A DNA stretch of 64,000 bases from Bernardetia sp. (GTDB lineage: Bacteria > Bacteroidota > Bacteroidia > Cytophagales > Bernardetiaceae): positions 1 through 64,000 of the forward strand of contig NZ_JAHDIG010000001.1 of assembly GCF_020630935.1 (NCBI RefSeq), in the 5' to 3' direction. The notes beneath the pieces are model-generated. The model worked only from the letters and a program-made list of their open reading frames with translations, ran no database searches and had not been told where the DNA came from. Positions 1-64,000 of this stretch are shown here, piece by piece (the stretch's first letter is position 1; each line of letters opens with the position of its first letter). Position numbers and translations under genes: made by a program.

Positions 1-71
1 ATTTTTAATCAGAAATACAAAATAACAATTTTGTGAAAACTAACTACTTAAAATAGCAATAAAAGAATAAC

Positions 72-3000
72 TTACCTCATTCCACCAGCAGAACTATACT
101 TTTGTATGGCATCTGTAAAGATTTTTTGGCGTTCTTTCAGACTTTCTAAGCGAGTTTGTTCAGCATCAGAAAATTCTATTTGAATTTGGTCTCCATTTTC
201 ATCAACAATTACTTTTCCTTCTTCTTGCATTAGAGATTTTTTAGCCTCCAAACGCTGAATTTCTTGTGTTGTCATGGCATCTAACTGGCGATAAACAGAA
301 AGTAAAACACGCATCTGAATACTGCTTCGCTGAATCATATCACTATAATTAAACTGATTCAGATTGTTCTGATAAACAAAACTAAGGTTTTCCATAGCAC
401 GAGTAGAAATATCTTCTGCTAAGGCAATGGCTTTGTCATCAGCTTCTGCCATGTGGTACAACTGCACAAAATATGGTTCATAATAGCTATATGGAACATT
501 CATTACTGGAAGAAGTTCAAAGGCTTTATCAAGCGTTTCTATTGCTTTTTCCTTCTCCCCACGCTCAAAGTATTCTTGTGCCAAACGGAAATATACTTGA
601 CGGAACTGCGCTCCAAACTTTTTATATTCGTCGTCGTAATAGCCTTCTGTTTGCATTCCTCTAAATTGGAACATCTCCACAGCTTTTTTCATTTCCTCAA
701 AATTGACTTCTCCTAAATCGCCATTATCTTGTCCTTGAATTGGCATAAGGCGATAAACCATTCCATCCATTTGAAGATAATCTCTCAAATTGAAATTGAT
801 AGTATTTGCAGAAGTCTGATTGAAGTAAATCGGACGCTCCCATTTGTTAGTTGCAATTAAATCTAATAATAAAAGGTCATTTTTATAAATGTTGTTTCCT
901 TTAATATCAAACTCCATCACATCGACAATACGGTTTTCTTTTCCTTTAGGAATAAATCCTTTTGACAGTACGTCTTGCTTATTGATAGCTAACGCAAACT
1001 TTTTAGAAAGAAGTTTTCCTGTACTACTTCCATCTTGTAACTGTACCATCACACGAGGGTCTTCTTTTTTAAGAAGTTGTATGTAAGTCTCTAAATTGAC
1101 AGGCTGATTAATATTTTTATCTGGAGAACCATCTCTATTTCCAATATACATCAAGTAATCATTCTTACCTTGAATATAGTCTTCTCTTTCCAAAGAAATC
1201 GGAATTGGTGGCGAATCATTTACTTGGCTTGTCATTTGGTCTGCATACCAATCTGTTGCAAAATAACTCAAAACGGCTACTCTAACATCAGTACGGAAGC
1301 CTTCTACATCCTGTACGTACCAAAGTGGGAAAGTATCATTGTCTCCACCTGTAAACAAGATAGCATTAGGCTCACAAGCAGCTAACGTGTTTCTGGCTTG
1401 GTCAACTGAAAGATAACGCCCAGTACGGTTATGGTTATCCCAACCTTTCACAGCCATAATAGTAGGCACAATAAAGGCAACACCCAAAGCAATTCCAGAA
1501 GCAGCTACTCCAGAAATACGTTTTTGTAGGAAGTGTGCTAAAGTCAACATTCCCAAACCTATCCAAACAGAAAAGGCATAGAACGAACCCACATATACAT
1601 AATCACGTTCACGAGGTTCAACAGGAGGCGAATTGAGATAAAGCACCAAACCTAATCCCATTATGAAGAAAATAAGGAAGGTAATCCACCAACCTTTTTG
1701 GTCTTTAGTAGCTTGGAAAATAAAACCTATAATTCCTAAAAGAAGTGGCAACATATAAAAGTTATCTCTTGCTTTGTTAGTAGCTAAATCTTCAGGGAGT
1801 TCTTTTCCTAAATCTTCAAACGGAGTAAGCCATCCAGCTTCTTTGTCATCGCTTTGTCTTCCAGCAAAATTCCACATAAAGTACCTAAAATACATGTGTC
1901 CAAACTGGTAAGTAAAAAGGAAGTTGAGGTTATCGCCAAAAGTAGGGCGTTCTCCTTGTTGAAGATTTAACCATTGCTGATAAAGCTGTGGGTGATTACT
2001 TGATTGGCTATATACACGAGGCAGAAGCATATTACCTTTAGAATCATAAGTAACTTCAAACTTATGGTCATAGACTTCGTATTTTTTTTCTCCTTTACGA
2101 TATAAAGCTGCTCCAATTTCTTGTCCTGTGCGCTCGGAAGCAAATGTTCTTCCATATACCAAAGGACGGTCGCCATACTGTTCACGCTTTAGATAAGAAA
2201 CAAATGTCATTACATCTTCTGGGTTGTTCTCGTCAATCGGAGGATTAGCATTCGAACGAATCAATATAAGAGAATACGTACTGTACCCTATCATAATGAA
2301 TGCAAAAGAAAGTAAGGCTGTATTTAATTCTACATTTCTCTTTTTAATAGAATAAAAAATTCCCCAAACAAGTGCTGCAATAAAAGCAAGACTAAAAAAT
2401 AAAGCCCCAGAACCAAATGGAAGACCAAATGAATTTACAAATGCAATTTCGAATTTTGCTGCAATACTTGGAAGCCCTGGAATTACGCCATACGTAATCA
2501 AAACAACAATTCCTGTTCCTGCTAAGAAAGTCAGAAGCCAACCCAAACGACTTTCTTCTTTGTATTTTTTGAAATAATATACATACGCCAATGCAGGAAG
2601 AGCAAGTAAGTTAAGAAGGTGAACTCCGATAGAAAGACCAACCAAATAAGCAATAAAAATCAGCCAACGATTTGAATCTCTCTCATCATCAATGCGTTCC
2701 CATTTAAAAATTGCCCATACTACAATCGCAGTAAAAAAAGATGACATTCCATACACCTCTGCTTCAACAGCTGAAAACCAAAATGAATCTGAAAAAGTAT
2801 AAGCCAATGCACCAACAGCACCACTTCCCAAAATCATAATTTTTTGAGCTAGTGTATAATCATTTTCTTGTGCATCTAAGCCTTTTTGTAAGTCAGCTTC
2901 CGATTTGGAATCCATAACTTTTTGCAAAGTAGGGCGCACAATACGACGAGCAAGCATTGTTATTGTCCAAAATAAGAACAAAATAGAAAAACTACTACTG

Positions 3001-3251
3001 AGAGCAGAAAGCATATTTATCCAATAGCCTACTTGTTCTACATCTCCAAAGGCAAGGAAGGAAAACATACGTCCGACTAAAAGGAAGAAAGGCGCACCTG
3101 GAGGGTGAGGAGCCATTAGTTTATAAGAAACAGCTATAAATTCTCCACAATCCCAAAAACTAGCCGTATTTTCAAGTGTGAGGACATAAACTGTAGTAGC
3201 AATCAAAAAGATTAGCCAACCTACAATCGTGTTGAGACGATTAAAACCCAT
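72..3251 (-). CDS. DUF2723 family membrane glycosyltransferase (GT117/TMEM260-like)
   Basis: 1059-residue polytopic inner-membrane protein. The N-terminus has a hydrophobic helix followed by FWDCGEF and HPPGAPFF, the signature of the DUF2723 family, which is related to protein O-mannosyltransferases and to TMEM260. About a dozen membrane segments fill the first ~650 residues. The C-terminal ~400 residues are soluble, contain a GDNDTFPLWYVQ motif and end in a TPR-like helical stretch (ERGEKEKAIETLDKAFELL). The family probably transfers sugar from a polyprenyl-phosphate donor to extracytoplasmic protein; that function is inferred from family membership. The length is normal for Bacteroidota homologues. 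The ATG at 3251 begins the conserved hydrophobic N-terminus. The gene is monocistronic here. A dolichyl-phosphate-mannose synthase-like gene lies at 5.5 kb and could supply its donor. Confidence 0.9.
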   Translation of the reverse strand: MGFNRLNTIVGWLIFLIATTVYVLTLENTASFWDCGEFIAVSYKLMAPHPPGAPFFLLVGRMFSFLAFGDVEQVGYWINMLSALSSSFSILFLFWTITMLARRIVRPTLQKVMDSKSEADLQKGLDAQENDYTLAQKIMILGSGAVGALAYTFSDSFWFSAVEAEVYGMSSFFTAIVVWAIFKWERIDDERDSNRWLIFIAYLVGLSIGVHLLNLLALPALAYVYYFKKYKEESRLGWLLTFLAGTGIVVLITYGVIPGLPSIAAKFEIAFVNSFGLPFGSGALFFSLAFIAALVWGIFYSIKKRNVELNTALLSFAFIMIGYSTYSLILIRSNANPPIDENNPEDVMTFVSYLKREQYGDRPLVYGRTFASERTGQEIGAALYRKGEKKYEVYDHKFEVTYDSKGNMLLPRVYSQSSNHPQLYQQWLNLQQGERPTFGDNLNFLFTYQFGHMYFRYFMWNFAGRQSDDKEAGWLTPFEDLGKELPEDLATNKARDNFYMLPLLLGIIGFIFQATKDQKGWWITFLIFFIMGLGLVLYLNSPPVEPRERDYVYVGSFYAFSVWIGLGMLTLAHFLQKRISGVAASGIALGVAFIVPTIMAVKGWDNHNRTGRYLSVDQARNTLAACEPNAILFTGGDNDTFPLWYVQDVEGFRTDVRVAVLSYFATDWYADQMTSQVNDSPPIPISLEREDYIQGKNDYLMYIGNRDGSPDKNINQPVNLETYIQLLKKEDPRVMVQLQDGSSTGKLLSKKFALAINKQDVLSKGFIPKGKENRIVDVMEFDIKGNNIYKNDLLLLDLIATNKWERPIYFNQTSANTINFNLRDYLQMDGMVYRLMPIQGQDNGDLGEVNFEEMKKAVEMFQFRGMQTEGYYDDEYKKFGAQFRQVYFRLAQEYFERGEKEKAIETLDKAFELLPVMNVPYSYYEPYFVQLYHMAEADDKAIALAEDISTRAMENLSFVYQNNLNQFNYSDMIQRSSIQMRVLLSVYRQLDAMTTQEIQRLEAKKSLMQEEGKVIVDENGDQIQIEFSDAEQTRLESLKERQKIFTDAIQKYSSAGGMR

Positions 3252-3439
3252 ATTTTTTTCAGTAAATAGTAATCAATTACCAGTAATCAGTTAAAAAACC
3301 AATTCTGATATATCAATCAGTATATTTTTATTAAAAATTTCTTTTCAAGACACGAAAATAGGAAAACTTTAGCAACTACTATATATTCAATAGATTAAAT
3401 TATAGTAATTTAGAAAAACCAAGAAAAAACTACTGTTTT

Positions 3440-4414
3440 TTAAGCCTTTTGAAAATGCTTCTCTACAAACTGATTTATCTTCTCACCCAAGACTTTATTT
3501 AATCCTTCATAGGATTCGTGTGTCCAACCTGCCACGTGGGGAGTCAAAATCACATTTTGCATAGCATTTATTTCTTCAAATTGCTTTTTTTGTAACTCTG
3601 TAAAGGTATGTAGCTTTTCATTTTCTAAAACATCTAACCCTGCTCCTCTAATCTTTCCATTTTTCAAGTATTTTAAAATAGCTTCCATTTTGGCAACACT
3701 TCCTCTTGAAGTATTGAAGAAAAAAATAGGGTTAGCAAACCTTTCAAAGAACTGCTCATCAGCAAAATGAAGATTGCCATTTTCTCCACCTATTTCATCA
3801 TCTAATGGAATATGAATTGAGACGATTTGCGCCTTTTCTTGTAACTCTTCTAAAGAAACTTGTTTTGCAAAGCTGTCTTGCTTTTTATCTCTTTTGTCAT
3901 ACACTAATACCTCACAACCTAAAGCATTTAGTTTTTGAGATAATAATTTTCCGACATTTCCATAGCCTACAATTCCTACTGTTTTTCCACTTAGCTCTAT
4001 CCCTCTGTTAGCTTCTCTTTTCCACTGAAAGTTACTCAATTCATTTTGGGCTTTCTTAAAATTATTCAATACTGATAACATCATTCCTAGTGTATGTTCA
4101 GCAACAGCATTACGATTTCCTTCTGGGGCAGTAAGTAATTGTATTTTTTTTTGAGCAAGTAATTTTTTGTCTATTCCATCTGTTCCAGAACCGACACGAG
4201 CTACAAAAAGTAGGTGTTTGGTTTTTTGTATGAATTTTTTATCAATAGCGAAGCGACTTCTTAGGATTAATCCATCAAAATCTTGCATTTGATTTATAAT
4301 ATCATTATCTTTCCAATCATAAGCATAAGTATATTCTATATTTTTATTCAAAAAATGAAATTTGAATGATTCATGCAATTCATCAATAATAATTACTTTT
4401 AGTATTTTTTTCAT
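3440..4414 (-). CDS. D-2-hydroxyacid dehydrogenase (phosphoglycerate dehydrogenase-like)
   Basis: 324 residues. The Rossmann NAD-binding motif GIVGYGNVGK lies near residue 150, followed by an acidic residue (VYDKRD) that favours NAD. Family landmarks are FNTSRGS, AGLDVLENE and LTPHVAGWT, which carries the catalytic histidine. It belongs to the D-isomer-specific 2-hydroxyacid dehydrogenases. It could be a SerA-type 3-phosphoglycerate dehydrogenase lacking the ACT domain, or a general hydroxyacid reductase. No serine-pathway neighbour helps decide, so the substrate is left open. Confidence 0.85.
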   Translation of the reverse strand: MKKILKVIIIDELHESFKFHFLNKNIEYTYAYDWKDNDIINQMQDFDGLILRSRFAIDKKFIQKTKHLLFVARVGSGTDGIDKKLLAQKKIQLLTAPEGNRNAVAEHTLGMMLSVLNNFKKAQNELSNFQWKREANRGIELSGKTVGIVGYGNVGKLLSQKLNALGCEVLVYDKRDKKQDSFAKQVSLEELQEKAQIVSIHIPLDDEIGGENGNLHFADEQFFERFANPIFFFNTSRGSVAKMEAILKYLKNGKIRGAGLDVLENEKLHTFTELQKKQFEEINAMQNVILTPHVAGWTHESYEGLNKVLGEKINQFVEKHFQKA

Positions 4415-4628
4415 AAATAATTAGACTTTACAGTTAATAATGGTGTTATATTTGGGAATATAAAATTGGACTTTAATCTCAATGATGACAAATGCAACTT
4501 TTTAAAAAGTCTTGCCGTTTCTTAAATAAAGAAAGAAAACTTAAAGTTATTTTTAAATAAATTAAATAAAAACTTGATTTTGTTCTACTTTTCAATTCAT
4601 CAACTATCCCCTTTTAATTTCTATCATT

Positions 4629-4868
4629 ATGAACTCTACACAAGAACAACCTAATAATAATACAAAAAAAGGAAGTATCCGTATTTTTATTGATAAAATA
4701 ATGGCTAATTATGCTCAAGGAGACGAGCTAGTTTGTAAGGTTATAGAATCTCGTTTGCTCTTGAACGGCATACATCCAACAGAATATAGCAACGATACGC
4801 CAGACAATTCTCAAATTTTGCTCAAGCTAAGTCATATTGAAAAAGAATTAGCAAAAGTATTTGCATAG
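4629..4868 (+). CDS. Hypothetical small protein (79 aa)
   Basis: 79 residues, soluble, with no recognised domain. The N-terminus is rich in Asn/Gln/Lys and is followed by a probable helix (RIFIDKIMANYAQGDELVCKVIESRLL). It starts with ATG just after an AT-rich leader and stops 8 bp before the convergent cytochrome b5-like gene. Residue composition and codon use look coding. I cannot assign a function. Confidence 0.6.
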   Translation: MNSTQEQPNNNTKKGSIRIFIDKIMANYAQGDELVCKVIESRLLLNGIHPTEYSNDTPDNSQILLKLSHIEKELAKVFA

Positions 4869-4875
4869 CAACAGT

Positions 4876-5127
4876 TTAATTTTCTTTTAACTTTCCCACC
4901 ACTTCGAATTTGTCAAATACATTTTCGTTGTGAGGAGCATCATTTTTTAATTCTTCTGTAAGGTCTTGCCCAGCCCAATGTTCATAATGCTTTCCTTTTT
5001 GCCAAAGCCTAGAACTAGAAACATCGTAGATTAGATTATTGTAGGCACACCAAATTTCCTTACGGTCTTGTCCGTTGCGTAGAGCGAGTTGAGATTTTGT
5101 ATAAAAAGGTAGAGTTTCTTTCTTCAT
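4876..5127 (-). CDS. Cytochrome b5-like heme/steroid-binding domain protein
   Basis: 83 residues forming a single compact cytochrome b5-like domain. Landmarks are an N-terminal FYTKSQLALRNGQD segment, WCAYNNLIYDVSSS, and then GKHYEHWAGQDLTEEL, which carries the histidines of the family's predicted heme-binding loop. The C-terminus (FDKFEVVGKL) is also typical. There is no membrane anchor or signal peptide, so it is probably cytoplasmic. Small stand-alone proteins of this type occur widely in bacteria with poorly defined redox roles. Heme binding is an inference. Confidence 0.8.
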   Translation of the reverse strand: MKKETLPFYTKSQLALRNGQDRKEIWCAYNNLIYDVSSSRLWQKGKHYEHWAGQDLTEELKNDAPHNENVFDKFEVVGKLKEN

Positions 5128-5184
5128 AGCAACAAATTTGAGAAATAATTCTTATTTTGACTAAGAATTAATTTTTTATTAGAA

Positions 5185-5397
5185 ATGGTTACAATCGCTC
5201 TTGTTTGGGAAATAGCATTAACAACTTCTTTACTTGCACTGCTTCTGATGCTGCAAGATTGGAGTAAATTTTGGCTTTTCAAAAAATATAAAGAAACATC
5301 GGAACGAAAAAAAGACGAACGAGCAGCCGAAAAACTCTTAGATGATTTGCCTACAGGCGTAGTAAGATATAGAGAAAGCAAGATACCACAGAAATAA
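5185..5397 (+). CDS. Small single-pass membrane protein (hypothetical)
   Basis: 70 residues. One N-terminal membrane helix (ALTTSLLALLLMLQDW) is followed by a basic, helical cytoplasmic tail. The composition (hydrophobic segment, then Lys/Glu/Arg-rich tail) looks like a genuine small membrane protein. The longer opposite-strand frame over the same bases has a shadow-like, Ser/Phe-rich composition. It lies between the divergent cytochrome b5-like gene and the glycosyltransferase. Function unknown. Confidence 0.5.
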   Translation: MVTIALVWEIALTTSLLALLLMLQDWSKFWLFKKYKETSERKKDERAAEKLLDDLPTGVVRYRESKIPQK

Positions 5398-5480
5398 AAG
5401 TAATTAACAAACTTCCTAAAACTTCTCAAAATTTATAGTTCTGCTATTGTACGTAAAATTATTGTACGTATTTTTGAAGT

Positions 5481-6227
5481 GTGAAAGAACGCATCGTAAT
5501 CATACCGACCTATAACGAAATCGAAAATATCGAAGCTATTATTCGTGCCGTATTTTCGTTAGAACTTCCGTTTCACGTCCTCATTATTGACGACGGTTCG
5601 CCTGACGGAACAGCTTTGAAAGTTAAAGAACTTCAAAAAGAATTTACTAATTCTCTACACCTTGAGGAACGTAAAGGCAAACTGGGCTTAGGCACAGCCT
5701 ATATTCACGGCTTCAAATGGGCATTGAGAAATGAGTATCAATATGTTTTTGAAATGGATGCCGATTTTTCGCATAATCCAAAGGATTTAGTTAGGCTTTA
5801 TAATTCTTGTGCGACAGAAAATGAAGAGGGTATCAGAAATGATGTAGCTATTGGTTCTCGTTATGTACAGGGGGTAAATGTTGTGAACTGGCCTATGAGT
5901 CGTGTTTTGATGTCGTATTTTGCTAGTATTTATGTTCGGATAGTAACAGGAATGCCTATTCACGATGCAACGGCAGGTTTTAAATGTTATCGTAGGGAAG
6001 TTTTAGAAACGATAAATTTGGATTCTATCAAATTTGTAGGCTACGCCTTTCAGATAGAAATGAAATTTACAGCGTGGAAATACGGCTTTCATGTAGGTGA
6101 AGTCCCTATTATTTTTACTGACCGAACCAAGGGAACATCTAAGATGTCGTCTGGAATTTTTAAAGAAGCCTTTTTTGGAGTGATTCAGATGAAAATTAAT
6201 AGTTTTTTTAAGAAGTATAGGAGATAA
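5481..6227 (+). CDS. Polyprenol-phosphate mannosyltransferase-like GT2 enzyme
   Basis: 248 residues of the glycosyltransferase-2/DPM1 type. The N-terminal VIIPTYNEIENIEAII and LIIDDGSPDGTA motifs are followed by FEMDADFSHNP (DXD, metal and nucleotide-sugar binding), GSRYVQG, and ATAGFKCYRREVL. There is no C-terminal membrane domain, as in short bacterial and archaeal DPM synthases. It would load a sugar, probably mannose, onto a polyprenyl phosphate at the inner membrane face, giving a donor for enzymes such as the DUF2723 transferase at the window start. The start is a GTG at 5481 directly before the conserved KERIVIIPTYNE. Confidence 0.88.
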   Translation: MKERIVIIPTYNEIENIEAIIRAVFSLELPFHVLIIDDGSPDGTALKVKELQKEFTNSLHLEERKGKLGLGTAYIHGFKWALRNEYQYVFEMDADFSHNPKDLVRLYNSCATENEEGIRNDVAIGSRYVQGVNVVNWPMSRVLMSYFASIYVRIVTGMPIHDATAGFKCYRREVLETINLDSIKFVGYAFQIEMKFTAWKYGFHVGEVPIIFTDRTKGTSKMSSGIFKEAFFGVIQMKINSFFKKYRR

Positions 6228-6298
6228 AAATAGGTTTAGTTTTTAAACCACAGAGTTGAAGAGAACACAGAGAAATACTACAATTCAATGAAATTATT

Positions 6299-8500
6299 TT
6301 AATACTCTTTCTCAAACGCTCCATTTTTCAATACTCTGACTTTTATTTTATTGACTTTAGCTTCATTTGAAAGCAGTTTTATTCTTGAGTTGTAATTGGT
6401 ATCATCAAAAATGAGATAATTCGTTTTGATAGTTGCCATTTCGGATAACGTGTAAATAGGGTTATTACTTATCCATACGATTTCTATATCATCTAGCTTT
6501 GGAACAAATTTGGTTTCTTTATCTAGTCTTTTGTTCCACCAAAGTATGGTCTTATTGTTCCAAGTGATTATTTTTCCTCCAGCCCAATCTCTTATCTGTA
6601 CAATTTCATTACTTGGGTTTTCTGAATAGACAGAATCCATATTTATAAGCTCGTTTTGGGTTTTTCCATTCGAAAGTAAGTCGCCAGTAAGCCAATAGCT
6701 TTGAGCATTTTCGTTATAAAAACTAGCCGAATCTAAAAGTGTAGTGCTTCGCCTGCCGTCTTGCAAACTAAGAGCAAAGCCTTTTCGAATCTGATAAAAA
6801 ACTAATCGTTTTTGGTTTTCTGCTTCGTGATTCAAATAGAGATTTAGAGCAGAAAAAACAATACACAGAAGTACAGTAGGATAAAAGAAAACTCGTCTTG
6901 GCAGAGTGATAAAGCAAAGTAAACCTATCATAATAGCATAAATAAGCATACTTTCAGCAAAACTAAGCCGTATATTTTCTATCACAGAAAGAGGAAGTTT
7001 TTCTATCCAAAATATCAGAAAATTTACTCCATAAATGAGAAAAGATAGTGCAATTCCTAAATAAGAACTTATAATAGCAGGAAAAACACTACAACAAACT
7101 GTAGCAATAGCTAAACCTAAAATCCCCACAGCAGCAGGAATAACCACAAAACCAGAAAGCCAAAAATAAGTTGGAAACTGATGGAAATAATAGACACAAA
7201 TAGGAAATGTAGAAATTTGTGCAGCTATTGAAACAGTGAATAATTCCCAAAAATACTTTACAAATTTATTAGGAGGCGTGTAGTATTTAGCCATTCTAGG
7301 CTGAATAAGCACAATACCAATAACAGCCAAATAAGAAAGCTGAAAACCCACTTCAAAGAGCATATACGGATTGAAAGTAAGCAAGAGAAAAGCCGAAAAA
7401 GCAAGGTTATTATAGACATTCGTTCGCTTGCTAAATGTTGTTGCAATCTGTATAATCCCAAACATCACGGAAGCACGCAGCACTGAAGGCGAAAGTCCTG
7501 TCAGGAAAGCATATCCAAACAAAACACTCAAAATTATTCCCAAATAAACATATTTCAATCTTCTGTGATTCTTCAAGAAACGAAATATAAAAGCCATTAT
7601 CCAACTCAAAATACCGACATGCAAACCAGAAACAGCCAAAACGTGTGTTGCTCCTGCTGACTGATAGGCTTTCTTTACATCATTATCTATTCCATCTCTT
7701 ATTCCTAAGAAAAGTGCGCTTGCCACGCCATAGCTTTGCTCACCTGGCATAGTTTCCTTCAACACACTATCACAATAGATTCTAAATTCAATGGCTTTCT
7801 TACGAAAAATCTTTATAGGATTTTCTAAACTTTGATTTTCAAAATTATTTTCTAAAACCACATCATACGAATTGATAAAATCTTGATGCCAAATATAATG
7901 GTATTTTAAGTATTTCTGATAATCGAAAGAAGAGGGATTTTCGGGTGGGTTGGTCTCAATGGGAGAGCCTTTTATCTGTAATTCATCATCAAAGTTATAT
8001 ATTTTATCTGCTCTGTTTATAAAACTGGTATCATTCAAGAACTCATTTTTTTTGAGATATACCAATACTTTTCCTTCAGCAAGTTGCCATGTATTTTCTG
8101 TTCTAATTTTTTCTACTTCAAATTCAAACTTATAGGATTTTTCTCGTTCTTGAATTTCTGAAACAATTTTCCCTTGATAGGCTAAAGTGGTTTTAGAATT
8201 ATTTTTTATATGTAAAGGACGTTCTTTTGGAGAGATATTGGTTACTAAAGTCATTCCAAATCCTATAAAAACACCTAGTAAAGTAAAGAGTTGCAGCCAT
8301 GAAAAACGTGTTTTCTGATTTCCAGTCAGTAAAAAATGAAGTCCCAAATAGGCTATCGAAAAGGCAGCTAAAAGCCCTAAAGAAAAAGCTAAACTAACTT
8401 GTGTTTGTTCACCTATCAAAATACCTATTATGAGAGCCAACACAGGACGTACAAGTGGATACGAATCCCAACGAAAAAGAGACTTATCTCGTGGAGTCAT
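6299..8500 (-). CDS. comEC: ComEC/Rec2 family DNA-uptake channel protein
   Basis: 733 residues. The N-terminal DUF4131 region has two to three membrane helices and a soluble beta-rich segment. The competence domain starts around residue 240 with FLGIRDGIDNDV and the family hallmark ATHVLAVSGLHVGIL, followed by many membrane helices. The C-terminal ~180 residues are a shortened soluble region without a clear metallo-beta-lactamase HxHxDH motif, so the nuclease-like domain is degenerate or absent, as is common in Bacteroidota. ComEC passes single-stranded DNA across the inner membrane during natural transformation. It lies 6 bp downstream of the lipoprotein gene and may be co-transcribed with it. 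Confidence 0.88.
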   Translation of the reverse strand: MTPRDKSLFRWDSYPLVRPVLALIIGILIGEQTQVSLAFSLGLLAAFSIAYLGLHFLLTGNQKTRFSWLQLFTLLGVFIGFGMTLVTNISPKERPLHIKNNSKTTLAYQGKIVSEIQEREKSYKFEFEVEKIRTENTWQLAEGKVLVYLKKNEFLNDTSFINRADKIYNFDDELQIKGSPIETNPPENPSSFDYQKYLKYHYIWHQDFINSYDVVLENNFENQSLENPIKIFRKKAIEFRIYCDSVLKETMPGEQSYGVASALFLGIRDGIDNDVKKAYQSAGATHVLAVSGLHVGILSWIMAFIFRFLKNHRRLKYVYLGIILSVLFGYAFLTGLSPSVLRASVMFGIIQIATTFSKRTNVYNNLAFSAFLLLTFNPYMLFEVGFQLSYLAVIGIVLIQPRMAKYYTPPNKFVKYFWELFTVSIAAQISTFPICVYYFHQFPTYFWLSGFVVIPAAVGILGLAIATVCCSVFPAIISSYLGIALSFLIYGVNFLIFWIEKLPLSVIENIRLSFAESMLIYAIMIGLLCFITLPRRVFFYPTVLLCIVFSALNLYLNHEAENQKRLVFYQIRKGFALSLQDGRRSTTLLDSASFYNENAQSYWLTGDLLSNGKTQNELINMDSVYSENPSNEIVQIRDWAGGKIITWNNKTILWWNKRLDKETKFVPKLDDIEIVWISNNPIYTLSEMATIKTNYLIFDDTNYNSRIKLLSNEAKVNKIKVRVLKNGAFEKEY

Positions 8501-8506
8501 TACATT

Positions 8507-8962
8507 TTATTTTTTCTCTTGAAAGCTAATTTGTTCCACAAACTTATCGTACTTTTCTTTCTCCTCCCTTGGATAGCGAATTTCGAAAGAGCGAAAACCA
8601 GTTTCTGTTTTTTCTGTACGCAGATAATATACTTTTCCATTTTCAAAACCAGAAACGACAAAAAATTTATCATTAATAGGCTTATATTGTACGTCTCTAT
8701 TTTTTGAAATAAACTGCTGTTCTTCTTCTAAGGTTCGGTTTTGTCCATTGATGCTTCCCCAAACTAAAAGTTCTATTTTTCCTCCGTCGATGTGGAAAAT
8801 CTGTCCATCTCCACTCTTTGAACTTCCAAAAGGTTCGAAGGCAGCAGGGTAGTCTAAACAGTATTCAAAACGCTCATTACAATACGTATCTTGAGTAGAA
8901 CAAGAACATATTGTAAGAACAAAGAATAATAAAAAAAGATATGTAAATATATTATTTTTCAT
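8507..8962 (-). CDS. Hypothetical lipoprotein
   Basis: 151 residues. The N-terminus is a type II signal peptide with hydrophobic core and lipobox-like CSC near residue 20, so the mature protein is lipid-anchored. The remainder is a small globular domain with a DYPAAFEPFG segment like those of proteins describing surface or membrane protein stability, but I recognise no defined family. It precedes comEC on the same strand with a 6-bp gap, suggesting a two-gene operon. Confidence 0.7.
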   Translation of the reverse strand: MKNNIFTYLFLLFFVLTICSCSTQDTYCNERFEYCLDYPAAFEPFGSSKSGDGQIFHIDGGKIELLVWGSINGQNRTLEEEQQFISKNRDVQYKPINDKFFVVSGFENGKVYYLRTEKTETGFRSFEIRYPREEKEKYDKFVEQISFQEKK

Positions 8963-9217
8963 CTCTTAAATGTATGGAATATTTTTGATATTTTGAAAAT
9001 TATTTTTTGGAGTAATTTGTTTGTATTTACTCTCTTTCAATAAAGACGTTGTTTAGCAAAAAATATTTTTCTTGTAAAGTTCATTTTTTCAAAATTGTCA
9101 GTAAAATTGCTATTTATATTTCTTGAAAACTCATTCTGATTTTTCGGTTTTGGTTCTTCTCCTCAAAGAACAATGTGTGCGTTTTATTCACCTAATTTTA
9201 TATAAACTCTTAAACGT

Positions 9218-9634
9218 ATGCGTATTCTATTCATCACTTTTGCTGCTGCATGTATTGCATTTTTCTCTTCTTCTATTTCTCTAAAAGCTCAAGATTGGGG
9301 CGATAATGAATCTACAACAGAAGAAACCACTACTGAACTAGAAGTTTCTGTAACTCTTTTTGCTAAAGCTAATTTCGAAGGCAAATCTTTAGAAATTAAT
9401 GAACTTACCAGTTTTGATAGCCAAACGATACAAGAAGAATTCGGTATGCAACCTATTGCTTCTATTAAAGTAAGTGAAGGCGTAATTGTTCGTGTTTTTA
9501 TGGCAGACGACTTTGAAGGCGAATCTTTTGACATCACAAGTGATATGAAGGCACTTCCAGCAAAATGGGTAGGCAAAATTCGTTCATTTGAATTAGTGGT
9601 TGCTGAGCAAGGTGGTAACGACGAAGGTTGGTAA
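9218..9634 (+). CDS. Secreted beta/gamma-crystallin-like protein
   Basis: 138 residues. A cleavable signal peptide (cleavage near SLKAQ-D) and a short acidic linker lead to one crystallin domain with two Greek-key motifs. Each motif shows the repeated pattern F-x-G-x-S: VTLFAKANFEGKSLEI and VRVFMADDFEGESFDI. Microbial beta/gamma-crystallins bind calcium through (N/D)(N/D)XX(S/T)S sites. Here such sites are weak (ADDFEGES), so calcium binding is uncertain. It is probably extracellular or periplasmic. It is followed by a bidirectional terminator shared with nupC. Confidence 0.8.
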   Translation: MRILFITFAAACIAFFSSSISLKAQDWGDNESTTEETTTELEVSVTLFAKANFEGKSLEINELTSFDSQTIQEEFGMQPIASIKVSEGVIVRVFMADDFEGESFDITSDMKALPAKWVGKIRSFELVVAEQGGNDEGW

Positions 9635-9690
9635 TTCTGATATAAAATAACACTTCATTACGACAAGAAATTGTAAGTAATATAAATTGC

Positions 9691-9724
9691 AAAAGCCCTC
9701 TTCTAACTTTAGAAAAGGGCTTTT
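9691..9724. terminator. Bidirectional intrinsic terminator
   Basis: Hairpin AAAAGCCCT ... AGGGCTTTT with flanking A and T tracts lies between the convergent crystallin-like and nucleoside-transporter genes. It can serve both strands. Confidence 0.85.
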
Positions 9725-9734
9725 TAATTTTAAA

Positions 9735-11021
9735 TTATGCCAATAACGCCCCAGCAATCGTAGCTGTCATCATACAAGCAAGTGTTGCAGCAAGCAGAGC
9801 CTTTAATCCTAAACGAGAGAGGTTAGCCTGTTGGTTAGGTGCCATTGCTCCAATGCCTCCTATCTGAATAGCAATAGAACTAAAATTGGAAAATCCACAG
9901 AGGGCAAAAGTAGCAATGGTAATAGATTTTGCTGAAATAAGTCCTTTTTCTTGGAGGTCTGCAAGGCTTACATACGCTACAAATTCATTGATAACAGTTT
10001 TTTGTCCTAAAAGACTTCCTACTTGCAGTGTGTCGTTCCATTCTACTCCAATTACAAAGGCAGCCAAACGGAAAACTTGTCCTAAAATATACTCCATCGA
10101 AAGTTTATTAAAGACACCATCTGTACTTTCTGCAATGATAGCATTTAGCGTTGTCCAATCACCCACTACCTCAAGCATATAATTCAGAAGGGCAATCACT
10201 GCAATAAAAGCCAAAAGCATTGCACCAATATTCAATGCAAGTTTTAATCCTTCACCTGCACCAATTGCCAAGGCATCAATCACGTTTGCACCTAGCGTTT
10301 CTTTATTTACTTTGAGTTCTGAATCTATAAGTTCTGGTTTTGTTTCTGGGATGAGCATTTTAGCAAATACAATTCCTGCTGGGGCATTCATAATCGATGC
10401 ACTCAAAAGGCGAGCTGCTACTTCGGCTTGTTTTACTTCGTCTGCTCCTCCTAAAAAGGCAACATAACTTCCCAAAACACTTCCTGCAATGGTTGCCATT
10501 CCTCCTGTCATAAGACACATAAGCTCAGAGGTTGTCATTTTAGCAATAAAAGGACGTACTAAAAGAGGTGCTTCTGTTTGCCCTAAGAATATGTTTCCTG
10601 CTGCCGAAAGGCTTTCTGCACCTGAAAGTCCCATTGTTTTTGCCATCAGCCAAGCAATTCCATAAGATATTTTTTGAAGAATACCTAAGTAATATAGTCC
10701 AGTAGTTACGGCAGAGAAGAAAATTACGGTAGGCAAAACTTGGAATGCGAAGATAAAACCACTTTTTGGAATATCAGCCAAATCCATAAAAAGGAATCTT
10801 GCGCCATCGTTAGCAAAACTCAAAAACTTCACAAATCCCTCACTAATTGACTTAAATACAGATGCTACTTGTGGCACTTGCGTAATCAATACTCCAAAAA
10901 TGACTTGTAACAGAATACCAATACCGACCAGTTTCCAATTTATTGCTTTTCGATTGATAGAAAAGGCATACGCTACACCTAGCAAGACCAACATGCCTAA
11001 CAATCCTCTCAAATAATCCAT
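9735..11021 (-). CDS. nupC: Concentrative nucleoside transporter (NupC family)
   Basis: 428 residues with the order expected for the CNT family. N-terminal helices (GLLGMLVLLGVAYAF) precede a gate-type region and the C-terminal nucleoside-binding core containing GQTEAPLLVRPF and the conserved CGFSNFSSIAIQIGGIG. These transporters import nucleosides by proton or sodium symport at the inner membrane. The length matches the family. It is monocistronic, with its terminator shared with the crystallin-like gene. Confidence 0.93.
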   Translation of the reverse strand: MDYLRGLLGMLVLLGVAYAFSINRKAINWKLVGIGILLQVIFGVLITQVPQVASVFKSISEGFVKFLSFANDGARFLFMDLADIPKSGFIFAFQVLPTVIFFSAVTTGLYYLGILQKISYGIAWLMAKTMGLSGAESLSAAGNIFLGQTEAPLLVRPFIAKMTTSELMCLMTGGMATIAGSVLGSYVAFLGGADEVKQAEVAARLLSASIMNAPAGIVFAKMLIPETKPELIDSELKVNKETLGANVIDALAIGAGEGLKLALNIGAMLLAFIAVIALLNYMLEVVGDWTTLNAIIAESTDGVFNKLSMEYILGQVFRLAAFVIGVEWNDTLQVGSLLGQKTVINEFVAYVSLADLQEKGLISAKSITIATFALCGFSNFSSIAIQIGGIGAMAPNQQANLSRLGLKALLAATLACMMTATIAGALLA

Positions 11022-11198
11022 AACTCTATAAAAAACTTAAAATGCTATAAAATCAAAACAATTAAATAGCGAAAGTAGAGTAAATTATTCAGAATTAGAA
11101 ATTTGAATAGGATTAGAAAATAAAAAATTCATAAACTTCTGTTATTTATGAGTTTGAATACACTTATTTAACTCTTGCTAAATTTTACTGTAAAGAAA

Positions 11199-11235
11199 AA
11201 TGACAAGCCAAAACTCTAGTTCTGACTTGTCATTC
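11199..11235 (-). terminator. Intrinsic terminator of glyA
   Basis: On the minus strand, AATGACAAG pairs with CTTGTCATT, with an inner pairable loop and a downstream T-rich run. It lies directly after the glyA stop. Confidence 0.75.
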
Positions 11236-11262
11236 TTTTGATTCCTATTTATCTACGATATA

Positions 11263-12552
11263 CTAAACACTCATTTCCAATTCTTTGTACAAAGGAAAAT
11301 CTTTCATCCATTCATTTATTTCCTTACGAACCTCTGCAATTACGTTTTCATCATCAGCATTCATCAATACTTTATCAATCAGCTCAACAATGCGCTCCAT
11401 ATCGCTCTCTACCATTCCACGAGTAGTAACGGCAGCCGTACCGACACGCATTCCAGAAGTTACAAACGGCGACTTATCATCAAAAGGCACCATATTTTTA
11501 TTGATGGTAATATCTGCCAAAACGAGTGTATTTTCAGCCTTTTTACCAGTAATATTTTTATTTCTTAGGTCAATAAGCATTAAATGATTGTCTGTTCCTC
11601 CAGAAATAATCTGATAACCTTTTGCTACAAATGCTTTTGCCATAGCTTGTGCATTTTTGGCAACTTGCTGAATATAAGTTTTAAACTCTGGCTTTAGAGC
11701 TTCTCCAAAAGCCACTGCCTTAGCTGCAATGACATGCTCTAGTGGACCTCCTTGTGTTCCAGGAAAAACACCTGAATCTAAAAGAGAAGACATCATACGT
11801 AACTCACCTTTTGGAGTTTTGATGCCAAACGGATTTTCAAAGTCTTTACCCATCATAATAATTCCACCTCTTGCGCCACGAAGCGTTTTGTGCGTTGTAG
11901 AAGTTACGATATGACAATGAGGCAATGGGTTATCTAAAATACCACCAGCAATAAGTCCAGCAGGGTGAGAAATATCAGCTAATAATAAAGCTCCTACACT
12001 ATCAGCAATCTTACGCAAACGAGCATAATCCCACTCACGAGAGTAGGCAGAAGCACCACAAATAATAAGTTTGGGTTGAACCTCTTTCGCTTTTTCTTCT
12101 ACTTTGTCCCAATCAATAAGACCAGTTTCTTTTTCTACACCATAAAAATGAGGGTCATAGAGTTTTCCAGAAAAATTGACTGTAGAACCATGTGTAAGGT
12201 GTCCTCCATGAGAAAGGTCAAAGCCTAAGATTTTGTCTCCAGCATTCAAAACAGCTAACATAACGGCTGCATTGGCTTGCGCTCCAGAGTGTGGCTGTAC
12301 ATTTGCCCATTCTGCACCAAAGAGTTCTTTCAAACGGTCGATAGCAAGCTGTTCTACTTTATCTACTACTTCACAACCACCATAATAGCGTTTGTTGGGC
12401 AGTCCTTCTGCATATTTGTTTGTCAAGACGCTTCCCATCGCTTCCATTACTTGTGGAGAAACAAAGTTTTCAGAAGCAATTAGTTCGATGCCGTGTTCTT
12501 GGCGTTGGCGTTCTTGTTCTATTAAATCAAAGATTTGAGTATCTCGTTGCAT
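11263..12552 (-). CDS. glyA: Serine hydroxymethyltransferase
   Basis: 429 residues, full length. Family landmarks: [13 protein letters not shown] at the N-terminus, [18 protein letters not shown], the PLP-lysine motif [13 protein letters not shown], and [14 protein letters not shown] near the C-terminus (reads [15 protein letters not shown]). It interconverts serine and glycine with tetrahydrofolate, feeding one-carbon metabolism in the cytoplasm. It is single-copy in the window, followed by its own terminator. Confidence 0.97.
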
Positions 12553-12654
12553 AATTTCTTATGTTTTTTGAAGTTTGAAGAGCAAAGATTATGTTTCTCA
12601 AAAATACGAATATTTTATCTTTATTCGATGTTTAGGATATACAAGTATAATTTT

Positions 12655-13110
12655 TTACTCTTCTTCTTTCGTCCAAGCCGACGGCATTCCAGAGTTTACC
12701 ATATTTGAAGTCGCACGACTAATGAGTTGCCCTGTTTGAGCATGATGAATTTCGGCAGAGAAGTTTATCATTGTTTTTCCTTTTCTTACCAACATAGTTT
12801 TGGCAATTACTTTATCCCCTACCTTTGCTTGTCCTAAAAAATCAACAGTAAGGTTTACAGACAGATAAATGTGAGGTAGAGCAAGTAAAAAACAAGATGT
12901 ACCAATAAGGTCATCCATTATAGCAGCATGAATGCCACCATGCAAAATCCCGACAGGGTTTGTCATTTCTTCACGCACTTCATATTCGATTTCTAACTCC
13001 CCTTCATTTGCTGAAATAAGTCTCCCATCAAGCCATTGAGAAAAAGGTGGATTCATTGCACCAAGTTTTTTTCCTTCTTGTGCCTTAACCATTGCCAAAA
13101 TTGGATTCAT
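12655..13110 (-). CDS. PaaI-like hotdog-fold thioesterase
   Basis: 151 residues, one hotdog domain. The motif NPVGILHGGIHAAIMDD matches the HGG-containing active-site segment of PaaI/COG2050 acyl-CoA thioesterases, followed by LSVNLTVDFLGQAKVGDKV and SRATSNMVNSG. It probably hydrolyses an acyl-CoA or aryl-CoA in the cytoplasm. No catabolic neighbours suggest a substrate. MITE copy 1 lies in the gap just upstream of its start. Confidence 0.85.
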   Translation of the reverse strand: MNPILAMVKAQEGKKLGAMNPPFSQWLDGRLISANEGELEIEYEVREEMTNPVGILHGGIHAAIMDDLIGTSCFLLALPHIYLSVNLTVDFLGQAKVGDKVIAKTMLVRKGKTMINFSAEIHHAQTGQLISRATSNMVNSGMPSAWTKEEE

Positions 13111-13140
13111 AGTTTTTTGTATTTAGAATTAAAATAGTTG

Positions 13141-13260
13141 AGAGTACTGGACATCAATAGATATTGCTGTTCTGTGCGTTACAGAACAGAGAAAAGTGCC
13201 ATTCGTTGGTATTTTAGTGTAGCGACACCAACAACTTTTTATCTCATGTCCAGTACTCTA
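13141..13260. mobile_element. MITE-like palindromic element, copy 1
   Basis: ~120 bp with terminal inverted repeats AGAGTACTGGACAT / ATGTCCAGTACTCT. Internal hairpins are built from CTGTTCTGT...ACAGAACAG and GTTGGT...ACCAAC. It is flanked by a 9-bp direct repeat AAAATAGTT on both sides, which looks like a target-site duplication. It sits between the thioesterase and nuoL-like genes. Related copies are at 17368, 24679 and, inverted, 62767. It has no coding capacity. Confidence 0.8.
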
Positions 13261-13278
13261 AAAATAGTTTTGTTGTTC

Positions 13279-15255
13279 TTAAAAAATCAGATACAGTAGC
13301 GCAAAAGTCAGTATAGAAATGACAATCAAGATATAAAACTGAACTTTTCCACTTTGTAAACTCTTCAAATATTTTCCTGCATAGTTGATTATAAAAACTA
13401 CGAGATGCGTAACAAAATCAACGATATATTTATCTATCCAAGCTGAAAAATATCCTGCTACAACAATTATTTTTGAAAAACTATCAATCAAACTATCTAT
13501 TTTTCTATCAAAAACAAATAAAATGGACGCTACTCTTATCCAAATGTTAGCCAACTTGTTTGTTGTAAAAAGTGGTTGTTTTTGTGCTACTATAAGTGCT
13601 GTGTTGGTGATAGGTTTCCAAAATAAGAGTATAAAAAATCTATCTTGCTGGTGAAAGTAATTTTTGATTTGAACTAAAGTTTGCACTCGGATTAATTTCT
13701 CATTCAACCTCTTAGAAAACCCTAAAAATACCCCTAAAAGGGTAATTAAAGTAGCAAAAACAGGTAGCCATATTTTGATAGTTTGAGGAACTTCTGAAAA
13801 AAGTCTTGGAAACCTTGAAAGCCAATAACTTTCGTCTGGGTGAAGTGGGTGGAAAGCAAAAAGAAACCAAAAATTTCCCATAAAAAGTAGTAACAAAGGC
13901 AAATACCACGACCATTTTTTTTCTATGGTATCATCTTTATTGTTTTCCTTATCATTAAAAAACAGAAGTTGAAGCTGTCTTCCTCCGTAGAAAGCAGTTA
14001 AGAAAGTTGCTAAAAATAAAATTCCTCCTATCAAAAAATTATTTGCTAACGTTTCTTTCAAAATCCATTCTTTCGACAAAAATCCAGAAGTAAGAGGCAA
14101 ACCAACCAAAGCAGCCAAAGCCATCCCATACATTATAAAAAAGAGAGGAAGTGCTTTATAATTATTTTTTCCCATCTCTGCCATTTCCTTCGTACTATTT
14201 TTTTCTATTAGGAAACCTGCTCCTAAAAATAGTGTCGCCTTAAAAAATGCATGAGTAAAAAGGTGCAAAACGGCAGCTTGCCATGCTCCAACACCCACAG
14301 CAATCGCCATAAAACCAAGTTGAGAAACTGTAGAAGCAGCTAGCTGTTGCTTCAAATTAGCTGTAAAATAGGCAGCTAAAGCAGAAAAAAGAAGTGAAAA
14401 AAGAGCCAACCAAACTAAAATTTGTGAAATGAGCGTTACTTCTTCAAATACAAATTCCGTTCGGACAAGTAGATAAATTCCAGCAGCCACCATCGTAGCA
14501 GCGTGCAAAAGTGCAGAGATAGAAGTAGGAGCTTCCATAGCGTCAAAGAGCCACGTAGAAAATGGAAACTGACCTGATTTTACTAAAGCAGCTAGTAAAA
14601 TTCCTATTGAAATAATGAGTTGTGTATAAAATGGAAGAGTCGTAAAAACTGTTTTAAGTTCTGAAATTGTAAGCGAGTGTTCGAAGAGCAAAGCAATAGT
14701 AACTAGAAGTCCTATATCCCCTAAACGATTGAGTAGAAAAGATTTTGTGGAAGCACGAGACGAATTTTCAGTTTTTCCAAAATCTATCAAAAGGTAAGAA
14801 GCCAAACCTACCAATTCCCAAAAAACAAAAAACAAAATCAAGTTATCCTGTGCCACTAGGAGTTGCATGGCAAAGACGAAAAGCCCCAATACACCATAGT
14901 AAAATCTCTTTTTTTCTTTTATATAAACCAACGAATAAATATGGACGACAAAAACAACAAGGCTAACTAAAAATTGAAAAAATGCTGTAAGCGAATCTAT
15001 TCTTATCTGAATGTTAATCTGTTTTGAACCTACATTTGCCCACACAAACGAAGTTGAAAGTATTTTTCCTGTAGTAAAAACTTCAAAAAGCTGCATACTT
15101 GTCATTCCAAGGGCAAAGAAAGAGCATCCTAACGCTACATATTCTATAATTTTTGTGTAAGTCTGATTTTTACTAGACACAAAAGCTGAACTTACTAAAG
15201 TCAGTAAGAAAACAAAAAGTGGAAAAAAGTATATTAAAAAATAGATGAGGTTCAT
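13279..15255 (-). CDS. nuoL: NADH-quinone oxidoreductase subunit L-like proton channel subunit
   Basis: 658 residues with about 16 membrane helices. The proton-translocating core (PF00361-like) includes FVFWELVGLASYLLIDFG, KSGQFPFSTWLFDAMEAPTSISALLHAATMVAAG and HLFTHAFFKATLFLGAG, with the conserved channel glutamate, lysines and histidines. The C-terminal extension fits the lateral helix and anchoring helix of NuoL. It would be the distal antiporter-like subunit of complex I. No other nuo genes are adjacent, so it could alternatively serve an Mrp-like or DabB-like partner. It is divergently placed 12 bp from the phosphatase gene. Confidence 0.85.
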   Translation of the reverse strand: MNLIYFLIYFFPLFVFLLTLVSSAFVSSKNQTYTKIIEYVALGCSFFALGMTSMQLFEVFTTGKILSTSFVWANVGSKQINIQIRIDSLTAFFQFLVSLVVFVVHIYSLVYIKEKKRFYYGVLGLFVFAMQLLVAQDNLILFFVFWELVGLASYLLIDFGKTENSSRASTKSFLLNRLGDIGLLVTIALLFEHSLTISELKTVFTTLPFYTQLIISIGILLAALVKSGQFPFSTWLFDAMEAPTSISALLHAATMVAAGIYLLVRTEFVFEEVTLISQILVWLALFSLLFSALAAYFTANLKQQLAASTVSQLGFMAIAVGVGAWQAAVLHLFTHAFFKATLFLGAGFLIEKNSTKEMAEMGKNNYKALPLFFIMYGMALAALVGLPLTSGFLSKEWILKETLANNFLIGGILFLATFLTAFYGGRQLQLLFFNDKENNKDDTIEKKWSWYLPLLLLFMGNFWFLFAFHPLHPDESYWLSRFPRLFSEVPQTIKIWLPVFATLITLLGVFLGFSKRLNEKLIRVQTLVQIKNYFHQQDRFFILLFWKPITNTALIVAQKQPLFTTNKLANIWIRVASILFVFDRKIDSLIDSFSKIIVVAGYFSAWIDKYIVDFVTHLVVFIINYAGKYLKSLQSGKVQFYILIVISILTFALLYLIF

Positions 15256-15267
15256 ACTGCAAAAGTA

Positions 15268-15771
15268 ATGAAATCTATACTTAAAAATATCAAAACTATG
15301 AAAACAAGAATTTTTTGGATTACAAAATATCTAGCCAGTATGCCTAAGCCAAATGCTGATGAACATTTGGAAGAAGATATTATTCATTTTAAAAACCAGA
15401 ATGTAACTACTTTGGTAAGTTTGCTTACCCAAAATGAAACCTTTGAACTAGAGCTAGAAAAGGAAAAAGAACTTTGTGAGAAGCATTCTATTCATTTTAT
15501 TTCTTTTCCTTTAAAAGATAGAAGTGTACCGAGTGAAACTCAAACCTCAAAATTGAAAGAACTAGCAAGGGAATTAGCTCAAAAAATTAGTCAGAACCAA
15601 AAAGTTATTGTTCATTGTAGAGGAGGCATTGGACGTGCTGGGATGCTTTGTGCTGCCATTTTGATAGAACAAGGAGTTAGAAAAGATAAGGTTATAGAAA
15701 AAATAAGTACAGCTAGAGGAGTTTCTATTCCAGACACAGAAGAGCAAAAAAAATGGATAATGGGTTATTAG
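15268..15771 (+). CDS. Dual-specificity/tyrosine phosphatase family protein
   Basis: 167 residues. The phosphatase P-loop VIVHCRGGIGRAGM carries the catalytic cysteine and arginine (HCxxGxGR), with an upstream LLTQNETFELELEKE and a PLKDRSVP segment where the general-acid aspartate is expected. It belongs to the cytoplasmic cysteine-dependent phosphatases of the DSP/Tc-swirl type, with unknown substrate. An internal ATG at 15298 (MKTRIFWITKYLA) is an equally good start and would leave more room for the promoter divergent to nuoL. It overlaps the following convergent gene by 4 bp. Confidence 0.8.
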   Translation: MKSILKNIKTMKTRIFWITKYLASMPKPNADEHLEEDIIHFKNQNVTTLVSLLTQNETFELELEKEKELCEKHSIHFISFPLKDRSVPSETQTSKLKELARELAQKISQNQKVIVHCRGGIGRAGMLCAAILIEQGVRKDKVIEKISTARGVSIPDTEEQKKWIMGY

Positions 15772-16319
15772 ATAGGATGCCAAAAATCTACACGTTTTAG
15801 TTTATTATTAGCAAAGTAGAATATCAGTTGCATGTCTAGTTGTATTCCTTTTGATGTAATCAAAACTACACTACAAGTTGTATATTTTGTATCATCACCA
15901 TAAATACTAATTTCTGAAGGGTCTTTGCAACTAGATGGAAATAGCCTTTGTATTTGCTCAAAAGTAGTTTGGCTAGTAATCTTATTTTTTCCGTCTAGTG
16001 TGATACTCTTAATTTTATCATCAAAGACAATAACTTCAAACTCACAGAAAGATTCTTCTAAATTATCAAAACCTTCATTTCCTTCTTCGTAATACGCAAG
16101 ATAACTCTCTCCAATATAAATCAATGAATCTGCTGTTGAAGCATCCATTATAGATGGAACAGAAACAATACTGTCTATATCAGCATATAATTTTATCTTA
16201 TTCATTCCCATTGAAATAGGAATAGAATCATTGATTTGGAGTAATTCAATGTTGGTAAATTGTGCCTTGGTATAAAAACTGATGTTTAAAAAAAGTAGTA
16301 ATAAATAAAAATTTCTCAT
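15768..16319 (-). CDS. Hypothetical secreted protein
   Basis: 183 residues with a cleavable signal peptide (LLLLFLNISFYTKAQ, cleavage after AQ). The mature part is a mixed alpha/beta domain with KIKSITLDGKNKITSQTTFEQIQRLFP, which resembles small secreted Bacteroidota proteins of unknown function. It starts 16 bp after the membrane protein gene on the same strand and is probably co-transcribed. Confidence 0.7.
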   Translation of the reverse strand: MRNFYLLLLFLNISFYTKAQFTNIELLQINDSIPISMGMNKIKLYADIDSIVSVPSIMDASTADSLIYIGESYLAYYEEGNEGFDNLEESFCEFEVIVFDDKIKSITLDGKNKITSQTTFEQIQRLFPSSCKDPSEISIYGDDTKYTTCSVVLITSKGIQLDMQLIFYFANNKLKRVDFWHPI

Positions 16320-16335
16320 TAGATATTTTAATAAT

Positions 16336-17268
16336 TTACTTAACTAAAAACTTTCCTCTCTTTATTACTTCGCTCTCTGTTTGGAGAATCCAATAGTAAA
16401 TCCCTTGTTCAAGATTTTCATCCAAAACAAAAGGACTTTCAAGGCTATAGTAAGTTTTGACTTCTTCCTTTGAATTGATAAGTTCTAAATAGATTTCTTC
16501 TTCGCTTGTTCCTCTCCACTCAAAAGAAATATTCTTGTCATAATTTTCTAAGAAAGTAACAGGAGATATTAAGTTAATAGTGCTACGAGTATTTTGAGCT
16601 AATTTATCTTCCAAATTTGGAATAGGTTGGTAGGCTATCAAATTTTCTTTCTCTACAACAGAAGCATTATTTTCTATGTCTTGTTTTTTATCTGTATTTG
16701 AGCTTTTTACTAAGACTTCTTTCTCTTTATTTTCAAAAAGAGGAGAATTATCGTTCTTTTCTAGCACATCAGCAGGGTTTATTTCAACCTCTACAAGTGT
16801 AGGTGCAGTTACCTCTGCTTGTAAGGCTTTTTCATTTTGTGTATCTATAAGATGAGTAGCTACTACAAAGACACTTGCACCAATAGTAATAGCAAATAAA
16901 AAAACAGCAGCCACTTTGTAAATAGAAGGCTGATGGGACTGAGTTATCTTGCGTTCCCAGTCTTTTTGCTTTTCTGTTTTTTCCTCCTTGATTTTTTCAA
17001 GTTCTTGGCGAAGTTGATTTCTTCTATAAATACGTTCTTTTTTCATATAATCTACATCATTTTTAGGGTCTAACAATGAAGTAATGTCCTGCTCTTGTTT
17101 TTTCTTTAAAAGTTCAATGAGCTTCTTATGCTTATACAACTCTTCTTTCAAAACAGGGTCATTTTCTAGCCTTTTTTTAAATTTTTCTAATTGTTTTGCA
17201 GAGAGTTTACCTTTTATATAATTTGAAATAAGTTGTAAACGCTCCAACTCTTGATTGATGTTTCCCAT
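16336..17268 (-). CDS. Anti-sigma-factor-like single-pass membrane protein (hypothetical)
   Basis: 310 residues. The cytoplasmic N-terminus is helical with the pattern LISNYIKGKLSAKQLEKFKKRLENDPVLKEEL, like the zinc-less anti-sigma domains of Bacteroidota FecR-type regulators. One membrane helix follows (VAAVFLFAITIGASVFVVATHLI, near residue 140). The periplasmic part has an Ala/Glu linker and a beta-rich C-terminal domain ending in GIYYWILQTESEVIKRGKFLVK. No sigma-factor gene is adjacent, so the anti-sigma role is only suggested. Confidence 0.6.
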   Translation of the reverse strand: MGNINQELERLQLISNYIKGKLSAKQLEKFKKRLENDPVLKEELYKHKKLIELLKKKQEQDITSLLDPKNDVDYMKKERIYRRNQLRQELEKIKEEKTEKQKDWERKITQSHQPSIYKVAAVFLFAITIGASVFVVATHLIDTQNEKALQAEVTAPTLVEVEINPADVLEKNDNSPLFENKEKEVLVKSSNTDKKQDIENNASVVEKENLIAYQPIPNLEDKLAQNTRSTINLISPVTFLENYDKNISFEWRGTSEEEIYLELINSKEEVKTYYSLESPFVLDENLEQGIYYWILQTESEVIKRGKFLVK

Positions 17269-17367
17269 TGTTCATATAAGCAGAGTTTTAAATAGAACTT
17301 TATTTGTAGTGATTGGCTGTGATTTATGAATAGTGAATAGCTTATAAAGAAAGTGTTTTTGATATGT

Positions 17368-17489
17368 AGAGTACTAGACATTAATAGATATTTGCTGTTC
17401 TGTTAGGCACAGAACAAGGAAAAAATACCGTTTGTTGGTGTTTTAGCATATTGCTACCAACAACTTTTTATCTCAAGATTAGTATTCTA
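17368..17489. mobile_element. MITE-like palindromic element, copy 2 (degenerate)
   Basis: Same family as copy 1, with diverged right end (AGATTAGTATTCT instead of TGTCCAGTACTCT). The flanking direct repeat is no longer clear (TTTGATATGT / TTTTGCATAT), so this looks like an older insertion. The rest of the gap to aroB (17490-17711) is AT-rich with no feature I can support. Confidence 0.7.
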
Positions 17490-17711
17490 TTTTGCATATT
17501 TTTTTATATTTTTTCTATTTCAACTTTATTACAAAATACTTACTTACTTCAAAGAAGCTACTTATTTTCTAAAGATACAAATAATAAAAAAGAATTTAGG
17601 TAATTTTTCAGACAAAAAACAATAAAAACCTTATTATATCTTATAAAAACATTTTTTTTCTTTAACTTGATACACTTGACTATAATAGTAGCAATAGTTT
17701 TTCCAATCTTA

Positions 17712-18830
17712 TCAAATCTGCATCAAACACTCTAAAATTTCTTCTTCTGTGATAGAAATATCATAGACAGCTTTTCCAATTTCTTCTAGCCCACAAGTCA
17801 GAATGAGATTTTGAGCATTTTTCTTATCATGTTTTGCCCATCTTACTATCTCTTGTAGAGTATTTTTTTGCTCAATCGCTTTTCTAAAATCAGTAATTGT
17901 ATTTTCAAAAATGGAAGAAATATACTCTTTAATATCTTGAAAATCAGTCTGTGAGATAAAATTTTGATTAGGAAATTTGTCTTTACAAAGAAAAGCAGAA
18001 TAATAACTTTCAGCTATCATGCCTAGAGCAATAGCTTCTCCATGTAAAAATGTAGGCAGTTCACTTTGTTTTTTATTTTCTTCTATAAAATAAGATTCAA
18101 TAGCGTGTCCAATAGTATGTCCAAAGTTTAAGATTTTTCGTAATCCTTTTTCAGTGGGGTCAGCTTCTGTAACTTTTGCTTTTAATGCAACCGAATGAGC
18201 AACAATAGAAGTCCAATTTTGTGTATCAAAGTTACTTTTATTTATTTGAGATAAATTTTGCCACGCTTTTTTATCAGCAATAAGGGTGTGTTTGATGACT
18301 TCTGCAAAACCTGAACGAACTTCGTAAGAGGGCAATGTTTTTAAAAATGGAGTATGAATCCAAACTTTAAAAGGAGTTTGAAAAAGTCCGATATGATTTT
18401 TCAAGCCATTAAAATCAATTCCTAGTTTTCCTCCCACACTTGCATCTACTTGCGAAAGAAGTGTCGTCGGAATTTGAATAAAATCAATTCCACGTTTATA
18501 AGTAGAAGCACAAAAACCTCCCATATCGCCAATTACGCCTCCTCCAAGATTGAGTAAGATACCTTTTCTGTCAAAATGATTTTGAGTAAGTTCTTGCCAA
18601 ATATGAATACAGGTTTCTAGGGTTTTGTGTGTTTCTCCAGACGGAATTTCTATCAAGGTAGGATTAGGTAAGCTACTTTTAGCTAAACTTTTTTTTAAAA
18701 TTGGATAACAATCTCGCTTCGTATTTTCATCTACCAAAACAGCAACTTGCCTGTTTTGAAGCAAAGAGGTAATTTTTTCTAAAGGTTCGAATGTGATATA
18801 ATTAGGCAGCGAAGTAGAAATTTCTGACAT
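17712..18830 (-). CDS. aroB: 3-dehydroquinate synthase
   Basis: 372 residues. NAD and metal-binding landmarks of AroB are present: SGETHKTLETC, LNLGGGVIGDMGGFCASTYKRGIDFIQIPTTLLSQVDASVGGK (zinc and substrate region), EVIKH, and the metal-binding histidines in LNFGHTIGHAIE and LHGEAIALGM. It catalyses the second step of the shikimate pathway, from DAHP to 3-dehydroquinate. No other aro genes are close. Confidence 0.95.
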   Translation of the reverse strand: MSEISTSLPNYITFEPLEKITSLLQNRQVAVLVDENTKRDCYPILKKSLAKSSLPNPTLIEIPSGETHKTLETCIHIWQELTQNHFDRKGILLNLGGGVIGDMGGFCASTYKRGIDFIQIPTTLLSQVDASVGGKLGIDFNGLKNHIGLFQTPFKVWIHTPFLKTLPSYEVRSGFAEVIKHTLIADKKAWQNLSQINKSNFDTQNWTSIVAHSVALKAKVTEADPTEKGLRKILNFGHTIGHAIESYFIEENKKQSELPTFLHGEAIALGMIAESYYSAFLCKDKFPNQNFISQTDFQDIKEYISSIFENTITDFRKAIEQKNTLQEIVRWAKHDKKNAQNLILTCGLEEIGKAVYDISITEEEILECLMQI

Positions 18831-18863
18831 TTTTATTTTCTATTCTTGTATAATGAGGTAAAC

Positions 18864-20990
18864 TTAATTTTTAGCATTTTCCAACTCTTCGATACGCTTT
18901 TGTAGAGCTTCTTTTTCTGCATTGTGTTTATTAAGCAATTTTTGAAGCATATTTTTTTGTGCTTTTAGAGCATATTCGGAACGCTTTTTTTCTGCATTTC
19001 GGCTTTCTTCTATTTTGGTAGTCTGTTCCTTGATTTTGGCTTCATTGTGTTTGAGCTGAGAAATATCTGCCAATACAAGAACATAACGTTCAATCGTACC
19101 AGCATTATTGAAAATAGCAACTCCTATTGCTTGTACCCAGATTTCATCTCCCTCACGGTTGAGCATCGTAGTCTCTGCTTTCCAAATTGTTCCTTGTGCC
19201 ATCGTATTGAAACCTTGTTGGAGTTCGCCTTCTTGGGCAAATATTCCAAAAGCAGAACGTTCTAGGAGTGTAGATTTCGAATAGCCCAATACATCAATAG
19301 CAGAATCGTTGATACTTGTAATATTCTTTTTATAGTCTAATTCTAATAAATAAAAACTAGATTCGATAAGCTCGTTTCTATACTGCAATTCTTTCTGTAC
19401 CCTTCCCATCTCTTCTTGTGTGGCTTGCAACTCTTCCATATTTTGACGCATTTCTTCTTCTTGCGCTCGGAGTTGTTGGGTCATTTGTTCAGATTCTTCT
19501 AACAAACGCTGCCCTGTAATATTGCTTTGCAAGATAGAAAGCGTTGCAGCAACAGTTTCGCCAATAGTTTCTAAAAACTCAATCTGATACGGTTCAAATT
19601 TTTTAAAGGAGGCAATTTCTATCATTCCATATACTTGCTTATTGAGTAACATCGGTACAATCAAAACAGAACGTGGATTCGCCTTGCCTAGTCCAGAAGT
19701 AACGGCTACATATTCTTTTGGGACATCGGTCAGATGCATTGTCTGTCCTTCTTGCCACGCTTGCCCTGTAAGCCCTTCGCCTAGTTGAATTGTTCCTTCC
19801 AAAAAACGTTTTTTATCCCACGCATAATATGCCATTAGTTTCAAATACTCGTGCTTTCCATTTAGTTCTTTCAAGAAAAACCCTCCTTGATTAGCTTCTA
19901 AATATTTTACTAACGTAGTAATAAGTTCGTCTGTGATTTCTTCAAAAGTTCGATTGCTATTTCGAAGAATATCAGAAACAAGCATTGTTCCTTCGTTTTT
20001 CCATCGTCTTTCTTTTGCACTCGCTTCGGTTTCCCTTAGGTTGTTACGCATTTTGAGAAGTGAGTTACCTAAAATATCTTGCTCTGAAAGAGGTATAAAT
20101 TTAGATTGATACTTTCCTTGTCCTATTTCTTTTGCAAACTCAGAAGTATCTTTTAGCCCAACAATAAGTGTTTGAAGTGCAATTTCCATTTCTCCAATTT
20201 CATCTACTCGTTTTAGCTGCTCTTCATCTTTGTATTTTTCAAAACGTGGCAGAATACCTTCACTCAATTTCTTGATGTTTTCCTTCACTACTTTTATCCT
20301 TGAAATAATCTTTTGAGCTAACAAAAAGGCAAGAGTAAAACCTAAAATAATGGCAATTATACTTATAAAAATAGTTCGATTTCGCAGTGTAACCGAAGAG
20401 TCATTGAGCATGTCTTGGGTTTGCTGACCTGCTACTTTTTTACTTTCTATTAATGCCTCCAAATCTATCTTTATCTGCTCAAAAATACCATTTAGGGTTT
20501 GCATCTGCATTTGAAACCTCGTCTCTTGCACTAAAAGATTTTTTTCTACGGCTGTTTTATTATTTAATGAAGAAACAATACGCTGCTCAATGCTATGCAT
20601 ACTGTCCATAGCAATAAAAGTATTGTTCAATATTTCAAAAGCTGTTTCGTCGTCATTTTGCCATCCTTCTGAAAGAGAGATGAGTTTATCCTTTACGGCT
20701 GGATAGGTCTTGCTTTGTAGCTTTCGCAAAGAATTTTTGGCAGCATCGTTTTGGCTTTCATTCTGAAAATAGACATAACTCGTAATAAGACGCATAGAGC
20801 TATTGGCAAGACTACGAAGTTCCTTTAAGTTTTCTACAGAAGGCTGAACCACTTCTGTATATTCTTCTATTTGAGCAACATTTTGGTTAAGTTGAACAAT
20901 AAGCATAACTGCCCCCACAATGAAAAGCAGGAGAAGAGCTGAAAACCCTCCAAAGATGCGTTGCCAAATAGTAATACGAAAATTCTTCAT
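18864..20990 (-). CDS. Membrane sensor with four-helix, HAMP, GAF and PAS domains
   Basis: 708 residues. A membrane helix near residues 13-32, a ~170-residue helical extracytoplasmic sensor like the four-helix-bundle ligand domains of chemoreceptors, a second membrane helix near 206-227 and a HAMP-like segment come first. A GAF domain (~340-490, GGFFLKELNGKHEYLKLMAYY; GEGLTGQAWQEG), a coiled coil rich in Glu/Gln, a PAS domain (~545-655, NDSAIDVLGYSKSTLLERSAFG) and a final coiled coil follow. There is no histidine kinase, GGDEF or methyl-accepting signalling hairpin, so the output must be through a partner. It lies 33 bp upstream of aroB. Confidence 0.8.
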   Translation of the reverse strand: MKNFRITIWQRIFGGFSALLLLFIVGAVMLIVQLNQNVAQIEEYTEVVQPSVENLKELRSLANSSMRLITSYVYFQNESQNDAAKNSLRKLQSKTYPAVKDKLISLSEGWQNDDETAFEILNNTFIAMDSMHSIEQRIVSSLNNKTAVEKNLLVQETRFQMQMQTLNGIFEQIKIDLEALIESKKVAGQQTQDMLNDSSVTLRNRTIFISIIAIILGFTLAFLLAQKIISRIKVVKENIKKLSEGILPRFEKYKDEEQLKRVDEIGEMEIALQTLIVGLKDTSEFAKEIGQGKYQSKFIPLSEQDILGNSLLKMRNNLRETEASAKERRWKNEGTMLVSDILRNSNRTFEEITDELITTLVKYLEANQGGFFLKELNGKHEYLKLMAYYAWDKKRFLEGTIQLGEGLTGQAWQEGQTMHLTDVPKEYVAVTSGLGKANPRSVLIVPMLLNKQVYGMIEIASFKKFEPYQIEFLETIGETVAATLSILQSNITGQRLLEESEQMTQQLRAQEEEMRQNMEELQATQEEMGRVQKELQYRNELIESSFYLLELDYKKNITSINDSAIDVLGYSKSTLLERSAFGIFAQEGELQQGFNTMAQGTIWKAETTMLNREGDEIWVQAIGVAIFNNAGTIERYVLVLADISQLKHNEAKIKEQTTKIEESRNAEKKRSEYALKAQKNMLQKLLNKHNAEKEALQKRIEELENAKN

Positions 20991-21188
20991 TCAGTTGTAG
21001 TTTCTGCTTTTTCTTAGAATCAATGACAAAATACGAATTATTTTTTTGAATGGAAAGGAGATATTTTTTATATCCTATGCGACTTTTTTATCAGAAAAAC
21101 AGAAGTTCATAACAGTTGCACATTTTGATAGATTTTTACTAAGTTGCGATTGAGATAGATGTAATAGTAATTATACAAAACTTATCGT

Positions 21189-21629
21189 ATGTATTCCAAT
21201 TCCAAAAAGTTTTTTTTCAAGATTAATATTTTGCTTATCATCTGCCTGTTTTGTAGTTGTAAAAGCTCTAAACACGACCCAAATGCTCATAAAGTAGCGA
21301 AAGAGTTTGAAACTCAGTATAGCAATGAGCAATATGAGTTTTCTTATACAACTTGGGGTACTTTTGAAACTATGACTAGCTGGGATAGTGTAAAAAAATA
21401 CATGCCAAAAAAAGATAGGAAGCGTTTTTCCAAGAAAATGTTTTTAACTGGTGCAGACTTTCCTCTAATTAAATTTAGTCCTACAAAACATTATATTTTT
21501 GTATATCCAATTACTAAGAAAAATAAGAATCAAGTATTGGAAAGATTAGATACCACAAATAAAGTTTTTGAAAAAATCTACAAACACCCTACAAAAGACT
21601 ACTTTCATACACTTCTATGCTCACGATAA
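21189..21629 (+). CDS. N-terminal part of a frameshifted lipoprotein
   Basis: 146 residues. A signal peptide ending in a lipobox (LFCSCK, near residue 24) marks a lipoprotein. The last ~20 residues read FEKIYKHPTKDYFHTLLCSR, whereas the next frame continues as FIHFYAHDNSRKLKDYDAQVF. Removing one T from the TTT near 21602 would join the two frames into a single protein with signal peptide and downstream domain. I therefore read this as the 5' part of one gene broken by a single-base difference, not as an independent gene. Confidence 0.6.
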   Translation: MYSNSKKFFFKINILLIICLFCSCKSSKHDPNAHKVAKEFETQYSNEQYEFSYTTWGTFETMTSWDSVKKYMPKKDRKRFSKKMFLTGADFPLIKFSPTKHYIFVYPITKKNKNQVLERLDTTNKVFEKIYKHPTKDYFHTLLCSR

Positions 21630-22866
21630 TAGCAGAAAGTTAAAGGATTATGATGCTCAAGTTTTCACTCAAGGTTATCAAAACTCATTTAAGTCTATAA
21701 AAGTAGGCAAAGATTACGAAATGGCTACACCAGAAAATCCTTTTGCCCTTGCCAATGAAGCCTTCTCAAAATCTATAGATTCTACAGGAAATTATATTTT
21801 ACCTCTCATAAAATTAGATTATTATAGCAACAACTACCAAACAGAAAGGGAAAAAGCTAGTTTTACTCAAACATCAGCGACATACCACTCTTTTATTCAT
21901 CGTTCTGAAAAACTACCTTTATTTTGGAAAGAATGGCGTAATCTAACGTATCTTAAAAAGATAGACAATGATACTTTGCCTTCTTTCTTGGCAGAGAATG
22001 AAAAAGCAGTAGATTTTATTATAGAAAAAGCTAGGCAAAATCAAGTAGTGATGTTTAATGAAGCTCATTTTGACCCTCAACATCGTTTATTAGTAACTCA
22101 TTTGTTAGCAGATTTTTATAAAGAAGAGTTTTGTTTTTTGGCTTTAGAAGGACTTGGAAAACACGATACTACTATAAATGAAAGAGGGTTTGTCATTCAA
22201 TCTTCTGGTTTTTACACACTAGAACCTGCTATGGCAGATTTGATTCGTCAAGCTCACAAAAGAGGATTTTATATTTTCGGTTATGATGAATACGGAAAAG
22301 ACAGAGAAAAAAAACAAGCAAAGAATATTTTTGAAAAAACAATAGCTAAAGATAAAGATGCAAAAGTGCTTGTTTTTGCAGGTTTTGGGCATATTAGTGA
22401 GAAAAAAGCAAAAACTGAGAAGCAGAGAAACATGATGGCAAAAGAGTTTGAACTTTTATCTGGAATTAACCCTCTGACAATAGACCAAGTGGAGTATATG
22501 AATATGTCAGAAAATAATTGGCTTTCGATAGTCGATGCCAGTACTTATAATGGTGGAATTGAAGTTGATATCAAGATCGCTAACTCTTTTTATAAATTTC
22601 CTCAAGAGAAAAGAGAGATAAAATATACCTTTTCGGATAGTGTAAAAACAGAACTAGATATTGAAAAGACAACATACAAAGGAAGTCTGAAAGTATATAA
22701 TTTGGAAGAATGGAAAATTACAAGAAAAGCTGTTCCTTTTCAAGTTATAGCAATCCAAAATGAAAAATCTGTAAACTTATCTCTGAAACCTAATCAAGAG
22801 TATTATATAGAAATAGCTGACCCACAAGGCTCAATAATCTTTGAAGAGATTTTGAGGATAGAGTAA
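21568..22866 (+). CDS. C-terminal part of a frameshifted lipoprotein, esterase-like domain
   Basis: 432 residues, opening with TTG and overlapping the previous frame. The central domain contains VVMFNEAHFDPQHRLLVTHLLADFYKEEFCFLALEGLG and later FGYDEYGKD and KVLVFAGFGHISEKKAK. This Glu/His pattern recalls erythromycin-esterase, ChaN or TIKI-like folds, but I cannot choose among them. Residues before ~30 are probably not the natural start, because the signal peptide and first domain are encoded in the preceding frame. The true gene probably spans 21189-22866. Confidence 0.65.
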   Translation: MKKSTNTLQKTTFIHFYAHDNSRKLKDYDAQVFTQGYQNSFKSIKVGKDYEMATPENPFALANEAFSKSIDSTGNYILPLIKLDYYSNNYQTEREKASFTQTSATYHSFIHRSEKLPLFWKEWRNLTYLKKIDNDTLPSFLAENEKAVDFIIEKARQNQVVMFNEAHFDPQHRLLVTHLLADFYKEEFCFLALEGLGKHDTTINERGFVIQSSGFYTLEPAMADLIRQAHKRGFYIFGYDEYGKDREKKQAKNIFEKTIAKDKDAKVLVFAGFGHISEKKAKTEKQRNMMAKEFELLSGINPLTIDQVEYMNMSENNWLSIVDASTYNGGIEVDIKIANSFYKFPQEKREIKYTFSDSVKTELDIEKTTYKGSLKVYNLEEWKITRKAVPFQVIAIQNEKSVNLSLKPNQEYYIEIADPQGSIIFEEILRIE

Positions 22867-22887
22867 TAAAGAGAATATTTTGAAATA

Positions 22888-22920
22888 AAAATGCACAAAA
22901 CTAATCGCTCTGTGCATTTT
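22888..22920. terminator. Bidirectional terminator between lipoprotein and guaB
   Basis: AAAATGCACA pairs with TGTGCATTTT across a 13-nt loop, flanked by A and T runs. It lies between convergent genes. Confidence 0.8.
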
Positions 22921-22943
22921 GATAAGCTCTGAAATTGATAAAA

Positions 22944-24518
22944 TTAATTTCTACTATAATTTGGAGCTTCACGAGTTATCATTACGTCGTGTGGATGACT
23001 TTCTCTCATTCCAGCATTGGTAATCTTGACAAATTGTGCTTTCTGTAAGTCTTCAATAGAAGCTGCACCACAATAGCCCATTCCAGCTTTAAGCCCTCCA
23101 ACGAGTTGATAAATTACTTCAGCAGCCTTTCCTTTGTAAGCAACTCTACCTGTAATTCCTTCTGGAACGAGTTTCTTAATATCGTCTTCTGTGTCTTGAA
23201 AATAACGGTCTTTTGAGCCATCTTCCATTGCTTCAATAGAACCCATTCCACGATAATATTTGAATTTCCTACCTTCATAAATTATCATTTCCCCAGGGGC
23301 TTCGTCTGTTCCTGCCAAAAGCGAACCTATCATAATGCTAGATGCTCCTGCTGCAATAGCTTTTACTACATCTCCTGAAAAACGAACACCACCATCTGCA
23401 ATAATTGGAACTCCTGTTCCTTTCACTGCTTGTGCCGCTTCAAAAACAGCAGAAAGTTGTGGCATTCCTACCCCTGCAATAATACGTGTGGTACAGATAC
23501 TACCCGGTCCTACACCTACTTTTACTGCATCAGCTCCTGCATCGGCTAGTGCCTTAGCTCCTGCTCCTGTGGCTACATTTCCCACAATCACTTGTAGATT
23601 TGGATATGCTGTTTTTACTTTTTTGAGCATTTCGATAACACCTTTTGAGTGTCCGTGTGCTGTATCAATCGTGATAGCATCTACGCCAGACTTTACAAGA
23701 GCAGCTACTCTTTCTAGTGTATCGCCTGTAACTCCTACGGCAGCACCTACACGCAAACGTCCTAATTCGTCTTTACAAGCATTGGGTCTGTCGCTATTTT
23801 TTAAAATGTCTTTATAAGTGATGAGTCCAACGAGCTTGTAATTATCATCTACGATAAGTAGCTTTTCAATTTTGTTTTCATCTAAAATATCTTCTGCTTG
23901 TTCTAAATCTACTCCTTCTTTTGCTGTAATGAGATTTTCAGAAGTCATTATATCTGAAACAGGAAGAGATAAGTCTTTTTGAAAACGCAAATCTCTGTTG
24001 GTAAGAATTCCGACAAGTTTTGTATTTTCATCAACTACTGGAATACCACCAATCTTGAACTCTTTCATCAATCTATTTGCATCAGCAAGGGTTTGACTAG
24101 GCAGAACAGTTACTGGGTCTATAATCATTCCACTTTCCGAACGTTTTACTTTTCTTACTTGCTCGGCTTGTTTGGTAATACTCATATTTTTATGGATGAA
24201 AGCCATTCCACCTTCTTGTGCAATCGCAATCGCCATTTCAGCCTCACTCACTGTATCCATAGCAGCAGAGACAATAGGAACATTGAGTGTTATTTTTTTT
24301 GTAAGCCGAGTTTTAGTTTGTGTATTTCTTGGTAGCGTTTCAGAGTAAGCTGGAACAAGCAATACATCGTCATAAGTAAGAGCTTCCATCAGAAATTTAG
24401 AAGCATAGGCATCAGATGAATTCTGATTTTGTAGAGTAGGGTGGCTAGTTGTAGCAGCACCGTTTTGGGTGTGTTTCGTTTCAGACATGGCAAATAATGT
24501 AATGTTACTATTTGCCAT
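22944..24518 (-). CDS. guaB: Inosine-5'-monophosphate dehydrogenase
   Basis: 524 residues. Landmarks are [13 protein letters not shown], two CBS domains between residues ~120 and 240 (regulatory Bateman module), [30 protein letters not shown] with the catalytic cysteine, and [10 protein letters not shown]. It oxidises IMP to XMP, the committed step of GMP synthesis. The N-terminus carries ~35 extra, low-complexity residues. A second ATG ten codons in ([10 protein letters not shown]) may be the real start. Confidence 0.96.
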
Positions 24519-24678
24519 ACAAAATTAAGGAATTATTTGGATTTACAAGTACATAGACAGAAAATTCTTTTTTTGTTTTCATTTTGGTAAAATAGCAAAG
24601 AAAACCCTTTATTTTGAGTAGCTTGAATAAATAAATTACTTTTTAGTACTTTTGTAGAAGGTTAATATACCTTTCATT

Positions 24679-24800
24679 AGAGTACTGGACATTCATAGAT
24701 GTTTGCTGTTCTGTGAGTCACAGAACAGGGAAAAAAACACCGTTCGTTGGTGTTTTAGTGTAGCGACACCAACAACTTTTATATCATGTCCAGTACTCTA
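24679..24800. mobile_element. MITE-like palindromic element, copy 3
   Basis: ~122 bp, nearly identical to copy 1, with inverted-repeat ends AGAGTACTGGACAT / ATGTCCAGTACTCT. It is flanked on both sides by the direct repeat ACCTTTCATT, a clean ~10-bp target duplication. It lies between guaB and ftsX, just upstream of ftsX, and could affect that gene's transcription. Confidence 0.85.
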
Positions 24801-24847
24801 ACCTTTCATTAATCACTAATCATTAAAAGATTAATCACTAAATAAAA

Positions 24848-25756
24848 TTGCAACTCCCTTCCATCAATCGCCCTTTTTCTAAGAAACGCATAGGCAGTTA
24901 TCCCTATATAGGAGTGCTGATAAATATTACCTTAGCACTTTTTATTACTGGAATCTTGGGCTTGATTCTGATTTATACCTATCAGTTTTCGGTCAGAACA
25001 AAAGAAAATGTAGAAGTAGAGGTCTATTTGCGTAGAGATGTCAATGAAAATCAGCGTTTGAGCATTCAAAAGAAACTCACTGAACTGGAATTTGTCTTGA
25101 AAGATAAGGAGGGCAAGCCTCGTATTCGTTTTATGTCTAGCAAAGAAGCTACCGATATGATGCGACAGGAGGCAGGCGTAGAGTTTGAAGAGTTTTTAGT
25201 GGGAGAAAATCGTTTGCCAGATGCGTATTACATCAATGTAGAGGAATCATATTACCAAAAAGATAAAATGGCTCTTCTGAAGGCTCAAATTGAAAGTATT
25301 GAAGGAGTGTACGAAGTAGATTTCAAAGACAAATACATTGAAGAAATTACAAAAAATCTACAAATGGTTAGTTATATCTTTTTTGCCTTTGCATTAGTTT
25401 TTTTTATTGCTGCCGTAATCTTAATTGATAGTGGCGTTCGTTTGGCTCTTTTCTCACAACGTTTTCTCATTCGCAGTATGCAACTGGTTGGGGCTGCTCC
25501 ATTCTTTATAAAAAAACCCTTTCTTCGTCGTGCTTTATTCCATGGTATAATTGGAAGTATCTGTGCCTATATTTTGGTGCTGATTCTAGCAAAAGGCTTT
25601 GCACTTTGGATTCCTGAGCTTAACGCCTTCGATTATATGGGTTCTATAATTGGTCTTGGTATTACACTTCTAGTTTTAGGAATAAGCATAAATACAGTAA
25701 GTGCTTATATTGCTGTAAGTAAATACCTTCGTATGCGATTAGATGACTTATATTAA
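24848..25756 (+). CDS. ftsX: Cell-division ABC permease FtsX
   Basis: 302 residues with the FtsX layout: N-terminal membrane helix (GVLINITLALFITGILGLILI), a ~110-residue extracytoplasmic domain containing VEVEVYLRRDVNENQR and YYINVEE, then three membrane helices including IRSMQLVGAAPFFIKKPFLRRALFHG. With FtsE it activates peptidoglycan hydrolases at the septum. ftsE is not adjacent, as is usual in Bacteroidota. The start is TTG before QLPSINRPFSKKR; no ATG is available in frame upstream. Confidence 0.88.
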   Translation: MQLPSINRPFSKKRIGSYPYIGVLINITLALFITGILGLILIYTYQFSVRTKENVEVEVYLRRDVNENQRLSIQKKLTELEFVLKDKEGKPRIRFMSSKEATDMMRQEAGVEFEEFLVGENRLPDAYYINVEESYYQKDKMALLKAQIESIEGVYEVDFKDKYIEEITKNLQMVSYIFFAFALVFFIAAVILIDSGVRLALFSQRFLIRSMQLVGAAPFFIKKPFLRRALFHGIIGSICAYILVLILAKGFALWIPELNAFDYMGSIIGLGITLLVLGISINTVSAYIAVSKYLRMRLDDLY

Positions 25757-25886
25757 AAATAAAAAGGTTCTGAATCTTAACCTTCAAGAATAGAATTATA
25801 TAGTTTTTTTCTACTCAAATGAACTAAAAATCATCAGTACGTTGTTGCTATCATCAAATAAGGAACAAACCTTAAACACAAACGTC

Positions 25887-27407
25887 ATGAGATTCAATAG
25901 CACAACAAAAAGAACCCACATCACAACCAACTACGAAGGAGCAAAAGCATACAGCATTTCTCCAGCGTTGGAACTATATTCTGCTGTGGTTACTTCTTCA
26001 CTTAGCAATACATTTTACGAAGCTACAGATGATAGAATAAGCCGTTTGAGAAAACTCATTGCTCAAAACGACCCTCTTTTTGTGGCAAAACTAGCTGTTT
26101 ATGCTCGTGAGAAAATGTATTTGCGTTCTATCCCTTTGGTTTTGGCAGTAGAACTTGCTAAAGTTCATAAGGGAAATGACTTGGTAAGCCGTTTGGTAAG
26201 CCGAATTGTGAAGCGTGCTGATGAGATAACCGAACTCTTGGCATATTACCAAGCTGCAAACAAGAGAAGCGATGTCAAAAAATTAAATCGTCTTTCTAAG
26301 CAGTTGCAGAAAGGTTTGGCAATCAGTTTCAATAGGTTTGACGAATACCAATTTGCTAAATACAACAGAGATACAGAAATTAGATTGCGTGATGCACTGT
26401 TTTTGGTTCACCCAAAAGCAAAAGACGAAAGTCAGCAAATGCTTTTTAATAAAATTGTAGAAGATACTTTGCAAGTGCCTTATACATGGGAAGTAGAACT
26501 CTCAAGATTAGGGCAATCTGAATTCGCCAATGAAATAGACAAGCAAAATGCTCTCAGAGAGAAGTGGCAAGAACTTATCGATAGTGGTAAACTAGGCTAC
26601 ATGGCTCTTTTGAGAAACCTTAGAAATATGCTTCAATCAAATGTGAGTAAAGAACATATCAAAAAAGTAGCTCAAAGGCTTTCTAACCAAAAAGAAGTAG
26701 AAAGGTCGAAACAACTTCCTTTCCGTTTCTTGTCAGCATTTAGAGAGTTAGAAAAACAACCTTTTGTGAACGTTCAAATTCTACTTTCTGCACTAGAAGA
26801 AGCTGTAAAAATTTCTATTAGAAACTTGAAAGGTTTTGATGAGAACACTTCTGTCTTGATAGCTTGTGACGTTTCAGGTTCTATGCAATTTCCAATCTCG
26901 CCAAGAAGCTCTGTTTTGGGCTACGACATTGGGCTTGTTTTGGGAATGCTTTTGCAACACCGTTCAGAGTCTGTAATTAGTGGTCTTTTTGGAGATACTT
27001 GGAAAGTTATTAATCTACCAAAAGGAAATATTCTTTCTAATGTGCAAAATTTGCGTAAGCGTGAAGGAGAAGTGGGTTACTCTACAAATGGTTACTTAGT
27101 CATCAAAGATATTTTGAAGCGTAAGCAAAAAATAGACAAAGTAATGATTTTTACAGACTGCCAACTTTGGAATAGCAATTACAGTAAAGAAAGCATTTCA
27201 GACTACTGGAATCAGTACAAGAAAGAAGTCGCACCAAATGCTAAACTCTACTTGTTTGATTTGCAAGGATACGGCAAAATGCCACTTCAACTTAAAACAA
27301 ACGATGTTAGCTTAGTGGCTGGTTGGTCGGATAAGGTTTTTGAAGTAATGGAAGCCATCGAAAATGGTCAAGATACTTTGAGCCAAATCCAAGAACTAGA
27401 ATTTTAG
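25887..27407 (+). CDS. rsr: TROVE-domain Ro60/Rsr-like RNA-binding protein
   Basis: 506 residues from the ATG at 25887; a TTG at 25842 would add 15. The N-terminal two-thirds is the helical HEAT-like TROVE ring: YEGAKAYSISPALELYSAVVTSSL, KLAVYAREKMYLRSIPLVLAVELAKVH and LGYMALLRNLRNML are family signatures. The C-terminal third is a von Willebrand A domain with a MIDAS motif CDVSGSM (near residue 328) and a later FTDCQLW. Ro60 proteins bind misfolded or fragmented RNA in the central hole and Y RNA on the outer surface. In Deinococcus and Salmonella they work with exoribonucleases such as PNPase. Ninety bases downstream the ten-unit Y-RNA-like array begins on the same strand, which strongly supports the assignment. 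Confidence 0.95.
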   Translation: MRFNSTTKRTHITTNYEGAKAYSISPALELYSAVVTSSLSNTFYEATDDRISRLRKLIAQNDPLFVAKLAVYAREKMYLRSIPLVLAVELAKVHKGNDLVSRLVSRIVKRADEITELLAYYQAANKRSDVKKLNRLSKQLQKGLAISFNRFDEYQFAKYNRDTEIRLRDALFLVHPKAKDESQQMLFNKIVEDTLQVPYTWEVELSRLGQSEFANEIDKQNALREKWQELIDSGKLGYMALLRNLRNMLQSNVSKEHIKKVAQRLSNQKEVERSKQLPFRFLSAFRELEKQPFVNVQILLSALEEAVKISIRNLKGFDENTSVLIACDVSGSMQFPISPRSSVLGYDIGLVLGMLLQHRSESVISGLFGDTWKVINLPKGNILSNVQNLRKREGEVGYSTNGYLVIKDILKRKQKIDKVMIFTDCQLWNSNYSKESISDYWNQYKKEVAPNAKLYLFDLQGYGKMPLQLKTNDVSLVAGWSDKVFEVMEAIENGQDTLSQIQELEF

Positions 27408-27497
27408 AATAAATACAACTTTGTCAGTCGTTTGCTAAGGCAAACACTGGCAATAGTTGATAAAACATAACTCACTCTTCAGAGTGAGAAAAAATAT

Positions 27498-27640
27498 AAT
27501 GAGTGCCGTAAAGAAAAGTTACTTCGGTTAGAACGCTTGCCTTATTTCGCAAGAGGACGTGGGTTCAATTCCTACCTTTCCAAAACTGTCATGTTTGGAA
27601 TGTAGTTCAGTTTCATACTTTTTTTGTCTATTGCCTCATT
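27498..27640 (+). ncRNA. Y-RNA-like unit 1: permuted tRNA mimic opened in the D loop
   Basis: Closing stem AATGAG/CTCATT. Upper helix AAGAAAAGT/ACTTTTTTT. The head reads in the order: 3' half of D arm (GAAC, 27531), anticodon-like hairpin CTTGC/GCAAG (27536-27553, 8-nt loop), T arm 27559-27575 with TTCAATT loop, acceptor-like stem TTTCCAAA/TTTGGAA closed by a short loop, then 5' half of the D arm (TAGTTC, pairing with GAAC). It is therefore a complete tRNA shape whose ends are fused and whose D loop is opened onto the Ro-binding stem. Preceded by hairpin CTCACTC/GAGTGAG at 27471-27488. Confidence 0.85.
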
Positions 27641-27681
27641 TTCAAAAAATGCAGCTCATTCTTTAGAGTGAGAGTAAAAAT

Positions 27682-27818
27682 AATGAGTGCCGTAGAAGAG
27701 AGTTACTTCTTGGTTGGAACAACTGTTTAGATATACTCAAATAGTCGGGTTCGAGTCCCTTCACCTTAGAATTTTTCTAAGATGTAGTTCATCTACTTTC
27801 TTTGCCTGTTGCCTCATT
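27682..27818 (+). ncRNA. Y-RNA-like unit 2: permuted tRNA mimic opened in the D loop
   Basis: Closing stem AATGAG/CTCATT; 5' box GTGCCGTA and 3' box GTTGCC share the C-G version of the covarying pair with unit 1. The upper helix is AAGAGAGT/ACTTTCTT. The head has D-arm half GGTTGGAAC, an anticodon-position hairpin ACTGTTT/AAATAGT, a T arm around 27746-27760 (GGG-TTCGAGT-CCC), an acceptor stem CTTAGAA/TTCTAAG with a 3-nt loop, and the second D-arm half TAGTTC. A CTCATTC/GAGTGAG hairpin precedes it at 27654-27671. Confidence 0.85.
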
Positions 27819-27896
27819 TTCAAAAAATGCAGCTCATTCTTTAGATTGAGAAAATAATATTTCATTTTACCCAGTCTGGAAGACTGGTGTACAAGT

Positions 27897-28045
27897 AAAA
27901 AAGAGTGTCGTAGAAGAGAGTTACTTCGCCTGTAACGCCAGAGGTCGTAGGTTCGAATCCTACCGTTCTACCCATTTTGTAGGATGTGGTCTAGTTGGTC
28001 TAAGACGCTGAAAAAAAGTCTCTCCTCGCCTGTAACCTCTTTTTT
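27897..28045 (+). ncRNA. Y-RNA-like unit 3: permuted tRNA mimic opened at the anticodon arm
   Basis: Closing stem AAAAAAGAG/CTCTTTTTT. The head starts with an anticodon-loop-like remnant (CTGTAACGCCAG), then T arm 27947-27963 (GTAGG-TTCGAAT-CCTAC), acceptor stem GTTCTAC/GTAGGAT whose loop begins with CCA, and a complete D arm (GTCT/AGAC, 27989-28006). The CCA after the acceptor strand looks like a relic of a tRNA 3' end. The upper helix GAAGAGAG/CTCTCCTC has one mismatch. A small extra hairpin (CCAGTCT/AGACTGG) lies just upstream at 27871-27887. Confidence 0.85.
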
Positions 28046-28062
28046 AAAAGAGAGCAAGAAAT

Positions 28063-28189
28063 AAAATGAGTGTCGTAAAAAAGAGTTCCTTCTTTATAAA
28101 TCACAAGTAGGCTCGTACACTATTTTCGTCTTAAACGAACAAAGAACGAAATAAACGTACAATCCTCTTTTTGCTTATTACCTCATTTT
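28063..28189 (+). ncRNA. Y-RNA-like unit 4: non-tRNA head
   Basis: It has the full frame of the array: closing stem AAAATGAG/CTCATTTT, box GTGTCGTA, perfect upper helix AAAAAGAG/CTCTTTTT and 3' box ATTACC. The head has no T loop, no D arm and no acceptor stem. Instead it can fold as a long hairpin through GTAC/GTAC and TTTCGT/ACGAAA around 28113-28162. What RNA it might imitate, or what it binds, I cannot tell. Confidence 0.75.
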
Positions 28190-28203
28190 TACAAAAATAT
28201 AAT

Positions 28204-28361
28204 AACAAAAAAGTGTCGTAGAATAGACTTACTTCGACTATTAATCGGCGTGTCGTGGGTTCGAATCCCACCTCCCTAGCAAAAAAAATAATCAATCTTG
28301 GGGAGTAGCTCAGTCTGGTAGAGCAGCAAACGTGGTCTTTTCGCTTGTTACCTTTTTTGTT
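28204..28361 (+). ncRNA. Y-RNA-like unit 5: permuted class I tRNA mimic
   Basis: The closing stem is extended, AACAAAAAAG/CTTTTTTGTT and up to 13 bp with flanks. The head begins with an Asn-tRNA-like anticodon-region remnant (GACTATTAATC), then T arm 28255-28271 (GTGGG-TTCGAAT-CCCAC), acceptor CTCCCTAG/CTTGGGGAG joined by an A-rich loop, and a canonical D arm GCTC...GAGC (28308-28324). The upper helix GAATAGAC/GTCTTTTC has one U-U mismatch. The 3' segment GCAAACGTGGTCTTTTCGC is shared with unit 6. Confidence 0.9.
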
Positions 28362-28417
28362 ATTGTATTATTAAAGTTTAACCGTCAACGAGCTTTAAAG
28401 CGTCGTTGAGGAAAAAT

Positions 28418-28575
28418 ATAAATGAGTGTCGTAGAAGAGACTTACTTCGATTTGGGTTCGGCAGGTCGCAGGTTCGAATCCTGCCTCTCTACCTATTTAG
28501 TATTTTAAAATGTAGAGAGTAGCTCAGTCAGGTTAGAGCAGCAAACGTGGTCTTTTCGCTTGTTACCTCATTTAT
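28418..28575 (+). ncRNA. Y-RNA-like unit 6: permuted class I tRNA mimic
   Basis: Closing stem ATAAATGAG/CTCATTTAT; upper helix GAAGAGAC/GTCTTTTC, perfect with one G-U. The T arm is at 28468-28484 (GCAGG-TTCGAAT-CCTGC). The acceptor CTCTCTAC/GTAGAGAG is 8 bp, with a 19-nt closing loop. D arm GCTC/GAGC at 28522-28539. The cleanest example of the acceptor-T-D mimic. It is preceded by a hairpin TCAACGA/TCGTTGA at 28385-28409. Confidence 0.92.
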
Positions 28576-28594
28576 TTCTATTAAAACAGAAAAT

Positions 28595-28731
28595 AAAAAA
28601 GTGTCGTAGAGAAAGGATACTTCTGTACACAGGTTCGAATCCTGTTTCTTTCTAAGCCTTAGAAAGAGTGGCAGAGTGGTTATGCAAGAGCCTTTTAATA
28701 AGGTTTGCCTTTTTCGAATATTACCTTTTTT
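28595..28731 (+). ncRNA. Y-RNA-like unit 7: class II (Ser/Leu-type) tRNA mimic
   Basis: Closing stem AAAAAAG/CTTTTTT; upper helix GAGAAAGG/CCTTTTTC is perfect with one G-U. T arm 28629-28645 (ACAGG-TTCGAAT-CCTGT). Acceptor CTTTCTAA/TTAGAAAG has a 3-nt loop. The D arm GTGGCAGAGTGGTTATGCA has the sequence typical of serine and leucine tRNAs. An added hairpin follows (GCAA/TTGC around CCTT/AAGG, 28684-28708), in the place where units 5, 6 and 8 have a single-stranded linker. Confidence 0.88.
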
Positions 28732-28749
28732 GTTTTTTTGATTGTAAAT

Positions 28750-28899
28750 AAAAGAAGTGTCGTAGAATAGGCTTACTTCGATTACGGCTCGGCAGGTTAT
28801 GGGTTCGAATCCCATTTTCTTTTTACTAAAAACAGTTTGAAGAAATAGCTCAACTGGATAGAGCAGCAAATGTAGTCTTTTCGCCTGTTACCTTCTTTT
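28750..28899 (+). ncRNA. Y-RNA-like unit 8: permuted class I tRNA mimic
   Basis: Closing stem AAAAGAAG/CTTCTTTT; upper helix GAATAGGC/GTCTTTTC keeps pairing through a G-U where units 5 and 6 have A-U. T arm 28799-28815 (ATGGG-TTCGAAT-CCCAT). Acceptor TTTCTT/AAGAAA is weak and closed by a long A-rich loop. D arm GCTC/GAGC at 28848-28864, followed by GCAAATGTAGTC, as in units 5 and 6. Confidence 0.88.
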
Positions 28900-28909
28900 T
28901 TCAAAAAGT

Positions 28910-29062
28910 AAAGAGTGTCGTAAAAAAGGGTTACTTCTTATTTCTTACGATTTCACAGGTTCGAATCCTGTCTTTTTCTAAAATTTAGAGAAAGTGGCAG
29001 AGTGGCTAAATGCGAGGACTTTCTTCGGAAAGTTTTGTTCCCTTTTTGCTTGTTACCTCTTT
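28910..29062 (+). ncRNA. Y-RNA-like unit 9: class II tRNA mimic with UUCG hairpin
   Basis: Closing stem AAAGAG/CTCTTT; upper helix AAAAAGGG/CCCTTTTT perfect. T arm 28955-28971 (ACAGG-TTCGAAT-CCTGT). Acceptor CTTTTTCT/AGAGAAAG, 8 bp. A Ser/Leu-type D arm (GTGGCAGAGTGGCTAAATGCG) is followed by an extra hairpin ACTTTC-TTCG-GAAAGT (29018-29033) with the very stable UUCG tetraloop. A CTCACT/AGTGAG hairpin separates it from unit 10. Confidence 0.9.
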
Positions 29063-29098
29063 TTCAAAATGTAGCTCACTTAGAGTGAGAAGATAAAT

Positions 29099-29355
29099 AA
29101 AAAAGAAGTGTCGTAGAGAAAAAATACTTCGTTAAGCGTCTTAAAGTAGCGATATTTTGGGTGACCGAATGTGTGAAGATGAGCCTAGCTCCGTGGCAAA
29201 AATCGGAAAATGTACGTAATGGTCTTTTCTGTAAGTCTCTTGTAGATGTCGAATTGCCAGCTCACTGTTTTTCTATTTTGTAGAAAGAAAAGAGCGACGA
29301 GTAGTTCAGAGTTTTCTGACTACAAGCATTTTCCTCGCTTGTTACCTTCTTTTTT
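29099..29355 (+). ncRNA. Y-RNA-like unit 10: large head resembling 23S rRNA domain IV-V
   Basis: 257 nt, the longest unit. The frame is intact: closing stem AAAAAAGAAG/CTTCTTTTTT, box GTGTCGTA, upper helix GAGAAAA/TTTTCCTC with one bulge, 3' box GTTACC. The head lacks tRNA signatures. It carries, in 23S order, TCTTAAAGTAGCGATATT at 29139 (15 of 18 positions as in the conserved segment near E. coli 1930-1950), TGTGAAGATG at 29172 (as near 2025-2035), CGGAAA at 29204 (as near 2055-2060), and GATGTCG...GCTCA at 29245 (as near 2497-2506). A strong hairpin GTAGT...ACTAC lies near 29301-29323. These E. coli numbers are from memory and approximate. Confidence 0.8.
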
Positions 29356-29373
29356 GTTTTTTTATGCGTTTCA

Positions 29374-29393
29374 AGATAAGGCGTGCCTTATCT
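29374..29393. repeat. Perfect inverted repeat after the array
   Basis: AGATAAGGC/GCCTTATCT with a 2-nt loop, 13 bp before the ligase stop codon. The T-rich run just upstream (29349-29363) could terminate the array. This palindrome may be a terminator-like end for the convergent ligase transcript or a REP-type element. Confidence 0.55.
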
Positions 29394-29405
29394 CTACAGA
29401 AATTA

Positions 29406-30443
29406 TTATTTTTTAGACATAAATTTCTGACAATCTGCTGTGATTCTTTCTTCAATCCATTGCTTTTGATGAGATGATAGTTCTACCAAAATCGTATCAT
29501 TGTCTTGATCAAAATCTATCAGAATATCCTTGACAAATTCTTCTCTGATTTCCTCTATTCGCTCTGAATTATCAAAATCTAGTTTTCCAATCTTTGAAAT
29601 GGCACTTTGTAGCCTGTTTTGAGTAATGTAGTTTCTTAATTCTTCTACCAAAAACTGTAATTCTTCTGTATTGGAGGAAATATTTGGAACAAACGACCAT
29701 TTTTGCGCTTCATGAAATGCCTTGTTTTCTTCAAATTCTGGATTTTTGATTTTCAAGATAGGGCGATTAGGAAATATTTCTGTATCTAATTCTTGGAGCG
29801 GCTTAATTACGATGCCTTCTATCAAATTATTTTTAAAATTTGGCAAATTTAATTGTATTGGAATAGTAGAATTAATACGAATATCAAACTCTAAAGCTTC
29901 ATTCAGCTTTCCAATAAAAAGATTTTTAGCATATAGTAGTTTGTGTGTTTCAAATAGTCGTATTGCTTTGTCATAATCCAAATAGGTTTTGATGTTTTCA
30001 GTTTCAAAGGCAATATCGAAGGCACAAAATTCAATCGTTGGGCTATAATAAATTCCTGTTTGGATAGCTTGCAGACTTTCTACTTTCTCTACTTCAGAAT
30101 GTGGATATTCTCCACCAAAAAGCTCTCCGTAGATAATATATTTTTCAGCTTCTATCGTTTGCATCAACTCTTCAAAAAAGCTAATAATTTGACTTTCTAG
30201 TTTGTTTACAACCAGTTGAAAGCCAAAAAAGTCGTCTTTCCAATCTAAATATTCCTTTCGCTTGCCATAATGAAGCCTTCCATCTTGATAGATAAAAGAA
30301 AAATTTGCACCGTGTATTTTTTCTGTTACTATCCACTCTATTTTATCTAATTCTGTGTATTGATACTGATTCAGACCTAGTTTTTTCAAACTGGTAGGTA
30401 TTTTTTCATAGCTAGAAAACGATGATGCTTCTAAATTTTTCAT
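29406..30443 (-). CDS. Rnl2-type RNA ligase
   Basis: 345 residues. Nucleotidyltransferase motif I is TEKIHGANFSF with the AMP-accepting lysine at residue 42, closely matching the KIHGTNF type of T4 Rnl2. A motif III-like segment FCAFDIAF follows, then motif IV IEGIVIKPL near residue 209 and a motif V-like LKIKNPEFEENKAFHE. A C-terminal helical domain of ~100 residues fits the Rnl2 family. Such enzymes seal 3'-OH/5'-phosphate nicks in RNA duplexes with ATP. The gene converges on the Ro60/Y-RNA array. RNA-repair genes are known neighbours of bacterial Ro60 loci, so a joint role in RNA repair or in processing of the array RNAs is likely but unproven. Confidence 0.92.
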   Translation of the reverse strand: MKNLEASSFSSYEKIPTSLKKLGLNQYQYTELDKIEWIVTEKIHGANFSFIYQDGRLHYGKRKEYLDWKDDFFGFQLVVNKLESQIISFFEELMQTIEAEKYIIYGELFGGEYPHSEVEKVESLQAIQTGIYYSPTIEFCAFDIAFETENIKTYLDYDKAIRLFETHKLLYAKNLFIGKLNEALEFDIRINSTIPIQLNLPNFKNNLIEGIVIKPLQELDTEIFPNRPILKIKNPEFEENKAFHEAQKWSFVPNISSNTEELQFLVEELRNYITQNRLQSAISKIGKLDFDNSERIEEIREEFVKDILIDFDQDNDTILVELSSHQKQWIEERITADCQKFMSKK

Positions 30444-30528
30444 TATTTAAAAAAATCTATTCAAATACATATAAATTGATAAAAATCAACTTCAAAGAAA
30501 GTATAAAAGTTCCAGTAAATTGGCATTA

Positions 30529-30565
30529 AAAAAGTCTAACTGATTGAAAATCAGTTAGACTTTTT
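30529..30565. terminator. Strong bidirectional terminator hairpin
   Basis: AAAAAGTCTAACTGAT pairs perfectly with ATCAGTTAGACTTTTT across a 5-nt loop. It lies between the ligase start and the PKD lipoprotein stop, so its main use is terminating the lipoprotein gene. The remainder of this 280-bp gap shows nothing I can support. Confidence 0.8.
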
Positions 30566-30722
30566 ATAGTAAGGCTATGAAGTTGTTTAAGACCTGAAAG
30601 TTGGCAAAGTCAATAGAGAAAAAACAAATTATTTATGGTCTGCTCTAGCGAGACTAGCCTAAAGACTAAGGTCAGTACCAACACTTGTATATTCTTAAAC
30701 AATTTTCATTTTCAGCTTTTAA

Positions 30723-32510
30723 TTAATCACAGTCATACACATAATCTGTATTACTTACAATCGTTCCTGCTTGTGAATAAATAGTAGCTTTACTCGTACG
30801 CAAAAGTCCTCTTGCGTCGATAGTGTTTTCTACTTCTCCTAGTAGAGTTCCACTTCCATCTGTTGAAACTGTTTTGATAAGCTGACAGTCTTGATACGTA
30901 TAAACATCTTTTTGTGTAAGCGCACCACTAGCATCAAAGGTTTCTACCAGCTGTGGGAAACTACCCTCTATACTTAAGAAGTCTGAATAAACTGTATAAC
31001 CTGTCAATGTTCCTGCTGCATCATAGTTATCTGTACGAGTAAGTCTATTGTTTGCATCATATTCGCTAATAGAATAGCCTGTTAGGTTTCCACTAGCATC
31101 ATAGCCATTAGCTCTAACTGTTCTGTCATTATTACTATATTCATATTCAACATAATTACTCAAAGTTGCTCCAAACCTGCTTTCATCTTTTATTCTACGT
31201 CCTTGTGCATCGTATTGAATATTGGTAACAAAAGTTCCTCCAATAGTACTTGTAGAAATTTGTGAAGGTAGTTTTTTACCATTTACTGTTGTATAAGAAT
31301 AAGTAACCGTAACATTTCCTCCAGCCGTTGCAGAAGTTGTTCTTTCCACATAACACTCTGGCAAGTTACAAGGATTTCCACCAGTAGAAGCAGCTTCTAT
31401 GGTTATGCTAGTTGTTGTTTCGCTTGTTCCTGCCGAATTAGAAACTACTAATTTTACTTCTACTACTCCGTCTGTATCAAAAGTAAACTTAGGGTTTTCT
31501 TCTGTGGAGTTGAAGCTCGTTCCTGCTGCCGACCATTGAAACGAAGTAGCATTTTGGCTTTCATTGATGAAAGTAACCTCTTCTCCAGCCTTAGGATTTG
31601 CTGGTGTGAAGCTAAAGGCTGCTACTGGAGCTGGTGTAGAAGCTGATACTGTTACTGTTTGAGTTGTCTCATCGCTATCACCATCTGCATTTTTAGCCAC
31701 TAATTTTACCTCAAAACTACCATCTGCATCAAACGTAAAAGTAGGGTTTTCTTCTGTGGAGCTGAAACTCGTTCCTACTGCTGACCACTCGTAAGAAGTA
31801 GCATTTTGACTCTCGTTTGTAAAAGTTACTTCCTCTCCTGCTGTTGGGCTACTTGGAGAAAAACTAAACGCTGCTATTGGGTCTGGAGTTGGTTCTGCTG
31901 TGATTACGGTAATCGTTTGAGTTGTCTCATTGCTATCTCCGTCTGCATTTTTAGCAACCAATTTTACTTCAAACTCTCCATCTGTATCAAACGTAAATGT
32001 AGGATTTTCTTCCGTAGAGCTAAAGCCTGCACGTTCTGACGACCACTCATAAGATGTAGCGTTTTGGCTTTCATTGGTAAAGGTTACTTCCTGCCCAGTC
32101 TGTGGGTTAGTAGGGGAAAAGCTAAAGGCTGCTACTGGTGCTGGAGCAGTAACATCGGCAGGAGCAATGCTAATTTCTCTTGTTGTGGTATTGCTTCCTC
32201 CTTCACCTGTTGCGACTAAGGTTACCGTAAAGTCACCTTCTTCTGTAAATGTAAAAGTAGGATTCTTTTCTGTTGAACTAAAACTTGTTCCTGCTGCTGA
32301 CCACTGAAAAGTAGTAGCATCTGTACTGGTATTATTGAAAGTTACAGCTTCATTGACTTTGGGACTTACAGGCGTAAATGTAAAAGAAGCTACTGGCTCT
32401 TTTGGTTTTTCTTCATCTTCTTCTTTTTTAGAACAACTAATAAAAATAGAAAGAGCAAGGAAAGAAAATATAATCCCTTTGAGCATAATAAAAAAATGAT
32501 TGGATTTCAT
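30723..32510 (-). CDS. PKD-repeat cell-surface lipoprotein with YD/RHS-like C-terminus
   Basis: 595 residues. Lipoprotein signal peptide (LSIFISCSKKEEDEE, lipobox cysteine near residue 27) followed by an acidic, Pro-rich linker that favours export to the outer surface. Four tandem PKD domains (~residues 38-375) share the motif A(S/A)F(S/T)F(T/S)P..P..GEEVTFTNESQNAT and are nearly identical in DNA, suggesting recent duplication or gene conversion. The C-terminal ~200 residues contain YD-like repeats (YDAQGRRIKDES, YDANNRLTRTDNYD). It is likely an adhesion or matrix-binding surface protein. Confidence 0.85.
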   Translation of the reverse strand: MKSNHFFIMLKGIIFSFLALSIFISCSKKEEDEEKPKEPVASFTFTPVSPKVNEAVTFNNTSTDATTFQWSAAGTSFSSTEKNPTFTFTEEGDFTVTLVATGEGGSNTTTREISIAPADVTAPAPVAAFSFSPTNPQTGQEVTFTNESQNATSYEWSSERAGFSSTEENPTFTFDTDGEFEVKLVAKNADGDSNETTQTITVITAEPTPDPIAAFSFSPSSPTAGEEVTFTNESQNATSYEWSAVGTSFSSTEENPTFTFDADGSFEVKLVAKNADGDSDETTQTVTVSASTPAPVAAFSFTPANPKAGEEVTFINESQNATSFQWSAAGTSFNSTEENPKFTFDTDGVVEVKLVVSNSAGTSETTTSITIEAASTGGNPCNLPECYVERTTSATAGGNVTVTYSYTTVNGKKLPSQISTSTIGGTFVTNIQYDAQGRRIKDESRFGATLSNYVEYEYSNNDRTVRANGYDASGNLTGYSISEYDANNRLTRTDNYDAAGTLTGYTVYSDFLSIEGSFPQLVETFDASGALTQKDVYTYQDCQLIKTVSTDGSGTLLGEVENTIDARGLLRTSKATIYSQAGTIVSNTDYVYDCD

Positions 32511-32715
32511 AACGAAAATGATTTGGTAAATTAGAAATTAAAGAGGTAGATAGTTTTCATTGTTCAATATCATAAAAAAGCACATGTCATTTCATACGTA
32601 GAAATAAGCTGTTTTGATATAATTTCGTCATTTTTTCCTATAAAATTCTCAAATTCTGTGTATCTTCGATAAAATTTTGATTTTCACTTATTTTTATTCT
32701 ACTTTTTCTTAGAAA

Positions 32716-33192
32716 ATGACTATTCCTTTTTCTAACCCAATACAATTTGAATGTCCTTCACTTGACGAACTGCCAATGGTTGCAAAAAAAGTTATTGCGG
32801 TGGCAAATACCCTCAATAGACGTATTTGGATTTTGGAAGGCGATTTGGGAGCAGGAAAGACTACTTTTACCAAAGCTGTTTGTAAGGAACTAGGAGTAGA
32901 AACAACTGTCAGCAGTCCGACATTTGCCCTCATCAATGAATATGAAGGCAAGTATGACAATCAAGAAGAAAAACTAATTTATCATTGCGATTTTTATAGA
33001 ATAGATAACCCTTCCGAAGTTTTGGAGTTAGGATTAGATGAATATTTTGAAAAAGTAGAAAATCATGGAAATTATTGTTTTATAGAGTGGGCTTCCAAAA
33101 TAGAGCCTTTTCTACCAGAGGAATATTTACAAATCGATATAGAAATCAACCCAACTACCCATTCACGTACTTTAACCTTGAGTAGCTTATGA
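32716..33192 (+). CDS. tsaE: tRNA threonylcarbamoyladenosine biosynthesis ATPase TsaE
   Basis: 158 residues. Walker A motif [19 protein letters not shown] near residue 45, followed by [14 protein letters not shown] and HCDFYRID, the standard TsaE/YjeE pattern, and [13 protein letters not shown]. With TsaB and TsaD it makes the t6A modification at position 37 of ANN-decoding tRNAs. Its stop overlaps the start of ald (ATGA), so the two are translationally coupled. Confidence 0.93.
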
Positions 33193-34421
33193 GCCAAGAT
33201 GATGCAATAAAAAAATTAATACAACAGTACGAATATTATCAGCCCCAAGAAATGCTCGCTAAAGTACGTGAGCGCAACCAACAACTCACTATCGGTATTC
33301 CAAAAGAAAATAATAAAGATGAGTTTAGGGTAGCTGTTCGTCCAGAAGCTGTTCGGCTATTAGTTGCTAACGGACATCAAGTAGTTATAGAAACGGGTGC
33401 AGGCGAAAGGTGTAAATATACCGACCACGAGTATAGTGATGCAGGTGCACAGATAAAGTATTCGGCAGAAGAAGTTTTTCAATCAGAAATTGTCTTGAAA
33501 GTTGCTCCTCCCACACTCAAAGAATTGGAGAAAATGCAGAGCAAGAAAACGCTTATCTCTACACTTCATTTAGCCAACGTAACTCCTGAATATCTTCACG
33601 CCATCAATCGTAAAAAAATTACGGCAGTTGCTTATGAAATGATTCAAAATAGAGAAGGAGGTTTGCCTGTCGTTCGCTCAATGAGTGAAATTGCAGGTAG
33701 TACGGTTATGCTGATTGCAGCAGAGTATTTGAGCAGTGCTAACGAAGGACAAGGAATTATTTTGGGAGGAATTACAGGCGTTGCACCAACAAATGTTGTC
33801 GTTTTGGGTTCGGGAACAGTTGGAGAATATGCTGCACGAACAGCTTTAGGCTTAGGAGCAAGCGTAAAAGTATTTGATAGCAGTGTGCCAATGCTTCGTA
33901 GAATTAAATATAATCTACTTCAACCCCACCTTTTCACTTCTATTTTTGATTTGGGAACACTCAAAACAGCCTTAGAAGAAGCTGACGTAGTGATAGGAGC
34001 AATTCGTCCAGAAAACGGTCGTACGCCTTCTGTCGTTACAGAAGAAATGGTATCACGTATGAAGCCTAACTCTATCATTATTGATGTCAGTATTGATTAT
34101 GGAGGTTGTATAGAAACATCTGAAACCACTTCACACCATAAACCTATTTATAGAAAGTATGATGTTATTCATTACTGCGTTCCGAATATTCCATCTCGTG
34201 TGGCAAGAACAGCAGCTAATGCACTAAGTAATATTTTTGCTCCATTGCTTTTACGTGCTGGCGAACTGGGAAGTATTGAAGAAATGATTTATGCTGATAT
34301 GGGTTTTGCAAAGGGCGTTTATAGTTATCAAGGAGGCTTGACGAATCAACATCTTAGTAAAAAATTCAATATGCGTTATAAAGATATTAGTCTGATTGCA
34401 GCAGCAAAGAAAGGACTTTAA
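33189..34421 (+). CDS. ald: Alanine dehydrogenase family protein
   Basis: 410 residues of the AlaDH/PNT fold. [29 protein letters not shown] is the N-terminal substrate domain signature. The NAD-binding motif [21 protein letters not shown] comes next, followed by [36 protein letters not shown]. It would interconvert alanine and pyruvate with NADH. It is longer than typical Ald (~370) by an N-terminal helical extension of ~35 residues seen in Bacteroidota versions. Coupled to tsaE by a 4-bp overlap. Confidence 0.9.
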
Positions 34422-34513
34422 TTCAGTTATCAAGACGAAGCTTCGTTTCTATTTCTGTTATTGTAAATTAGAATATTTTTGGGCGAAAATAATTTATTAT
34501 TAATCACTAGAAC

Positions 34514-35221
34514 ATGACAAATCTTATCAAAGCTATAACGGGTCTTTTAATTGTTGTATTGGTGGGTTTGGGTGTGATTTATTTTGTATTAAAACAGGAA
34601 AAAAAGGAATTACTAACTCCAAAAGAAACCATTACAGAGACAAATTTTAAAACGGTTTTGGAAGAAGTGGAAGGTTTGGGAAAGCTAGAACTTGTCAAAT
34701 ATAATTTTAAAGATGTTGTAGAACATACACAAAAACACGGTTATAGTTCTGTCTTGGATTCAAAGGTTTTGCTCATCGTCGCAGCCGAAGCTGTGGGTTG
34801 TATGGACTTGACACGCATAAAATCGGAAGATATTACAGAAATAGGCGATTCTGTTTATATTCATTTGCCTGCCCCAGAACTTTGTTATTACAAAATAGAC
34901 CATCAAAAATCTAAAGTATATGATGCCGAATCTTTGCCATTTATGGAAGATGACAACCTTGTAGGAGAAGCCTTTGCAAAAGCTGAAAAACAAATTGAAA
35001 AAGCTGCCTTAGAATCTGGAATCCTTGTTCAGACACAAGCGATGGCAAAGACAATGCTCCAACCTCTCTTAGAAAACATCACTAAAAAAACGGTTATCCT
35101 AACCTTTGAACCCATTTCTGTATCAGAAGAACAAAACCCAGAAAGTAAAATGAGTATACAACAAAAAAATATCTTGAACAACCCTGTTCAGATACAATCG
35201 AAGAGCTTAGAGAAGGAGTAG
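34514..35221 (+). CDS. DUF4230 domain membrane-anchored protein
   Basis: 235 residues. A single N-terminal membrane helix (TGLLIVVLVGLGVIYFVL) is followed by a soluble DUF4230 domain: LGKLELVKYNFKDVVEH, LLIVAAEAVGCMDLTRIKSEDI and VYIHLPAPELCYYKIDHQKSKVYD. A helical tail (EAFAKAEKQIEKAALESGILVQTQAMAKTML) precedes the Ser/Gln-rich end. This family is common in bacteria but its function is unknown. It lies 92 bp after ald. Confidence 0.82.
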   Translation: MTNLIKAITGLLIVVLVGLGVIYFVLKQEKKELLTPKETITETNFKTVLEEVEGLGKLELVKYNFKDVVEHTQKHGYSSVLDSKVLLIVAAEAVGCMDLTRIKSEDITEIGDSVYIHLPAPELCYYKIDHQKSKVYDAESLPFMEDDNLVGEAFAKAEKQIEKAALESGILVQTQAMAKTMLQPLLENITKKTVILTFEPISVSEEQNPESKMSIQQKNILNNPVQIQSKSLEKE

Positions 35222-35288
35222 TTTATCAGTTTTCTAATATACCTATGTTAAACTATGTGGTTTAAAAAATACGTGGAATCTACTATGA

Positions 35289-35702
35289 TTATTTCCTAAA
35301 TTCATCTAAAAACCCTTCTCTAAAACCCTTATTTCTTTTCAAATAGTCCATCATAAACTCTTTAATTTCTTGTTTTGAAAGCTCATCAAAAATGGCTTCA
35401 ACTTCTCTTAATAATGAGCTTTGAGGAATTTCTCTCCACATTTTAGAATCACGCAAATAATACAACACAGCTACAACATGTTTGCAAATCCAGCCATCGT
35501 AAGGACAAGTACAATTCCAATCTACTACCTCTTCTTCATCTAATTCTACATAAATTTCATAAAAAGTTGTGCCTAATACTGTGGCTGTAAACTCCCCTTT
35601 TCCTATGGTTTCTATTTCTTGAATGTAATCTTGTTCGTAGATGTGGAAACCTCTATCTACAAAACGAGTTTCGATATGACTTTCAAAATCGTGTATTTTC
35701 AT
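35289..35702 (-). CDS. SWIM zinc-finger protein
   Basis: 137 residues. The SWIM motif WNCTCPYDGWICKHVVAVLYYLRD gives a CxCx(n)CxH zinc site near residues 65-85. SWIM domains bind nucleic acid or protein. In bacteria, small SWIM proteins often accompany SNF2 helicases, none of which is seen here. The stop lies near the ald-DUF4230 cluster on the other strand. The start is 3 bp from the stop of the DUF3592 gene, giving a two-gene operon. Confidence 0.82.
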   Translation of the reverse strand: MKIHDFESHIETRFVDRGFHIYEQDYIQEIETIGKGEFTATVLGTTFYEIYVELDEEEVVDWNCTCPYDGWICKHVVAVLYYLRDSKMWREIPQSSLLREVEAIFDELSKQEIKEFMMDYLKRNKGFREGFLDEFRK

Positions 35703-35705
35703 AAT

Positions 35706-36434
35706 CTACTCCGTAATTTCTTTAGTTTCCTCTTCTATTTCCTCATTTTGCTCTTCTTCTAAAAAAGAAATATCTACCCAGTAATGTTCAGGGTTGTCCA
35801 AATCTATGTAAATAGGTAGTGTTTCTTTCTCTTCTAATAGTTCGGATGGGTCTTGTGCCAATGGCTCACTTTTGAAAAGCAAAACACTAGAATCTTCGTC
35901 TTTTTTCCATTCACACAAAATCACATAAGCAGGCTGGTCTTGCAGTGTAATTTGTGGGTCTTGCACTACGCCTTGCACTATGCCTTCCAAAACGCTTCCA
36001 TTCTCTAAAAGCCATTTCTTACGGTTGGCTCGTAGCCAAACCAAGCCTCCCCAAATTATCCCTCCTCCGATAAAGGCAATGCCTGTAATGGACAAAAAAC
36101 TCATCCAAAACCACTCATAGCGCACAATATGTGTGTCATCTGGATTGATAATGTCGTAATAAATTTCTACAACTTCACCCAGTTCATAGCTTGAAAAACG
36201 AGACGTTTCGTGCTTGGCGTGTACCATCACTTTTTGGCTATCTAAGGCATAAAAACCAATTACAGGATAAGTTTTTTCTTCTGGAAGAGGTTTTATTTCA
36301 ATAACTCTACCTAAAGTACGCTCATATTTCGTTTGGCGAATTTGCTCTTTATTCCAACTCTGAACAGCTAACACAAGAAAAACTAACCCTGTCAGAACAA
36401 GTGATAAAGCCAAATAAAATGCTGTTCTTTTCAT
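35706..36434 (-). CDS. DUF3592 domain membrane protein
   Basis: 242 residues. Two membrane helices (LSLVLTGLVFLVLAVQ and FLSITGIAFIGGGIIWGG) enclose a beta-rich domain with RTLGRVIEIKPLPEEKTYPVIGF and YELGEVVEIYYDIINPDDTHI, the DUF3592 pattern. A second similar beta domain follows and the C-terminus is very acidic. Function unknown. It leads the operon with the SWIM protein. Confidence 0.8.
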   Translation of the reverse strand: MKRTAFYLALSLVLTGLVFLVLAVQSWNKEQIRQTKYERTLGRVIEIKPLPEEKTYPVIGFYALDSQKVMVHAKHETSRFSSYELGEVVEIYYDIINPDDTHIVRYEWFWMSFLSITGIAFIGGGIIWGGLVWLRANRKKWLLENGSVLEGIVQGVVQDPQITLQDQPAYVILCEWKKDEDSSVLLFKSEPLAQDPSELLEEKETLPIYIDLDNPEHYWVDISFLEEEQNEEIEEETKEITE

Positions 36435-36523
36435 CGATATTTTTTTTCACTTCTATAAAAATGTATATGCAAAATACATAAATTCTGTTCAATTTTTTAG
36501 CATTTTGTTCAAGAAAAAACCTA

Positions 36524-36547
36524 ACTCTTTCTCAGAATTAGGTTTTT
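36524..36547. terminator. Terminator of the secreted-protein gene at 36.6 kb
   Basis: AAAAACCTAA pairs with TTAGGTTTTT, with an inner TCT/AGA pair. On the minus strand it directly follows the stop of the 36582-37034 gene. Confidence 0.7.
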
Positions 36548-36581
36548 GCCTCTAAAACACCAACAAGTATAGTTGTGTTTT

Positions 36582-37034
36582 CTATTTTGTTCTTTTGAAA
36601 GCTAAAAATGCCATCCCACAGGAGCTTTTCGAATTTTTGGGGAGAAAGTTGAGATAATAGGGAGCTGTTTTGTTACACTGAAACGTAATAGTTGTATAAA
36701 ATTTATTTGTACCAGCATCGTAGTTAGAAGCAATCACTTCTCCTGCAAGCTCTTTAAAATTAGCAATAATACCCTTTGCCTCGCCTTCACTGCTCAAAAT
36801 TCGTAATGTATAAGTATTTCCCTTCGTCATGATGACTGTATAATTTCTAAAATTGTTACAGCCTCTACACGTTCGCTGCACACGATAGCTTTTTGAAAGG
36901 CGATACCCATCTTGATTTAGTTTTTGTAATATCTTGACTTGCGCCATAGAATCTAAGTTACATTGTGCAGCAGCATCCGAAGTAGCAAAAAAAGTAAAAG
37001 CAAACATGCTACACAGAAAAAGAAATATTTTCAT
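36582..37034 (-). CDS. Secreted hypothetical protein
   Basis: 150 residues from the ATG at 37034, chosen because it begins a clean signal peptide (MKIFLFLCSMFAFTFFATSDAAAQ, cleavage after AAAQ). An upstream in-frame ATG at 37097 would add an unlikely hydrophobic leader. The mature domain has four or more cysteines (CNLD, RTCRGCNN, FQCNK, SSCGM) that could form disulfides in the periplasm. It resembles other small secreted Cytophagales proteins with no known function. Confidence 0.7.
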   Translation of the reverse strand: MKIFLFLCSMFAFTFFATSDAAAQCNLDSMAQVKILQKLNQDGYRLSKSYRVQRTCRGCNNFRNYTVIMTKGNTYTLRILSSEGEAKGIIANFKELAGEVIASNYDAGTNKFYTTITFQCNKTAPYYLNFLPKNSKSSCGMAFLAFKRTK

Positions 37035-37271
37035 AATGGTTTGTTTATTTAGGATAAGAATTAAATATAAATTTCTAATCAAGAAAGAACTTAACAACTC
37101 TTTCTTACAATATTTTAGGCATAAGTCAATTTAGTTCAATTTACTAGCCAAACTCACATAACTGCATCTATTTTTGAAGAGTAAAAGATAAGTAATACGT
37201 CTTAAACTGTTGTTGGAGACTAAATATAAACAAATTTTCTTATTCTTAAATTTTCCAAAAACAAACTTTCC

Positions 37272-38357
37272 TTATAATTCTTCTATAAAGTTTTTGAAGC
37301 CTTTGCTCATCTGTGTCTTGACTGTTCCATTGTCATCATAAATCAAAAACACTTCTGCGTTGTCTAGTTTTTCAATCATTTCTAGAGCTTTTTCCCTTCC
37401 CAAAACCATACACGCTGTACCCAAGGCATCAGCTGTAATAGCATCATCTGCTAAAGCTGTTGCACTCAAAAGGTTGTGAGAAACAGGATAGCCTGTATTT
37501 GGATTTATGGTATGAGGGTATTTTTTTCCATCTCTGATATAAAATTTACGATAATTTCCAGAGGTTACTAAGGATTTGTTGTTGAGCGTAACAATGGCTT
37601 GTAGCTTTCTTTCTGTGTTTGGATTATCTTTTGTTTCTTCAATCGGCTTATCAATGCCTATTTTCCAGCCGTTTCCACTTGTTCCTTTTCCATTGGCTCT
37701 CACTTCTCCTCCAATCTCTACCATATAATTTTTAATATTTTGCTCTTCCAAAAAAAACGCAATTACATCTACTCCATAGCCCTGTGCAATCGCATTGAAA
37801 TTGAGTTGAATCTGTGGCTTTGTCTTTTTGAGTATTTTTTCATCAAAGACAATATATTTATCAAAACCTACCAATTCTAATAGAGAATCAATTTTTTCTG
37901 TTGGTATTTTTTCTGGCTCTTCTATTTCTCCAAATCCCCATACACGAATCAGAGGCGCAAGCGTTGGGTCAAATGCTCCTTCACTGATTTCAAAAATTTC
38001 TCTGCTTCTTTTCAAAACTGGATAAAAAAAGTTGTTTTGAAAAACAATGGCACTATCTATATTTTGCATTCTATTAAAAATAGAAATTTCAGAATTTGGA
38101 ATGTAGGTCGAAAGACTTTGATTAAATGCTTTGAGTAATGAATCTATTGCCATTTGATAATTTTTCCCACTTTCAGCTTCATATTTTATGGTATAGGTTG
38201 TACCCATTGTCTCGCCATAGACTTGGTACATTTTCTTGTCTTCTGTAGTCAGAATATTCCCAACATTTTCTGAACTTCTGCACTTATACACTAAAAACAT
38301 CAGCACGATAAGCGCACCTCCATAGATTGCATTTCTGAAATAATATTTTTTGTCCAT
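37272..38357 (-). CDS. apbE: FAD:protein FMN transferase
   Basis: 361 residues. A signal anchor or lipoprotein-like N-terminus (IVLMFLVYKCRSSENV) is followed by the ApbE domain: YGETMGTTYTIKY, GAFDPTLAPLIRVWGFG, LNFNAIAQGYGVDVIA, IGGEVRANG, and the C-terminal HTINPNTGYPV with the metal-binding aspartates in ALADDAITADALGTACMVLG. It attaches FMN to threonine in proteins such as NqrB/NqrC or RnfG. No such target is encoded nearby. Confidence 0.94.
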   Translation of the reverse strand: MDKKYYFRNAIYGGALIVLMFLVYKCRSSENVGNILTTEDKKMYQVYGETMGTTYTIKYEAESGKNYQMAIDSLLKAFNQSLSTYIPNSEISIFNRMQNIDSAIVFQNNFFYPVLKRSREIFEISEGAFDPTLAPLIRVWGFGEIEEPEKIPTEKIDSLLELVGFDKYIVFDEKILKKTKPQIQLNFNAIAQGYGVDVIAFFLEEQNIKNYMVEIGGEVRANGKGTSGNGWKIGIDKPIEETKDNPNTERKLQAIVTLNNKSLVTSGNYRKFYIRDGKKYPHTINPNTGYPVSHNLLSATALADDAITADALGTACMVLGREKALEMIEKLDNAEVFLIYDDNGTVKTQMSKGFKNFIEEL

Positions 38358-38524
38358 TTTATAATTTTGATTTTGTAATGTTTTATCTTTCTACAAAAGT
38401 ACAAACTATTGGCAGAGGCTTTTGTATTACAACGAATTTATTATTTTCAAAAAAACATTTGTCCTTTGATTTGTTTTTACTAAAATAGAATTATCCTTTA
38501 CCTCACTAGAAATTTAATATCACC

Positions 38525-39169
38525 ATGGGAAAAACAGCCGTTATTGCAGGAAGCACTGGACTTATTGGACAAGAGCTTATCAAACACCTTTCAGAAGACA
38601 ACCGTTACGACAAAATTTTGGCTCTCACACGCAAACCAAAAGCCTCTGACTTACCAAAAGTAGAATATGTAGTCGTAGATTTTGACCACTTATCTATATA
38701 TAGCAATGAAATTCAAGGCGACGATGCTTTTTGTGCTTTGGGAACAACGATGAAAAAAGCAGGTAGCAAAGAAGCCTTCTATAAAGTGGATTACACCTAT
38801 ATTTGGGAATTTGGAAAAGTAATGGCACAGAATGGAGCAAAATCATTTACCCTTGTTTCTTCAATGGGAGCAGACAAAGATTCATTTTTTTACTATAATG
38901 AAGTCAAAGGCAAAATCGAAGAAGCTATTTCTCAATTAGATTTTGAAAAGATAACCATTGCTCGCCCTTCACTTCTCTTGGGAGATAGAAACGAAGACCG
39001 TTTGGGAGAGGATATTTCAAAAGTCTTTGTAAAGTTTTTCAGTCCGATTATTCCAGCTAAATACGACGGCATCGAAAGTTCACAGGTAGCCAAAGCAATG
39101 ATAGTGGCAGCTAATGATGGTAAAAATGAATTAGAAATTATTGAAAATGATGAGTTACAAAAGATGTAA
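38525..39169 (+). CDS. NAD(P)-binding oxidoreductase (short-chain/TIP30-like)
   Basis: 214 residues. The Rossmann motif AVIAGSTGLIGQELIKHL is at the extreme N-terminus. FCALGTTMKKAGSKEAFYKVDYTY, TLVSSMGADKDSFFYYNEVKGKIE (YxxxK-like) and ITIARPSLLLGDRNEDR are typical of the TIP30/HTATIP2-like atypical SDR group. Substrate unknown. A stem-loop terminator follows. Confidence 0.88.
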   Translation: MGKTAVIAGSTGLIGQELIKHLSEDNRYDKILALTRKPKASDLPKVEYVVVDFDHLSIYSNEIQGDDAFCALGTTMKKAGSKEAFYKVDYTYIWEFGKVMAQNGAKSFTLVSSMGADKDSFFYYNEVKGKIEEAISQLDFEKITIARPSLLLGDRNEDRLGEDISKVFVKFFSPIIPAKYDGIESSQVAKAMIVAANDGKNELEIIENDELQKM

Positions 39170-39179
39170 TTTTCTATTG

Positions 39180-39222
39180 TTGTTGGTCTTTCGTTTTGGC
39201 TTACCATTACAAAGACCAACAA
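39180..39222 (+). terminator. Stem-loop after the SDR gene
   Basis: TTGTTGGTCTTT pairs perfectly with AAAGACCAACAA over a 19-nt loop, 10 bp past the stop. It lacks a strong T tract, so its termination role is probable rather than certain. Confidence 0.55.
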
Positions 39223-39266
39223 CTCATACGTAAAAGAAAAGGGCGAGTTTTAGTAAATTTGTGGTC

Positions 39267-40127
39267 ATGAAGAGATACGTAATCAGTTTATTATTTATAG
39301 TTATTAGCTCCTGTTGTTTTGCTCAAACCAAACTACCAATGTATTGTGGGAAATACACTATCTTAAAAGATAGTGCTTTCGTATATAAACAACTTTACAA
39401 ATTAGATAAGATTTATGAGCATCATCGTAGTTATATTAGAAAAGATAGTACTCTTGTTGTTGAACGGGGAGGAGACTGCTTTATCAAATTACTTACTAAT
39501 GCCGAGTTTAAAGAGTATATGCATGTAACAGATAGTGTCATAAACTTATTTAAAGTATATCCACCCATAATACAAGGAGAAATAATTTACTCTGACTTTA
39601 TAGATTATATCAAAATTTATTTACCCAAATTGGACAGTCTAATGAGTATAAATTATTCAGAGATGTCTAATTGTATTTCTATTTCTAATACTTTGGATAA
39701 ACAAATTTTCTTAGACAAAAAACAAATTACTCCTCTCATGTATGAGTATAAACATAAATTTGATAGTATTTTTAACTTACAAGCTATTAATCTCATTGGT
39801 TATGATATAAACATAGGATATTCATATAGTAAGATTCGCACTTATCAGTTTGATAAAATCGCATTTGATTTTGCTAGAATGTGTAAGAAAATAGGCTACA
39901 ATTCTAGCAGTAAAAATAATAGTATTACAGAAGAAAATGTACTTGAAGACATATATAATTTCTATAAGAGCTGCCCTATTAAATACAATTTTCTAGTAGA
40001 AGAAGAATTATATAAAACATCTGATATAAGACCTAACTCTATGAGACATTCAGTAGTTCCTCTCTTTTTTTTCCTTTCAAGTCCTCATAATCAAGTAATA
40101 CATGACTGGCCTGATAAAGAAAAATAA
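39267..40127 (+). CDS. Secreted hypothetical protein (286 aa)
   Basis: 286 residues from the ATG at 39267 that begins MKRYVISLLFIVISSCCFAQ, a signal peptide with cleavage after FAQ. The start two codons earlier is possible. The mature protein is helical and rich in Tyr, Lys and Ile. I recognise no family. It is flanked by intergenic regions with no partner gene. Confidence 0.65.
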   Translation: MKRYVISLLFIVISSCCFAQTKLPMYCGKYTILKDSAFVYKQLYKLDKIYEHHRSYIRKDSTLVVERGGDCFIKLLTNAEFKEYMHVTDSVINLFKVYPPIIQGEIIYSDFIDYIKIYLPKLDSLMSINYSEMSNCISISNTLDKQIFLDKKQITPLMYEYKHKFDSIFNLQAINLIGYDINIGYSYSKIRTYQFDKIAFDFARMCKKIGYNSSSKNNSITEENVLEDIYNFYKSCPIKYNFLVEEELYKTSDIRPNSMRHSVVPLFFFLSSPHNQVIHDWPDKEK

Positions 40128-40265
40128 AAAGATAATACCATAAGCTCTTTCTTAGCTGCTGAAAAACGAATAAAAAAGTAACTATTTGTTCATATTGCCT
40201 CACTCTGACCCTACAAACAGAATTAAATCACCATGCTTTTTGAAACAACACCTTAAACTCTAAAT

Positions 40266-41822
40266 CTACAAAATCACTTCCTTCTCAAACGTTTTTGTAT
40301 TTACTCTCAAAATTTGATGATTATTGGTATCAGAAATATACAAATAATCTCCAATCAGAAGCACATCATTTGGCTCTGAAAGTCCACTAATGAGGGTTTT
40401 TACTCTATTTTTTTCTAAATCCAATACTTTTACTTTCCCATTGTAGGTATCAGCAATATAGACTTTGTTGTTATCGTGAAGAATGCCTACTGGATGTTGT
40501 AAGACGGCTTTTTGTGCTGTTCCGTCCGTATCTCCAAAATCAAAAAGTCCAGAACCGACAAGCGTTCTGACTTCCTTTTTCTGTAAGTCTATTTGGCGAA
40601 TGGCACTAGCTTCCGAATCTGCTACATATAAAAAGTTCTCAGCTTGCGTGAGTCCACTAGGTTGATTGAAGGCTACTTTCTTAAAGTCGTCTCCATCGGT
40701 AAGTTGTTCTCTTCCACTTCCTGCAAAACGCTCTACTTGGTTAGTCTGCAAGTTCATTCTCAAAATCTGATGATTTCCTGCACTTGCAATGTACATTGTG
40801 TTGGGATATTTTTTATCGATAAGCAAATCCCAAGGCGAGTTTGGATTGACATTTTCTCCCCATTTTTTATCTCCAAAATAATAACTCATCTCGCCTGTTC
40901 CTGCAATCGTTTTGACGGTTTTGTTTTCTACATCTGCTTCTTTGATAACGTTATTTTTTGTATCTGCAATGTAGAGTTTTTTACCATTTTCAGAAAGAGC
41001 CAGTCCGTGAGGTTCGTAAAACTCTACGTTTTCAAAACTTCCTTCTGTATTTCCTTTTTTACCATTTCCAATAGTCTCTAAAACTTTGCCTTCCAAATTT
41101 ATTTTTAAAACCCTATTATTTCCACTATCAGCTATCCAAAAGGCAGGTTCTTTATCGTCTTGATTGGCTCTAATGATTTTTGAAGGAAACATCAGTTCTT
41201 TTTTCTCTGCTTTGGCAAGTTGAAATTCAAATTTTTCAGAGTTTAGAATATCTTTATGCTTTACTTTTAGAGCCATAATCTGACTTCTAGCATCTTCATA
41301 GAATTTTTCCCCTGCACGTTGCCAAACCACTTTTCCCTCTGGAGAAATAAGTGTAAGTGTAGGCCAAGCACGAATACCATAACTTTGCCATACTTTCATA
41401 TCTGCATCATTAACAACAGGATGATGAACACCAAATTTTAAGGCTGCCTGACGTATGCGCTGAGTAGATTGTTCTGCACTAAATTTTGCTGAATGGACAC
41501 CAATCACGACAAGTTCGTTTTCAAATTCTTGTTCTAACTTTTCAAGGTCTGGAATGATATGTTGGCAGTTGATACAACCAAATGTCCAAAAATCTAACAA
41601 AACTATTTTTCCTTTAAAATCAGCTAGTTTGTATGACTTTTCAGTATTTACCCAACCAAATTTTGTATCAATTTCTGGCGCATTCGTAGGAGGAACAACC
41701 ATATATTTTGGACTAATTTTGATAATTTTCTTTTCCTTATCAAGCTCACTGGCAGAAGTAGATTTTTCATTGCAAGAGATAAAAAAAAGTAAAATTAAGA
41801 TAGGGAAAAATAGAGTTTTCAT
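40266..41822 (-). CDS. Thioredoxin-like plus NHL-propeller lipoprotein (NHLRC2-like)
   Basis: 518 residues. Lipoprotein signal (ILLFFISCNEKS). A thioredoxin-like domain covers ~50-190: GKIVLLDFWTFGCINCQHIIPDLEKLEQEF, in which the CINC pair is the redox site, with a cis-proline region RAWPTLTLISPEG. From ~205 a six-bladed NHL propeller follows with repeated blades (FWIADSGNNRVLKINLEGKV, LYIADTKNNVIKEADVENKT, VYIADTYNGKVKVLDLEKN). The architecture matches NHLRC2 family proteins, periplasmic here. The substrate is unknown. Confidence 0.9.
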   Translation of the reverse strand: MKTLFFPILILLFFISCNEKSTSASELDKEKKIIKISPKYMVVPPTNAPEIDTKFGWVNTEKSYKLADFKGKIVLLDFWTFGCINCQHIIPDLEKLEQEFENELVVIGVHSAKFSAEQSTQRIRQAALKFGVHHPVVNDADMKVWQSYGIRAWPTLTLISPEGKVVWQRAGEKFYEDARSQIMALKVKHKDILNSEKFEFQLAKAEKKELMFPSKIIRANQDDKEPAFWIADSGNNRVLKINLEGKVLETIGNGKKGNTEGSFENVEFYEPHGLALSENGKKLYIADTKNNVIKEADVENKTVKTIAGTGEMSYYFGDKKWGENVNPNSPWDLLIDKKYPNTMYIASAGNHQILRMNLQTNQVERFAGSGREQLTDGDDFKKVAFNQPSGLTQAENFLYVADSEASAIRQIDLQKKEVRTLVGSGLFDFGDTDGTAQKAVLQHPVGILHDNNKVYIADTYNGKVKVLDLEKNRVKTLISGLSEPNDVLLIGDYLYISDTNNHQILRVNTKTFEKEVIL

Positions 41823-41965
41823 TGTGTTGTTTTTTCAGCGAAATTCGATAGTATAACTATGTTTTGATAAACAAAACCATCTCTGTTCTATACAACCCTA
41901 TTTTATGAGAAAATGTTGAGGTAAGATACAATAAAAAGAAATTTGGATGGATATTGATACTTCTT

Positions 41966-42922
41966 TTACTCTTGTTTTAAAAATGCAGCAAACTTTTCAG
42001 CTAAGTTCAGTTTATTAGACTTATCTAAAAAAAGGAAATAACCTGGGTTATTACATTCTATAAAATAAAGTCCTTTTTCAGTTTGAATAAAATCAAAACT
42101 TCCAAAATCCAAATTAAAAGAAGCAAGATAATCAAAACATAAATGACTAAATTCAAAATTCTTAATGTAAGTAAATTTAATTTTATCTTCGGAGCGTCGC
42201 CAATCTAATGTATAATCTCCTTCTATTTTAAACGCATATAGTTGGTCTCCAAAAACAACGACTCTGTACTCAAAAATAAAATCTAGTTTTTCTTGAAAAT
42301 GATAAATGTGAAAATCAATCTCATCATTTATAATCCATTCATACATTTCTTGAGTAATGGTAGTCGGATATGTAAAATAAGCATTTTCAGTATTTTCCTT
42401 TACTATATAATCTGAACCATAAATAGACTTGAAAAGTATTGTTTTATCTTTAGCAAATCTTTCAAAAGACTCTACCGTGTTGGTAATGATTTGCTTAGGT
42501 ATTTGAAAACCTACTTTTTTTGCTTGTATTTGCTGTTTGGCTTTGTCTGCTGCTTGTCGTGTAAAGTTAGGATTAGACACAATTTTTATAGAAGAATTCT
42601 CAGCACAAGCTAACAAGGCATACAGACTAGCAGAATATTCTTGTATCAAAAAAGTCTTTAAATGCTCTTCTACCTCTGAGCTATCCATATTTACATCTCT
42701 TGACCACCAAATTGTCTTTATTTCTTCAGAGGATATAGAAATATTTGTATTTTTATTAGTTACTCTAAACTCAAAGTCTTCTAAATCTATATAAATATTA
42801 TATTCTATGTTTAGAGTATCTGTATTTATTCTGAAACATACTTCTTTTGCAAGGTTATTTTCTATTTCATCTACCTCATAATCAGAAGTATTACTAATAA
42901 TTAAAATTTTATTTTTTTCCAT
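41966..42922 (-). CDS. ATP-grasp RiPP ligase (graspetide/MvdD-like)
   Basis: 318 residues. The order of segments fits the ATP-grasp ribosomal-peptide maturase group: TIWWSRDVNM and NSSIKIVSNPNFTRQAADKAKQQIQAKKVGFQIPKQIITN, then ILFKSIYGSDYIV (ATP loop), EYRVVVFGDQLYAFKIEGDYTLDWRR and FGSFDFIQTEKGLYFIECNNPG with the metal-binding glutamate and asparagine. These enzymes form macrolactone or macrolactam links between Ser/Thr/Lys and Asp/Glu side chains of a precursor. A double-glycine precursor gene lies 57 bp upstream, which supports the assignment. Confidence 0.88.
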   Translation of the reverse strand: MEKNKILIISNTSDYEVDEIENNLAKEVCFRINTDTLNIEYNIYIDLEDFEFRVTNKNTNISISSEEIKTIWWSRDVNMDSSEVEEHLKTFLIQEYSASLYALLACAENSSIKIVSNPNFTRQAADKAKQQIQAKKVGFQIPKQIITNTVESFERFAKDKTILFKSIYGSDYIVKENTENAYFTYPTTITQEMYEWIINDEIDFHIYHFQEKLDFIFEYRVVVFGDQLYAFKIEGDYTLDWRRSEDKIKFTYIKNFEFSHLCFDYLASFNLDFGSFDFIQTEKGLYFIECNNPGYFLFLDKSNKLNLAEKFAAFLKQE

Positions 42923-42937
42923 AAAATATGATGATAA

Positions 42938-42973
42938 AAAAAACTGTAATAATTGATTACTACAGTTTTTTTT
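42938..42973 (-). terminator. Attenuator-like hairpin between precursor and ATP-grasp gene
   Basis: On the minus strand AAAAAACTGTA and TACAGTTTTTT pair over an AT-rich loop and end in a T run. Placed between precursor and enzyme genes, it would let most transcripts end after the precursor, giving precursor in excess, as in many RiPP operons. Confidence 0.65.
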
Positions 42974-42979
42974 ATGTCA

Positions 42980-43141
42980 TTAGCTTCTAGTTTTCAACTC
43001 TCTCTCTTGACGTGTTTCAAGAGACTTACGTCTGCTTTCTCTACGTAACCCTCCAGTCACTTGAGTAATTTCCTCTGTTGTCAATGAAGTAACAGATAAT
43101 GAAAGTTCTGTTAATGACTTTTTTGCTTTTTTCTTATCCAT
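42980..43141 (-). CDS. RiPP (graspetide-like) precursor peptide, 53 aa
   Basis: Short gene, easily missed. It starts with ATG (MDKKKAKKSLTELSLSVTSL) and has a helical leader ending in TTEEITQVTGG, a double-glycine cleavage site at residues 30-31. The core is LRRESRRKSLETRQERELKT-RS, with Ser, Thr, Lys and Glu residues suited to ester or amide cross-links. It is followed by the ATP-grasp ligase on the same strand. No C39 peptidase/ABC exporter is adjacent, so export and processing would need genes elsewhere. Confidence 0.82.
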   Translation of the reverse strand: MDKKKAKKSLTELSLSVTSLTTEEITQVTGGLRRESRRKSLETRQERELKTRS

Positions 43142-43303
43142 AAGAATAATTTTTTGTTGAGTTAAGATGTACTAAACAATGTGTATAGCTATATTTTCAA
43201 ATGTATGCTATTTATTTTATTTTCACAAATTATGCATCTAAATATTTTTTGGTTTATAGTATTTTAGTATCTTGAAATCACTTCTATTCTTCCAACTTTA
43301 CTT

Positions 43304-46300
43304 ATGAAAAGCATTCAAAAATTATTTCTCTTACTGTTTCTATTATGTTGCTTTACTTCTCAAGTTTGTCTTGCACAATTTGAAATCAACGGAACGCCTT
43401 TTATTCAAAATTATGATAGAAAAACTTACAAAGATGGAAGTGTTATATGGACAGTTATACAAGACAAACAAGGAAAAATATATGCTGCTACACGAGATAA
43501 CTTATTACAATATGATGGTGTCAGTTGGAAAAAACTCAAAACGTCTACTGCTGGAGGAGTTAGGGATATAGTTCTTGATGAAAAAGGAAATTTATATATT
43601 GCTGATGATTCAGATGTAGGTTATATGAGTGCTGATAAAAATGGAAAACTCACTTACCATTCTCTTTCTACTCTTCTACCAAAAGAACACCAAGATTTAA
43701 CTTTTATTACTAGAGTAGATTATTTTGAAAACGAAGTTTACTTTGCTAGTGAAGACGTTTATTATAAGTTCAACCCTGCTGATAGTAGTTTTGTAGTAGA
43801 TAAACAAAAAGGAGAAAACAAACTAAATCTATTTCAATTCGAAAATCGTCTTCTTCTAAACAAGTCAGACAAAGGCTTATTTGAAAAAATAGATGGAGAA
43901 TGGATGAAAAAGTTAGACACAGGCTATTTGACTTCTGATAATATAAAAGGTTTCTTTCCACACAGAGAAAATCAATTACTTTTATTTGGAGCAGAAACTG
44001 GTGCATTCATATATGATGATGAAAAAGATAGCGTCTATCAATTTCAAACACCTGCTAACGACTGGATAGCAAAAAATTATTTATACACAGCTACTTATTT
44101 TAAAGACAAAGAGCAAAATTACTACTATGTTTTAGGTTCTTTTGATGATGGTATTTTGATAATAAATGTCAATGGAGAAGTAGTGCAGCACATCAATAAG
44201 AAAACAGGTTTGATTTCGAATGACATTGCTAAAGTATATGTAGATAGTCAGAATGCTATTTGGGCAGCCACTTATAAAGGGTTAGCCAAAATTTCTTTTG
44301 AGCTTCCCTTCACATTTTTTGACTTCAATCATAATGTTATTACTCGTGTCAATCAAACCTATAAAAATGAAGACAGTACAATTTATATTGCTGCCAACAA
44401 CGGTTTATTTTTTCTAAAAAACAACAATTTTGAATTGGTCAACGGTTTTCCTCATACTCAATGTTGGGAAATTGTGCCTGTTACCACTTCTAAGTTTGTA
44501 GTAGCAAGTGGAAACCGTGGCTTTTTCTATGTTGCAGATAAAAAAGTTATTCAAAATGTAAATGGTGATTGGGCTACTATGGCAATAGGTCGCTCAAAAA
44601 AAGATAGTTCTATTTTTTATAATGGAAAATATCAAGGTTTTGAAGTTTTGCGCTATCAACAAAGTCAGGATAGATTTGTACGTTTGGGCGAAGTAAAAGC
44701 AATGGAAGAAGTTATTACTCGTAAAGTCATTGAGGACACATTTGGCTTTGTTTGGACACAAAACCCAACAAAAGGTTTTTATCAAATTCATATCACAGAT
44801 TTTTCCAAAAAAAATATTGAAAATGCTAAAGTAATACTACAAACAAAAGGATTAGAAGAGATAGCAAATTGTAGAATGATAGAAGAGAATGGCAAAATTA
44901 TTTTTCAATCAGCAGGAAAAGAATACAACTTTAATTATGAAAAACAAATTTTTGAGCCTTATTCAAAAAGTGATTTTATTTTGACTCAAAATCTCTTCAT
45001 AGATTCTCAAAATAATCACTGGGATTTATCCAACAAAATTATTTATCCAAATGGCAATAAAAACAAATCTGACTCTACTACACTTTTAGCCATTGATGGA
45101 CAAATTCAAACTATTTTAGAAGACAAAATCAATCAAAAAGTAGTGTATTGGATAGCAACCAGTGAAGGACTTGCACTTTATCAGCCTCAATTAAGTTATG
45201 GTAAGCCTTCAGAATTTTCTACTTTCATTAGAGAGATAAAACTTTCAAATTCAGATAGTATTATTTTCTATGGAGAAGGAAATCCAAATGAAATATTGGA
45301 AAAAAATAGCAGTTTTAAGTATGAGAATAATTCATTTGTATTTAGCTATGCAGCTCCAGCTTATTATCTTGAAAAAGAAACCCTGTTTCGTTTTAGATTG
45401 AAAGGTTATGAAAATGAATGGTCGGAGTGGACAAACCAAACACAAAAAGAATATACTAATTTAGACAAAGGAGATTATGTTTTTGAAGTGCAAGCAAAAA
45501 ACTTTCTTAATCAAATTAGTACACCAGATTCATTCTCATTTTCCGTCAAACCTCCGTTTTATAAAACTGCTTTTGCTTACTTTGTCTATCTGCTTTTGGC
45601 AATTTTAATAGTTTATGGAATTGTGAGAGCCTATACATTGCGTTTGAAGCGTTCGAAGGAAAGATTAGAAGCTATCGTAAAAGAGCGTACACAAGAAGTC
45701 GTTCAAAAAAATACAGTGTTAGAAACTCAAAAAGAAGAAATTACTATTCAGTCAGAAAGTTTGAGACAGGTAAATGAGGAATTGAATATTACTGTAGAAA
45801 TGGTAAATCAACAAAAAAATGAACTGCAAGAGCAAAATAGAAATATAAATTCTAGTATTACATACGCCAAGCGCATACAAGAAGCTATTTTACCCTTTAA
45901 TAAAAGGATAGAAAATAGCTTGAACAAACAAGGCAAAAATGATTTTTTTGTATTGTACAAGCCTCGTGATGTAGTGAGTGGTGATTTTTACTTTTTTGAA
46001 GAAGTAGATAATAAAATTATATTCATTGTAGCTGACTGTACAGGACATGGCGTTCCAGGGGCTTTTATGTCTATGATAGGCACTCAGCTTCTAAATTCTA
46101 TTGTAAAGGTCAATAATGTAACAGACCCAGCACAAATTTTGGAAGAGCTTCATAACGGTATTTTCGAAGCCTTAAAACAAGATGATTCTAAAAATGTAGA
46201 TGGAATGGATGCTGTTGTGATTACTCTACATAGGCAAACAGACGATTCATTCTCGCACATAGAATATGCAGGAGCAATGAATCCTTTGTACTTTGTTCAA

Positions 46301-46648
46301 GAAGACAACAAAGAAGAGCTACAAGTTTTGAAAGCAGACAAACGCAGTATAGGAGGAGAACAAAAACGTAAAAAAATAGTTTTTACAAATCAAATGCTTT
46401 CTCTCTATGATGAGAATCAAAACTTTATCCCTACTACATTTTATTTATGTTCTGACGGACTTCAAGACCAATTTGGAGGACAAAAAGGTAGAAAATTAAT
46501 GTTGAAAGGGCTAAGAAATTTGCTTTTAGAAGCAAGTCAAAAACCTATGAGCAAACAAAAAGATTTCTTAGAAAATAAGTTTGAAGAATGGAAGGGCAGA
46601 GAAAGGCAAATTGATGATATTTTGGTATTTGGATTAAGAATAGGATAA
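43304..46648 (+). CDS. Propeller sensor with Y_Y_Y domain and SpoIIE/PP2C phosphatase output
   Basis: 1114 residues. A signal peptide (LLLFLLCCFTSQVCLAQ) is followed by a two-component-regulator-type beta-propeller (~30-640; blades such as GKIYAATRDNLLQYDG and NAIWAATYKGLAKI). The Y_Y_Y domain (~690-755, LRFRLKGYENEWSEWT) and one membrane helix (YFVYLLLAILIVYGIV, ~765) lead into a long coiled coil. The cytoplasmic SpoIIE-type phosphatase (~860-1110) has DVVSGDFYFFE, VADCTGHGVPGAFMS and DGMDAVVITL. It probably senses an outside ligand and dephosphorylates an anti-sigma antagonist; that target is not in the window. It is not a histidine kinase, although the sensor half is the hybrid type. Confidence 0.92.
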   Translation: MKSIQKLFLLLFLLCCFTSQVCLAQFEINGTPFIQNYDRKTYKDGSVIWTVIQDKQGKIYAATRDNLLQYDGVSWKKLKTSTAGGVRDIVLDEKGNLYIADDSDVGYMSADKNGKLTYHSLSTLLPKEHQDLTFITRVDYFENEVYFASEDVYYKFNPADSSFVVDKQKGENKLNLFQFENRLLLNKSDKGLFEKIDGEWMKKLDTGYLTSDNIKGFFPHRENQLLLFGAETGAFIYDDEKDSVYQFQTPANDWIAKNYLYTATYFKDKEQNYYYVLGSFDDGILIINVNGEVVQHINKKTGLISNDIAKVYVDSQNAIWAATYKGLAKISFELPFTFFDFNHNVITRVNQTYKNEDSTIYIAANNGLFFLKNNNFELVNGFPHTQCWEIVPVTTSKFVVASGNRGFFYVADKKVIQNVNGDWATMAIGRSKKDSSIFYNGKYQGFEVLRYQQSQDRFVRLGEVKAMEEVITRKVIEDTFGFVWTQNPTKGFYQIHITDFSKKNIENAKVILQTKGLEEIANCRMIEENGKIIFQSAGKEYNFNYEKQIFEPYSKSDFILTQNLFIDSQNNHWDLSNKIIYPNGNKNKSDSTTLLAIDGQIQTILEDKINQKVVYWIATSEGLALYQPQLSYGKPSEFSTFIREIKLSNSDSIIFYGEGNPNEILEKNSSFKYENNSFVFSYAAPAYYLEKETLFRFRLKGYENEWSEWTNQTQKEYTNLDKGDYVFEVQAKNFLNQISTPDSFSFSVKPPFYKTAFAYFVYLLLAILIVYGIVRAYTLRLKRSKERLEAIVKERTQEVVQKNTVLETQKEEITIQSESLRQVNEELNITVEMVNQQKNELQEQNRNINSSITYAKRIQEAILPFNKRIENSLNKQGKNDFFVLYKPRDVVSGDFYFFEEVDNKIIFIVADCTGHGVPGAFMSMIGTQLLNSIVKVNNVTDPAQILEELHNGIFEALKQDDSKNVDGMDAVVITLHRQTDDSFSHIEYAGAMNPLYFVQEDNKEELQVLKADKRSIGGEQKRKKIVFTNQMLSLYDENQNFIPTTFYLCSDGLQDQFGGQKGRKLMLKGLRNLLLEASQKPMSKQKDFLENKFEEWKGRERQIDDILVFGLRIG

Positions 46649-47086
46649 CTAACTATTTTTCTCATTGAAATTATTGGTATCTAAAAATTCTTTTGGAGTT
46701 TGAACAAGCAATGAAGAACTAGAAAAGTCTTGTGGATTTCTAGTTATGATAACAGAAATAATAGTATTGTTTTCTGCACTAAAATTCTGTAAAGCATCTT
46801 CAAAATCTTTGAAATTAGAATTTAAGGCATCATCAACATTTTTTCCTGTCATGTCTGTAACTTTTATAAAAGTTGTAATTTGTTTTAAAATAGTTTTTAC
46901 TCTCTCTTCATCAATTTTATAAGTGCGTTTGAGAATATACAAACTATTAACTAAAGAAAGAGGAGATATGAATAAGTTGATAGTTCCTTCTTCACCTAAT
47001 TTCAATATTTTTTGTGCATTTTCAAAGAAGTCTTCTCTTTTTCCTATAACATCAATAAGAATGTTAGTATCTATAAATATGTTCAT
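46649..47086 (-). CDS. PIN-domain ribonuclease toxin
   Basis: 145 residues. N-terminal IFIDTNILIDVIGKREDFF carries the first acidic residues of the PIN metal site; a later NSNFKDFEDALQNFSAENN and IITRNPQDF carry the others. It resembles VapC-type toxins that cleave RNA. The start overlaps the stop of the upstream antitoxin gene by 4 bp, and its stop abuts the end of the phosphatase gene on the other strand. Confidence 0.88.
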   Translation of the reverse strand: MNIFIDTNILIDVIGKREDFFENAQKILKLGEEGTINLFISPLSLVNSLYILKRTYKIDEERVKTILKQITTFIKVTDMTGKNVDDALNSNFKDFEDALQNFSAENNTIISVIITRNPQDFSSSSLLVQTPKEFLDTNNFNEKNS

Positions 47087-47418
47087 GATTTCTGTTGGTA
47101 ATTTTCTATGATAGAAGCATCTCTCAACTCCTTGTAATCAGGAAGATTATTATCTTGGATAATACCTGAAATTTCATCAACTATTGACTTTTTTGGTTGT
47201 TCAGTATTTTCATTTATTGATTCTATTGAGTTTTGAGAAGGTAGAGGGGTAAACTCTTTATTTGAGTTTTTAGATATATAACCTGATTCAAGTTGCTTTA
47301 TTTTATCTACTTGCTCTTCTTCTAATTTCTGTTTTACAGCTTCTTTGTATTCTTTAGGCAGATTTTGGACAAATTCTAAGACTTGTTCTAGCGTTAGACT
47401 TAATGTTATCGGTCTCAT
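47083..47418 (-). CDS. Putative antitoxin of the PIN toxin
   Basis: 111 residues. N-terminal TLSLTLEQVLEFVQNLPKEYKEAVKQKLEEEQ is a short helical segment of the kind found in Bacteroidota type II antitoxins, with an acidic, disordered middle and a C-terminal tail that could wrap the toxin. It has no recognisable ribbon-helix-helix or AbrB fold. The assignment rests on the 4-bp overlap with the PIN gene. Confidence 0.7.
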   Translation of the reverse strand: MRPITLSLTLEQVLEFVQNLPKEYKEAVKQKLEEEQVDKIKQLESGYISKNSNKEFTPLPSQNSIESINENTEQPKKSIVDEISGIIQDNNLPDYKELRDASIIENYQQKS

Positions 47419-47485
47419 AATAATTTAACTTTTAGATTTGTTTTTCTAAAATAACGATTTAAAAACAATTTAAGGTTCATAAAAA

Positions 47486-47509
47486 AGGGAAAAGACAAAT
47501 CTTCTCCCT
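47486..47509 (-). terminator. Terminator of the glutathione peroxidase gene
   Basis: On the minus strand AGGGAGAAGA and TCTTTTCCCT pair over a 4-nt loop, followed by TTTTTT. Confidence 0.7.
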
Positions 47510-47532
47510 AAAAGTTTCATTTTTATACCTTG

Positions 47533-48102
47533 TTATAATGTTTCTGCAATTTCCATCGGATTCATTCTTGAATTATAAAATTGAACTGTTTTTCCATCTT
47601 CACTCACTACATATTTACAAAAGTTCCAAGACGGTTCTTCACCTGCTTTTTCAGCCAACCATGTGTAAAGTGGCGCACGGTCGTCTCCAGTAACCGAAAT
47701 TTTAGAGAACATATCAAAATCGGCATTGAACTTTGTAGAACAAAACTCTTTAATTTCTTTGTTTGAACCTGGTTCTTGTCCTCCGAAGTTATTGGCAGGA
47801 AAACCCAAAACAGCCACTTTATCGCTATACTTCTCCTTTACATTTTGTAAATCTTCATACTGAGGAGTAAAACCACATTTTGAAGCTACATTGACAATCA
47901 TTAGCTTTTTGCCCTTGTATTTAGATAAATCGACATCGTTTCCATCAATATCTTTTACTTTAAATTCATAAACCGTTTCTGCTGAGGTGGGATTAGTAGT
48001 TGTCATATCCGATGCGTTTGATGTTTTAGGTGTATTATTGCAGCTTACTAAAAAAAAAATTAGAGAGCTTAAAACAAATAGATTAGAAAATAGAAGTTTC
48101 AT
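47533..48102 (-). CDS. Glutathione-peroxidase-family lipoprotein
   Basis: 189 residues. Lipoprotein signal peptide (LIFFLVSCNNTP). The GPx domain has KLMIVNVASKCGFTPQYEDLQ with the peroxidatic cysteine, then VLGFPANNFGGQEPGSNKEI and SWNFCKYVVSEDG with the conserved Trp and Asn of the active tetrad. It reduces peroxides, most likely with thioredoxin rather than glutathione, in the periplasm. It stands next to the sulfur-detoxification genes. Confidence 0.93.
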   Translation of the reverse strand: MKLLFSNLFVLSSLIFFLVSCNNTPKTSNASDMTTTNPTSAETVYEFKVKDIDGNDVDLSKYKGKKLMIVNVASKCGFTPQYEDLQNVKEKYSDKVAVLGFPANNFGGQEPGSNKEIKEFCSTKFNADFDMFSKISVTGDDRAPLYTWLAEKAGEEPSWNFCKYVVSEDGKTVQFYNSRMNPMEIAETL

Positions 48103-48209
48103 TTCTGCAAAAATTAAGTGGAATAAATTAATTTGGTTTAGCTGATAAACGTTGGAATAGATTTTAATGTTTATTTATCAATAATAAGATTTAGAAATTA
48201 TAACACAAA

Positions 48210-48240
48210 AAGACCATTTTTCGATAAGAAAAATGGTCTT
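48210..48240. terminator. Intrinsic terminator after the YeeE/YedE operon
   Basis: AAGACCATTTTTC pairs with GAAAAATGGTCTT over a 5-nt loop, 50 bp past the stop of the last gene on the minus strand. Confidence 0.75.
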
Positions 48241-48289
48241 ACTTATTGGTATCTCTATACTAAAATACCAACAACAGCATTTAGTAAAA

Positions 48290-48799
48290 TTAATGAGGCA
48301 ATCGCTCTCTTAAAAGTCCATACGTCCAAGTTCCTGCTATGGCACTAAGAAGTGTAATCGCCACAACTGTTGCTCCTGTTCCAATCTGAGCAAACAAAGG
48401 ACCAGGGCAAGCACCTGTCATAGCCCAACCTAAGCCAAAGATAAGTCCTCCAAAGATTTGACCTTTGTTGAAAACTTTATCTTTGAAAACAATTTTTTCA
48501 CCAGAAAGTGTTTTGATATTAAATTTCTTAATAATAAAAACAGAAGTCATTCCTACTAGAATAGCTGTTCCTATTACACCATACATGTGGAAAGACTCTA
48601 AACGGAACATCTCCTGTATTCTGAACCAAGAAATTATTTCAGCTTTTACGAACACAATACCAAAGGCGATTCCTACAAAAAGATATTTGAAGTTATGATA
48701 CCATTTCTCTTTAACTTCACTTTCATTAATACAAATAGAGTCTTTTCTACGATTGGTATCAGAAATAGATGCTTTGAAAGATACTGTTTGATTTTGCAT
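48290..48799 (-). CDS. YeeE/YedE-type transporter half (DUF6691)
   Basis: 169 residues with four to five membrane helices. The hallmark GLIFGLGWAMTGACPGPLFAQIGTG carries the family's central cysteine, which relays sulfur in the thiosulfate transporter YeeE. Paired with the next gene it forms the two halves of a full-length YeeE-like protein. The gap to the partner is 55 bp. It probably moves thiosulfate or a related sulfur anion across the inner membrane. Confidence 0.9.
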   Translation of the reverse strand: MQNQTVSFKASISDTNRRKDSICINESEVKEKWYHNFKYLFVGIAFGIVFVKAEIISWFRIQEMFRLESFHMYGVIGTAILVGMTSVFIIKKFNIKTLSGEKIVFKDKVFNKGQIFGGLIFGLGWAMTGACPGPLFAQIGTGATVVAITLLSAIAGTWTYGLLRERLPH

Positions 48800-48854
48800 A
48801 ATATTTTTTATTTTATCAGTCAGAACAACAATCAGACTGGATATATTTTTAATT

Positions 48855-49418
48855 TTATAGAGAAAGAATAAGTGGTAATATCAAATTTGCCATAATAAAA
48901 CCTCCTATCATAAAACAACACGTAGCTATAAGGGAGGGCAATTGAAGGTTAGATATTCCCATAATGGCGTGTCCACTCGTACAGCCTCCTGCATAGCGAG
49001 TACCAAATCCCACTAAAAAACCACCCACAACAATCAATAGAAATCCTTTGAGTGTAAAGAGACTATCCCAGTTTATAATATCTAAAGGAACGAGATTAGA
49101 ATAATTTGTAATTCCATAATTGGCTAAATCTTTTTGTAGGTCTGCCGAAACTTGAACATCATTTGGATTAGTCAAAAAGTTGGCTGCCAACACTCCACCC
49201 AAAAGGATTCCGACAACAAAAAATAAATTCCAAATTTCCTTTTTCCAATCATACTGAAAAAATGGAATTTTGGCAGGAATACACATAGCACAAACGTGTC
49301 TTAATGAAGAGCTAATTCCAAAAGATTTGTTACCAATAATAAGAAGTGTAGGCACTGTTAGTCCTACTAAAATACCTGCTACATACCACGACCACGGTTG
49401 GGTTATAAATTCTATCAT
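48855..49418 (-). CDS. YeeE/YedE-type transporter half
   Basis: 187 residues, membrane protein with helices including GFLLIVVGGFLVGFGTRYAGGCTSGHAIMGIS. The conserved cysteine in GGCTSGH is the counterpart of the GACPGP cysteine in the other half. An N-terminal MCIPAKI and a FLTNPND loop are typical of this subfamily, which in Bacteroidota usually sits next to persulfide dioxygenases. It is first of the pair and downstream of the HMA and MBL-rhodanese genes. Confidence 0.9.
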   Translation of the reverse strand: MIEFITQPWSWYVAGILVGLTVPTLLIIGNKSFGISSSLRHVCAMCIPAKIPFFQYDWKKEIWNLFFVVGILLGGVLAANFLTNPNDVQVSADLQKDLANYGITNYSNLVPLDIINWDSLFTLKGFLLIVVGGFLVGFGTRYAGGCTSGHAIMGISNLQLPSLIATCCFMIGGFIMANLILPLILSL

Positions 49419-49544
49419 GATTTGATTCTGTTTTCACTAAGTGTAGTCAATAGACTACTGGGGATAAAAATTTTATTTTTAATTTCTTCCTAATTTTTTA
49501 TTACAAAAGGTGGGCAATTTACTTTAGAAGCCTTGTTTACAGCC

Positions 49545-49817
49545 CTAATTTTCTTTACTCATTCTTCCGACAGCACAACTCACATAAGACTTTGCTTTAT
49601 GCATAAAATCATTTTCTCCTTTTTCTGGATAGCCCAATTTTGAGAGCAAATTCACAAAAGTAGCACGCTCGGCAGATGTTTTGGCTTGAATAGTAATTGT
49701 TTCTGTTTCTTTGTCTATTTCTACCTGCTCTACTTCTTGATTTTTGAGTAAGGCTGTTTTAATAGAATTCATACAGCCTCCACATTTTATATTTTCTACT
49801 TGTATTTGAATATTCAT
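49545..49817 (-). CDS. Heavy-metal-associated (HMA) domain protein
   Basis: 90 residues. Ferredoxin-like fold with the loop IKCGGCMNSIKTALLKN, a CxxC metal- or persulfide-binding pair, then VEQVEIDKETETITIQ. A C-terminal extension has one more cysteine (SYVSCAVG). In this operon a role in sulfur transfer or copper binding is possible. It lies between the MBL-rhodanese and YeeE/YedE genes on the same strand. Confidence 0.87.
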   Translation of the reverse strand: MNIQIQVENIKCGGCMNSIKTALLKNQEVEQVEIDKETETITIQAKTSAERATFVNLLSKLGYPEKGENDFMHKAKSYVSCAVGRMSKEN

Positions 49818-49832
49818 AGCTGTTTTTTATGA

Positions 49833-49863
49833 AACCTATAAGGTCTTGGAGACCTTATAGGTT
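49833..49863. repeat. Intergenic perfect inverted repeat (13-bp arms)
   Basis: AACCTATAAGGTC and GACCTTATAGGTT with a 5-nt loop, between the MBL-rhodanese and HMA genes. It has no T tract. A similar palindrome (CCCTAAGGG...) occurs at 59489. It may be a dispersed repeat that stabilises or partly terminates the transcript. Confidence 0.7.
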
Positions 49864-49874
49864 AGTTAGAGGTC

Positions 49875-51296
49875 TTATTTAGAAAGCGTCTTGCTTTGGC
49901 AGACAAAATTTGAAGTTGGAACGTCTGTATTTTTATCTATTTTAGAAAAACCTCCTTCAATTTCAGTGAAGTTTCTATATCCACGAGCTTGCAAAATACT
50001 AGCTGCAATCATAGAGCGATACCCACCTGCACAGTGCATAAAGAAATGCTCATCTGGATTGATGTCTCTTACCCAATCGTTGATAAAATCTAAAGGTTTG
50101 TTGTACGCTTCCTCTACATGCTGTGCTTCGTATTCGCTTTGCTTACGAACATCTACAACTTTGCTCTTTTCTTTATCAAAACGAGAAGCAAACTCCTCTG
50201 GAGAAATTCTATCTACTGTATCTACTTCTTTTCCTTCTGACTTCCAAGCTTCAAAACCTCCTTTGAGATACCCCAAGACGTTATCAAAACCAACACGACT
50301 AAGTCTGATAATTACTTCTTCTTCTCTGCCTTCATCTGCAACAAGCAAAATTGGCTGCTTTACATCACGAATCATTGCACCTACCCAAGGAGCAAATCCA
50401 CCATCAATTCCGATATTGATAGACTGAGGAACAAATCCTTTATGGAACTCATTCGGATTACGAGTGTCTAAAATTAACGCTCCACTTTCTTCAGCAGCTA
50501 CTTCAAATTCTTTTACACTCAAAGGCTGCTGACCTTTTTCCATGACATCATCAATGCTAGAGTAACCTTGTTTATTCATAGCGACATTCATTCCAAAATA
50601 AGCTGGAGGAGGTAAAAGTCCATCAGTAACTTCTTTGATAAACTCTTCTTCTGTCATATCTGCACGAAGGGCATAGTTTGTCTTTTTCTGCTCTCCAATA
50701 GTAGAAACAGTTTCTTTACTCATATTTTTACCACAAGCACTTCCTGCCCCGTGTGCAGGATAAACAATAACTTCATCTGGCAAAGTCATTATTTTGTCTC
50801 TCAAAGAGTGATATAACGTTGCTGCAAGTTGTTCTTGTGTCATACTAGCAGCTTTTTGAGCTAAATCTGGACGACCTACATCACCAATAAAAAGTGTATC
50901 GCCAGAGAAAATAGCGTGTTCTTTTCCATTTTCATCTAAAAGTAAGTAAGTAGTACTTTCCATTGTATGCCCTGGGGTATGAAGAGCTTTGATAGTAATT
51001 TTTCCTACCTTAAATTCTTGTCCGTCTTCTGCAATAATGGCTTCAAAACTAGGTTTTGCTGTTGCGCCATAAACGATAGGAGCATTTGCTTTTTTAGATA
51101 AATCTAAATGCCCAGAAACAAAATCGGCGTGAAAGTGTGTTTCGAAAACGTATTTTAATGTTACGTCATCTTTTTTAAGTCTTTCCAAATAGGGTTCTAC
51201 TTCACGCAGTGGGTCAATAATGGCAGCCTCACCTTCAGAAGTGATATAATATGCTCCTTGTGCTAGACAGCCTGTATATATTTGTTCGATGTTCAT
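49875..51296 (-). CDS. Persulfide dioxygenase-like MBL-fold protein with two rhodanese domains
   Basis: 473 residues. The metallo-beta-lactamase domain (~1-250) has the metal motif ETHFHADFVSGH, then LHTPGHTMEST and GDTLFIGDVGRPDL, matching ETHE1-type persulfide dioxygenases. The first rhodanese-like domain (~260-360, LILDTRNPNEF) has no cysteine in its active loop (reads LVADEGREE). The second (~370-460, KVVDVRKQSEYEA) has the active loop FMHCAGGYRS with cysteine. It would oxidise glutathione or low-molecular-weight persulfides to sulfite. It is the first gene of the sulfur operon and has a 20-bp box in its promoter. Confidence 0.94.
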   Translation of the reverse strand: MNIEQIYTGCLAQGAYYITSEGEAAIIDPLREVEPYLERLKKDDVTLKYVFETHFHADFVSGHLDLSKKANAPIVYGATAKPSFEAIIAEDGQEFKVGKITIKALHTPGHTMESTTYLLLDENGKEHAIFSGDTLFIGDVGRPDLAQKAASMTQEQLAATLYHSLRDKIMTLPDEVIVYPAHGAGSACGKNMSKETVSTIGEQKKTNYALRADMTEEEFIKEVTDGLLPPPAYFGMNVAMNKQGYSSIDDVMEKGQQPLSVKEFEVAAEESGALILDTRNPNEFHKGFVPQSINIGIDGGFAPWVGAMIRDVKQPILLVADEGREEEVIIRLSRVGFDNVLGYLKGGFEAWKSEGKEVDTVDRISPEEFASRFDKEKSKVVDVRKQSEYEAQHVEEAYNKPLDFINDWVRDINPDEHFFMHCAGGYRSMIAASILQARGYRNFTEIEGGFSKIDKNTDVPTSNFVCQSKTLSK

Positions 51297-51369
51297 AATG
51301 ATATGATATTTAAATTTGAAAAGTGTTGAAAAATTTCTTCTAGGAATCTTTTGTTCCTTTAAGATACTA

Positions 51370-51417
51370 CAAAATTAGTAGTTAGGTTGTTTGTGTACAG
51401 CTACTTTTGTTACAGAA
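51370..51417 (-). promoter_or_regulatory. Promoter with 20-bp operator upstream of the persulfide dioxygenase gene
   Basis: On the minus strand the 20-bp box TTCTGTAACAAAAGTAGCTG (51417-51398) is followed 20 bp later by TAATTTTG, a TAnnTTTG-like Bacteroidota -7 element. The same 20 bases with the same spacing occur before the TauE/SafE gene at 55210-55191. This placement fits an activator site for the local Crp/Fnr regulator. Confidence 0.7.
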
Positions 51418-51527
51418 CAATTTTTTTAAGGGAATTTTAGGTTTTTTGTGGGAATTAAAAAATTACATTTGTTTTTACCCTTTTTATAATTACATTTATA
51501 TTTCATAAAATATACGTTTTAAATAAT

Positions 51528-53348
51528 ATGGATAATTATAACTTAGATACTGGAAAAAAATATATTAAAGATATTTTTGCTCCTGATTGTTTTTATAATG
51601 TTCCTGAATACCAAAGACCATATGTTTGGGGGGAGGAACAAATTACAGCACTATTGGAGGATATTTCTAAAGCTCTTGATAGTGATAAAAAGAAGGAATA
51701 CTTTCTTGGGTGTATGATATGGAATACCAAGATAAAACGAGATGATAATTTAGAGTATGTATGTCAAGATATATTGGATGGACAACAGAGATTCATAACT
51801 CTTTATCTTTTACAAGCAGTTATAAGAGACCTCTCTGAAAGTGAATCCCTAAGGAAGAAAGTGTCTGAGAGGATGCGACAAGAAAAAGATGAATTTGATG
51901 GCATACCAGAAAGGAACAGAATTGAATTTGAAATAAGAGATGATAGTAATTTTTTAAACGAGTTTGTCATAAGACCAGAAGGAACTTTGAATAAGTGTCG
52001 TCTAAGTGAGATAATAGCAGAGAAAGACAGTAGTTCTGTGAAAAATATGGCAAATGCTATTTTGTCGATGAAAAAATGGTGGAATTTTAAACTACAAGAG
52101 TTTGAAAGTCCTCAAAAATATATAAATGATTTTTATACTTTTCTATCTACGAAAGTTCTTGCTCTTTATTTAGCTACTCCAAATAATCTTGATGATGCTT
52201 ATAATCTCTTTACAGTACTTAATAGCAGAGGGTTGCAACTACAAGTAAGTGATATTTTGAGAGCGCAAAACCTTAGAGAAGTCAAAGATCATACGTTGAG
52301 AAAAAGGTTAGCAAAGAAGTGGGGAGACTATGAAAACAGCATAGATCTACCTTACAAATCTTTTGATGATTTTTTGTGGGCTTTAGTATTTATAAAAATG
52401 AAGTATAGGAGTGATGACAATCAAAGTCTCACAAAAGGATTTAATTTTATGTACTCACGAAATTATTTAGAAAAAGGTGAAGGGACTTTCAATTATGTTG
52501 GTAAATACATAGATCATTTAGATAAGATAAGTAATGCTAACTTTCATCAAGTTTCGTATGAAAATTTTTTCTCAAATCTTGTTTTTATACTAAACACCAC
52601 ATTCGGAAATACATATTTTGCTCCTTTGATGCATTATAAAGAATGTTTTGGAGAGTATCGAATAGTCGATTTCTTGATAAAGCTAGATAATATTTGCTCA
52701 GCTTCTTGGCTTACTGGAAAAAGAAACTTACAGTCAAGGATTTTTATAATGTTAAGAAGAATGGATGATTTAAAATCTCGTTACTCTGACCCAAAAGCCT
52801 GCTGTGATGCATTTTTAGATAATGAAATTTTAGTGTATGACTATCAAGATGAGAAGGCTTCTACACAAATTGATTTACAAGAATTGTTTGATTTACTTGA
52901 GTCTGAACGCTGGGGTAGTTTTTCTGGTTCTAAAATCAATAAAACTCGTTATTTGCTTTTAAAAATCGACTTACTCTCTACTAATCTGAACACTAAACTA
53001 TATTATAATAGAAACACATCTTCCGTTGAACATTTAATTCCTCAAAAAATTAATTACTTAGATTGGAATATCACAGAAGAAGAACATAGAACATGGATAC
53101 ATCGTTTAGGAAATATAGTTTTAGTAGATAGGAAGAAAAATGCCTCTCTAAGTAACAATAAATATCCTATAAAAAAGCAGAAGTACAAAGGGTCTATTGA
53201 AAATAGAGCAAATACTAATTATATTTTTATGACATACTCTCATTGGAATCTAAATACATTAAAAGAAAATCACGAGAGAGTAGTTAAAATGTTAAAAAAA
53301 TATTACTTGGGAAACAGTTTAGAGACATTGAAACAGTTTCAAAAATAA
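51528..53348 (+). CDS. DUF262/DUF1524 (GmrSD-like) putative defence nuclease
   Basis: 606 residues. The N-terminal DUF262 (ParB-like) domain has YQRPYVWGEEQI and DILDGQQRFITLYLLQAV, in which DGQQR is the family's nucleotide-binding/hydrolysing motif. The C-terminal DUF1524 region has SSVEHLIPQ and IHRLGNIVLVDRKKNASLSNNKYPIKKQKY, an HNH-like (HxxP, N...K) nuclease. This layout matches GmrSD type IV restriction enzymes that act on modified phage DNA. It interrupts the sulfur cluster and is followed by a nuclease-family gene, so it looks like acquired defence cargo. Confidence 0.88.
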   Translation: MDNYNLDTGKKYIKDIFAPDCFYNVPEYQRPYVWGEEQITALLEDISKALDSDKKKEYFLGCMIWNTKIKRDDNLEYVCQDILDGQQRFITLYLLQAVIRDLSESESLRKKVSERMRQEKDEFDGIPERNRIEFEIRDDSNFLNEFVIRPEGTLNKCRLSEIIAEKDSSSVKNMANAILSMKKWWNFKLQEFESPQKYINDFYTFLSTKVLALYLATPNNLDDAYNLFTVLNSRGLQLQVSDILRAQNLREVKDHTLRKRLAKKWGDYENSIDLPYKSFDDFLWALVFIKMKYRSDDNQSLTKGFNFMYSRNYLEKGEGTFNYVGKYIDHLDKISNANFHQVSYENFFSNLVFILNTTFGNTYFAPLMHYKECFGEYRIVDFLIKLDNICSASWLTGKRNLQSRIFIMLRRMDDLKSRYSDPKACCDAFLDNEILVYDYQDEKASTQIDLQELFDLLESERWGSFSGSKINKTRYLLLKIDLLSTNLNTKLYYNRNTSSVEHLIPQKINYLDWNITEEEHRTWIHRLGNIVLVDRKKNASLSNNKYPIKKQKYKGSIENRANTNYIFMTYSHWNLNTLKENHERVVKMLKKYYLGNSLETLKQFQK

Positions 53349-53420
53349 GTCTCTGTTATTTGAAGAAGTTAGTTACTGCCAATAAAGTATAATCTTTCAT
53401 CAGTATCAAAAAACCAAAGC

Positions 53421-54263
53421 ATGAACAAAAAACTAATCCGTTTTGACTGGGCAATGAAAAAATTGCTTCGTCACAAAGCCAATTTTGGTATTCTAGAAGG
53501 CTTTTTATCTGAACTTCTGCGTTTTGATGTTTCGATAGAAAGTATTTTAGAAAGTGAAGGCAATAAACAAGATGAGTACGATAAATACAACCGAGTAGAT
53601 ATTTTGGTAAAGTCTGATAAAAATGAGTTGATGTTAGTAGAAGTCCAAAACGATTCAGAGGTAGATTATTTTCATCGTATGTTATATGGTGTTTCAAAAT
53701 TGGTAACTGAATACATCAAAGAAGGCGAACCTTACGGAACAATAAAAAAAATATATTCTATCAATATCGTGTATTTTGGTTTAGGGCAAGGAAAAGATTA
53801 CGTCTATGAGTATAAAGGCGAGTTTGTAGGAATACACGAAAACGATATTTTACTTCCTACTACGATGCAAGTTCAAAATTATGATGTGGCTAAAGTATCA
53901 GATATTTTTCCAAAATATTATATTTTGAAAGTCAATAATTTTGACGATGTAGCCAAAAATACGCTTGATGAATGGGTGTATTTTCTTAAAAATAGCGAAG
54001 TAAAAGAATCTTTCAAGGCTAAAGGATTAGACAAAGCTAAAGAAAAATTACAGTACGAAGTTCTTACTCAAGAAGAGAAGAAAATGTATGACCGTTTTCA
54101 AGAAAATAGGCGTATTGAAAACAGCATAATCTACACAGCCAAACAAGAAGAGCAAAGAAGAATTGCAAGAAGTTTGTTTGAAACGCCTCTCTCTAATCAA
54201 GATATCGCCAAACATACAGGCTTAACACTTGAACAAATAGAGCAGTTGCGAAATGAACCATAA
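53421..54263 (+). CDS. Rpn/PD-(D/E)XK family transposase-like nuclease
   Basis: 280 residues. RFDWAMKKLLRHKANFGILEGFLSELL opens the Rpn/PDDEXK_2 fold, and VDILVKSDKNELMLVEVQND supplies the acidic-x-x catalytic core (D...E-x-Q variant). The C-terminus ends in a helix-turn-helix-like SNQDIAKHTGLTLEQIEQL. Such genes are common, often in multiple copies, in Bacteroidota. They are linked to recombination-promoting nucleases rather than to true transposition. It lies 72 bp after the DUF262 gene. Confidence 0.85.
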   Translation: MNKKLIRFDWAMKKLLRHKANFGILEGFLSELLRFDVSIESILESEGNKQDEYDKYNRVDILVKSDKNELMLVEVQNDSEVDYFHRMLYGVSKLVTEYIKEGEPYGTIKKIYSINIVYFGLGQGKDYVYEYKGEFVGIHENDILLPTTMQVQNYDVAKVSDIFPKYYILKVNNFDDVAKNTLDEWVYFLKNSEVKESFKAKGLDKAKEKLQYEVLTQEEKKMYDRFQENRRIENSIIYTAKQEEQRRIARSLFETPLSNQDIAKHTGLTLEQIEQLRNEP

Positions 54264-54270
54264 TAAGCAA

Positions 54271-55077
54271 TCAAAAAACCAACTCCTTCAATAAAATATA
54301 ACTTCCCATGAGCAGTACAAACCATCCAAAGAGAGGTTTGAGTTTTGCTCCGTCTATATTTTTGGCAAGTCGCATTCCTATAAAAATGCCTATAATTGCC
54401 ATAGCTGAAAGTCCTAAAAGTAGCGTCCAGTCAGTTTGAATATGGCTTTGTGAAACTAAGAAACCAAATAGTGAATTTAGAGTGATTATAGTAAGCGATG
54501 TTCCGATGGCTTCCTTCATTTCCAAACCTAGAAGAAAAACCAAAGCAGGAATAATGATAAATCCACCTCCTGCACCCACTAAGCCTGTTATCATTCCTAC
54601 AAAAAGTCCTTGGAGTATTATCAAAACATATTCTTTAGTGCTTTGAGAAGTTTGCTTTTTAACCGTTTCTTTAGGCTTATTTTTAGAAGTAATCATTTTA
54701 TAAGAAGCAAGTATCATCAAGACAGCAAAAAGAGCCATCAAGAAAACACCTTTGGTAAGTGTAAAACTACCTACACTAAAAATTTCTTCTGGAATGGTAG
54801 GAATAAGATAATTTCGTGTCAAAAACACCGAAAAAATAGACGGAATACCAAAAAGCAGAGCCGTTTTGAGCTTAACCAAACCTTGCTTGAAATAATTAAA
54901 AGCTCCTACACTACTTGTCAGTCCGACAATAAAAAGTGAATATGCCGTTGCTACTACTGGCTCAATGGCAAATAAATACACCAACACAGGAACAGTTAGG
55001 ATACTTCCTCCTCCTCCAATAAGTCCAAGAGAAAGTCCAATCAAGATAGCAGCCAAATAACCTAAAATTTCCACCAT
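54271..55077 (-). CDS. Sulfite exporter TauE/SafE family permease
   Basis: 268 residues, about eight membrane helices with two symmetric TSUP motifs, GLSLGLIGGGGSILTVPVLVY and GMITGLVGAGGGFIIIPALV. The family exports sulfite or organosulfonates. Here it would remove sulfite formed by the persulfide dioxygenase. It has its own promoter with the same 20-bp box and -7 spacing as the dioxygenase gene, so the two should be co-regulated. Confidence 0.92.
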   Translation of the reverse strand: MVEILGYLAAILIGLSLGLIGGGGSILTVPVLVYLFAIEPVVATAYSLFIVGLTSSVGAFNYFKQGLVKLKTALLFGIPSIFSVFLTRNYLIPTIPEEIFSVGSFTLTKGVFLMALFAVLMILASYKMITSKNKPKETVKKQTSQSTKEYVLIILQGLFVGMITGLVGAGGGFIIIPALVFLLGLEMKEAIGTSLTIITLNSLFGFLVSQSHIQTDWTLLLGLSAMAIIGIFIGMRLAKNIDGAKLKPLFGWFVLLMGSYILLKELVF

Positions 55078-55162
55078 AATTTTTATAGAAAATGAGTTGA
55101 TACAACCGTCGTTGAGGCTAAAAATACAACTATCAACGAGGATTTAGATATGTTTTTTTCTA

Positions 55163-55210
55163 CAAAAATGAAGATTTTCAAGAGCTTTATCAGCTACTTT
55201 TGTTACAGAA
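55163..55210 (-). promoter_or_regulatory. Promoter with 20-bp operator upstream of the TauE/SafE gene
   Basis: An identical 20-bp box (TTCTGTAACAAAAGTAGCTG on the minus strand, 55210-55191) overlaps the crp stop codon. A TTTTG-type -7 element (CATTTTTG) follows at the same distance as upstream of the persulfide dioxygenase gene. Proposed target of the Crp/Fnr protein encoded immediately upstream. Confidence 0.7.
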
Positions 55211-55862
55211 GTTTGATTTTGTTTCTCCCTAGTTCTACTGTTCCGTTGTTTTCTAATTGTTTTAAAAGCCTAGAAACAACTACTCTTGCTGTGGCGAGTT
55301 CGTTGGCAAGCTGTTCATGAGTGATAGAAATAGTTTTTGAACCTATTAGCTTGGCTTTTTTCTGTAAAAGATGTAAGAGACGTTCATCTACTTTTTTAAA
55401 AGCCATAGCATTAACGACATCTAAAAGTTCTTCAAAACGCTTGTGATAAAGTCTAAAAATATAATTTAGCCATTCAGGATATTCTTTTATAAAAAGCATT
55501 ACCTTATCAATAGGAAGAAAAAGAATTTCGGCATCCTCTTCTATCTCTGCCCTAACTTTACTTTTTTCATTGTGCATTCCTCCTAAAAAGGACATAATAC
55601 AACTCTCTCCTGCTTTGATGTAATAGAGTAAAATTTCCCTTCCATCCTCTTCTGTTCGAATAACACGAATACTTCCCTTTGACACTATGGGAATGGAACG
55701 GATAGAAGATTCTTCTTCTAAAATAGTATCTCCTTTTTCATAGTTTTTGATAATACTGTTGTCATATAGTTTTTGGGTAAGTTCTGGAGAGGTTTCAAAT
55801 TCAGTTGTTGAATAAGGCATAGAAGTAAATGTGATTAAGTGTGGTGGATAAAAACTTTGCAT
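55203..55862 (-). CDS. Crp/Fnr family transcriptional regulator
   Basis: 219 residues. A cyclic-nucleotide-binding-like domain (~15-135, GSIRVIRTEEDGREILLYYIKAGESCIMSFLGGM) is followed by a C-terminal winged helix (ITHEQLANELATARVVVSRLLKQLENNG). The only cysteine is in ESCIMSF, so an iron-sulfur cluster is unlikely. Sensing could involve that thiol or a ligand, fitting control by sulfide or persulfide. It is divergent in role from the defence genes and adjoins the TauE gene it probably controls. Confidence 0.9.
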   Translation of the reverse strand: MQSFYPPHLITFTSMPYSTTEFETSPELTQKLYDNSIIKNYEKGDTILEEESSIRSIPIVSKGSIRVIRTEEDGREILLYYIKAGESCIMSFLGGMHNEKSKVRAEIEEDAEILFLPIDKVMLFIKEYPEWLNYIFRLYHKRFEELLDVVNAMAFKKVDERLLHLLQKKAKLIGSKTISITHEQLANELATARVVVSRLLKQLENNGTVELGRNKIKLL

Positions 55863-56239
55863 TTAAAGATAACACATGATATAGTGATAAGTTATTAGAT
55901 TTGACAGTATAGCTAATAAAGATTATTACAATTTTTTATGGGTCTGATGGTTAGTTATTTAGTAAAAATCAAATTGTGTCTATTTCTATATAGCGATAGG
56001 CTTTTCAATAAAACAGTATTCTTCAAAAAATAATTTTGACAGATTAATATTTTGCAAAAACAACAAATAACAAAACAAAACACTAAAAATCAAAAAACAA
56101 TCAAAATATAAACTTACAAAGGTTTTATATAATTAAAGACTGAAATTACTAATAATTCTTAAAATTTGCACGTTGTTTGTCAATGCCTTGATGTGCTTAA
56201 TTACTAAATCATATTACTATACTCTAAATTTATTCTATT
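55863..56239. other. AT-rich intergenic region
   Basis: 377 bp without a supportable gene. It includes an A/C-rich low-complexity stretch around 56050-56110. The region is presumably promoter for the 56240 gene and the divergent crp gene, but I see no clear -7/-33 pair. Confidence 0.4.
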
Positions 56240-56590
56240 ATGAAATTTTTATTTTCTTCTCTGTGTGCGATGATGCTGATGTTCGTTCTGCAATCTAATG
56301 CAGCAGCACAAAAATACTTTACTTACGATGGAGATGTTTTCTCTGTTCAACTCAAAACGAATACTGCCAATACGCAAGTAATGGAAGTGTATTTCTCTAG
56401 CAATGGAGAATGGCACAAATTTGATATTATCGATTTTCACAACTTAGAAGATACTGGAGAGGGAGGTTTTCTCTACACTGTAAAAGACGGAAAAGGTGAT
56501 ATCTATGATGTAGATTATTATCGTAATGATGATTATATTATCGTTTATGCGAGCGACCACTCTACACAATGGAGACTTCATCGTAGATAA
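56240..56590 (+). CDS. Secreted hypothetical protein (116 aa)
   Basis: 116 residues with a signal peptide (FLFSSLCAMMLMFVLQSNAAAQ, cleavage after AAQ). The mature part is a small beta-rich domain ending in WRLHRR. It shares the look of tiny secreted Cytophagales proteins but matches no domain I know. Convergent to galE with a shared terminator. Confidence 0.7.
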   Translation: MKFLFSSLCAMMLMFVLQSNAAAQKYFTYDGDVFSVQLKTNTANTQVMEVYFSSNGEWHKFDIIDFHNLEDTGEGGFLYTVKDGKGDIYDVDYYRNDDYIIVYASDHSTQWRLHRR

Positions 56591-56616
56591 ACTACAACTA
56601 ACAAAAAATATTACAA

Positions 56617-56650
56617 AAATACCTATCAGACTTCTGATAGGTATTTTTTT
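56617..56650. terminator. Bidirectional terminator
   Basis: AAAAATACCTATCAGA and TCTGATAGGTATTTTT pair with a 2-nt loop. On the plus strand it ends the secreted-protein gene. On the minus strand it overlaps the galE stop by a few bases. Confidence 0.8.
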
Positions 56651-57707
56651 ATACGTTTCTTTCTTGCCACTTCCACGCTGAAGACATCATTTCCTCAATG
56701 CCATATTTTGGAATCCAACCCAAAACAGTTTTTGCTTTCTGATTGTCTGCATAAATTTCTACAACATCTCCTTCTCTGCGTTCTCCCAGTTCATAATTTA
56801 GTTTCTGATGACTAACTTTTTCAAAGGCTTTTATAGCTTCCAAGACGGTTACTCCATTGCCTGTTCCTAAGTTAAAAATTTCTATTTGTTCAGCTGTTTC
56901 TTTATTTTTAACTAAATAATCAATTGCCAAACGGTGTGCCTCTGCAATATCTGAAACGTGAATATAATCCCGAATACAAGAGCCATCACGAGTATCGTAA
57001 TCGCTTCCATGAACATGCATTTTGTCTCGCTTTCCTGCTGCCGTAAGTGTTATGATTGGAACAAGTGAAGTGGGTGGATTTTTAGGGTCTTCTCCAATTT
57101 GTGCCGAAACATGAGCTCCTACTGGATTGAAATAACGAAGCAAAACAAATTTTTGATGTTCAGATGTTTTGGCAAAATCAATTATCATTCGCTCACCTAC
57201 TTGCTTGGTATAAGCATACGGAGATTCTGCTACACCAAAAGGCGTATTTTCAGAAACAGGAAGTTCTTTTGCATTCCCATACACAGAGCAAGAAGAAGAA
57301 AAAATAAAGTTTTTCACCTTATATTCTTTACTCAATTTCAAAATATTGAGAAGTGAGTTGAGGTTGTTTTGGTAATAAAAAACTGGGTCAGCTACCGAAT
57401 CTGGAACAGACTTTAAAGCAGCAAAATGAATAATTCCTATCAGTTCTGAATCCTTACTTTCAGTTTCAAAAATCTTTTTTGTCTTTTCATAATCACACAA
57501 ATCTGTATCATAATTTTTGACTTCTCTACCTGTTAGTTTCTTAATATTTTCAACCACAGATGCAGAAGAGTTGAGGTAACTATCAATAGAAACAACTACA
57601 TAATCTTCGTCATAGCCATTTTTTCTAGTGTAGTTTTCTAGACATTCCACAACAGTATGCGAACCAATGTAGCCACACCCTCCAGTAATAATTATTTTTT
57701 TTTGCAT
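56649..57707 (-). CDS. galE: UDP-glucose 4-epimerase
   Basis: 352 residues. NAD motif TGGCGYIGSHTVVECL, FAALKSVPDSV, SSSCSVYGNAKELPVSE and the catalytic YAYTKQVGE (YxxxK), then DYIHVSDIAEAH and NLGTGNGVTVLEA are all characteristic. It interconverts UDP-glucose and UDP-galactose. It is divergent from the metal operon, whose operators lie 67-119 bp upstream of the galE start. Confidence 0.95.
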   Translation of the reverse strand: MQKKIIITGGCGYIGSHTVVECLENYTRKNGYDEDYVVVSIDSYLNSSASVVENIKKLTGREVKNYDTDLCDYEKTKKIFETESKDSELIGIIHFAALKSVPDSVADPVFYYQNNLNSLLNILKLSKEYKVKNFIFSSSCSVYGNAKELPVSENTPFGVAESPYAYTKQVGERMIIDFAKTSEHQKFVLLRYFNPVGAHVSAQIGEDPKNPPTSLVPIITLTAAGKRDKMHVHGSDYDTRDGSCIRDYIHVSDIAEAHRLAIDYLVKNKETAEQIEIFNLGTGNGVTVLEAIKAFEKVSHQKLNYELGERREGDVVEIYADNQKAKTVLGWIPKYGIEEMMSSAWKWQERNV

Positions 57708-57773
57708 AGTTTTTTAAGCTAGATAGCTAATTATTTTTTGTAAAGATAATTTTTTTGATTGAAAATTCATTTT

Positions 57774-57826
57774 TGCAACTCTGTTGCATTTAACTTAAAA
57801 ATACTTATATTTGCAACATTGTTGCA
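57774..57826 (+). promoter_or_regulatory. Two Zur/Fur-type palindromic operators
   Basis: TGCAACTCTGTTGCA (57774-57788) and TGCAACATTGTTGCA (57812-57826) are two copies of TGCAAC-N3-GTTGCA, 38 bp apart, between galE and the MerC-COG0523 operon. Such dyads are typical of Fur-family (Zur) regulators. COG0523 and DUF1826 genes are frequent Zur targets, so zinc-controlled repression is the likely role. Confidence 0.75.
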
Positions 57827-57845
57827 TTTAAAAAAATAATTTCAA

Positions 57846-58253
57846 ATTTATCAGCTTATCAAACCTTTACTAAATTCTAAAAAAGCAGACTATCTTGGTA
57901 TTTTGGCAAGCCTTGCCTGTGCCTTACATTGCGCCCTAACGCCTTTTTTGCTTGTTTCCTCAACGTGGCTTGCACTAGGTAATGAGCAGCCTATTTGGTA
58001 CTGGTCTGTTATAGATATTATCTTCTTAGTTCTCTCTTTTTTTGCTATCAGACACGCTACCTTTCACAGCCAAAAGCAATGGGCTAAGTACGCTTTTTGG
58101 ATGGTATGGGGAATTCTGATGATTTCTATCGTCCAAGAAAAGTTTGAGTTAGAATTATGGGGCGAACTACCGATGTATTTTTCCACAGTCTTTTTAGTGG
58201 TTTTGCACAGTTATAATTTATGGCACAGAAAAAATACTTGTCAAGAGTGCTAA
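57846..58253 (+). CDS. MerC-type small membrane protein
   Basis: Four hydrophobic segments with the CALHCALTPFLL motif, the Cys-His pair of MerC-family proteins, followed by an ARHATFH histidine cluster and a C-terminal CQEC. There is no ATG in this frame. The conserved family start (SKKADYLGILASLACALHC) lies upstream of the only TTG (57903), so I extend to an ATT at 57846; the exact start is uncertain. It opens the probable zinc-controlled operon with the COG0523 GTPase and may move metal across the membrane. Confidence 0.7.
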   Translation: MYQLIKPLLNSKKADYLGILASLACALHCALTPFLLVSSTWLALGNEQPIWYWSVIDIIFLVLSFFAIRHATFHSQKQWAKYAFWMVWGILMISIVQEKFELELWGELPMYFSTVFLVVLHSYNLWHRKNTCQEC

Positions 58254-58271
58254 TTTTTAATCAAAAAATAT

Positions 58272-59480
58272 ATGAAAACAGTAGATAAAAAACTTCCAGT
58301 AACAGTACTAAGTGGCTTCTTAGGAGCAGGAAAAACAACACTTCTCAATCATGTTTTGAACAACAAAGAAGGCTTAAAAGTAGCTGTAATTGTCAATGAT
58401 ATGAGTGAGGTTAATGTAGATGCGAGGCTTGTCAAAGACCAAAACACACTTAGCCGAACAGAAGAAAAATTAGTAGAGATGTCAAACGGTTGTATCTGCT
58501 GTACGCTTCGTGAAGACTTAATGGTAGAAGTAGAACGCCTAGCAAAAGAAGACCGTTTTGATTATTTGCTCATCGAAAGTACAGGAATTAGTGAGCCGAT
58601 TCCAGTAGCACAGACATTTACGTTTAAAGACGAGGAAAATAACATCGACTTGAGTCGTTTTTCTCGCTTAGATACAATGGTAACCGTTGTAGATGCCTAT
58701 AATTTTTGGAAAGACTTCGGCAGCAAAGACACCGTTTATAGCCAAGAACTCAACGACGACCAACAAGACCAGCGCACTATCGTAAATCTTCTTACTGAGC
58801 AAGTAGAATTTGCAGACGTGATTTTACTTAACAAAACTGATTTAGTAAGTAAAGAAGAAGCAGGTTCTTTAAAGCAAATCCTTCAAAAGCTCAATTCACA
58901 GGCTAAAATTATCGAAACAAGTTTTGGAAAGATAGACCTCAAGAATATTTTGAATACAGGTTCTTTTGATTTTGAAAAAGCCTCACAGTCGGCAGGTTGG
59001 ATAGCCGAACTCCAAAACAAGCACACTCCAGAGACGGAAGAATATGGTATTTCTTCCTTTGTTTTTAGAAGTCAAAAACCTTTTCATCCAAAGCGTTTTT
59101 GGGAATATATTGCAGGACAATTCCACTCTACTATCGTTCGCAGCAAAGGACTTTTTTGGTTGGCTTCTCGTCCAGATAGTGCCATTAATTGGTCACAAGC
59201 AGGAGGAAGCCTAAGAGCCGAACCAGCAGGTGTTTGGTGGGCAAGCATGCCTTACGAGCAGCGTATTATGTACCCTTCTTTTGTAGAATATAGAGAAGAA
59301 ATTGAAAGCCGTTGGACAAAGCAGTTTGGAGATAGGCAAAACGAAATCGTTTGGATAGGACAAGATATGGATAAAGAGCTTATCCAAAAAGAGCTAGAAA
59401 ATTGCCTTTGTACAGATAGAGAAATCAAGGCAATGGAAAACGGATTTTTGTTTGAAGACCCATTTCCAAAGTGGCAGTAA
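58272..59480 (+). CDS. COG0523/CobW-like GTPase metallochaperone
   Basis: 402 residues. Walker [16 protein letters not shown] near residue 14, the metal-binding [11 protein letters not shown] (CxCC) near residue 74, [12 protein letters not shown], and the NKTD nucleotide motif. A C-terminal CobW_C domain starts near 255 ([19 protein letters not shown]). These GTPases deliver metal, often zinc, to client proteins under limitation. The context (MerC, DUF1826, Zur-like operators) supports a zinc role. Confidence 0.93.
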
Positions 59481-59488
59481 AAGTATCC

Positions 59489-59524
59489 AAACCCTAAGGG
59501 TCTTCAAGCCCCTTAGGGTTTTTA
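59489..59524 (+). terminator. Stem-loop after the COG0523 gene
   Basis: AAACCCTAAGGG and CCCTTAGGGTTT pair over a short loop, then TTTT. It may partly terminate the transcript before the DUF1826 gene. It resembles the palindrome at 49833. Confidence 0.7.
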
Positions 59525-59541
59525 TAAAAACATCTAAACTT

Positions 59542-60138
59542 ATGATTACCTTAGAAAATACTAGCGTCCTAAAATCAACTACCCCTTCCGTTTTTAAAGA
59601 AATTGAAAAGTATAGTGCCGTAATTTGGCAACATGAGCCTTCTGTTTTTGTAAAAGAAGAAGTTAATCAGTTATTGAATCAAGAGAGTTTTTCAAAAATT
59701 GATGTCAAAGGAGATGCTCAAAGCGTACTGATTTATCTTGCACAACATTTACCTTTTTCTCATTTGAGAGAACACATTGAGTTACTTGTTGAGAATTTTG
59801 TAAATCAGATAAAAAATAAAAAACTACGTCTTATTCTTTCAATAGTAAATAATGATATGTGCCGAAAGTTTCATACTGACATCATTGATTATCGTTTAGT
59901 TTGTACGTATTTTGGAGAAGCAACAATGTTCATCTTGCCAGAAAATGAGAAATTATTAGACACTCCAAAGGAAAAAATTGAACAACTTGAAATCGGTGAT
60001 GCCATGCTTTTCAAAGGTGCTTTATCGTCTTCAAAAGAAATTCCTGCACTTCTACATAAATCTCCTGCTATTTCTAAAAAAGAAACGAAAAGATTATTTT
60101 TAAGGCTAGACACTCTCAATTTTGGATTAGATATTTAA
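59542..60138 (+). CDS. DUF1826 domain protein
   Basis: 198 residues from the ATG at 59542. An earlier frame opening at 59452 crosses the upstream terminator hairpin, so it was not used. The family pattern is seen in YSAVIWQHEPS, LILSIVNNDMCRKFHTDIIDYRLVCTYFGEATMFILPEN and IEQLEIGDAMLFKGA. DUF1826 genes recur next to COG0523 GTPases in Zur regulons. Conserved Cys/His (CRKFH) might bind metal. Biochemical role unknown. Confidence 0.85.
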   Translation: MITLENTSVLKSTTPSVFKEIEKYSAVIWQHEPSVFVKEEVNQLLNQESFSKIDVKGDAQSVLIYLAQHLPFSHLREHIELLVENFVNQIKNKKLRLILSIVNNDMCRKFHTDIIDYRLVCTYFGEATMFILPENEKLLDTPKEKIEQLEIGDAMLFKGALSSSKEIPALLHKSPAISKKETKRLFLRLDTLNFGLDI

Positions 60139-60157
60139 AAAAACAACTTTAAACTTT

Positions 60158-61072
60158 ATGAAAAATAAAAACAATTTTGATGTAATTATTGTAGGAGGAA
60201 GCTATGCAGGACTCTCGGCAGCTATGGCTTTAGGACGTGCCTTAAGAAAGGTTCTGATTATCGATAGTGGACTTCCTTGCAATCGTTACACGCCACATTC
60301 GCATAATTTCATTACACAAGATGGAGAAAAACCACATAAAATTGCCGAAAAAGCCCTTGACCAAGTTTTAAAATATGATACAGTCACAATAAAAAAAGTC
60401 CTTGCTACTACTGGAAAGAAAACTAAAAATGGCTTTGTCATAGAAACAGAAAAAGGAGAAGATTTTGAAGCTAAAAAACTCATTTTTGCCACAGGAGTAA
60501 AAGATATTCTGCCAAAATTAGAGGGTTTTGAAGAGTGTTGGGGAAATACGATTATTCATTGCCCATACTGCCACGGTTACGAAGTCAAAAATGAAAAAAC
60601 GGGTATTTTAGCTAACGGAGAAATAGCTTTTCACTATGCTCGTCTTATCCGAAACTGGACAAAAGACCTTACCATTTTTACCAATGGAAAACCCTCTTTT
60701 TCAGAAGAACAACATACAAAATTAGTTAGGCACAACATTTCTGTAATTGAAAAAGAAGTTACCTCCTTCAACCACAAAAACGGACAGTTGGAACAAATCA
60801 TTTTTAAAGATAATTCTATGACTGAAATCAAAGCTATCTATACAAGTCCTCCTTTTGAGCAACATTGTAAAATCCCCGAAACTCTAGGTTGTGAACTAAC
60901 TGAACAAGGACACTTAAAAGTAAATGAATTTTGTCAAACGAATATACCTAATATTTTTGCTTGTGGTGATGCTACTACACCTTTTCGTTCGGTAGCTTTT
61001 GCTGTTTCGGCTGGAAATATTGCTGGTGCAATGCTCAATCATCAACTTGTGGAAAAAGAATTTGAATTATAA
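60158..61072 (+). CDS. NAD(P)/FAD-dependent oxidoreductase (thioredoxin-reductase-like)
   Basis: 304 residues. FAD motif IIVGGSYAGLSAAMALGRA, a CPYCHGYE redox segment in the middle domain (CxxC, atypical compared with the CATC of TrxB), and ACGDATTPFRSVAFAVSAG near the C-terminus. These single-domain reductases reduce small thioredoxin-like proteins or bacillithiol-type disulfides. It follows the DUF1826 gene by 19 bp and is likely in the same operon. Confidence 0.9.
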   Translation: MKNKNNFDVIIVGGSYAGLSAAMALGRALRKVLIIDSGLPCNRYTPHSHNFITQDGEKPHKIAEKALDQVLKYDTVTIKKVLATTGKKTKNGFVIETEKGEDFEAKKLIFATGVKDILPKLEGFEECWGNTIIHCPYCHGYEVKNEKTGILANGEIAFHYARLIRNWTKDLTIFTNGKPSFSEEQHTKLVRHNISVIEKEVTSFNHKNGQLEQIIFKDNSMTEIKAIYTSPPFEQHCKIPETLGCELTEQGHLKVNEFCQTNIPNIFACGDATTPFRSVAFAVSAGNIAGAMLNHQLVEKEFEL

Positions 61073-61240
61073 AACTATCAAGATACTTTTTGTTGGTAAA
61101 ACAGAGGCAATTTGTCAAGCAATTTAGTAATACCAAACTTAGCCTATCAAAATTTAAAAAGACATATTTAGATATTATTCAACTTCACAATAAAATATGG
61201 TCTGTCTTTTAGACAGTAAAATAAGTTATATTCTTCAGTT

Positions 61241-61972
61241 ATGAATAACAAAATACATATTAATGATAATTTCGGATGGTTTATTGGAAACTTTGAAAAT
61301 AATCAATCTCATAAACATTATGCTATTCAATTATGTATTCCTTTAGAAAATAAAATTTCTATAAAAACAAATACACAAGTTATTGAAACAGACCTACCTA
61401 TCTTGATTCAATCTAATATAAATCATCAAGTTATTTCTAATGCTAAATTTTTCCTACTTCTCCTAAACCCAGCTTCTACCCTAGGTCATTTTTGGAAAAA
61501 TTTATTCAGTGAAGACATAAAACAAATTAACTCTCCTGCTACTACCGAACTAAAAAGAGCTTTAGTGTCCAAGTCTTTCTCATCAGAAAAAATTAATTCT
61601 ATTATAAACAAGTACGATTGTTTTTGTGATTATGCCATTCATAAAGAAGATAAAAGAATAAATATGTCATTAGCTTTTTTGAGTAAAAATTCTGCCCAAG
61701 TAGTTTCTCTTGAAGAAATAGCCGATTATTGTGCCTTGTCAAAGAGTCGTTTTCTTCATTTGTTTAAAGAGCAAACAGGCATTACATTTCGACGAGCACA
61801 ATTATGGCTTAAAGTAAGGCAAGCCATATTACTTTTTGGGAAAAAGCCTTTGACAGAAATAGCCCATGAAGTTGGCTTTTCAGATAGTGGACACTTGAGC
61901 CGAACGGTCAAAGAAAATTTTGGGTTTAGCCCTCGTGATTTTATAAAACTTAGCCAGTTTATTCAAGTTTGA
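61241..61972 (+). CDS. AraC-family transcriptional regulator
   Basis: 243 residues. The N-terminal half is a small sensor (cupin-like fold plausible, residues 1-110), and the C-terminal ~100 residues form the paired helix-turn-helix: SLEEIADYCALSKSRFLHLFKEQTGITFRRAQLWLKVRQA and TEIAHEVGFSDSGHLSRTVKENFGFSPRDF. It precedes the transglutaminase-like gene by 48 bp and could regulate it. Confidence 0.92.
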   Translation: MNNKIHINDNFGWFIGNFENNQSHKHYAIQLCIPLENKISIKTNTQVIETDLPILIQSNINHQVISNAKFFLLLLNPASTLGHFWKNLFSEDIKQINSPATTELKRALVSKSFSSEKINSIINKYDCFCDYAIHKEDKRINMSLAFLSKNSAQVVSLEEIADYCALSKSRFLHLFKEQTGITFRRAQLWLKVRQAILLFGKKPLTEIAHEVGFSDSGHLSRTVKENFGFSPRDFIKLSQFIQV

Positions 61973-62020
61973 GGCTTTAAATAATCAGAACTTTGTTTCA
62001 TTATTCAACCTAAAATTTAT

Positions 62021-62761
62021 TTGAAAATGGAACTACAGCTAGAAAAATCATTAGAGTTTAAAGGTTACCTCAAAAGTACTCCTATTTTAGACTTCGGTAA
62101 TACGAGTATTCAGTTACTCATAAAAAATAGAGGATGGAACAAAATGGCAGACTCTGATAAAATAGAAAAAATATACAATTATGTTAGAGATGAAATTAAA
62201 TTTGGCTACAATACTGACGATAACATACCAGCATCTCAAGTTATTAGTGATGGTTACGGACAATGCAACACAAAAGCAAATCTTTTTATGGCTCTGTTAA
62301 GGGCAGTAAATATTCCTAACCGAATGCACGGTTTTACTATTTATAAAGCATTGCAAAAAGGAGCAGTAACAGGAGTTTGGTACAAACTTGCTCCGAAAAA
62401 CATTTTACACAGTTGGGTGGAAGTTTTTTTTGACGGAAAGTGGTATAATTTAGAAGGACTAATTCTTGACAAACCCTATTTGGAAGCATTACAAAATAAA
62501 TTTTCTGATTGCAAAACTACCTTTTGTGGATATGGAGCTTACACAGATAATTTTGCACAGCCACAAATAGAATGGAAAAAAAACCATACTTACATCCAAG
62601 AAAAGGGAATCAATCAAGATTTTGGCTTATTTGACACACCAGACGAGTTTTATAGCAAACATCAACAGAAATTAAGTCTTCTTAAAAAGTTTGTTTACCA
62701 AAACTACGTGCGACACTTGATGAATAAAAATGTAGAAAAAATAAGAATGGGTAAAGGATAA
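62021..62761 (+). CDS. Transglutaminase-like cysteine protease-fold protein
   Basis: 246 residues, no signal peptide. The catalytic triad segments of transglutaminase-like domains are visible: DGYGQCNTKANLFMALLRAVNIPNRMHGF (Cys), LHSWVEVFFDGKWYNLEG (His) and the following Asp/Glu. It is cytoplasmic. Function is unknown. It sits directly after the AraC regulator, suggesting a pair. Confidence 0.88.
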   Translation: MKMELQLEKSLEFKGYLKSTPILDFGNTSIQLLIKNRGWNKMADSDKIEKIYNYVRDEIKFGYNTDDNIPASQVISDGYGQCNTKANLFMALLRAVNIPNRMHGFTIYKALQKGAVTGVWYKLAPKNILHSWVEVFFDGKWYNLEGLILDKPYLEALQNKFSDCKTTFCGYGAYTDNFAQPQIEWKKNHTYIQEKGINQDFGLFDTPDEFYSKHQQKLSLLKKFVYQNYVRHLMNKNVEKIRMGKG

Positions 62762-62766
62762 AATAT

Positions 62767-62891
62767 TAGAGTACTAGACATGAAATAAAAAGTTGTTGGC
62801 GTCGCTACACTAAAAACACCAACGAACAGCACTTTTTTCACTGTTCTGTGGCTCACAGAATAGCAAATATCTATGGATGTCCAGTACTCTA
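62767..62891. mobile_element. MITE-like palindromic element, copy 4 (inverted)
   Basis: The same element as copies 1 and 3 in reverse orientation, with ends AGAGTACTAGACAT / ATGTCCAGTACTCT. It is flanked on both sides by ATAAAATAT, a target duplication. It sits between convergent genes and ends 16 bp from the stop of the asparagine-synthase-like gene. Confidence 0.82.
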
Positions 62892-62906
62892 ATAAAATAT
62901 ATTTTT

Positions 62907-63917
62907 TCACTTAAAAATACTCAAAAAATAATTTTGCTTTTTCTCTACAATAGCATCTTTAAGAGAAGGTTCTTTTTCTTTATAGAGGTAATATTCTTCG
63001 TCTTCAAAAAAATCATTAATAAATGTTTTTCCGACTTGTTTGTAGGTGTTCCAAGCTCTATCAATTTTAAGATGATGATTAGAAATTGACCACGATTGAA
63101 ATTCAGAATTACTAAAAAAATGAATCATATCTTTTCCTAACTCTATATTTTCTGATTTACTAATAAGTCTTAACGATACGTGTTGCCATTTTTGAGAAAA
63201 ATTCATCCACCAAAGGTAATCGTAGAGAGTATGAATAGGAACTGGCGACTTTGAAATCTGTGGAGCAAGAAAATCTATCATTTTTTGAGTATATTTTTCT
63301 GTGCCTAATTTTCGCCCAATCATAAAGGGAAGTATCTCTGAATAAGGCTTAAAAGCATCTTCTGACAAAACATAATACTTTGCTTTATCACTACCAAAAA
63401 GCTGGTCGCCGTGTTCACCAGTAATGAAAATTTTTGTTTTATTTTCTAAAAGTGGATATAGTGGAGGCTCATAAAGTGTGTAGTTGATATTCTTTTGAAT
63501 AATTTCTTTAAAAAAATTGGGAAACTCTTCGATAGATTCTTTTGATAATAAAACTTCAATACTTTCTAATTTACTCTCTTCTTGTGCGACCTTGATAAGA
63601 GCTACCAACGCCACCGTAGAATCAATTCCTCCAGACCACAATACACAAATTTTTTTGTCTGTTTCTTGAGCAATTTTTAATAGATGTTTTGCTCGTAAAA
63701 TGGCTATTTCTTCAAAACGAAGTTCTGTTTTTTTAAGCTCTGAAAGAGGGTCTAACACTTCAAATTGCAACCTTCCAATGTCTAAAGTCTGTGTACGGTC
63801 TATGAGTGTACAGCCAAAAAAACGACACGCAGCCAAATACTCCTTTTTACATATTGTGTAGTAAAATGGATTTCTTAGCAGTTTTGAGAGAGGCAGGAAA
63901 GTAAGTGGTGCTTTCAT
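62907..63917 (-). CDS. Asparagine-synthase-like ATP-pyrophosphatase protein
   Basis: 336 residues. PP-loop motif VLWSGGIDSTVALVALIKVA near residue 96 and GEHGDQLFGSDKAKYYV downstream match the C-terminal (synthetase) domain of AsnB/beta-lactam synthetase-type enzymes. The glutamine amidotransferase domain is missing. The N-terminus (YYTICKKEYLAACRFFGC) is a short unrelated lead. It may amidate or cyclise a specialised metabolite or modify a glycan. Its stop lies right beside MITE copy 4. The gene upstream on the same strand (partial at the window end) may be its partner. Confidence 0.85.
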   Translation of the reverse strand: MKAPLTFLPLSKLLRNPFYYTICKKEYLAACRFFGCTLIDRTQTLDIGRLQFEVLDPLSELKKTELRFEEIAILRAKHLLKIAQETDKKICVLWSGGIDSTVALVALIKVAQEESKLESIEVLLSKESIEEFPNFFKEIIQKNINYTLYEPPLYPLLENKTKIFITGEHGDQLFGSDKAKYYVLSEDAFKPYSEILPFMIGRKLGTEKYTQKMIDFLAPQISKSPVPIHTLYDYLWWMNFSQKWQHVSLRLISKSENIELGKDMIHFFSNSEFQSWSISNHHLKIDRAWNTYKQVGKTFINDFFEDEEYYLYKEKEPSLKDAIVEKKQNYFLSIFK

Positions 63918-63922
63918 ATTCT

Positions 63923-64000
63923 TTACAAACGAGAAAAAGTAGCAGGGCTCATTTTTCTAATTTTCTCTTTATAGTCTTCTAGTAGTTTTTTCAAGTTTTC
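63923..64000 (-). CDS. C-terminal end of a gene running off the window
   Basis: The last 25 codons and stop of a minus-strand gene; the final residues read KIRKMSPATFSRL. Too short to assign. It ends 5 bp before the start of the asparagine-synthase-like gene, so the two are probably co-transcribed. Confidence 0.5.
   Translation of the reverse strand, partial: ENLKKLLEDYKEKIRKMSPATFSRL

What the first reader, a model, noticed from the sequence alone, without database searches (positions are those of the whole stretch)
25887..30443. Ro60 protein, ten-member array of RNA-mimicking Y RNAs, and an Rnl2-type RNA ligase in one locus
Sequence shows a TROVE/vWA protein, then ten units with a shared frame (GTGYCGTA ... 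TTRCC, closing stem, upper helix) and diverse heads, then an RNA ligase with a KIHGAN motif. Established: bacterial Ro60 (Rsr) binds YrlA RNAs that contain a tRNA-like module, and RNA-repair genes often neighbour such loci. Inference: here the Y RNA has been expanded into a library of decoys or adaptors that mimic class I tRNAs, class II tRNAs and rRNA, letting the Ro60 complex recognise partners of different structured RNAs, with the ligase sealing or rejoining RNAs. I am not aware of a described array of this size and diversity.
Basis: partly seen in the sequence, partly recalled or inferred. Interest (0 to 1): 0.96.

Follow-up and report, generated by a model that had tools for sequence, protein, structure and literature searches.

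The report
Ro60 locus with tRNA-mimicking RNA array
Next to a bacterial Ro60 gene lie ten small RNA genes that share one stem but carry different heads, most imitating tRNAs and one related to RNAs that copy a piece of ribosomal RNA; related bacteria have the same layout, often among RNA-repair genes, so it may help cells cope with damage to their protein-making machinery.

Summary
A TROVE/vWA (Ro60) gene, ten tandem units with one frame, and an Rnl2-type ligase are where stated. The units are Y RNAs: closing stem, internal loop GTGYCGTA/TTRCC, upper helix, exchangeable head. Covariation in 22 picked units supports the frame plus a circularly permuted tRNA (93% of cells paired; 0 of 500 shuffles as good). 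Units lie beside Ro60 in 90 of 92 distinct loci; full-length matches fall in exactly the 16 Ro60-bearing genomes of 59, five of which gave nothing to the model. Most heads mimic tRNAs; 22 of 312 carry an exact anticodon loop (shuffles: mean 0.4, maximum 3), and some are bare anticodon hairpins. Unit 10 belongs to a class whose best member copies 33 of 33 bases of 23S helices 69-70; a model built without it finds it, and it stands beside the ligase in the three same-genus genomes with Ro60. Fifty of 92 loci hold RNA-repair genes; ARAGORN calls tRNA genes near units in 18 of 90. I infer a Ro60-held set of tRNA/rRNA mimics used as decoys or adaptors in RNA repair. Binding, transcription and decoy action are untested.

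The parts
25887..27407 (+). Ro60 (Rsr) protein gene, TROVE + vWA, 506 aa
   Evidence: Pfam PF05731 E 2.3e-33; PDB 9l5y/9kop TROVE-domain chains E 1.8e-34
27495..27643 (+). Y RNA unit 1: permuted tRNA opened inside the D loop, whole anticodon arm kept; closest own tRNA Thr-GGT
   Evidence: Alignment score 64.9 against 34.1 best of 20 shuffles; model R1 72 bits; relatives L061 7547, L060 6904
27679..27821 (+). Y RNA unit 2: tRNA-like head, D-loop opened, weak likeness to any one tRNA
   Evidence: 42.8 against 32.5 best of 20 shuffles; R1 57.6 bits; relative L061 6708
27897..28045 (+). Y RNA unit 3: permuted tRNA opened between D arm and anticodon arm; loop read as CUGUAAC; 3' box TAACC
   Evidence: R1 102 bits; 56.0 against 37.1 best of 20 shuffles; relatives L061 7711, L060 7075
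28062..28190 (+). Y RNA unit 4: frame present, head of no recognised model
   Evidence: R1 52.6 bits; no tRNA likeness, 24.5 against 30.1 in shuffles; fold z -3.1
28205..28360 (+). Y RNA unit 5: permuted class I tRNA, loop CUAUUAA
   Evidence: R1 138 bits (sequence is in the model); Rfam YrlA 43.5 bits, below gathering 69; fold of the single sequence weak, z -0.3
28418..28575 (+). Y RNA unit 6: permuted class I tRNA, loop UUUGGGU
   Evidence: R1 130.9 bits, sequence not in the model; YrlA 33.6 bits
28593..28733 (+). Y RNA unit 7: class II-like (Ser-type D arm) permuted tRNA
   Evidence: R1 62.6 bits; best own tRNAs Cys 47.9, Asn 46.0, Ser-TGA 43.0 against 35.5 in shuffles; relatives L061 8133, L060 7636; fold z -2.85
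28749..28900 (+). Y RNA unit 8: permuted class I tRNA; loop UUACGGC identical to own tRNA-Arg(ACG)
   Evidence: R1 131.3 bits (sequence is in the model); loop match; YrlA 38.1 bits
28907..29065 (+). Y RNA unit 9: class II-like permuted tRNA with a UUCG-capped hairpin after the D arm
   Evidence: R1 79.4 bits; best own tRNA Ser-TGA 46.7 against 32.3 in shuffles; fold; relatives L061 8133, L060 7636
29100..29354 (+). Y RNA unit 10: R class, the class with 23S rRNA helix 69-70-like heads
   Evidence: Model R2 built without it: 63.6 bits, E 3.3e-13; alignment A1
29406..30443 (-). Rnl2-type RNA ligase, convergent with unit 10
   Evidence: PF09414 and PF18043; trypanosome editing ligase 1xdn E 1.1e-20 and T4 Rnl2 2hvq E 2.6e-13
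27471..27488 (+). recurrent spacer hairpin CTCACTCTTCAGAGTGAG, variants at 27655, 27833, 29075

Best explanation
The locus encodes a family of bacterial Y RNAs. Shown by sequence and covariation: each has the same stem and internal loop, and a different head. Most heads are circularly permuted tRNAs in which the acceptor stem is closed by a loop, which should leave them unable to be charged, and in many of them the frame letters UUCG can form one strand of a rebuilt anticodon arm; unit 10 is of a class that copies 23S helices 69-70. Inferred: the common stem docks in Ro60, and the head presents a copy of a vulnerable or enzyme-recognised part of the translation RNAs. The Ro60 particle thereby binds the proteins that act on those parts, either drawing anticodon- and rRNA-cleaving nucleases away (decoy) or bringing repair, processing and decay enzymes together (adaptor). 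The ligase, and in relatives other ligases, end-healing enzymes and spare tRNA genes, repair or replace the damaged RNA. Confidence in the array of tRNA/rRNA-mimicking Y RNAs itself is about 0.9; the figure below is for the function as well.
For: Units go with this Ro60: 90 of 92 distinct loci; full-length R1 matches of 54 bits or more in 16 of 16 Ro60+ and 0 of 43 Ro60- relatives (11 of the 16 gave a sequence to the model, the other five, G001, G004, G038, G054 and G058, reach 96 to 132 bits). Structure: 93.0% of 825 cells paired against 70.7% shuffled, 29 of 38 pairs changed on both sides, 0 of 500 shuffles as high. Anticodon arms: at the fixed place 31 heads have a 3-bp stem with a 7-nt loop, against at most 8 for loops of 3-6 or 8-12 nt; 22 of 312 heads with an exact loop of own-genus tRNAs, shuffles mean 0.375, maximum 3 of 200. 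23S mimic: 33 of 33 identity in L134; R2 hits unit 10 but not the real 23S. Setting: RNA-repair genes in 50 of 92 loci; ARAGORN tRNA calls near units in 18 of 90 loci, all 72 on the Ro60 strand, Lys-UUU commonest, Rfam agreeing in 9 of 10 such loci scanned. Rnl2 in 8 of 16 Ro60+ against 1 of 43 Ro60- genomes, p 4.5e-5, relatedness not corrected for; R class beside Rnl2, convergent, in G000, G001 and G004.
Against: No expression or binding data. In Salmonella no fragments of YrlA were seen when tRNAs were cut (PMC7790460, passages), which speaks against a sacrificial substrate there but not against an inhibitor. The named anticodon helix pairs in only 69% of cells, with one of four pairs changed on both sides (six of 22 rows are shifted by one base), and with looser placing the 7-nt preference shrinks to 115 heads against 58-97 for other lengths. 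Anticodons of matching units drift between close species (unit 3: CUGUAAC, CUAUAAC, UUAUAAC). Only unit 8 of ten has an exact own anticodon loop. Unit 4 mimics nothing I could name, and unit 10 is not among the nine heads with a significant 23S match. The window has no tRNA genes. Rnl2 is in only 5 of 92 loci, and its link to the R class was not significant in the 29 named genomes alone (p 0.16). Single-sequence folds of units 1-9 are only modestly stable (z -0.3 to -3.1).
Confidence: 0.5

Rival explanations
1. The heads are docking sites for ordinary tRNA/rRNA modification or maturation enzymes (such as TruB and DusA, known to modify YrlA), and damage plays no part.
For: YrlA is a DusA and TruB substrate (PMC8394870, passages). 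Anticodon loops and H69 are both heavily modified RNA parts (recalled). T stem and D stem pair in 100% of cells.
Against: Does not explain the RNA-repair genes in 50 of 92 loci or tRNA genes among the units, nor the need for many different heads.
Confidence: 0.2
2. Decay machine: all Y RNAs only gate Ro60 and tether an exonuclease such as PNPase; head variety widens which structured RNAs are fed to it.
For: Deinococcus Rsr-Y RNA-PNPase particle degrades structured RNA (PMC8394870 and PMC7790460, passages).
Against: Heads look like substrates of translation enzymes rather than PNPase ligands; ligases and end-healing enzymes as neighbours fit repair better.
Confidence: 0.2
3. Permuted tRNA genes that mature into working tRNAs.
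For: Permuted order with D, T and acceptor stems.
Against: No CCA at the expected place of the linker (5 of 150); acceptor closed by a loop of median 8 nt; frame keeps a helix between D arm and anticodon arm; non-tRNA heads share the frame.
Confidence: 0.03
4. Relics of tandem tRNA duplications or repeats, without function.
For: Tandem tRNA genes do give partial matches to the permuted model (in one checked case G000:C25 14431-14548, between two Val genes), so such pairs are a plausible origin of the heads.
Against: Strong covariation, 344 against 4 strand bias, strict link with Ro60.
Confidence: 0.03

Closest known systems
Bacterial Y RNA YrlA (Rfam RF02553)
   Same: Beside Ro60; stem plus circularly permuted tRNA module with T arm, closed acceptor-like stem and D arm (permutation described in PMC11472068, passages).
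   Different: Best window units score 43.5, 38.1 and 33.6 bits, below the gathering score 69, and nothing in thirteen relatives' loci reaches it. Here there are ten units; many tRNA-type heads rebuild an anticodon arm, for which the Rfam consensus shows no hairpin, and relatives carry 23S-like, pseudoknotted or bare anticodon hairpin heads.
rsr-yrlBA-rtcBA RNA repair operon (Salmonella)
   Same: Ro60, Y RNAs and an RNA ligase together (PMC7790460, passages).
   Different: Ligase is Rnl2-type, convergent, after the array; no RtcB relative found in the 14 kb around it. RtcR/sigma54 control not tested.
Phage tRNA arrays and phage RNA-repair genes
   Same: Spare, diverged tRNA isoacceptors, Lys-UUU prominent, with RNA ligases (PMC10264068, abstract and passages); some jumbo phages have TROVE proteins besides Rnl1/Rnl2 ligases (PMC7824862, passages).
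   Different: Here the tRNA genes stand among Ro60-linked Y RNAs in bacterial genomes; none in the window itself.
T4 RNA ligase 2
   Same: Adenylyltransferase and T4_Rnl2_C domains.
   Different: Bacterial, beside a Y RNA; activity untested.

Membership tests
Bacterial Ro60 (Rsr) | TROVE domain followed by vWA domain | tested here: met
   TROVE E 2.3e-33; vWA_Ro60 E 4.1e-6, 0.4 bit under the curated cut-off
Bacterial Ro60 (Rsr) | binds Y RNA | not testable with these tools
   no binding data for this protein; a review passage reports Y RNAs co-precipitated with Ro60 of Bacteroides thetaiotaomicron (PMC11277228)
Bacterial Y RNA (YrlA) | encoded next to Ro60 | tested here: met
   90 of 92 distinct loci
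Bacterial Y RNA (YrlA) | long closing stem with conserved internal loop | tested here: met
   helices 1 and 2 with 15 of 18 pairs changed on both sides
Bacterial Y RNA (YrlA) | permuted tRNA module (T arm, acceptor-like stem, D arm) | tested here: met
   seven of ten window units in the T-arm class; unit 2 weakly, units 4 and 10 not
Bacterial Y RNA (YrlA) | Rfam RF02553 gathering score 69 | tested here: not met
   best 43.5 bits; 0 in the window and 0 in thirteen relatives' loci
Bacterial Y RNA (YrlA) | transcribed and Ro60-bound | not testable with these tools
   no RNA data
Rnl2-type RNA ligase | nucleotidyltransferase domain and Rnl2 C-terminal domain | tested here: met
Rnl2-type RNA ligase | seals RNA nicks | not testable with these tools
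   no activity data
tRNA gene | cloverleaf in gene order, with anticodon and acceptor end | tested here: not met
   ARAGORN 0; one Rfam tRNA match of 30.1 bits spans two units; no CCA enrichment in linkers
23S rRNA fragment or pseudogene (unit 10 class) | continuous similarity to 23S | tested here: not met
   only the helix 69-70 stretch matches, in nine heads not including unit 10; the rest is its own conserved fold; R2 does not hit 23S

The most novel reading that the evidence does not exclude
Ro60 islands of Bacteroidota are translation-damage cassettes: a Ro60-held library of Y RNAs copies the targets of ribotoxins (tRNA bodies, anticodon loops, 23S helices 69-70) and blocks or senses the toxins, while ligases and end-healing enzymes mend what was cut and spare tRNA genes replace it; the 23S-like Y RNA and the Rnl2 ligase form a dedicated pair for nicked 23S rRNA.
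Probability: 0.25. Interest if true: 0.95.

Novelty: new variant of a known kind. Interest (0 to 1): 0.84.

Why it matters
What bacterial Y RNAs do with their tRNA-like head is an open question, studied in few species. Here nature offers hundreds of heads on one scaffold, some cut down to a bare anticodon hairpin and others turned into a ribosomal RNA piece. That makes the question directly testable: what a head copies should predict what it binds. The link with ligases, end-healing enzymes and spare tRNAs would tie Ro60, a human autoantigen family, to a defence of the translation machinery.

Tried and rejected
Permuted-tRNA genes, tandem-tRNA relics and 23S pseudogenes were considered and disfavoured. 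CCA in the linkers as a sign of recent origin from tandem tRNAs or ligated ends: not enriched, 5 of 150. Own-genome 23S: no match in the draft assembly, so the 23S region of the same-genus genome G001 was used. The R-class head outside the helix 69-70 stretch matched nothing convincing in Rfam (one member scanned). An R-class to Rnl2 link held in the 16 Ro60+ relatives (7,1,1,7; p 0.010) and in the pooled 45 (11,5,5,24; p 0.001) but not in the 29 named genomes alone (4,4,4,17; p 0.16; two further requested genomes were not held, and one of the four ligases has a stop inside). PADLOC gave nothing for Ro60 and only a weak partial AbiGi match for the ligase (20 bits). My first unit scanner with a second box had an offset error and found almost nothing; corrected. 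A first structure string for A2 was misplaced and replaced. Key papers on bacterial Y RNAs (Chen 2014, Wang 2018, Sim 2018, Sim 2020, and Burroughs 2016 on RNA repair) are not held, so I could not check how many Y RNAs per species they report; from recall, the abstract of Chen 2014 says at least one Y RNA in each species resembles tRNA, which implies that several per species is known. My statement that anticodon-arm, 23S-like or tRNA-interleaved Y RNA arrays are not described rests on ten library searches and is weak for subscription papers. Structure prediction and fold search were not used.


Full report
WHAT IS THERE. The window carries a TROVE/vWA protein (25887-27407), ten tandem RNA units (27495-29354) and, convergent with the last unit, an Rnl2-type ligase (29406-30443). 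The units share a frame: a closing stem of about 8 bp, GTGYCGTA on the 5' side facing TTRCC on the 3' side (TAACC in unit 3), an upper helix of 8 bp, then WTMCTTC(G) and a head. The Y of GTGYCGTA and the R of TTRCC form a covarying pair (C-G 12, U-A 8, U-G 2 of 22). Relatives by Ro60 include Cytophagales, Flavobacterium, Chryseobacterium, Chitinophaga, Pontibacter, Bacteroides and Dysgonomonas; two of the 80 records bear non-Bacteroidota names (Limnohabitans, Williamsia), probably mis-binned metagenome contigs.

IS IT MORE THAN CHANCE. I searched with this Ro60 in one genome per species: 447 relatives, of which the tool keeps the best 80 loci, plus 17 loci from unnamed relatives and the window. 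A frame scanner gave 344 units on the Ro60 strand, 4 on the other strand and none in shuffled sequence. Units per locus ran from 0 to 10 (2 of 98 with none; the window counts as 9 there because unit 3 was missed); after dropping six loci fetched twice, 90 of 92 have units. One of the two empty loci, L120, has an R-class unit elsewhere in its genome (G077). Of the units, 301 lie downstream, 42 upstream and 1 inside the Ro60 match. In 59 relatives searched whole, full-length matches of 54 bits or more to a model of 22 tRNA-type units fall in exactly the 16 genomes that have this Ro60. Eleven of the 16 gave a sequence to the model, so their match is partly by construction; the five that gave none (G001, G004, G038, G054, G058) reach 96 to 132 bits. 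The 43 without this Ro60 show, in a list that is cut off at its weak end, matches to model positions of about 30-116 of up to 56 bits and a few full-length ones of at most 48 bits. Where I looked these come from tandem tRNA genes read across their junction (G000:C25 14431-14548; G003, L207) or from another permuted RNA (G003, L202). On the 22-unit alignment the named structure pairs 93.0% of cells against 70.7% when shuffled, with 29 of 38 pairs changed on both sides and no shuffle as high on any measure. The alignment was picked from good tRNA-type units, so it leans towards that structure.

THE HEADS. There are 312 distinct heads. They sort, by rough pattern rules, into: tRNA-like with T arm (202), a pseudoknotted tRNA-like type with GGGGAGG...CCCC (30), 23S-like or R (14), heads of 45 nt or less (31) and others (35). 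66 of the 79 loci with two or more units hold at least two of these classes, so arrays are sets of different things rather than repeats of one. In the aligned tRNA-like heads the order is anticodon arm, T arm, acceptor 3' strand, loop, acceptor 5' strand, D arm: a whole tRNA opened between D arm and anticodon arm, with the Y stem inserted there. The frame's own UUCG can serve as the 5' strand of the anticodon arm (2 to 5 bp in the 22 units), but that helix as named pairs in only 69% of cells and only one of its four pairs changes on both sides. Known YrlA has the permuted body (PMC11472068 passages); its Rfam consensus shows no anticodon hairpin.

ANTICODON LOOPS. At the fixed place after CTTC, 31 heads have a 3-bp stem with a 7-nt loop, against at most 8 for loops of 3-6 or 8-12 nt; with looser placing it is 115 against 58-97. 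With tRNAs of the own draft genome, 14 of 110 such 7-nt loops are exact anticodon loops, against a mean of 0.12 and a maximum of 2 in 200 shuffles; with those of a same-genus genome added and looser placing, 22 of 312 heads against 0.375 and 3. By exact 7-mers near the head start, Lys-UUU (9), Asn-GUU, Pro-UGG and Asp-GUC (6 each) and Trp-CCA (4) are commonest. Some short heads are little but such a hairpin, for example UUCA-CUCCAAA-UGAA (Trp loop, L093), with Asn, Asp, Lys and Leu loops in L090, L128, L147 and L091. Against a strict reading, the anticodon drifts between matching units of close species (unit 3), and in the window only unit 8 has an exact own loop (Arg-ACG).

THE WINDOW'S TEN. 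Units 3, 5, 6 and 8 are class I tRNA mimics. Units 1 and 2 are opened in the D loop (unit 1 nearest Thr-GGT, score 64.9 against 34.1 for the best of 20 shuffles; unit 2 weak, 42.8 against 32.5). Units 7 and 9 have a Ser-like D arm (best whole tRNA Cys for unit 7, Ser for unit 9), and unit 9 a UUCG-capped hairpin after it. Unit 4 has no recognised model (24.5 against 30.1). Unit 10 is of the R class. Eight of the ten heads clearly exceed the shuffle maximum against heads of the same-genus array L061, while units 4 (33 against 29) and 5 (44 against 32) do so narrowly or modestly.

THE 23S-LIKE CLASS. Nine of 312 heads match 23S rRNA of a same-genus genome at E up to 0.01; the best, in L134, is 33 of 33 identical over CGTAACTATAACGGTCCTAAGGTAGCGAAATTC, helix 69 and the start of helix 70 (the first two letters are frame). 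Rfam's LSU model aligns it to positions 1932-1988 at low score (7.2 bits, E 3.4). The rest of the head is a separate conserved fold: 22 of 45 predicted pairs have a change on both sides in 13 sequences. Unit 10 is not among the nine: it is diverged in the helix 69 part. A model built from eight other loci (three of them Chryseobacterium) finds it at 63.6 bits, E 3.3e-13, and does not hit 23S rRNA. The class is in 8 of 59 relatives (one of them, G047, gave a sequence to the model) and 8 of 29 named genomes, seven of which I had put in because they carried it and which also gave the model's other sequences. In the window, G001 and G004 it lies convergent beside Rnl2; in G004 that pair is on a contig other than the Ro60 contig, and the ligase match is in two pieces.

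SURROUNDINGS. Clustering proteins of 92 distinct loci and checking ten representatives in Pfam shows RtcB in 31, a T4 Rnl1-like ligase in 12, RlaP in 10, polynucleotide kinase in 9, Hen1 in 8, Pnkp in 6, Rnl2 in 5, Thg1 in 4 and a WYL-type regulator in 50; any repair gene in 50, any of the four counted ligases in 46 (many contigs end early, so these are low counts). No search was made for how often such genes stand beside random genes. ARAGORN places 72 tRNA calls within the arrays or 1.5 kb of them in 18 of 90 loci, all 72 on the Ro60 strand, 12 of them Lys-UUU. At least two of these calls (L064 8077, L065 8083) are really Y units. Rfam was run on ten of the 18 loci and confirms tRNA genes, up to 71 bits, in nine; the call in L097 is not confirmed. 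In one genome most array tRNAs are far diverged from tRNAs with the same anticodon elsewhere (Lys 30, Tyr 28, Met 24, Arg 18, Gln 7, Glu -6 on a scale where identity is about 74; Ser and Pro closer, 52 and 56; one Gly copy 2.3 kb from Ro60 identical, using 27 of the 71 tRNA places of that genome found).

HOW IT MAY WORK. Reported elsewhere: bacterial Ro60 binds Y RNA; Y RNA can tether PNPase; YrlA is modified by tRNA enzymes; Salmonella's operon answers tRNA damage, and its authors raise that YrlA may inhibit the anticodon nuclease (PMC8394870 and PMC7790460, passages). A review reports Y RNAs co-precipitated with Ro60 of Bacteroides thetaiotaomicron (PMC11277228, passage), and Bacteroides sp. 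51 has two frame units beside its Ro60 (L145). My inference is that the array supplies Ro60 with a set of mimics that bind the proteins acting on tRNAs and 23S, as decoys or adaptors in RNA repair. Shown: array, frame, mimicry, co-occurrence. Not shown: transcription, Ro60 binding, partner proteins, any effect.

NOVELTY. Y RNAs with permuted tRNA modules, and Ro60 beside RNA ligases, are known. Arrays of this size, rebuilt anticodon arms, bare anticodon heads, a 23S-like class standing beside Rnl2, and tRNA genes among Y RNAs I did not find described in ten searches of the open library, of which I saw listings and passages of eight papers; the main Y RNA papers are not held. I file it as a new variant of a known kind.

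Noticed in passing
L062, L064, L065, L089, L090, L100, L134, L142, L147, L154 and others: ARAGORN calls tRNA genes near or between Y RNA units in 18 of 90 loci, all on the Ro60 strand, Lys-UUU commonest; Rfam confirms in 9 of 10 loci scanned.
   Followed up: partly
L098 11766, L091 6923, L151 12027 and 25 more heads: A pseudoknotted, apparently non-permuted tRNA-like head type (GTCT...GGGGAGGA...T arm...AGAC..CCCC); 26 of 28 have 3 or more complementary bases for the second stem, 13 of 28 four or more, shuffles mean 3 and maximum 8 for four or more.
   Followed up: partly
G000:C19 36029-36155 and 36506-36648 (L201), G003:C1 2943630-2943768 (L202): Another permuted tRNA-like RNA with a different frame (TTGGTATATATGAC ... 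GTCAT..GACG); in G000 among odd tRNA genes; G003 has no Ro60 of this family.
   Followed up: partly
G000:C25 14431-14548, L207, probably G042 and others: Tandem tRNA genes match the permuted-tRNA model across their junction (positions 30-116), a possible origin of the heads and a trap for searches.
   Followed up: partly
L203 (G008:C13), L204 (G054:C52), L205 (G039:C42): Y RNA arrays on contigs other than that of the Ro60 gene (drafts), two with an R-class unit; L203 has an ORF with HIFQDGNKRTG that looks like a Doc/Fic protein (name from recall; PADLOC PDC-S23 E 1.6e-13).
   Followed up: partly
window 27471, 27655, 27833, 29075: A recurrent perfect or near-perfect hairpin of the kind CTCAYTCTTYAGAGTGAG before units 1, 2, 3 and 10, perhaps a processing site.
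   Followed up: no
50 loci among L068-L155: A WYL-type regulator on the opposite strand, median about 0.6 kb upstream of Ro60, in 50 of 92 loci (one representative checked in Pfam); not found in the 14 kb around the window's Ro60.
   Followed up: partly
window 32716-33192: Downstream P-loop ORF that looks like TsaE, a tRNA-modification gene (name from recall, not tested).
   Followed up: no
window 5545 and 59615: Two more exact GTGYCGTA words on the + strand; model R1 finds no unit there.
   Followed up: yes
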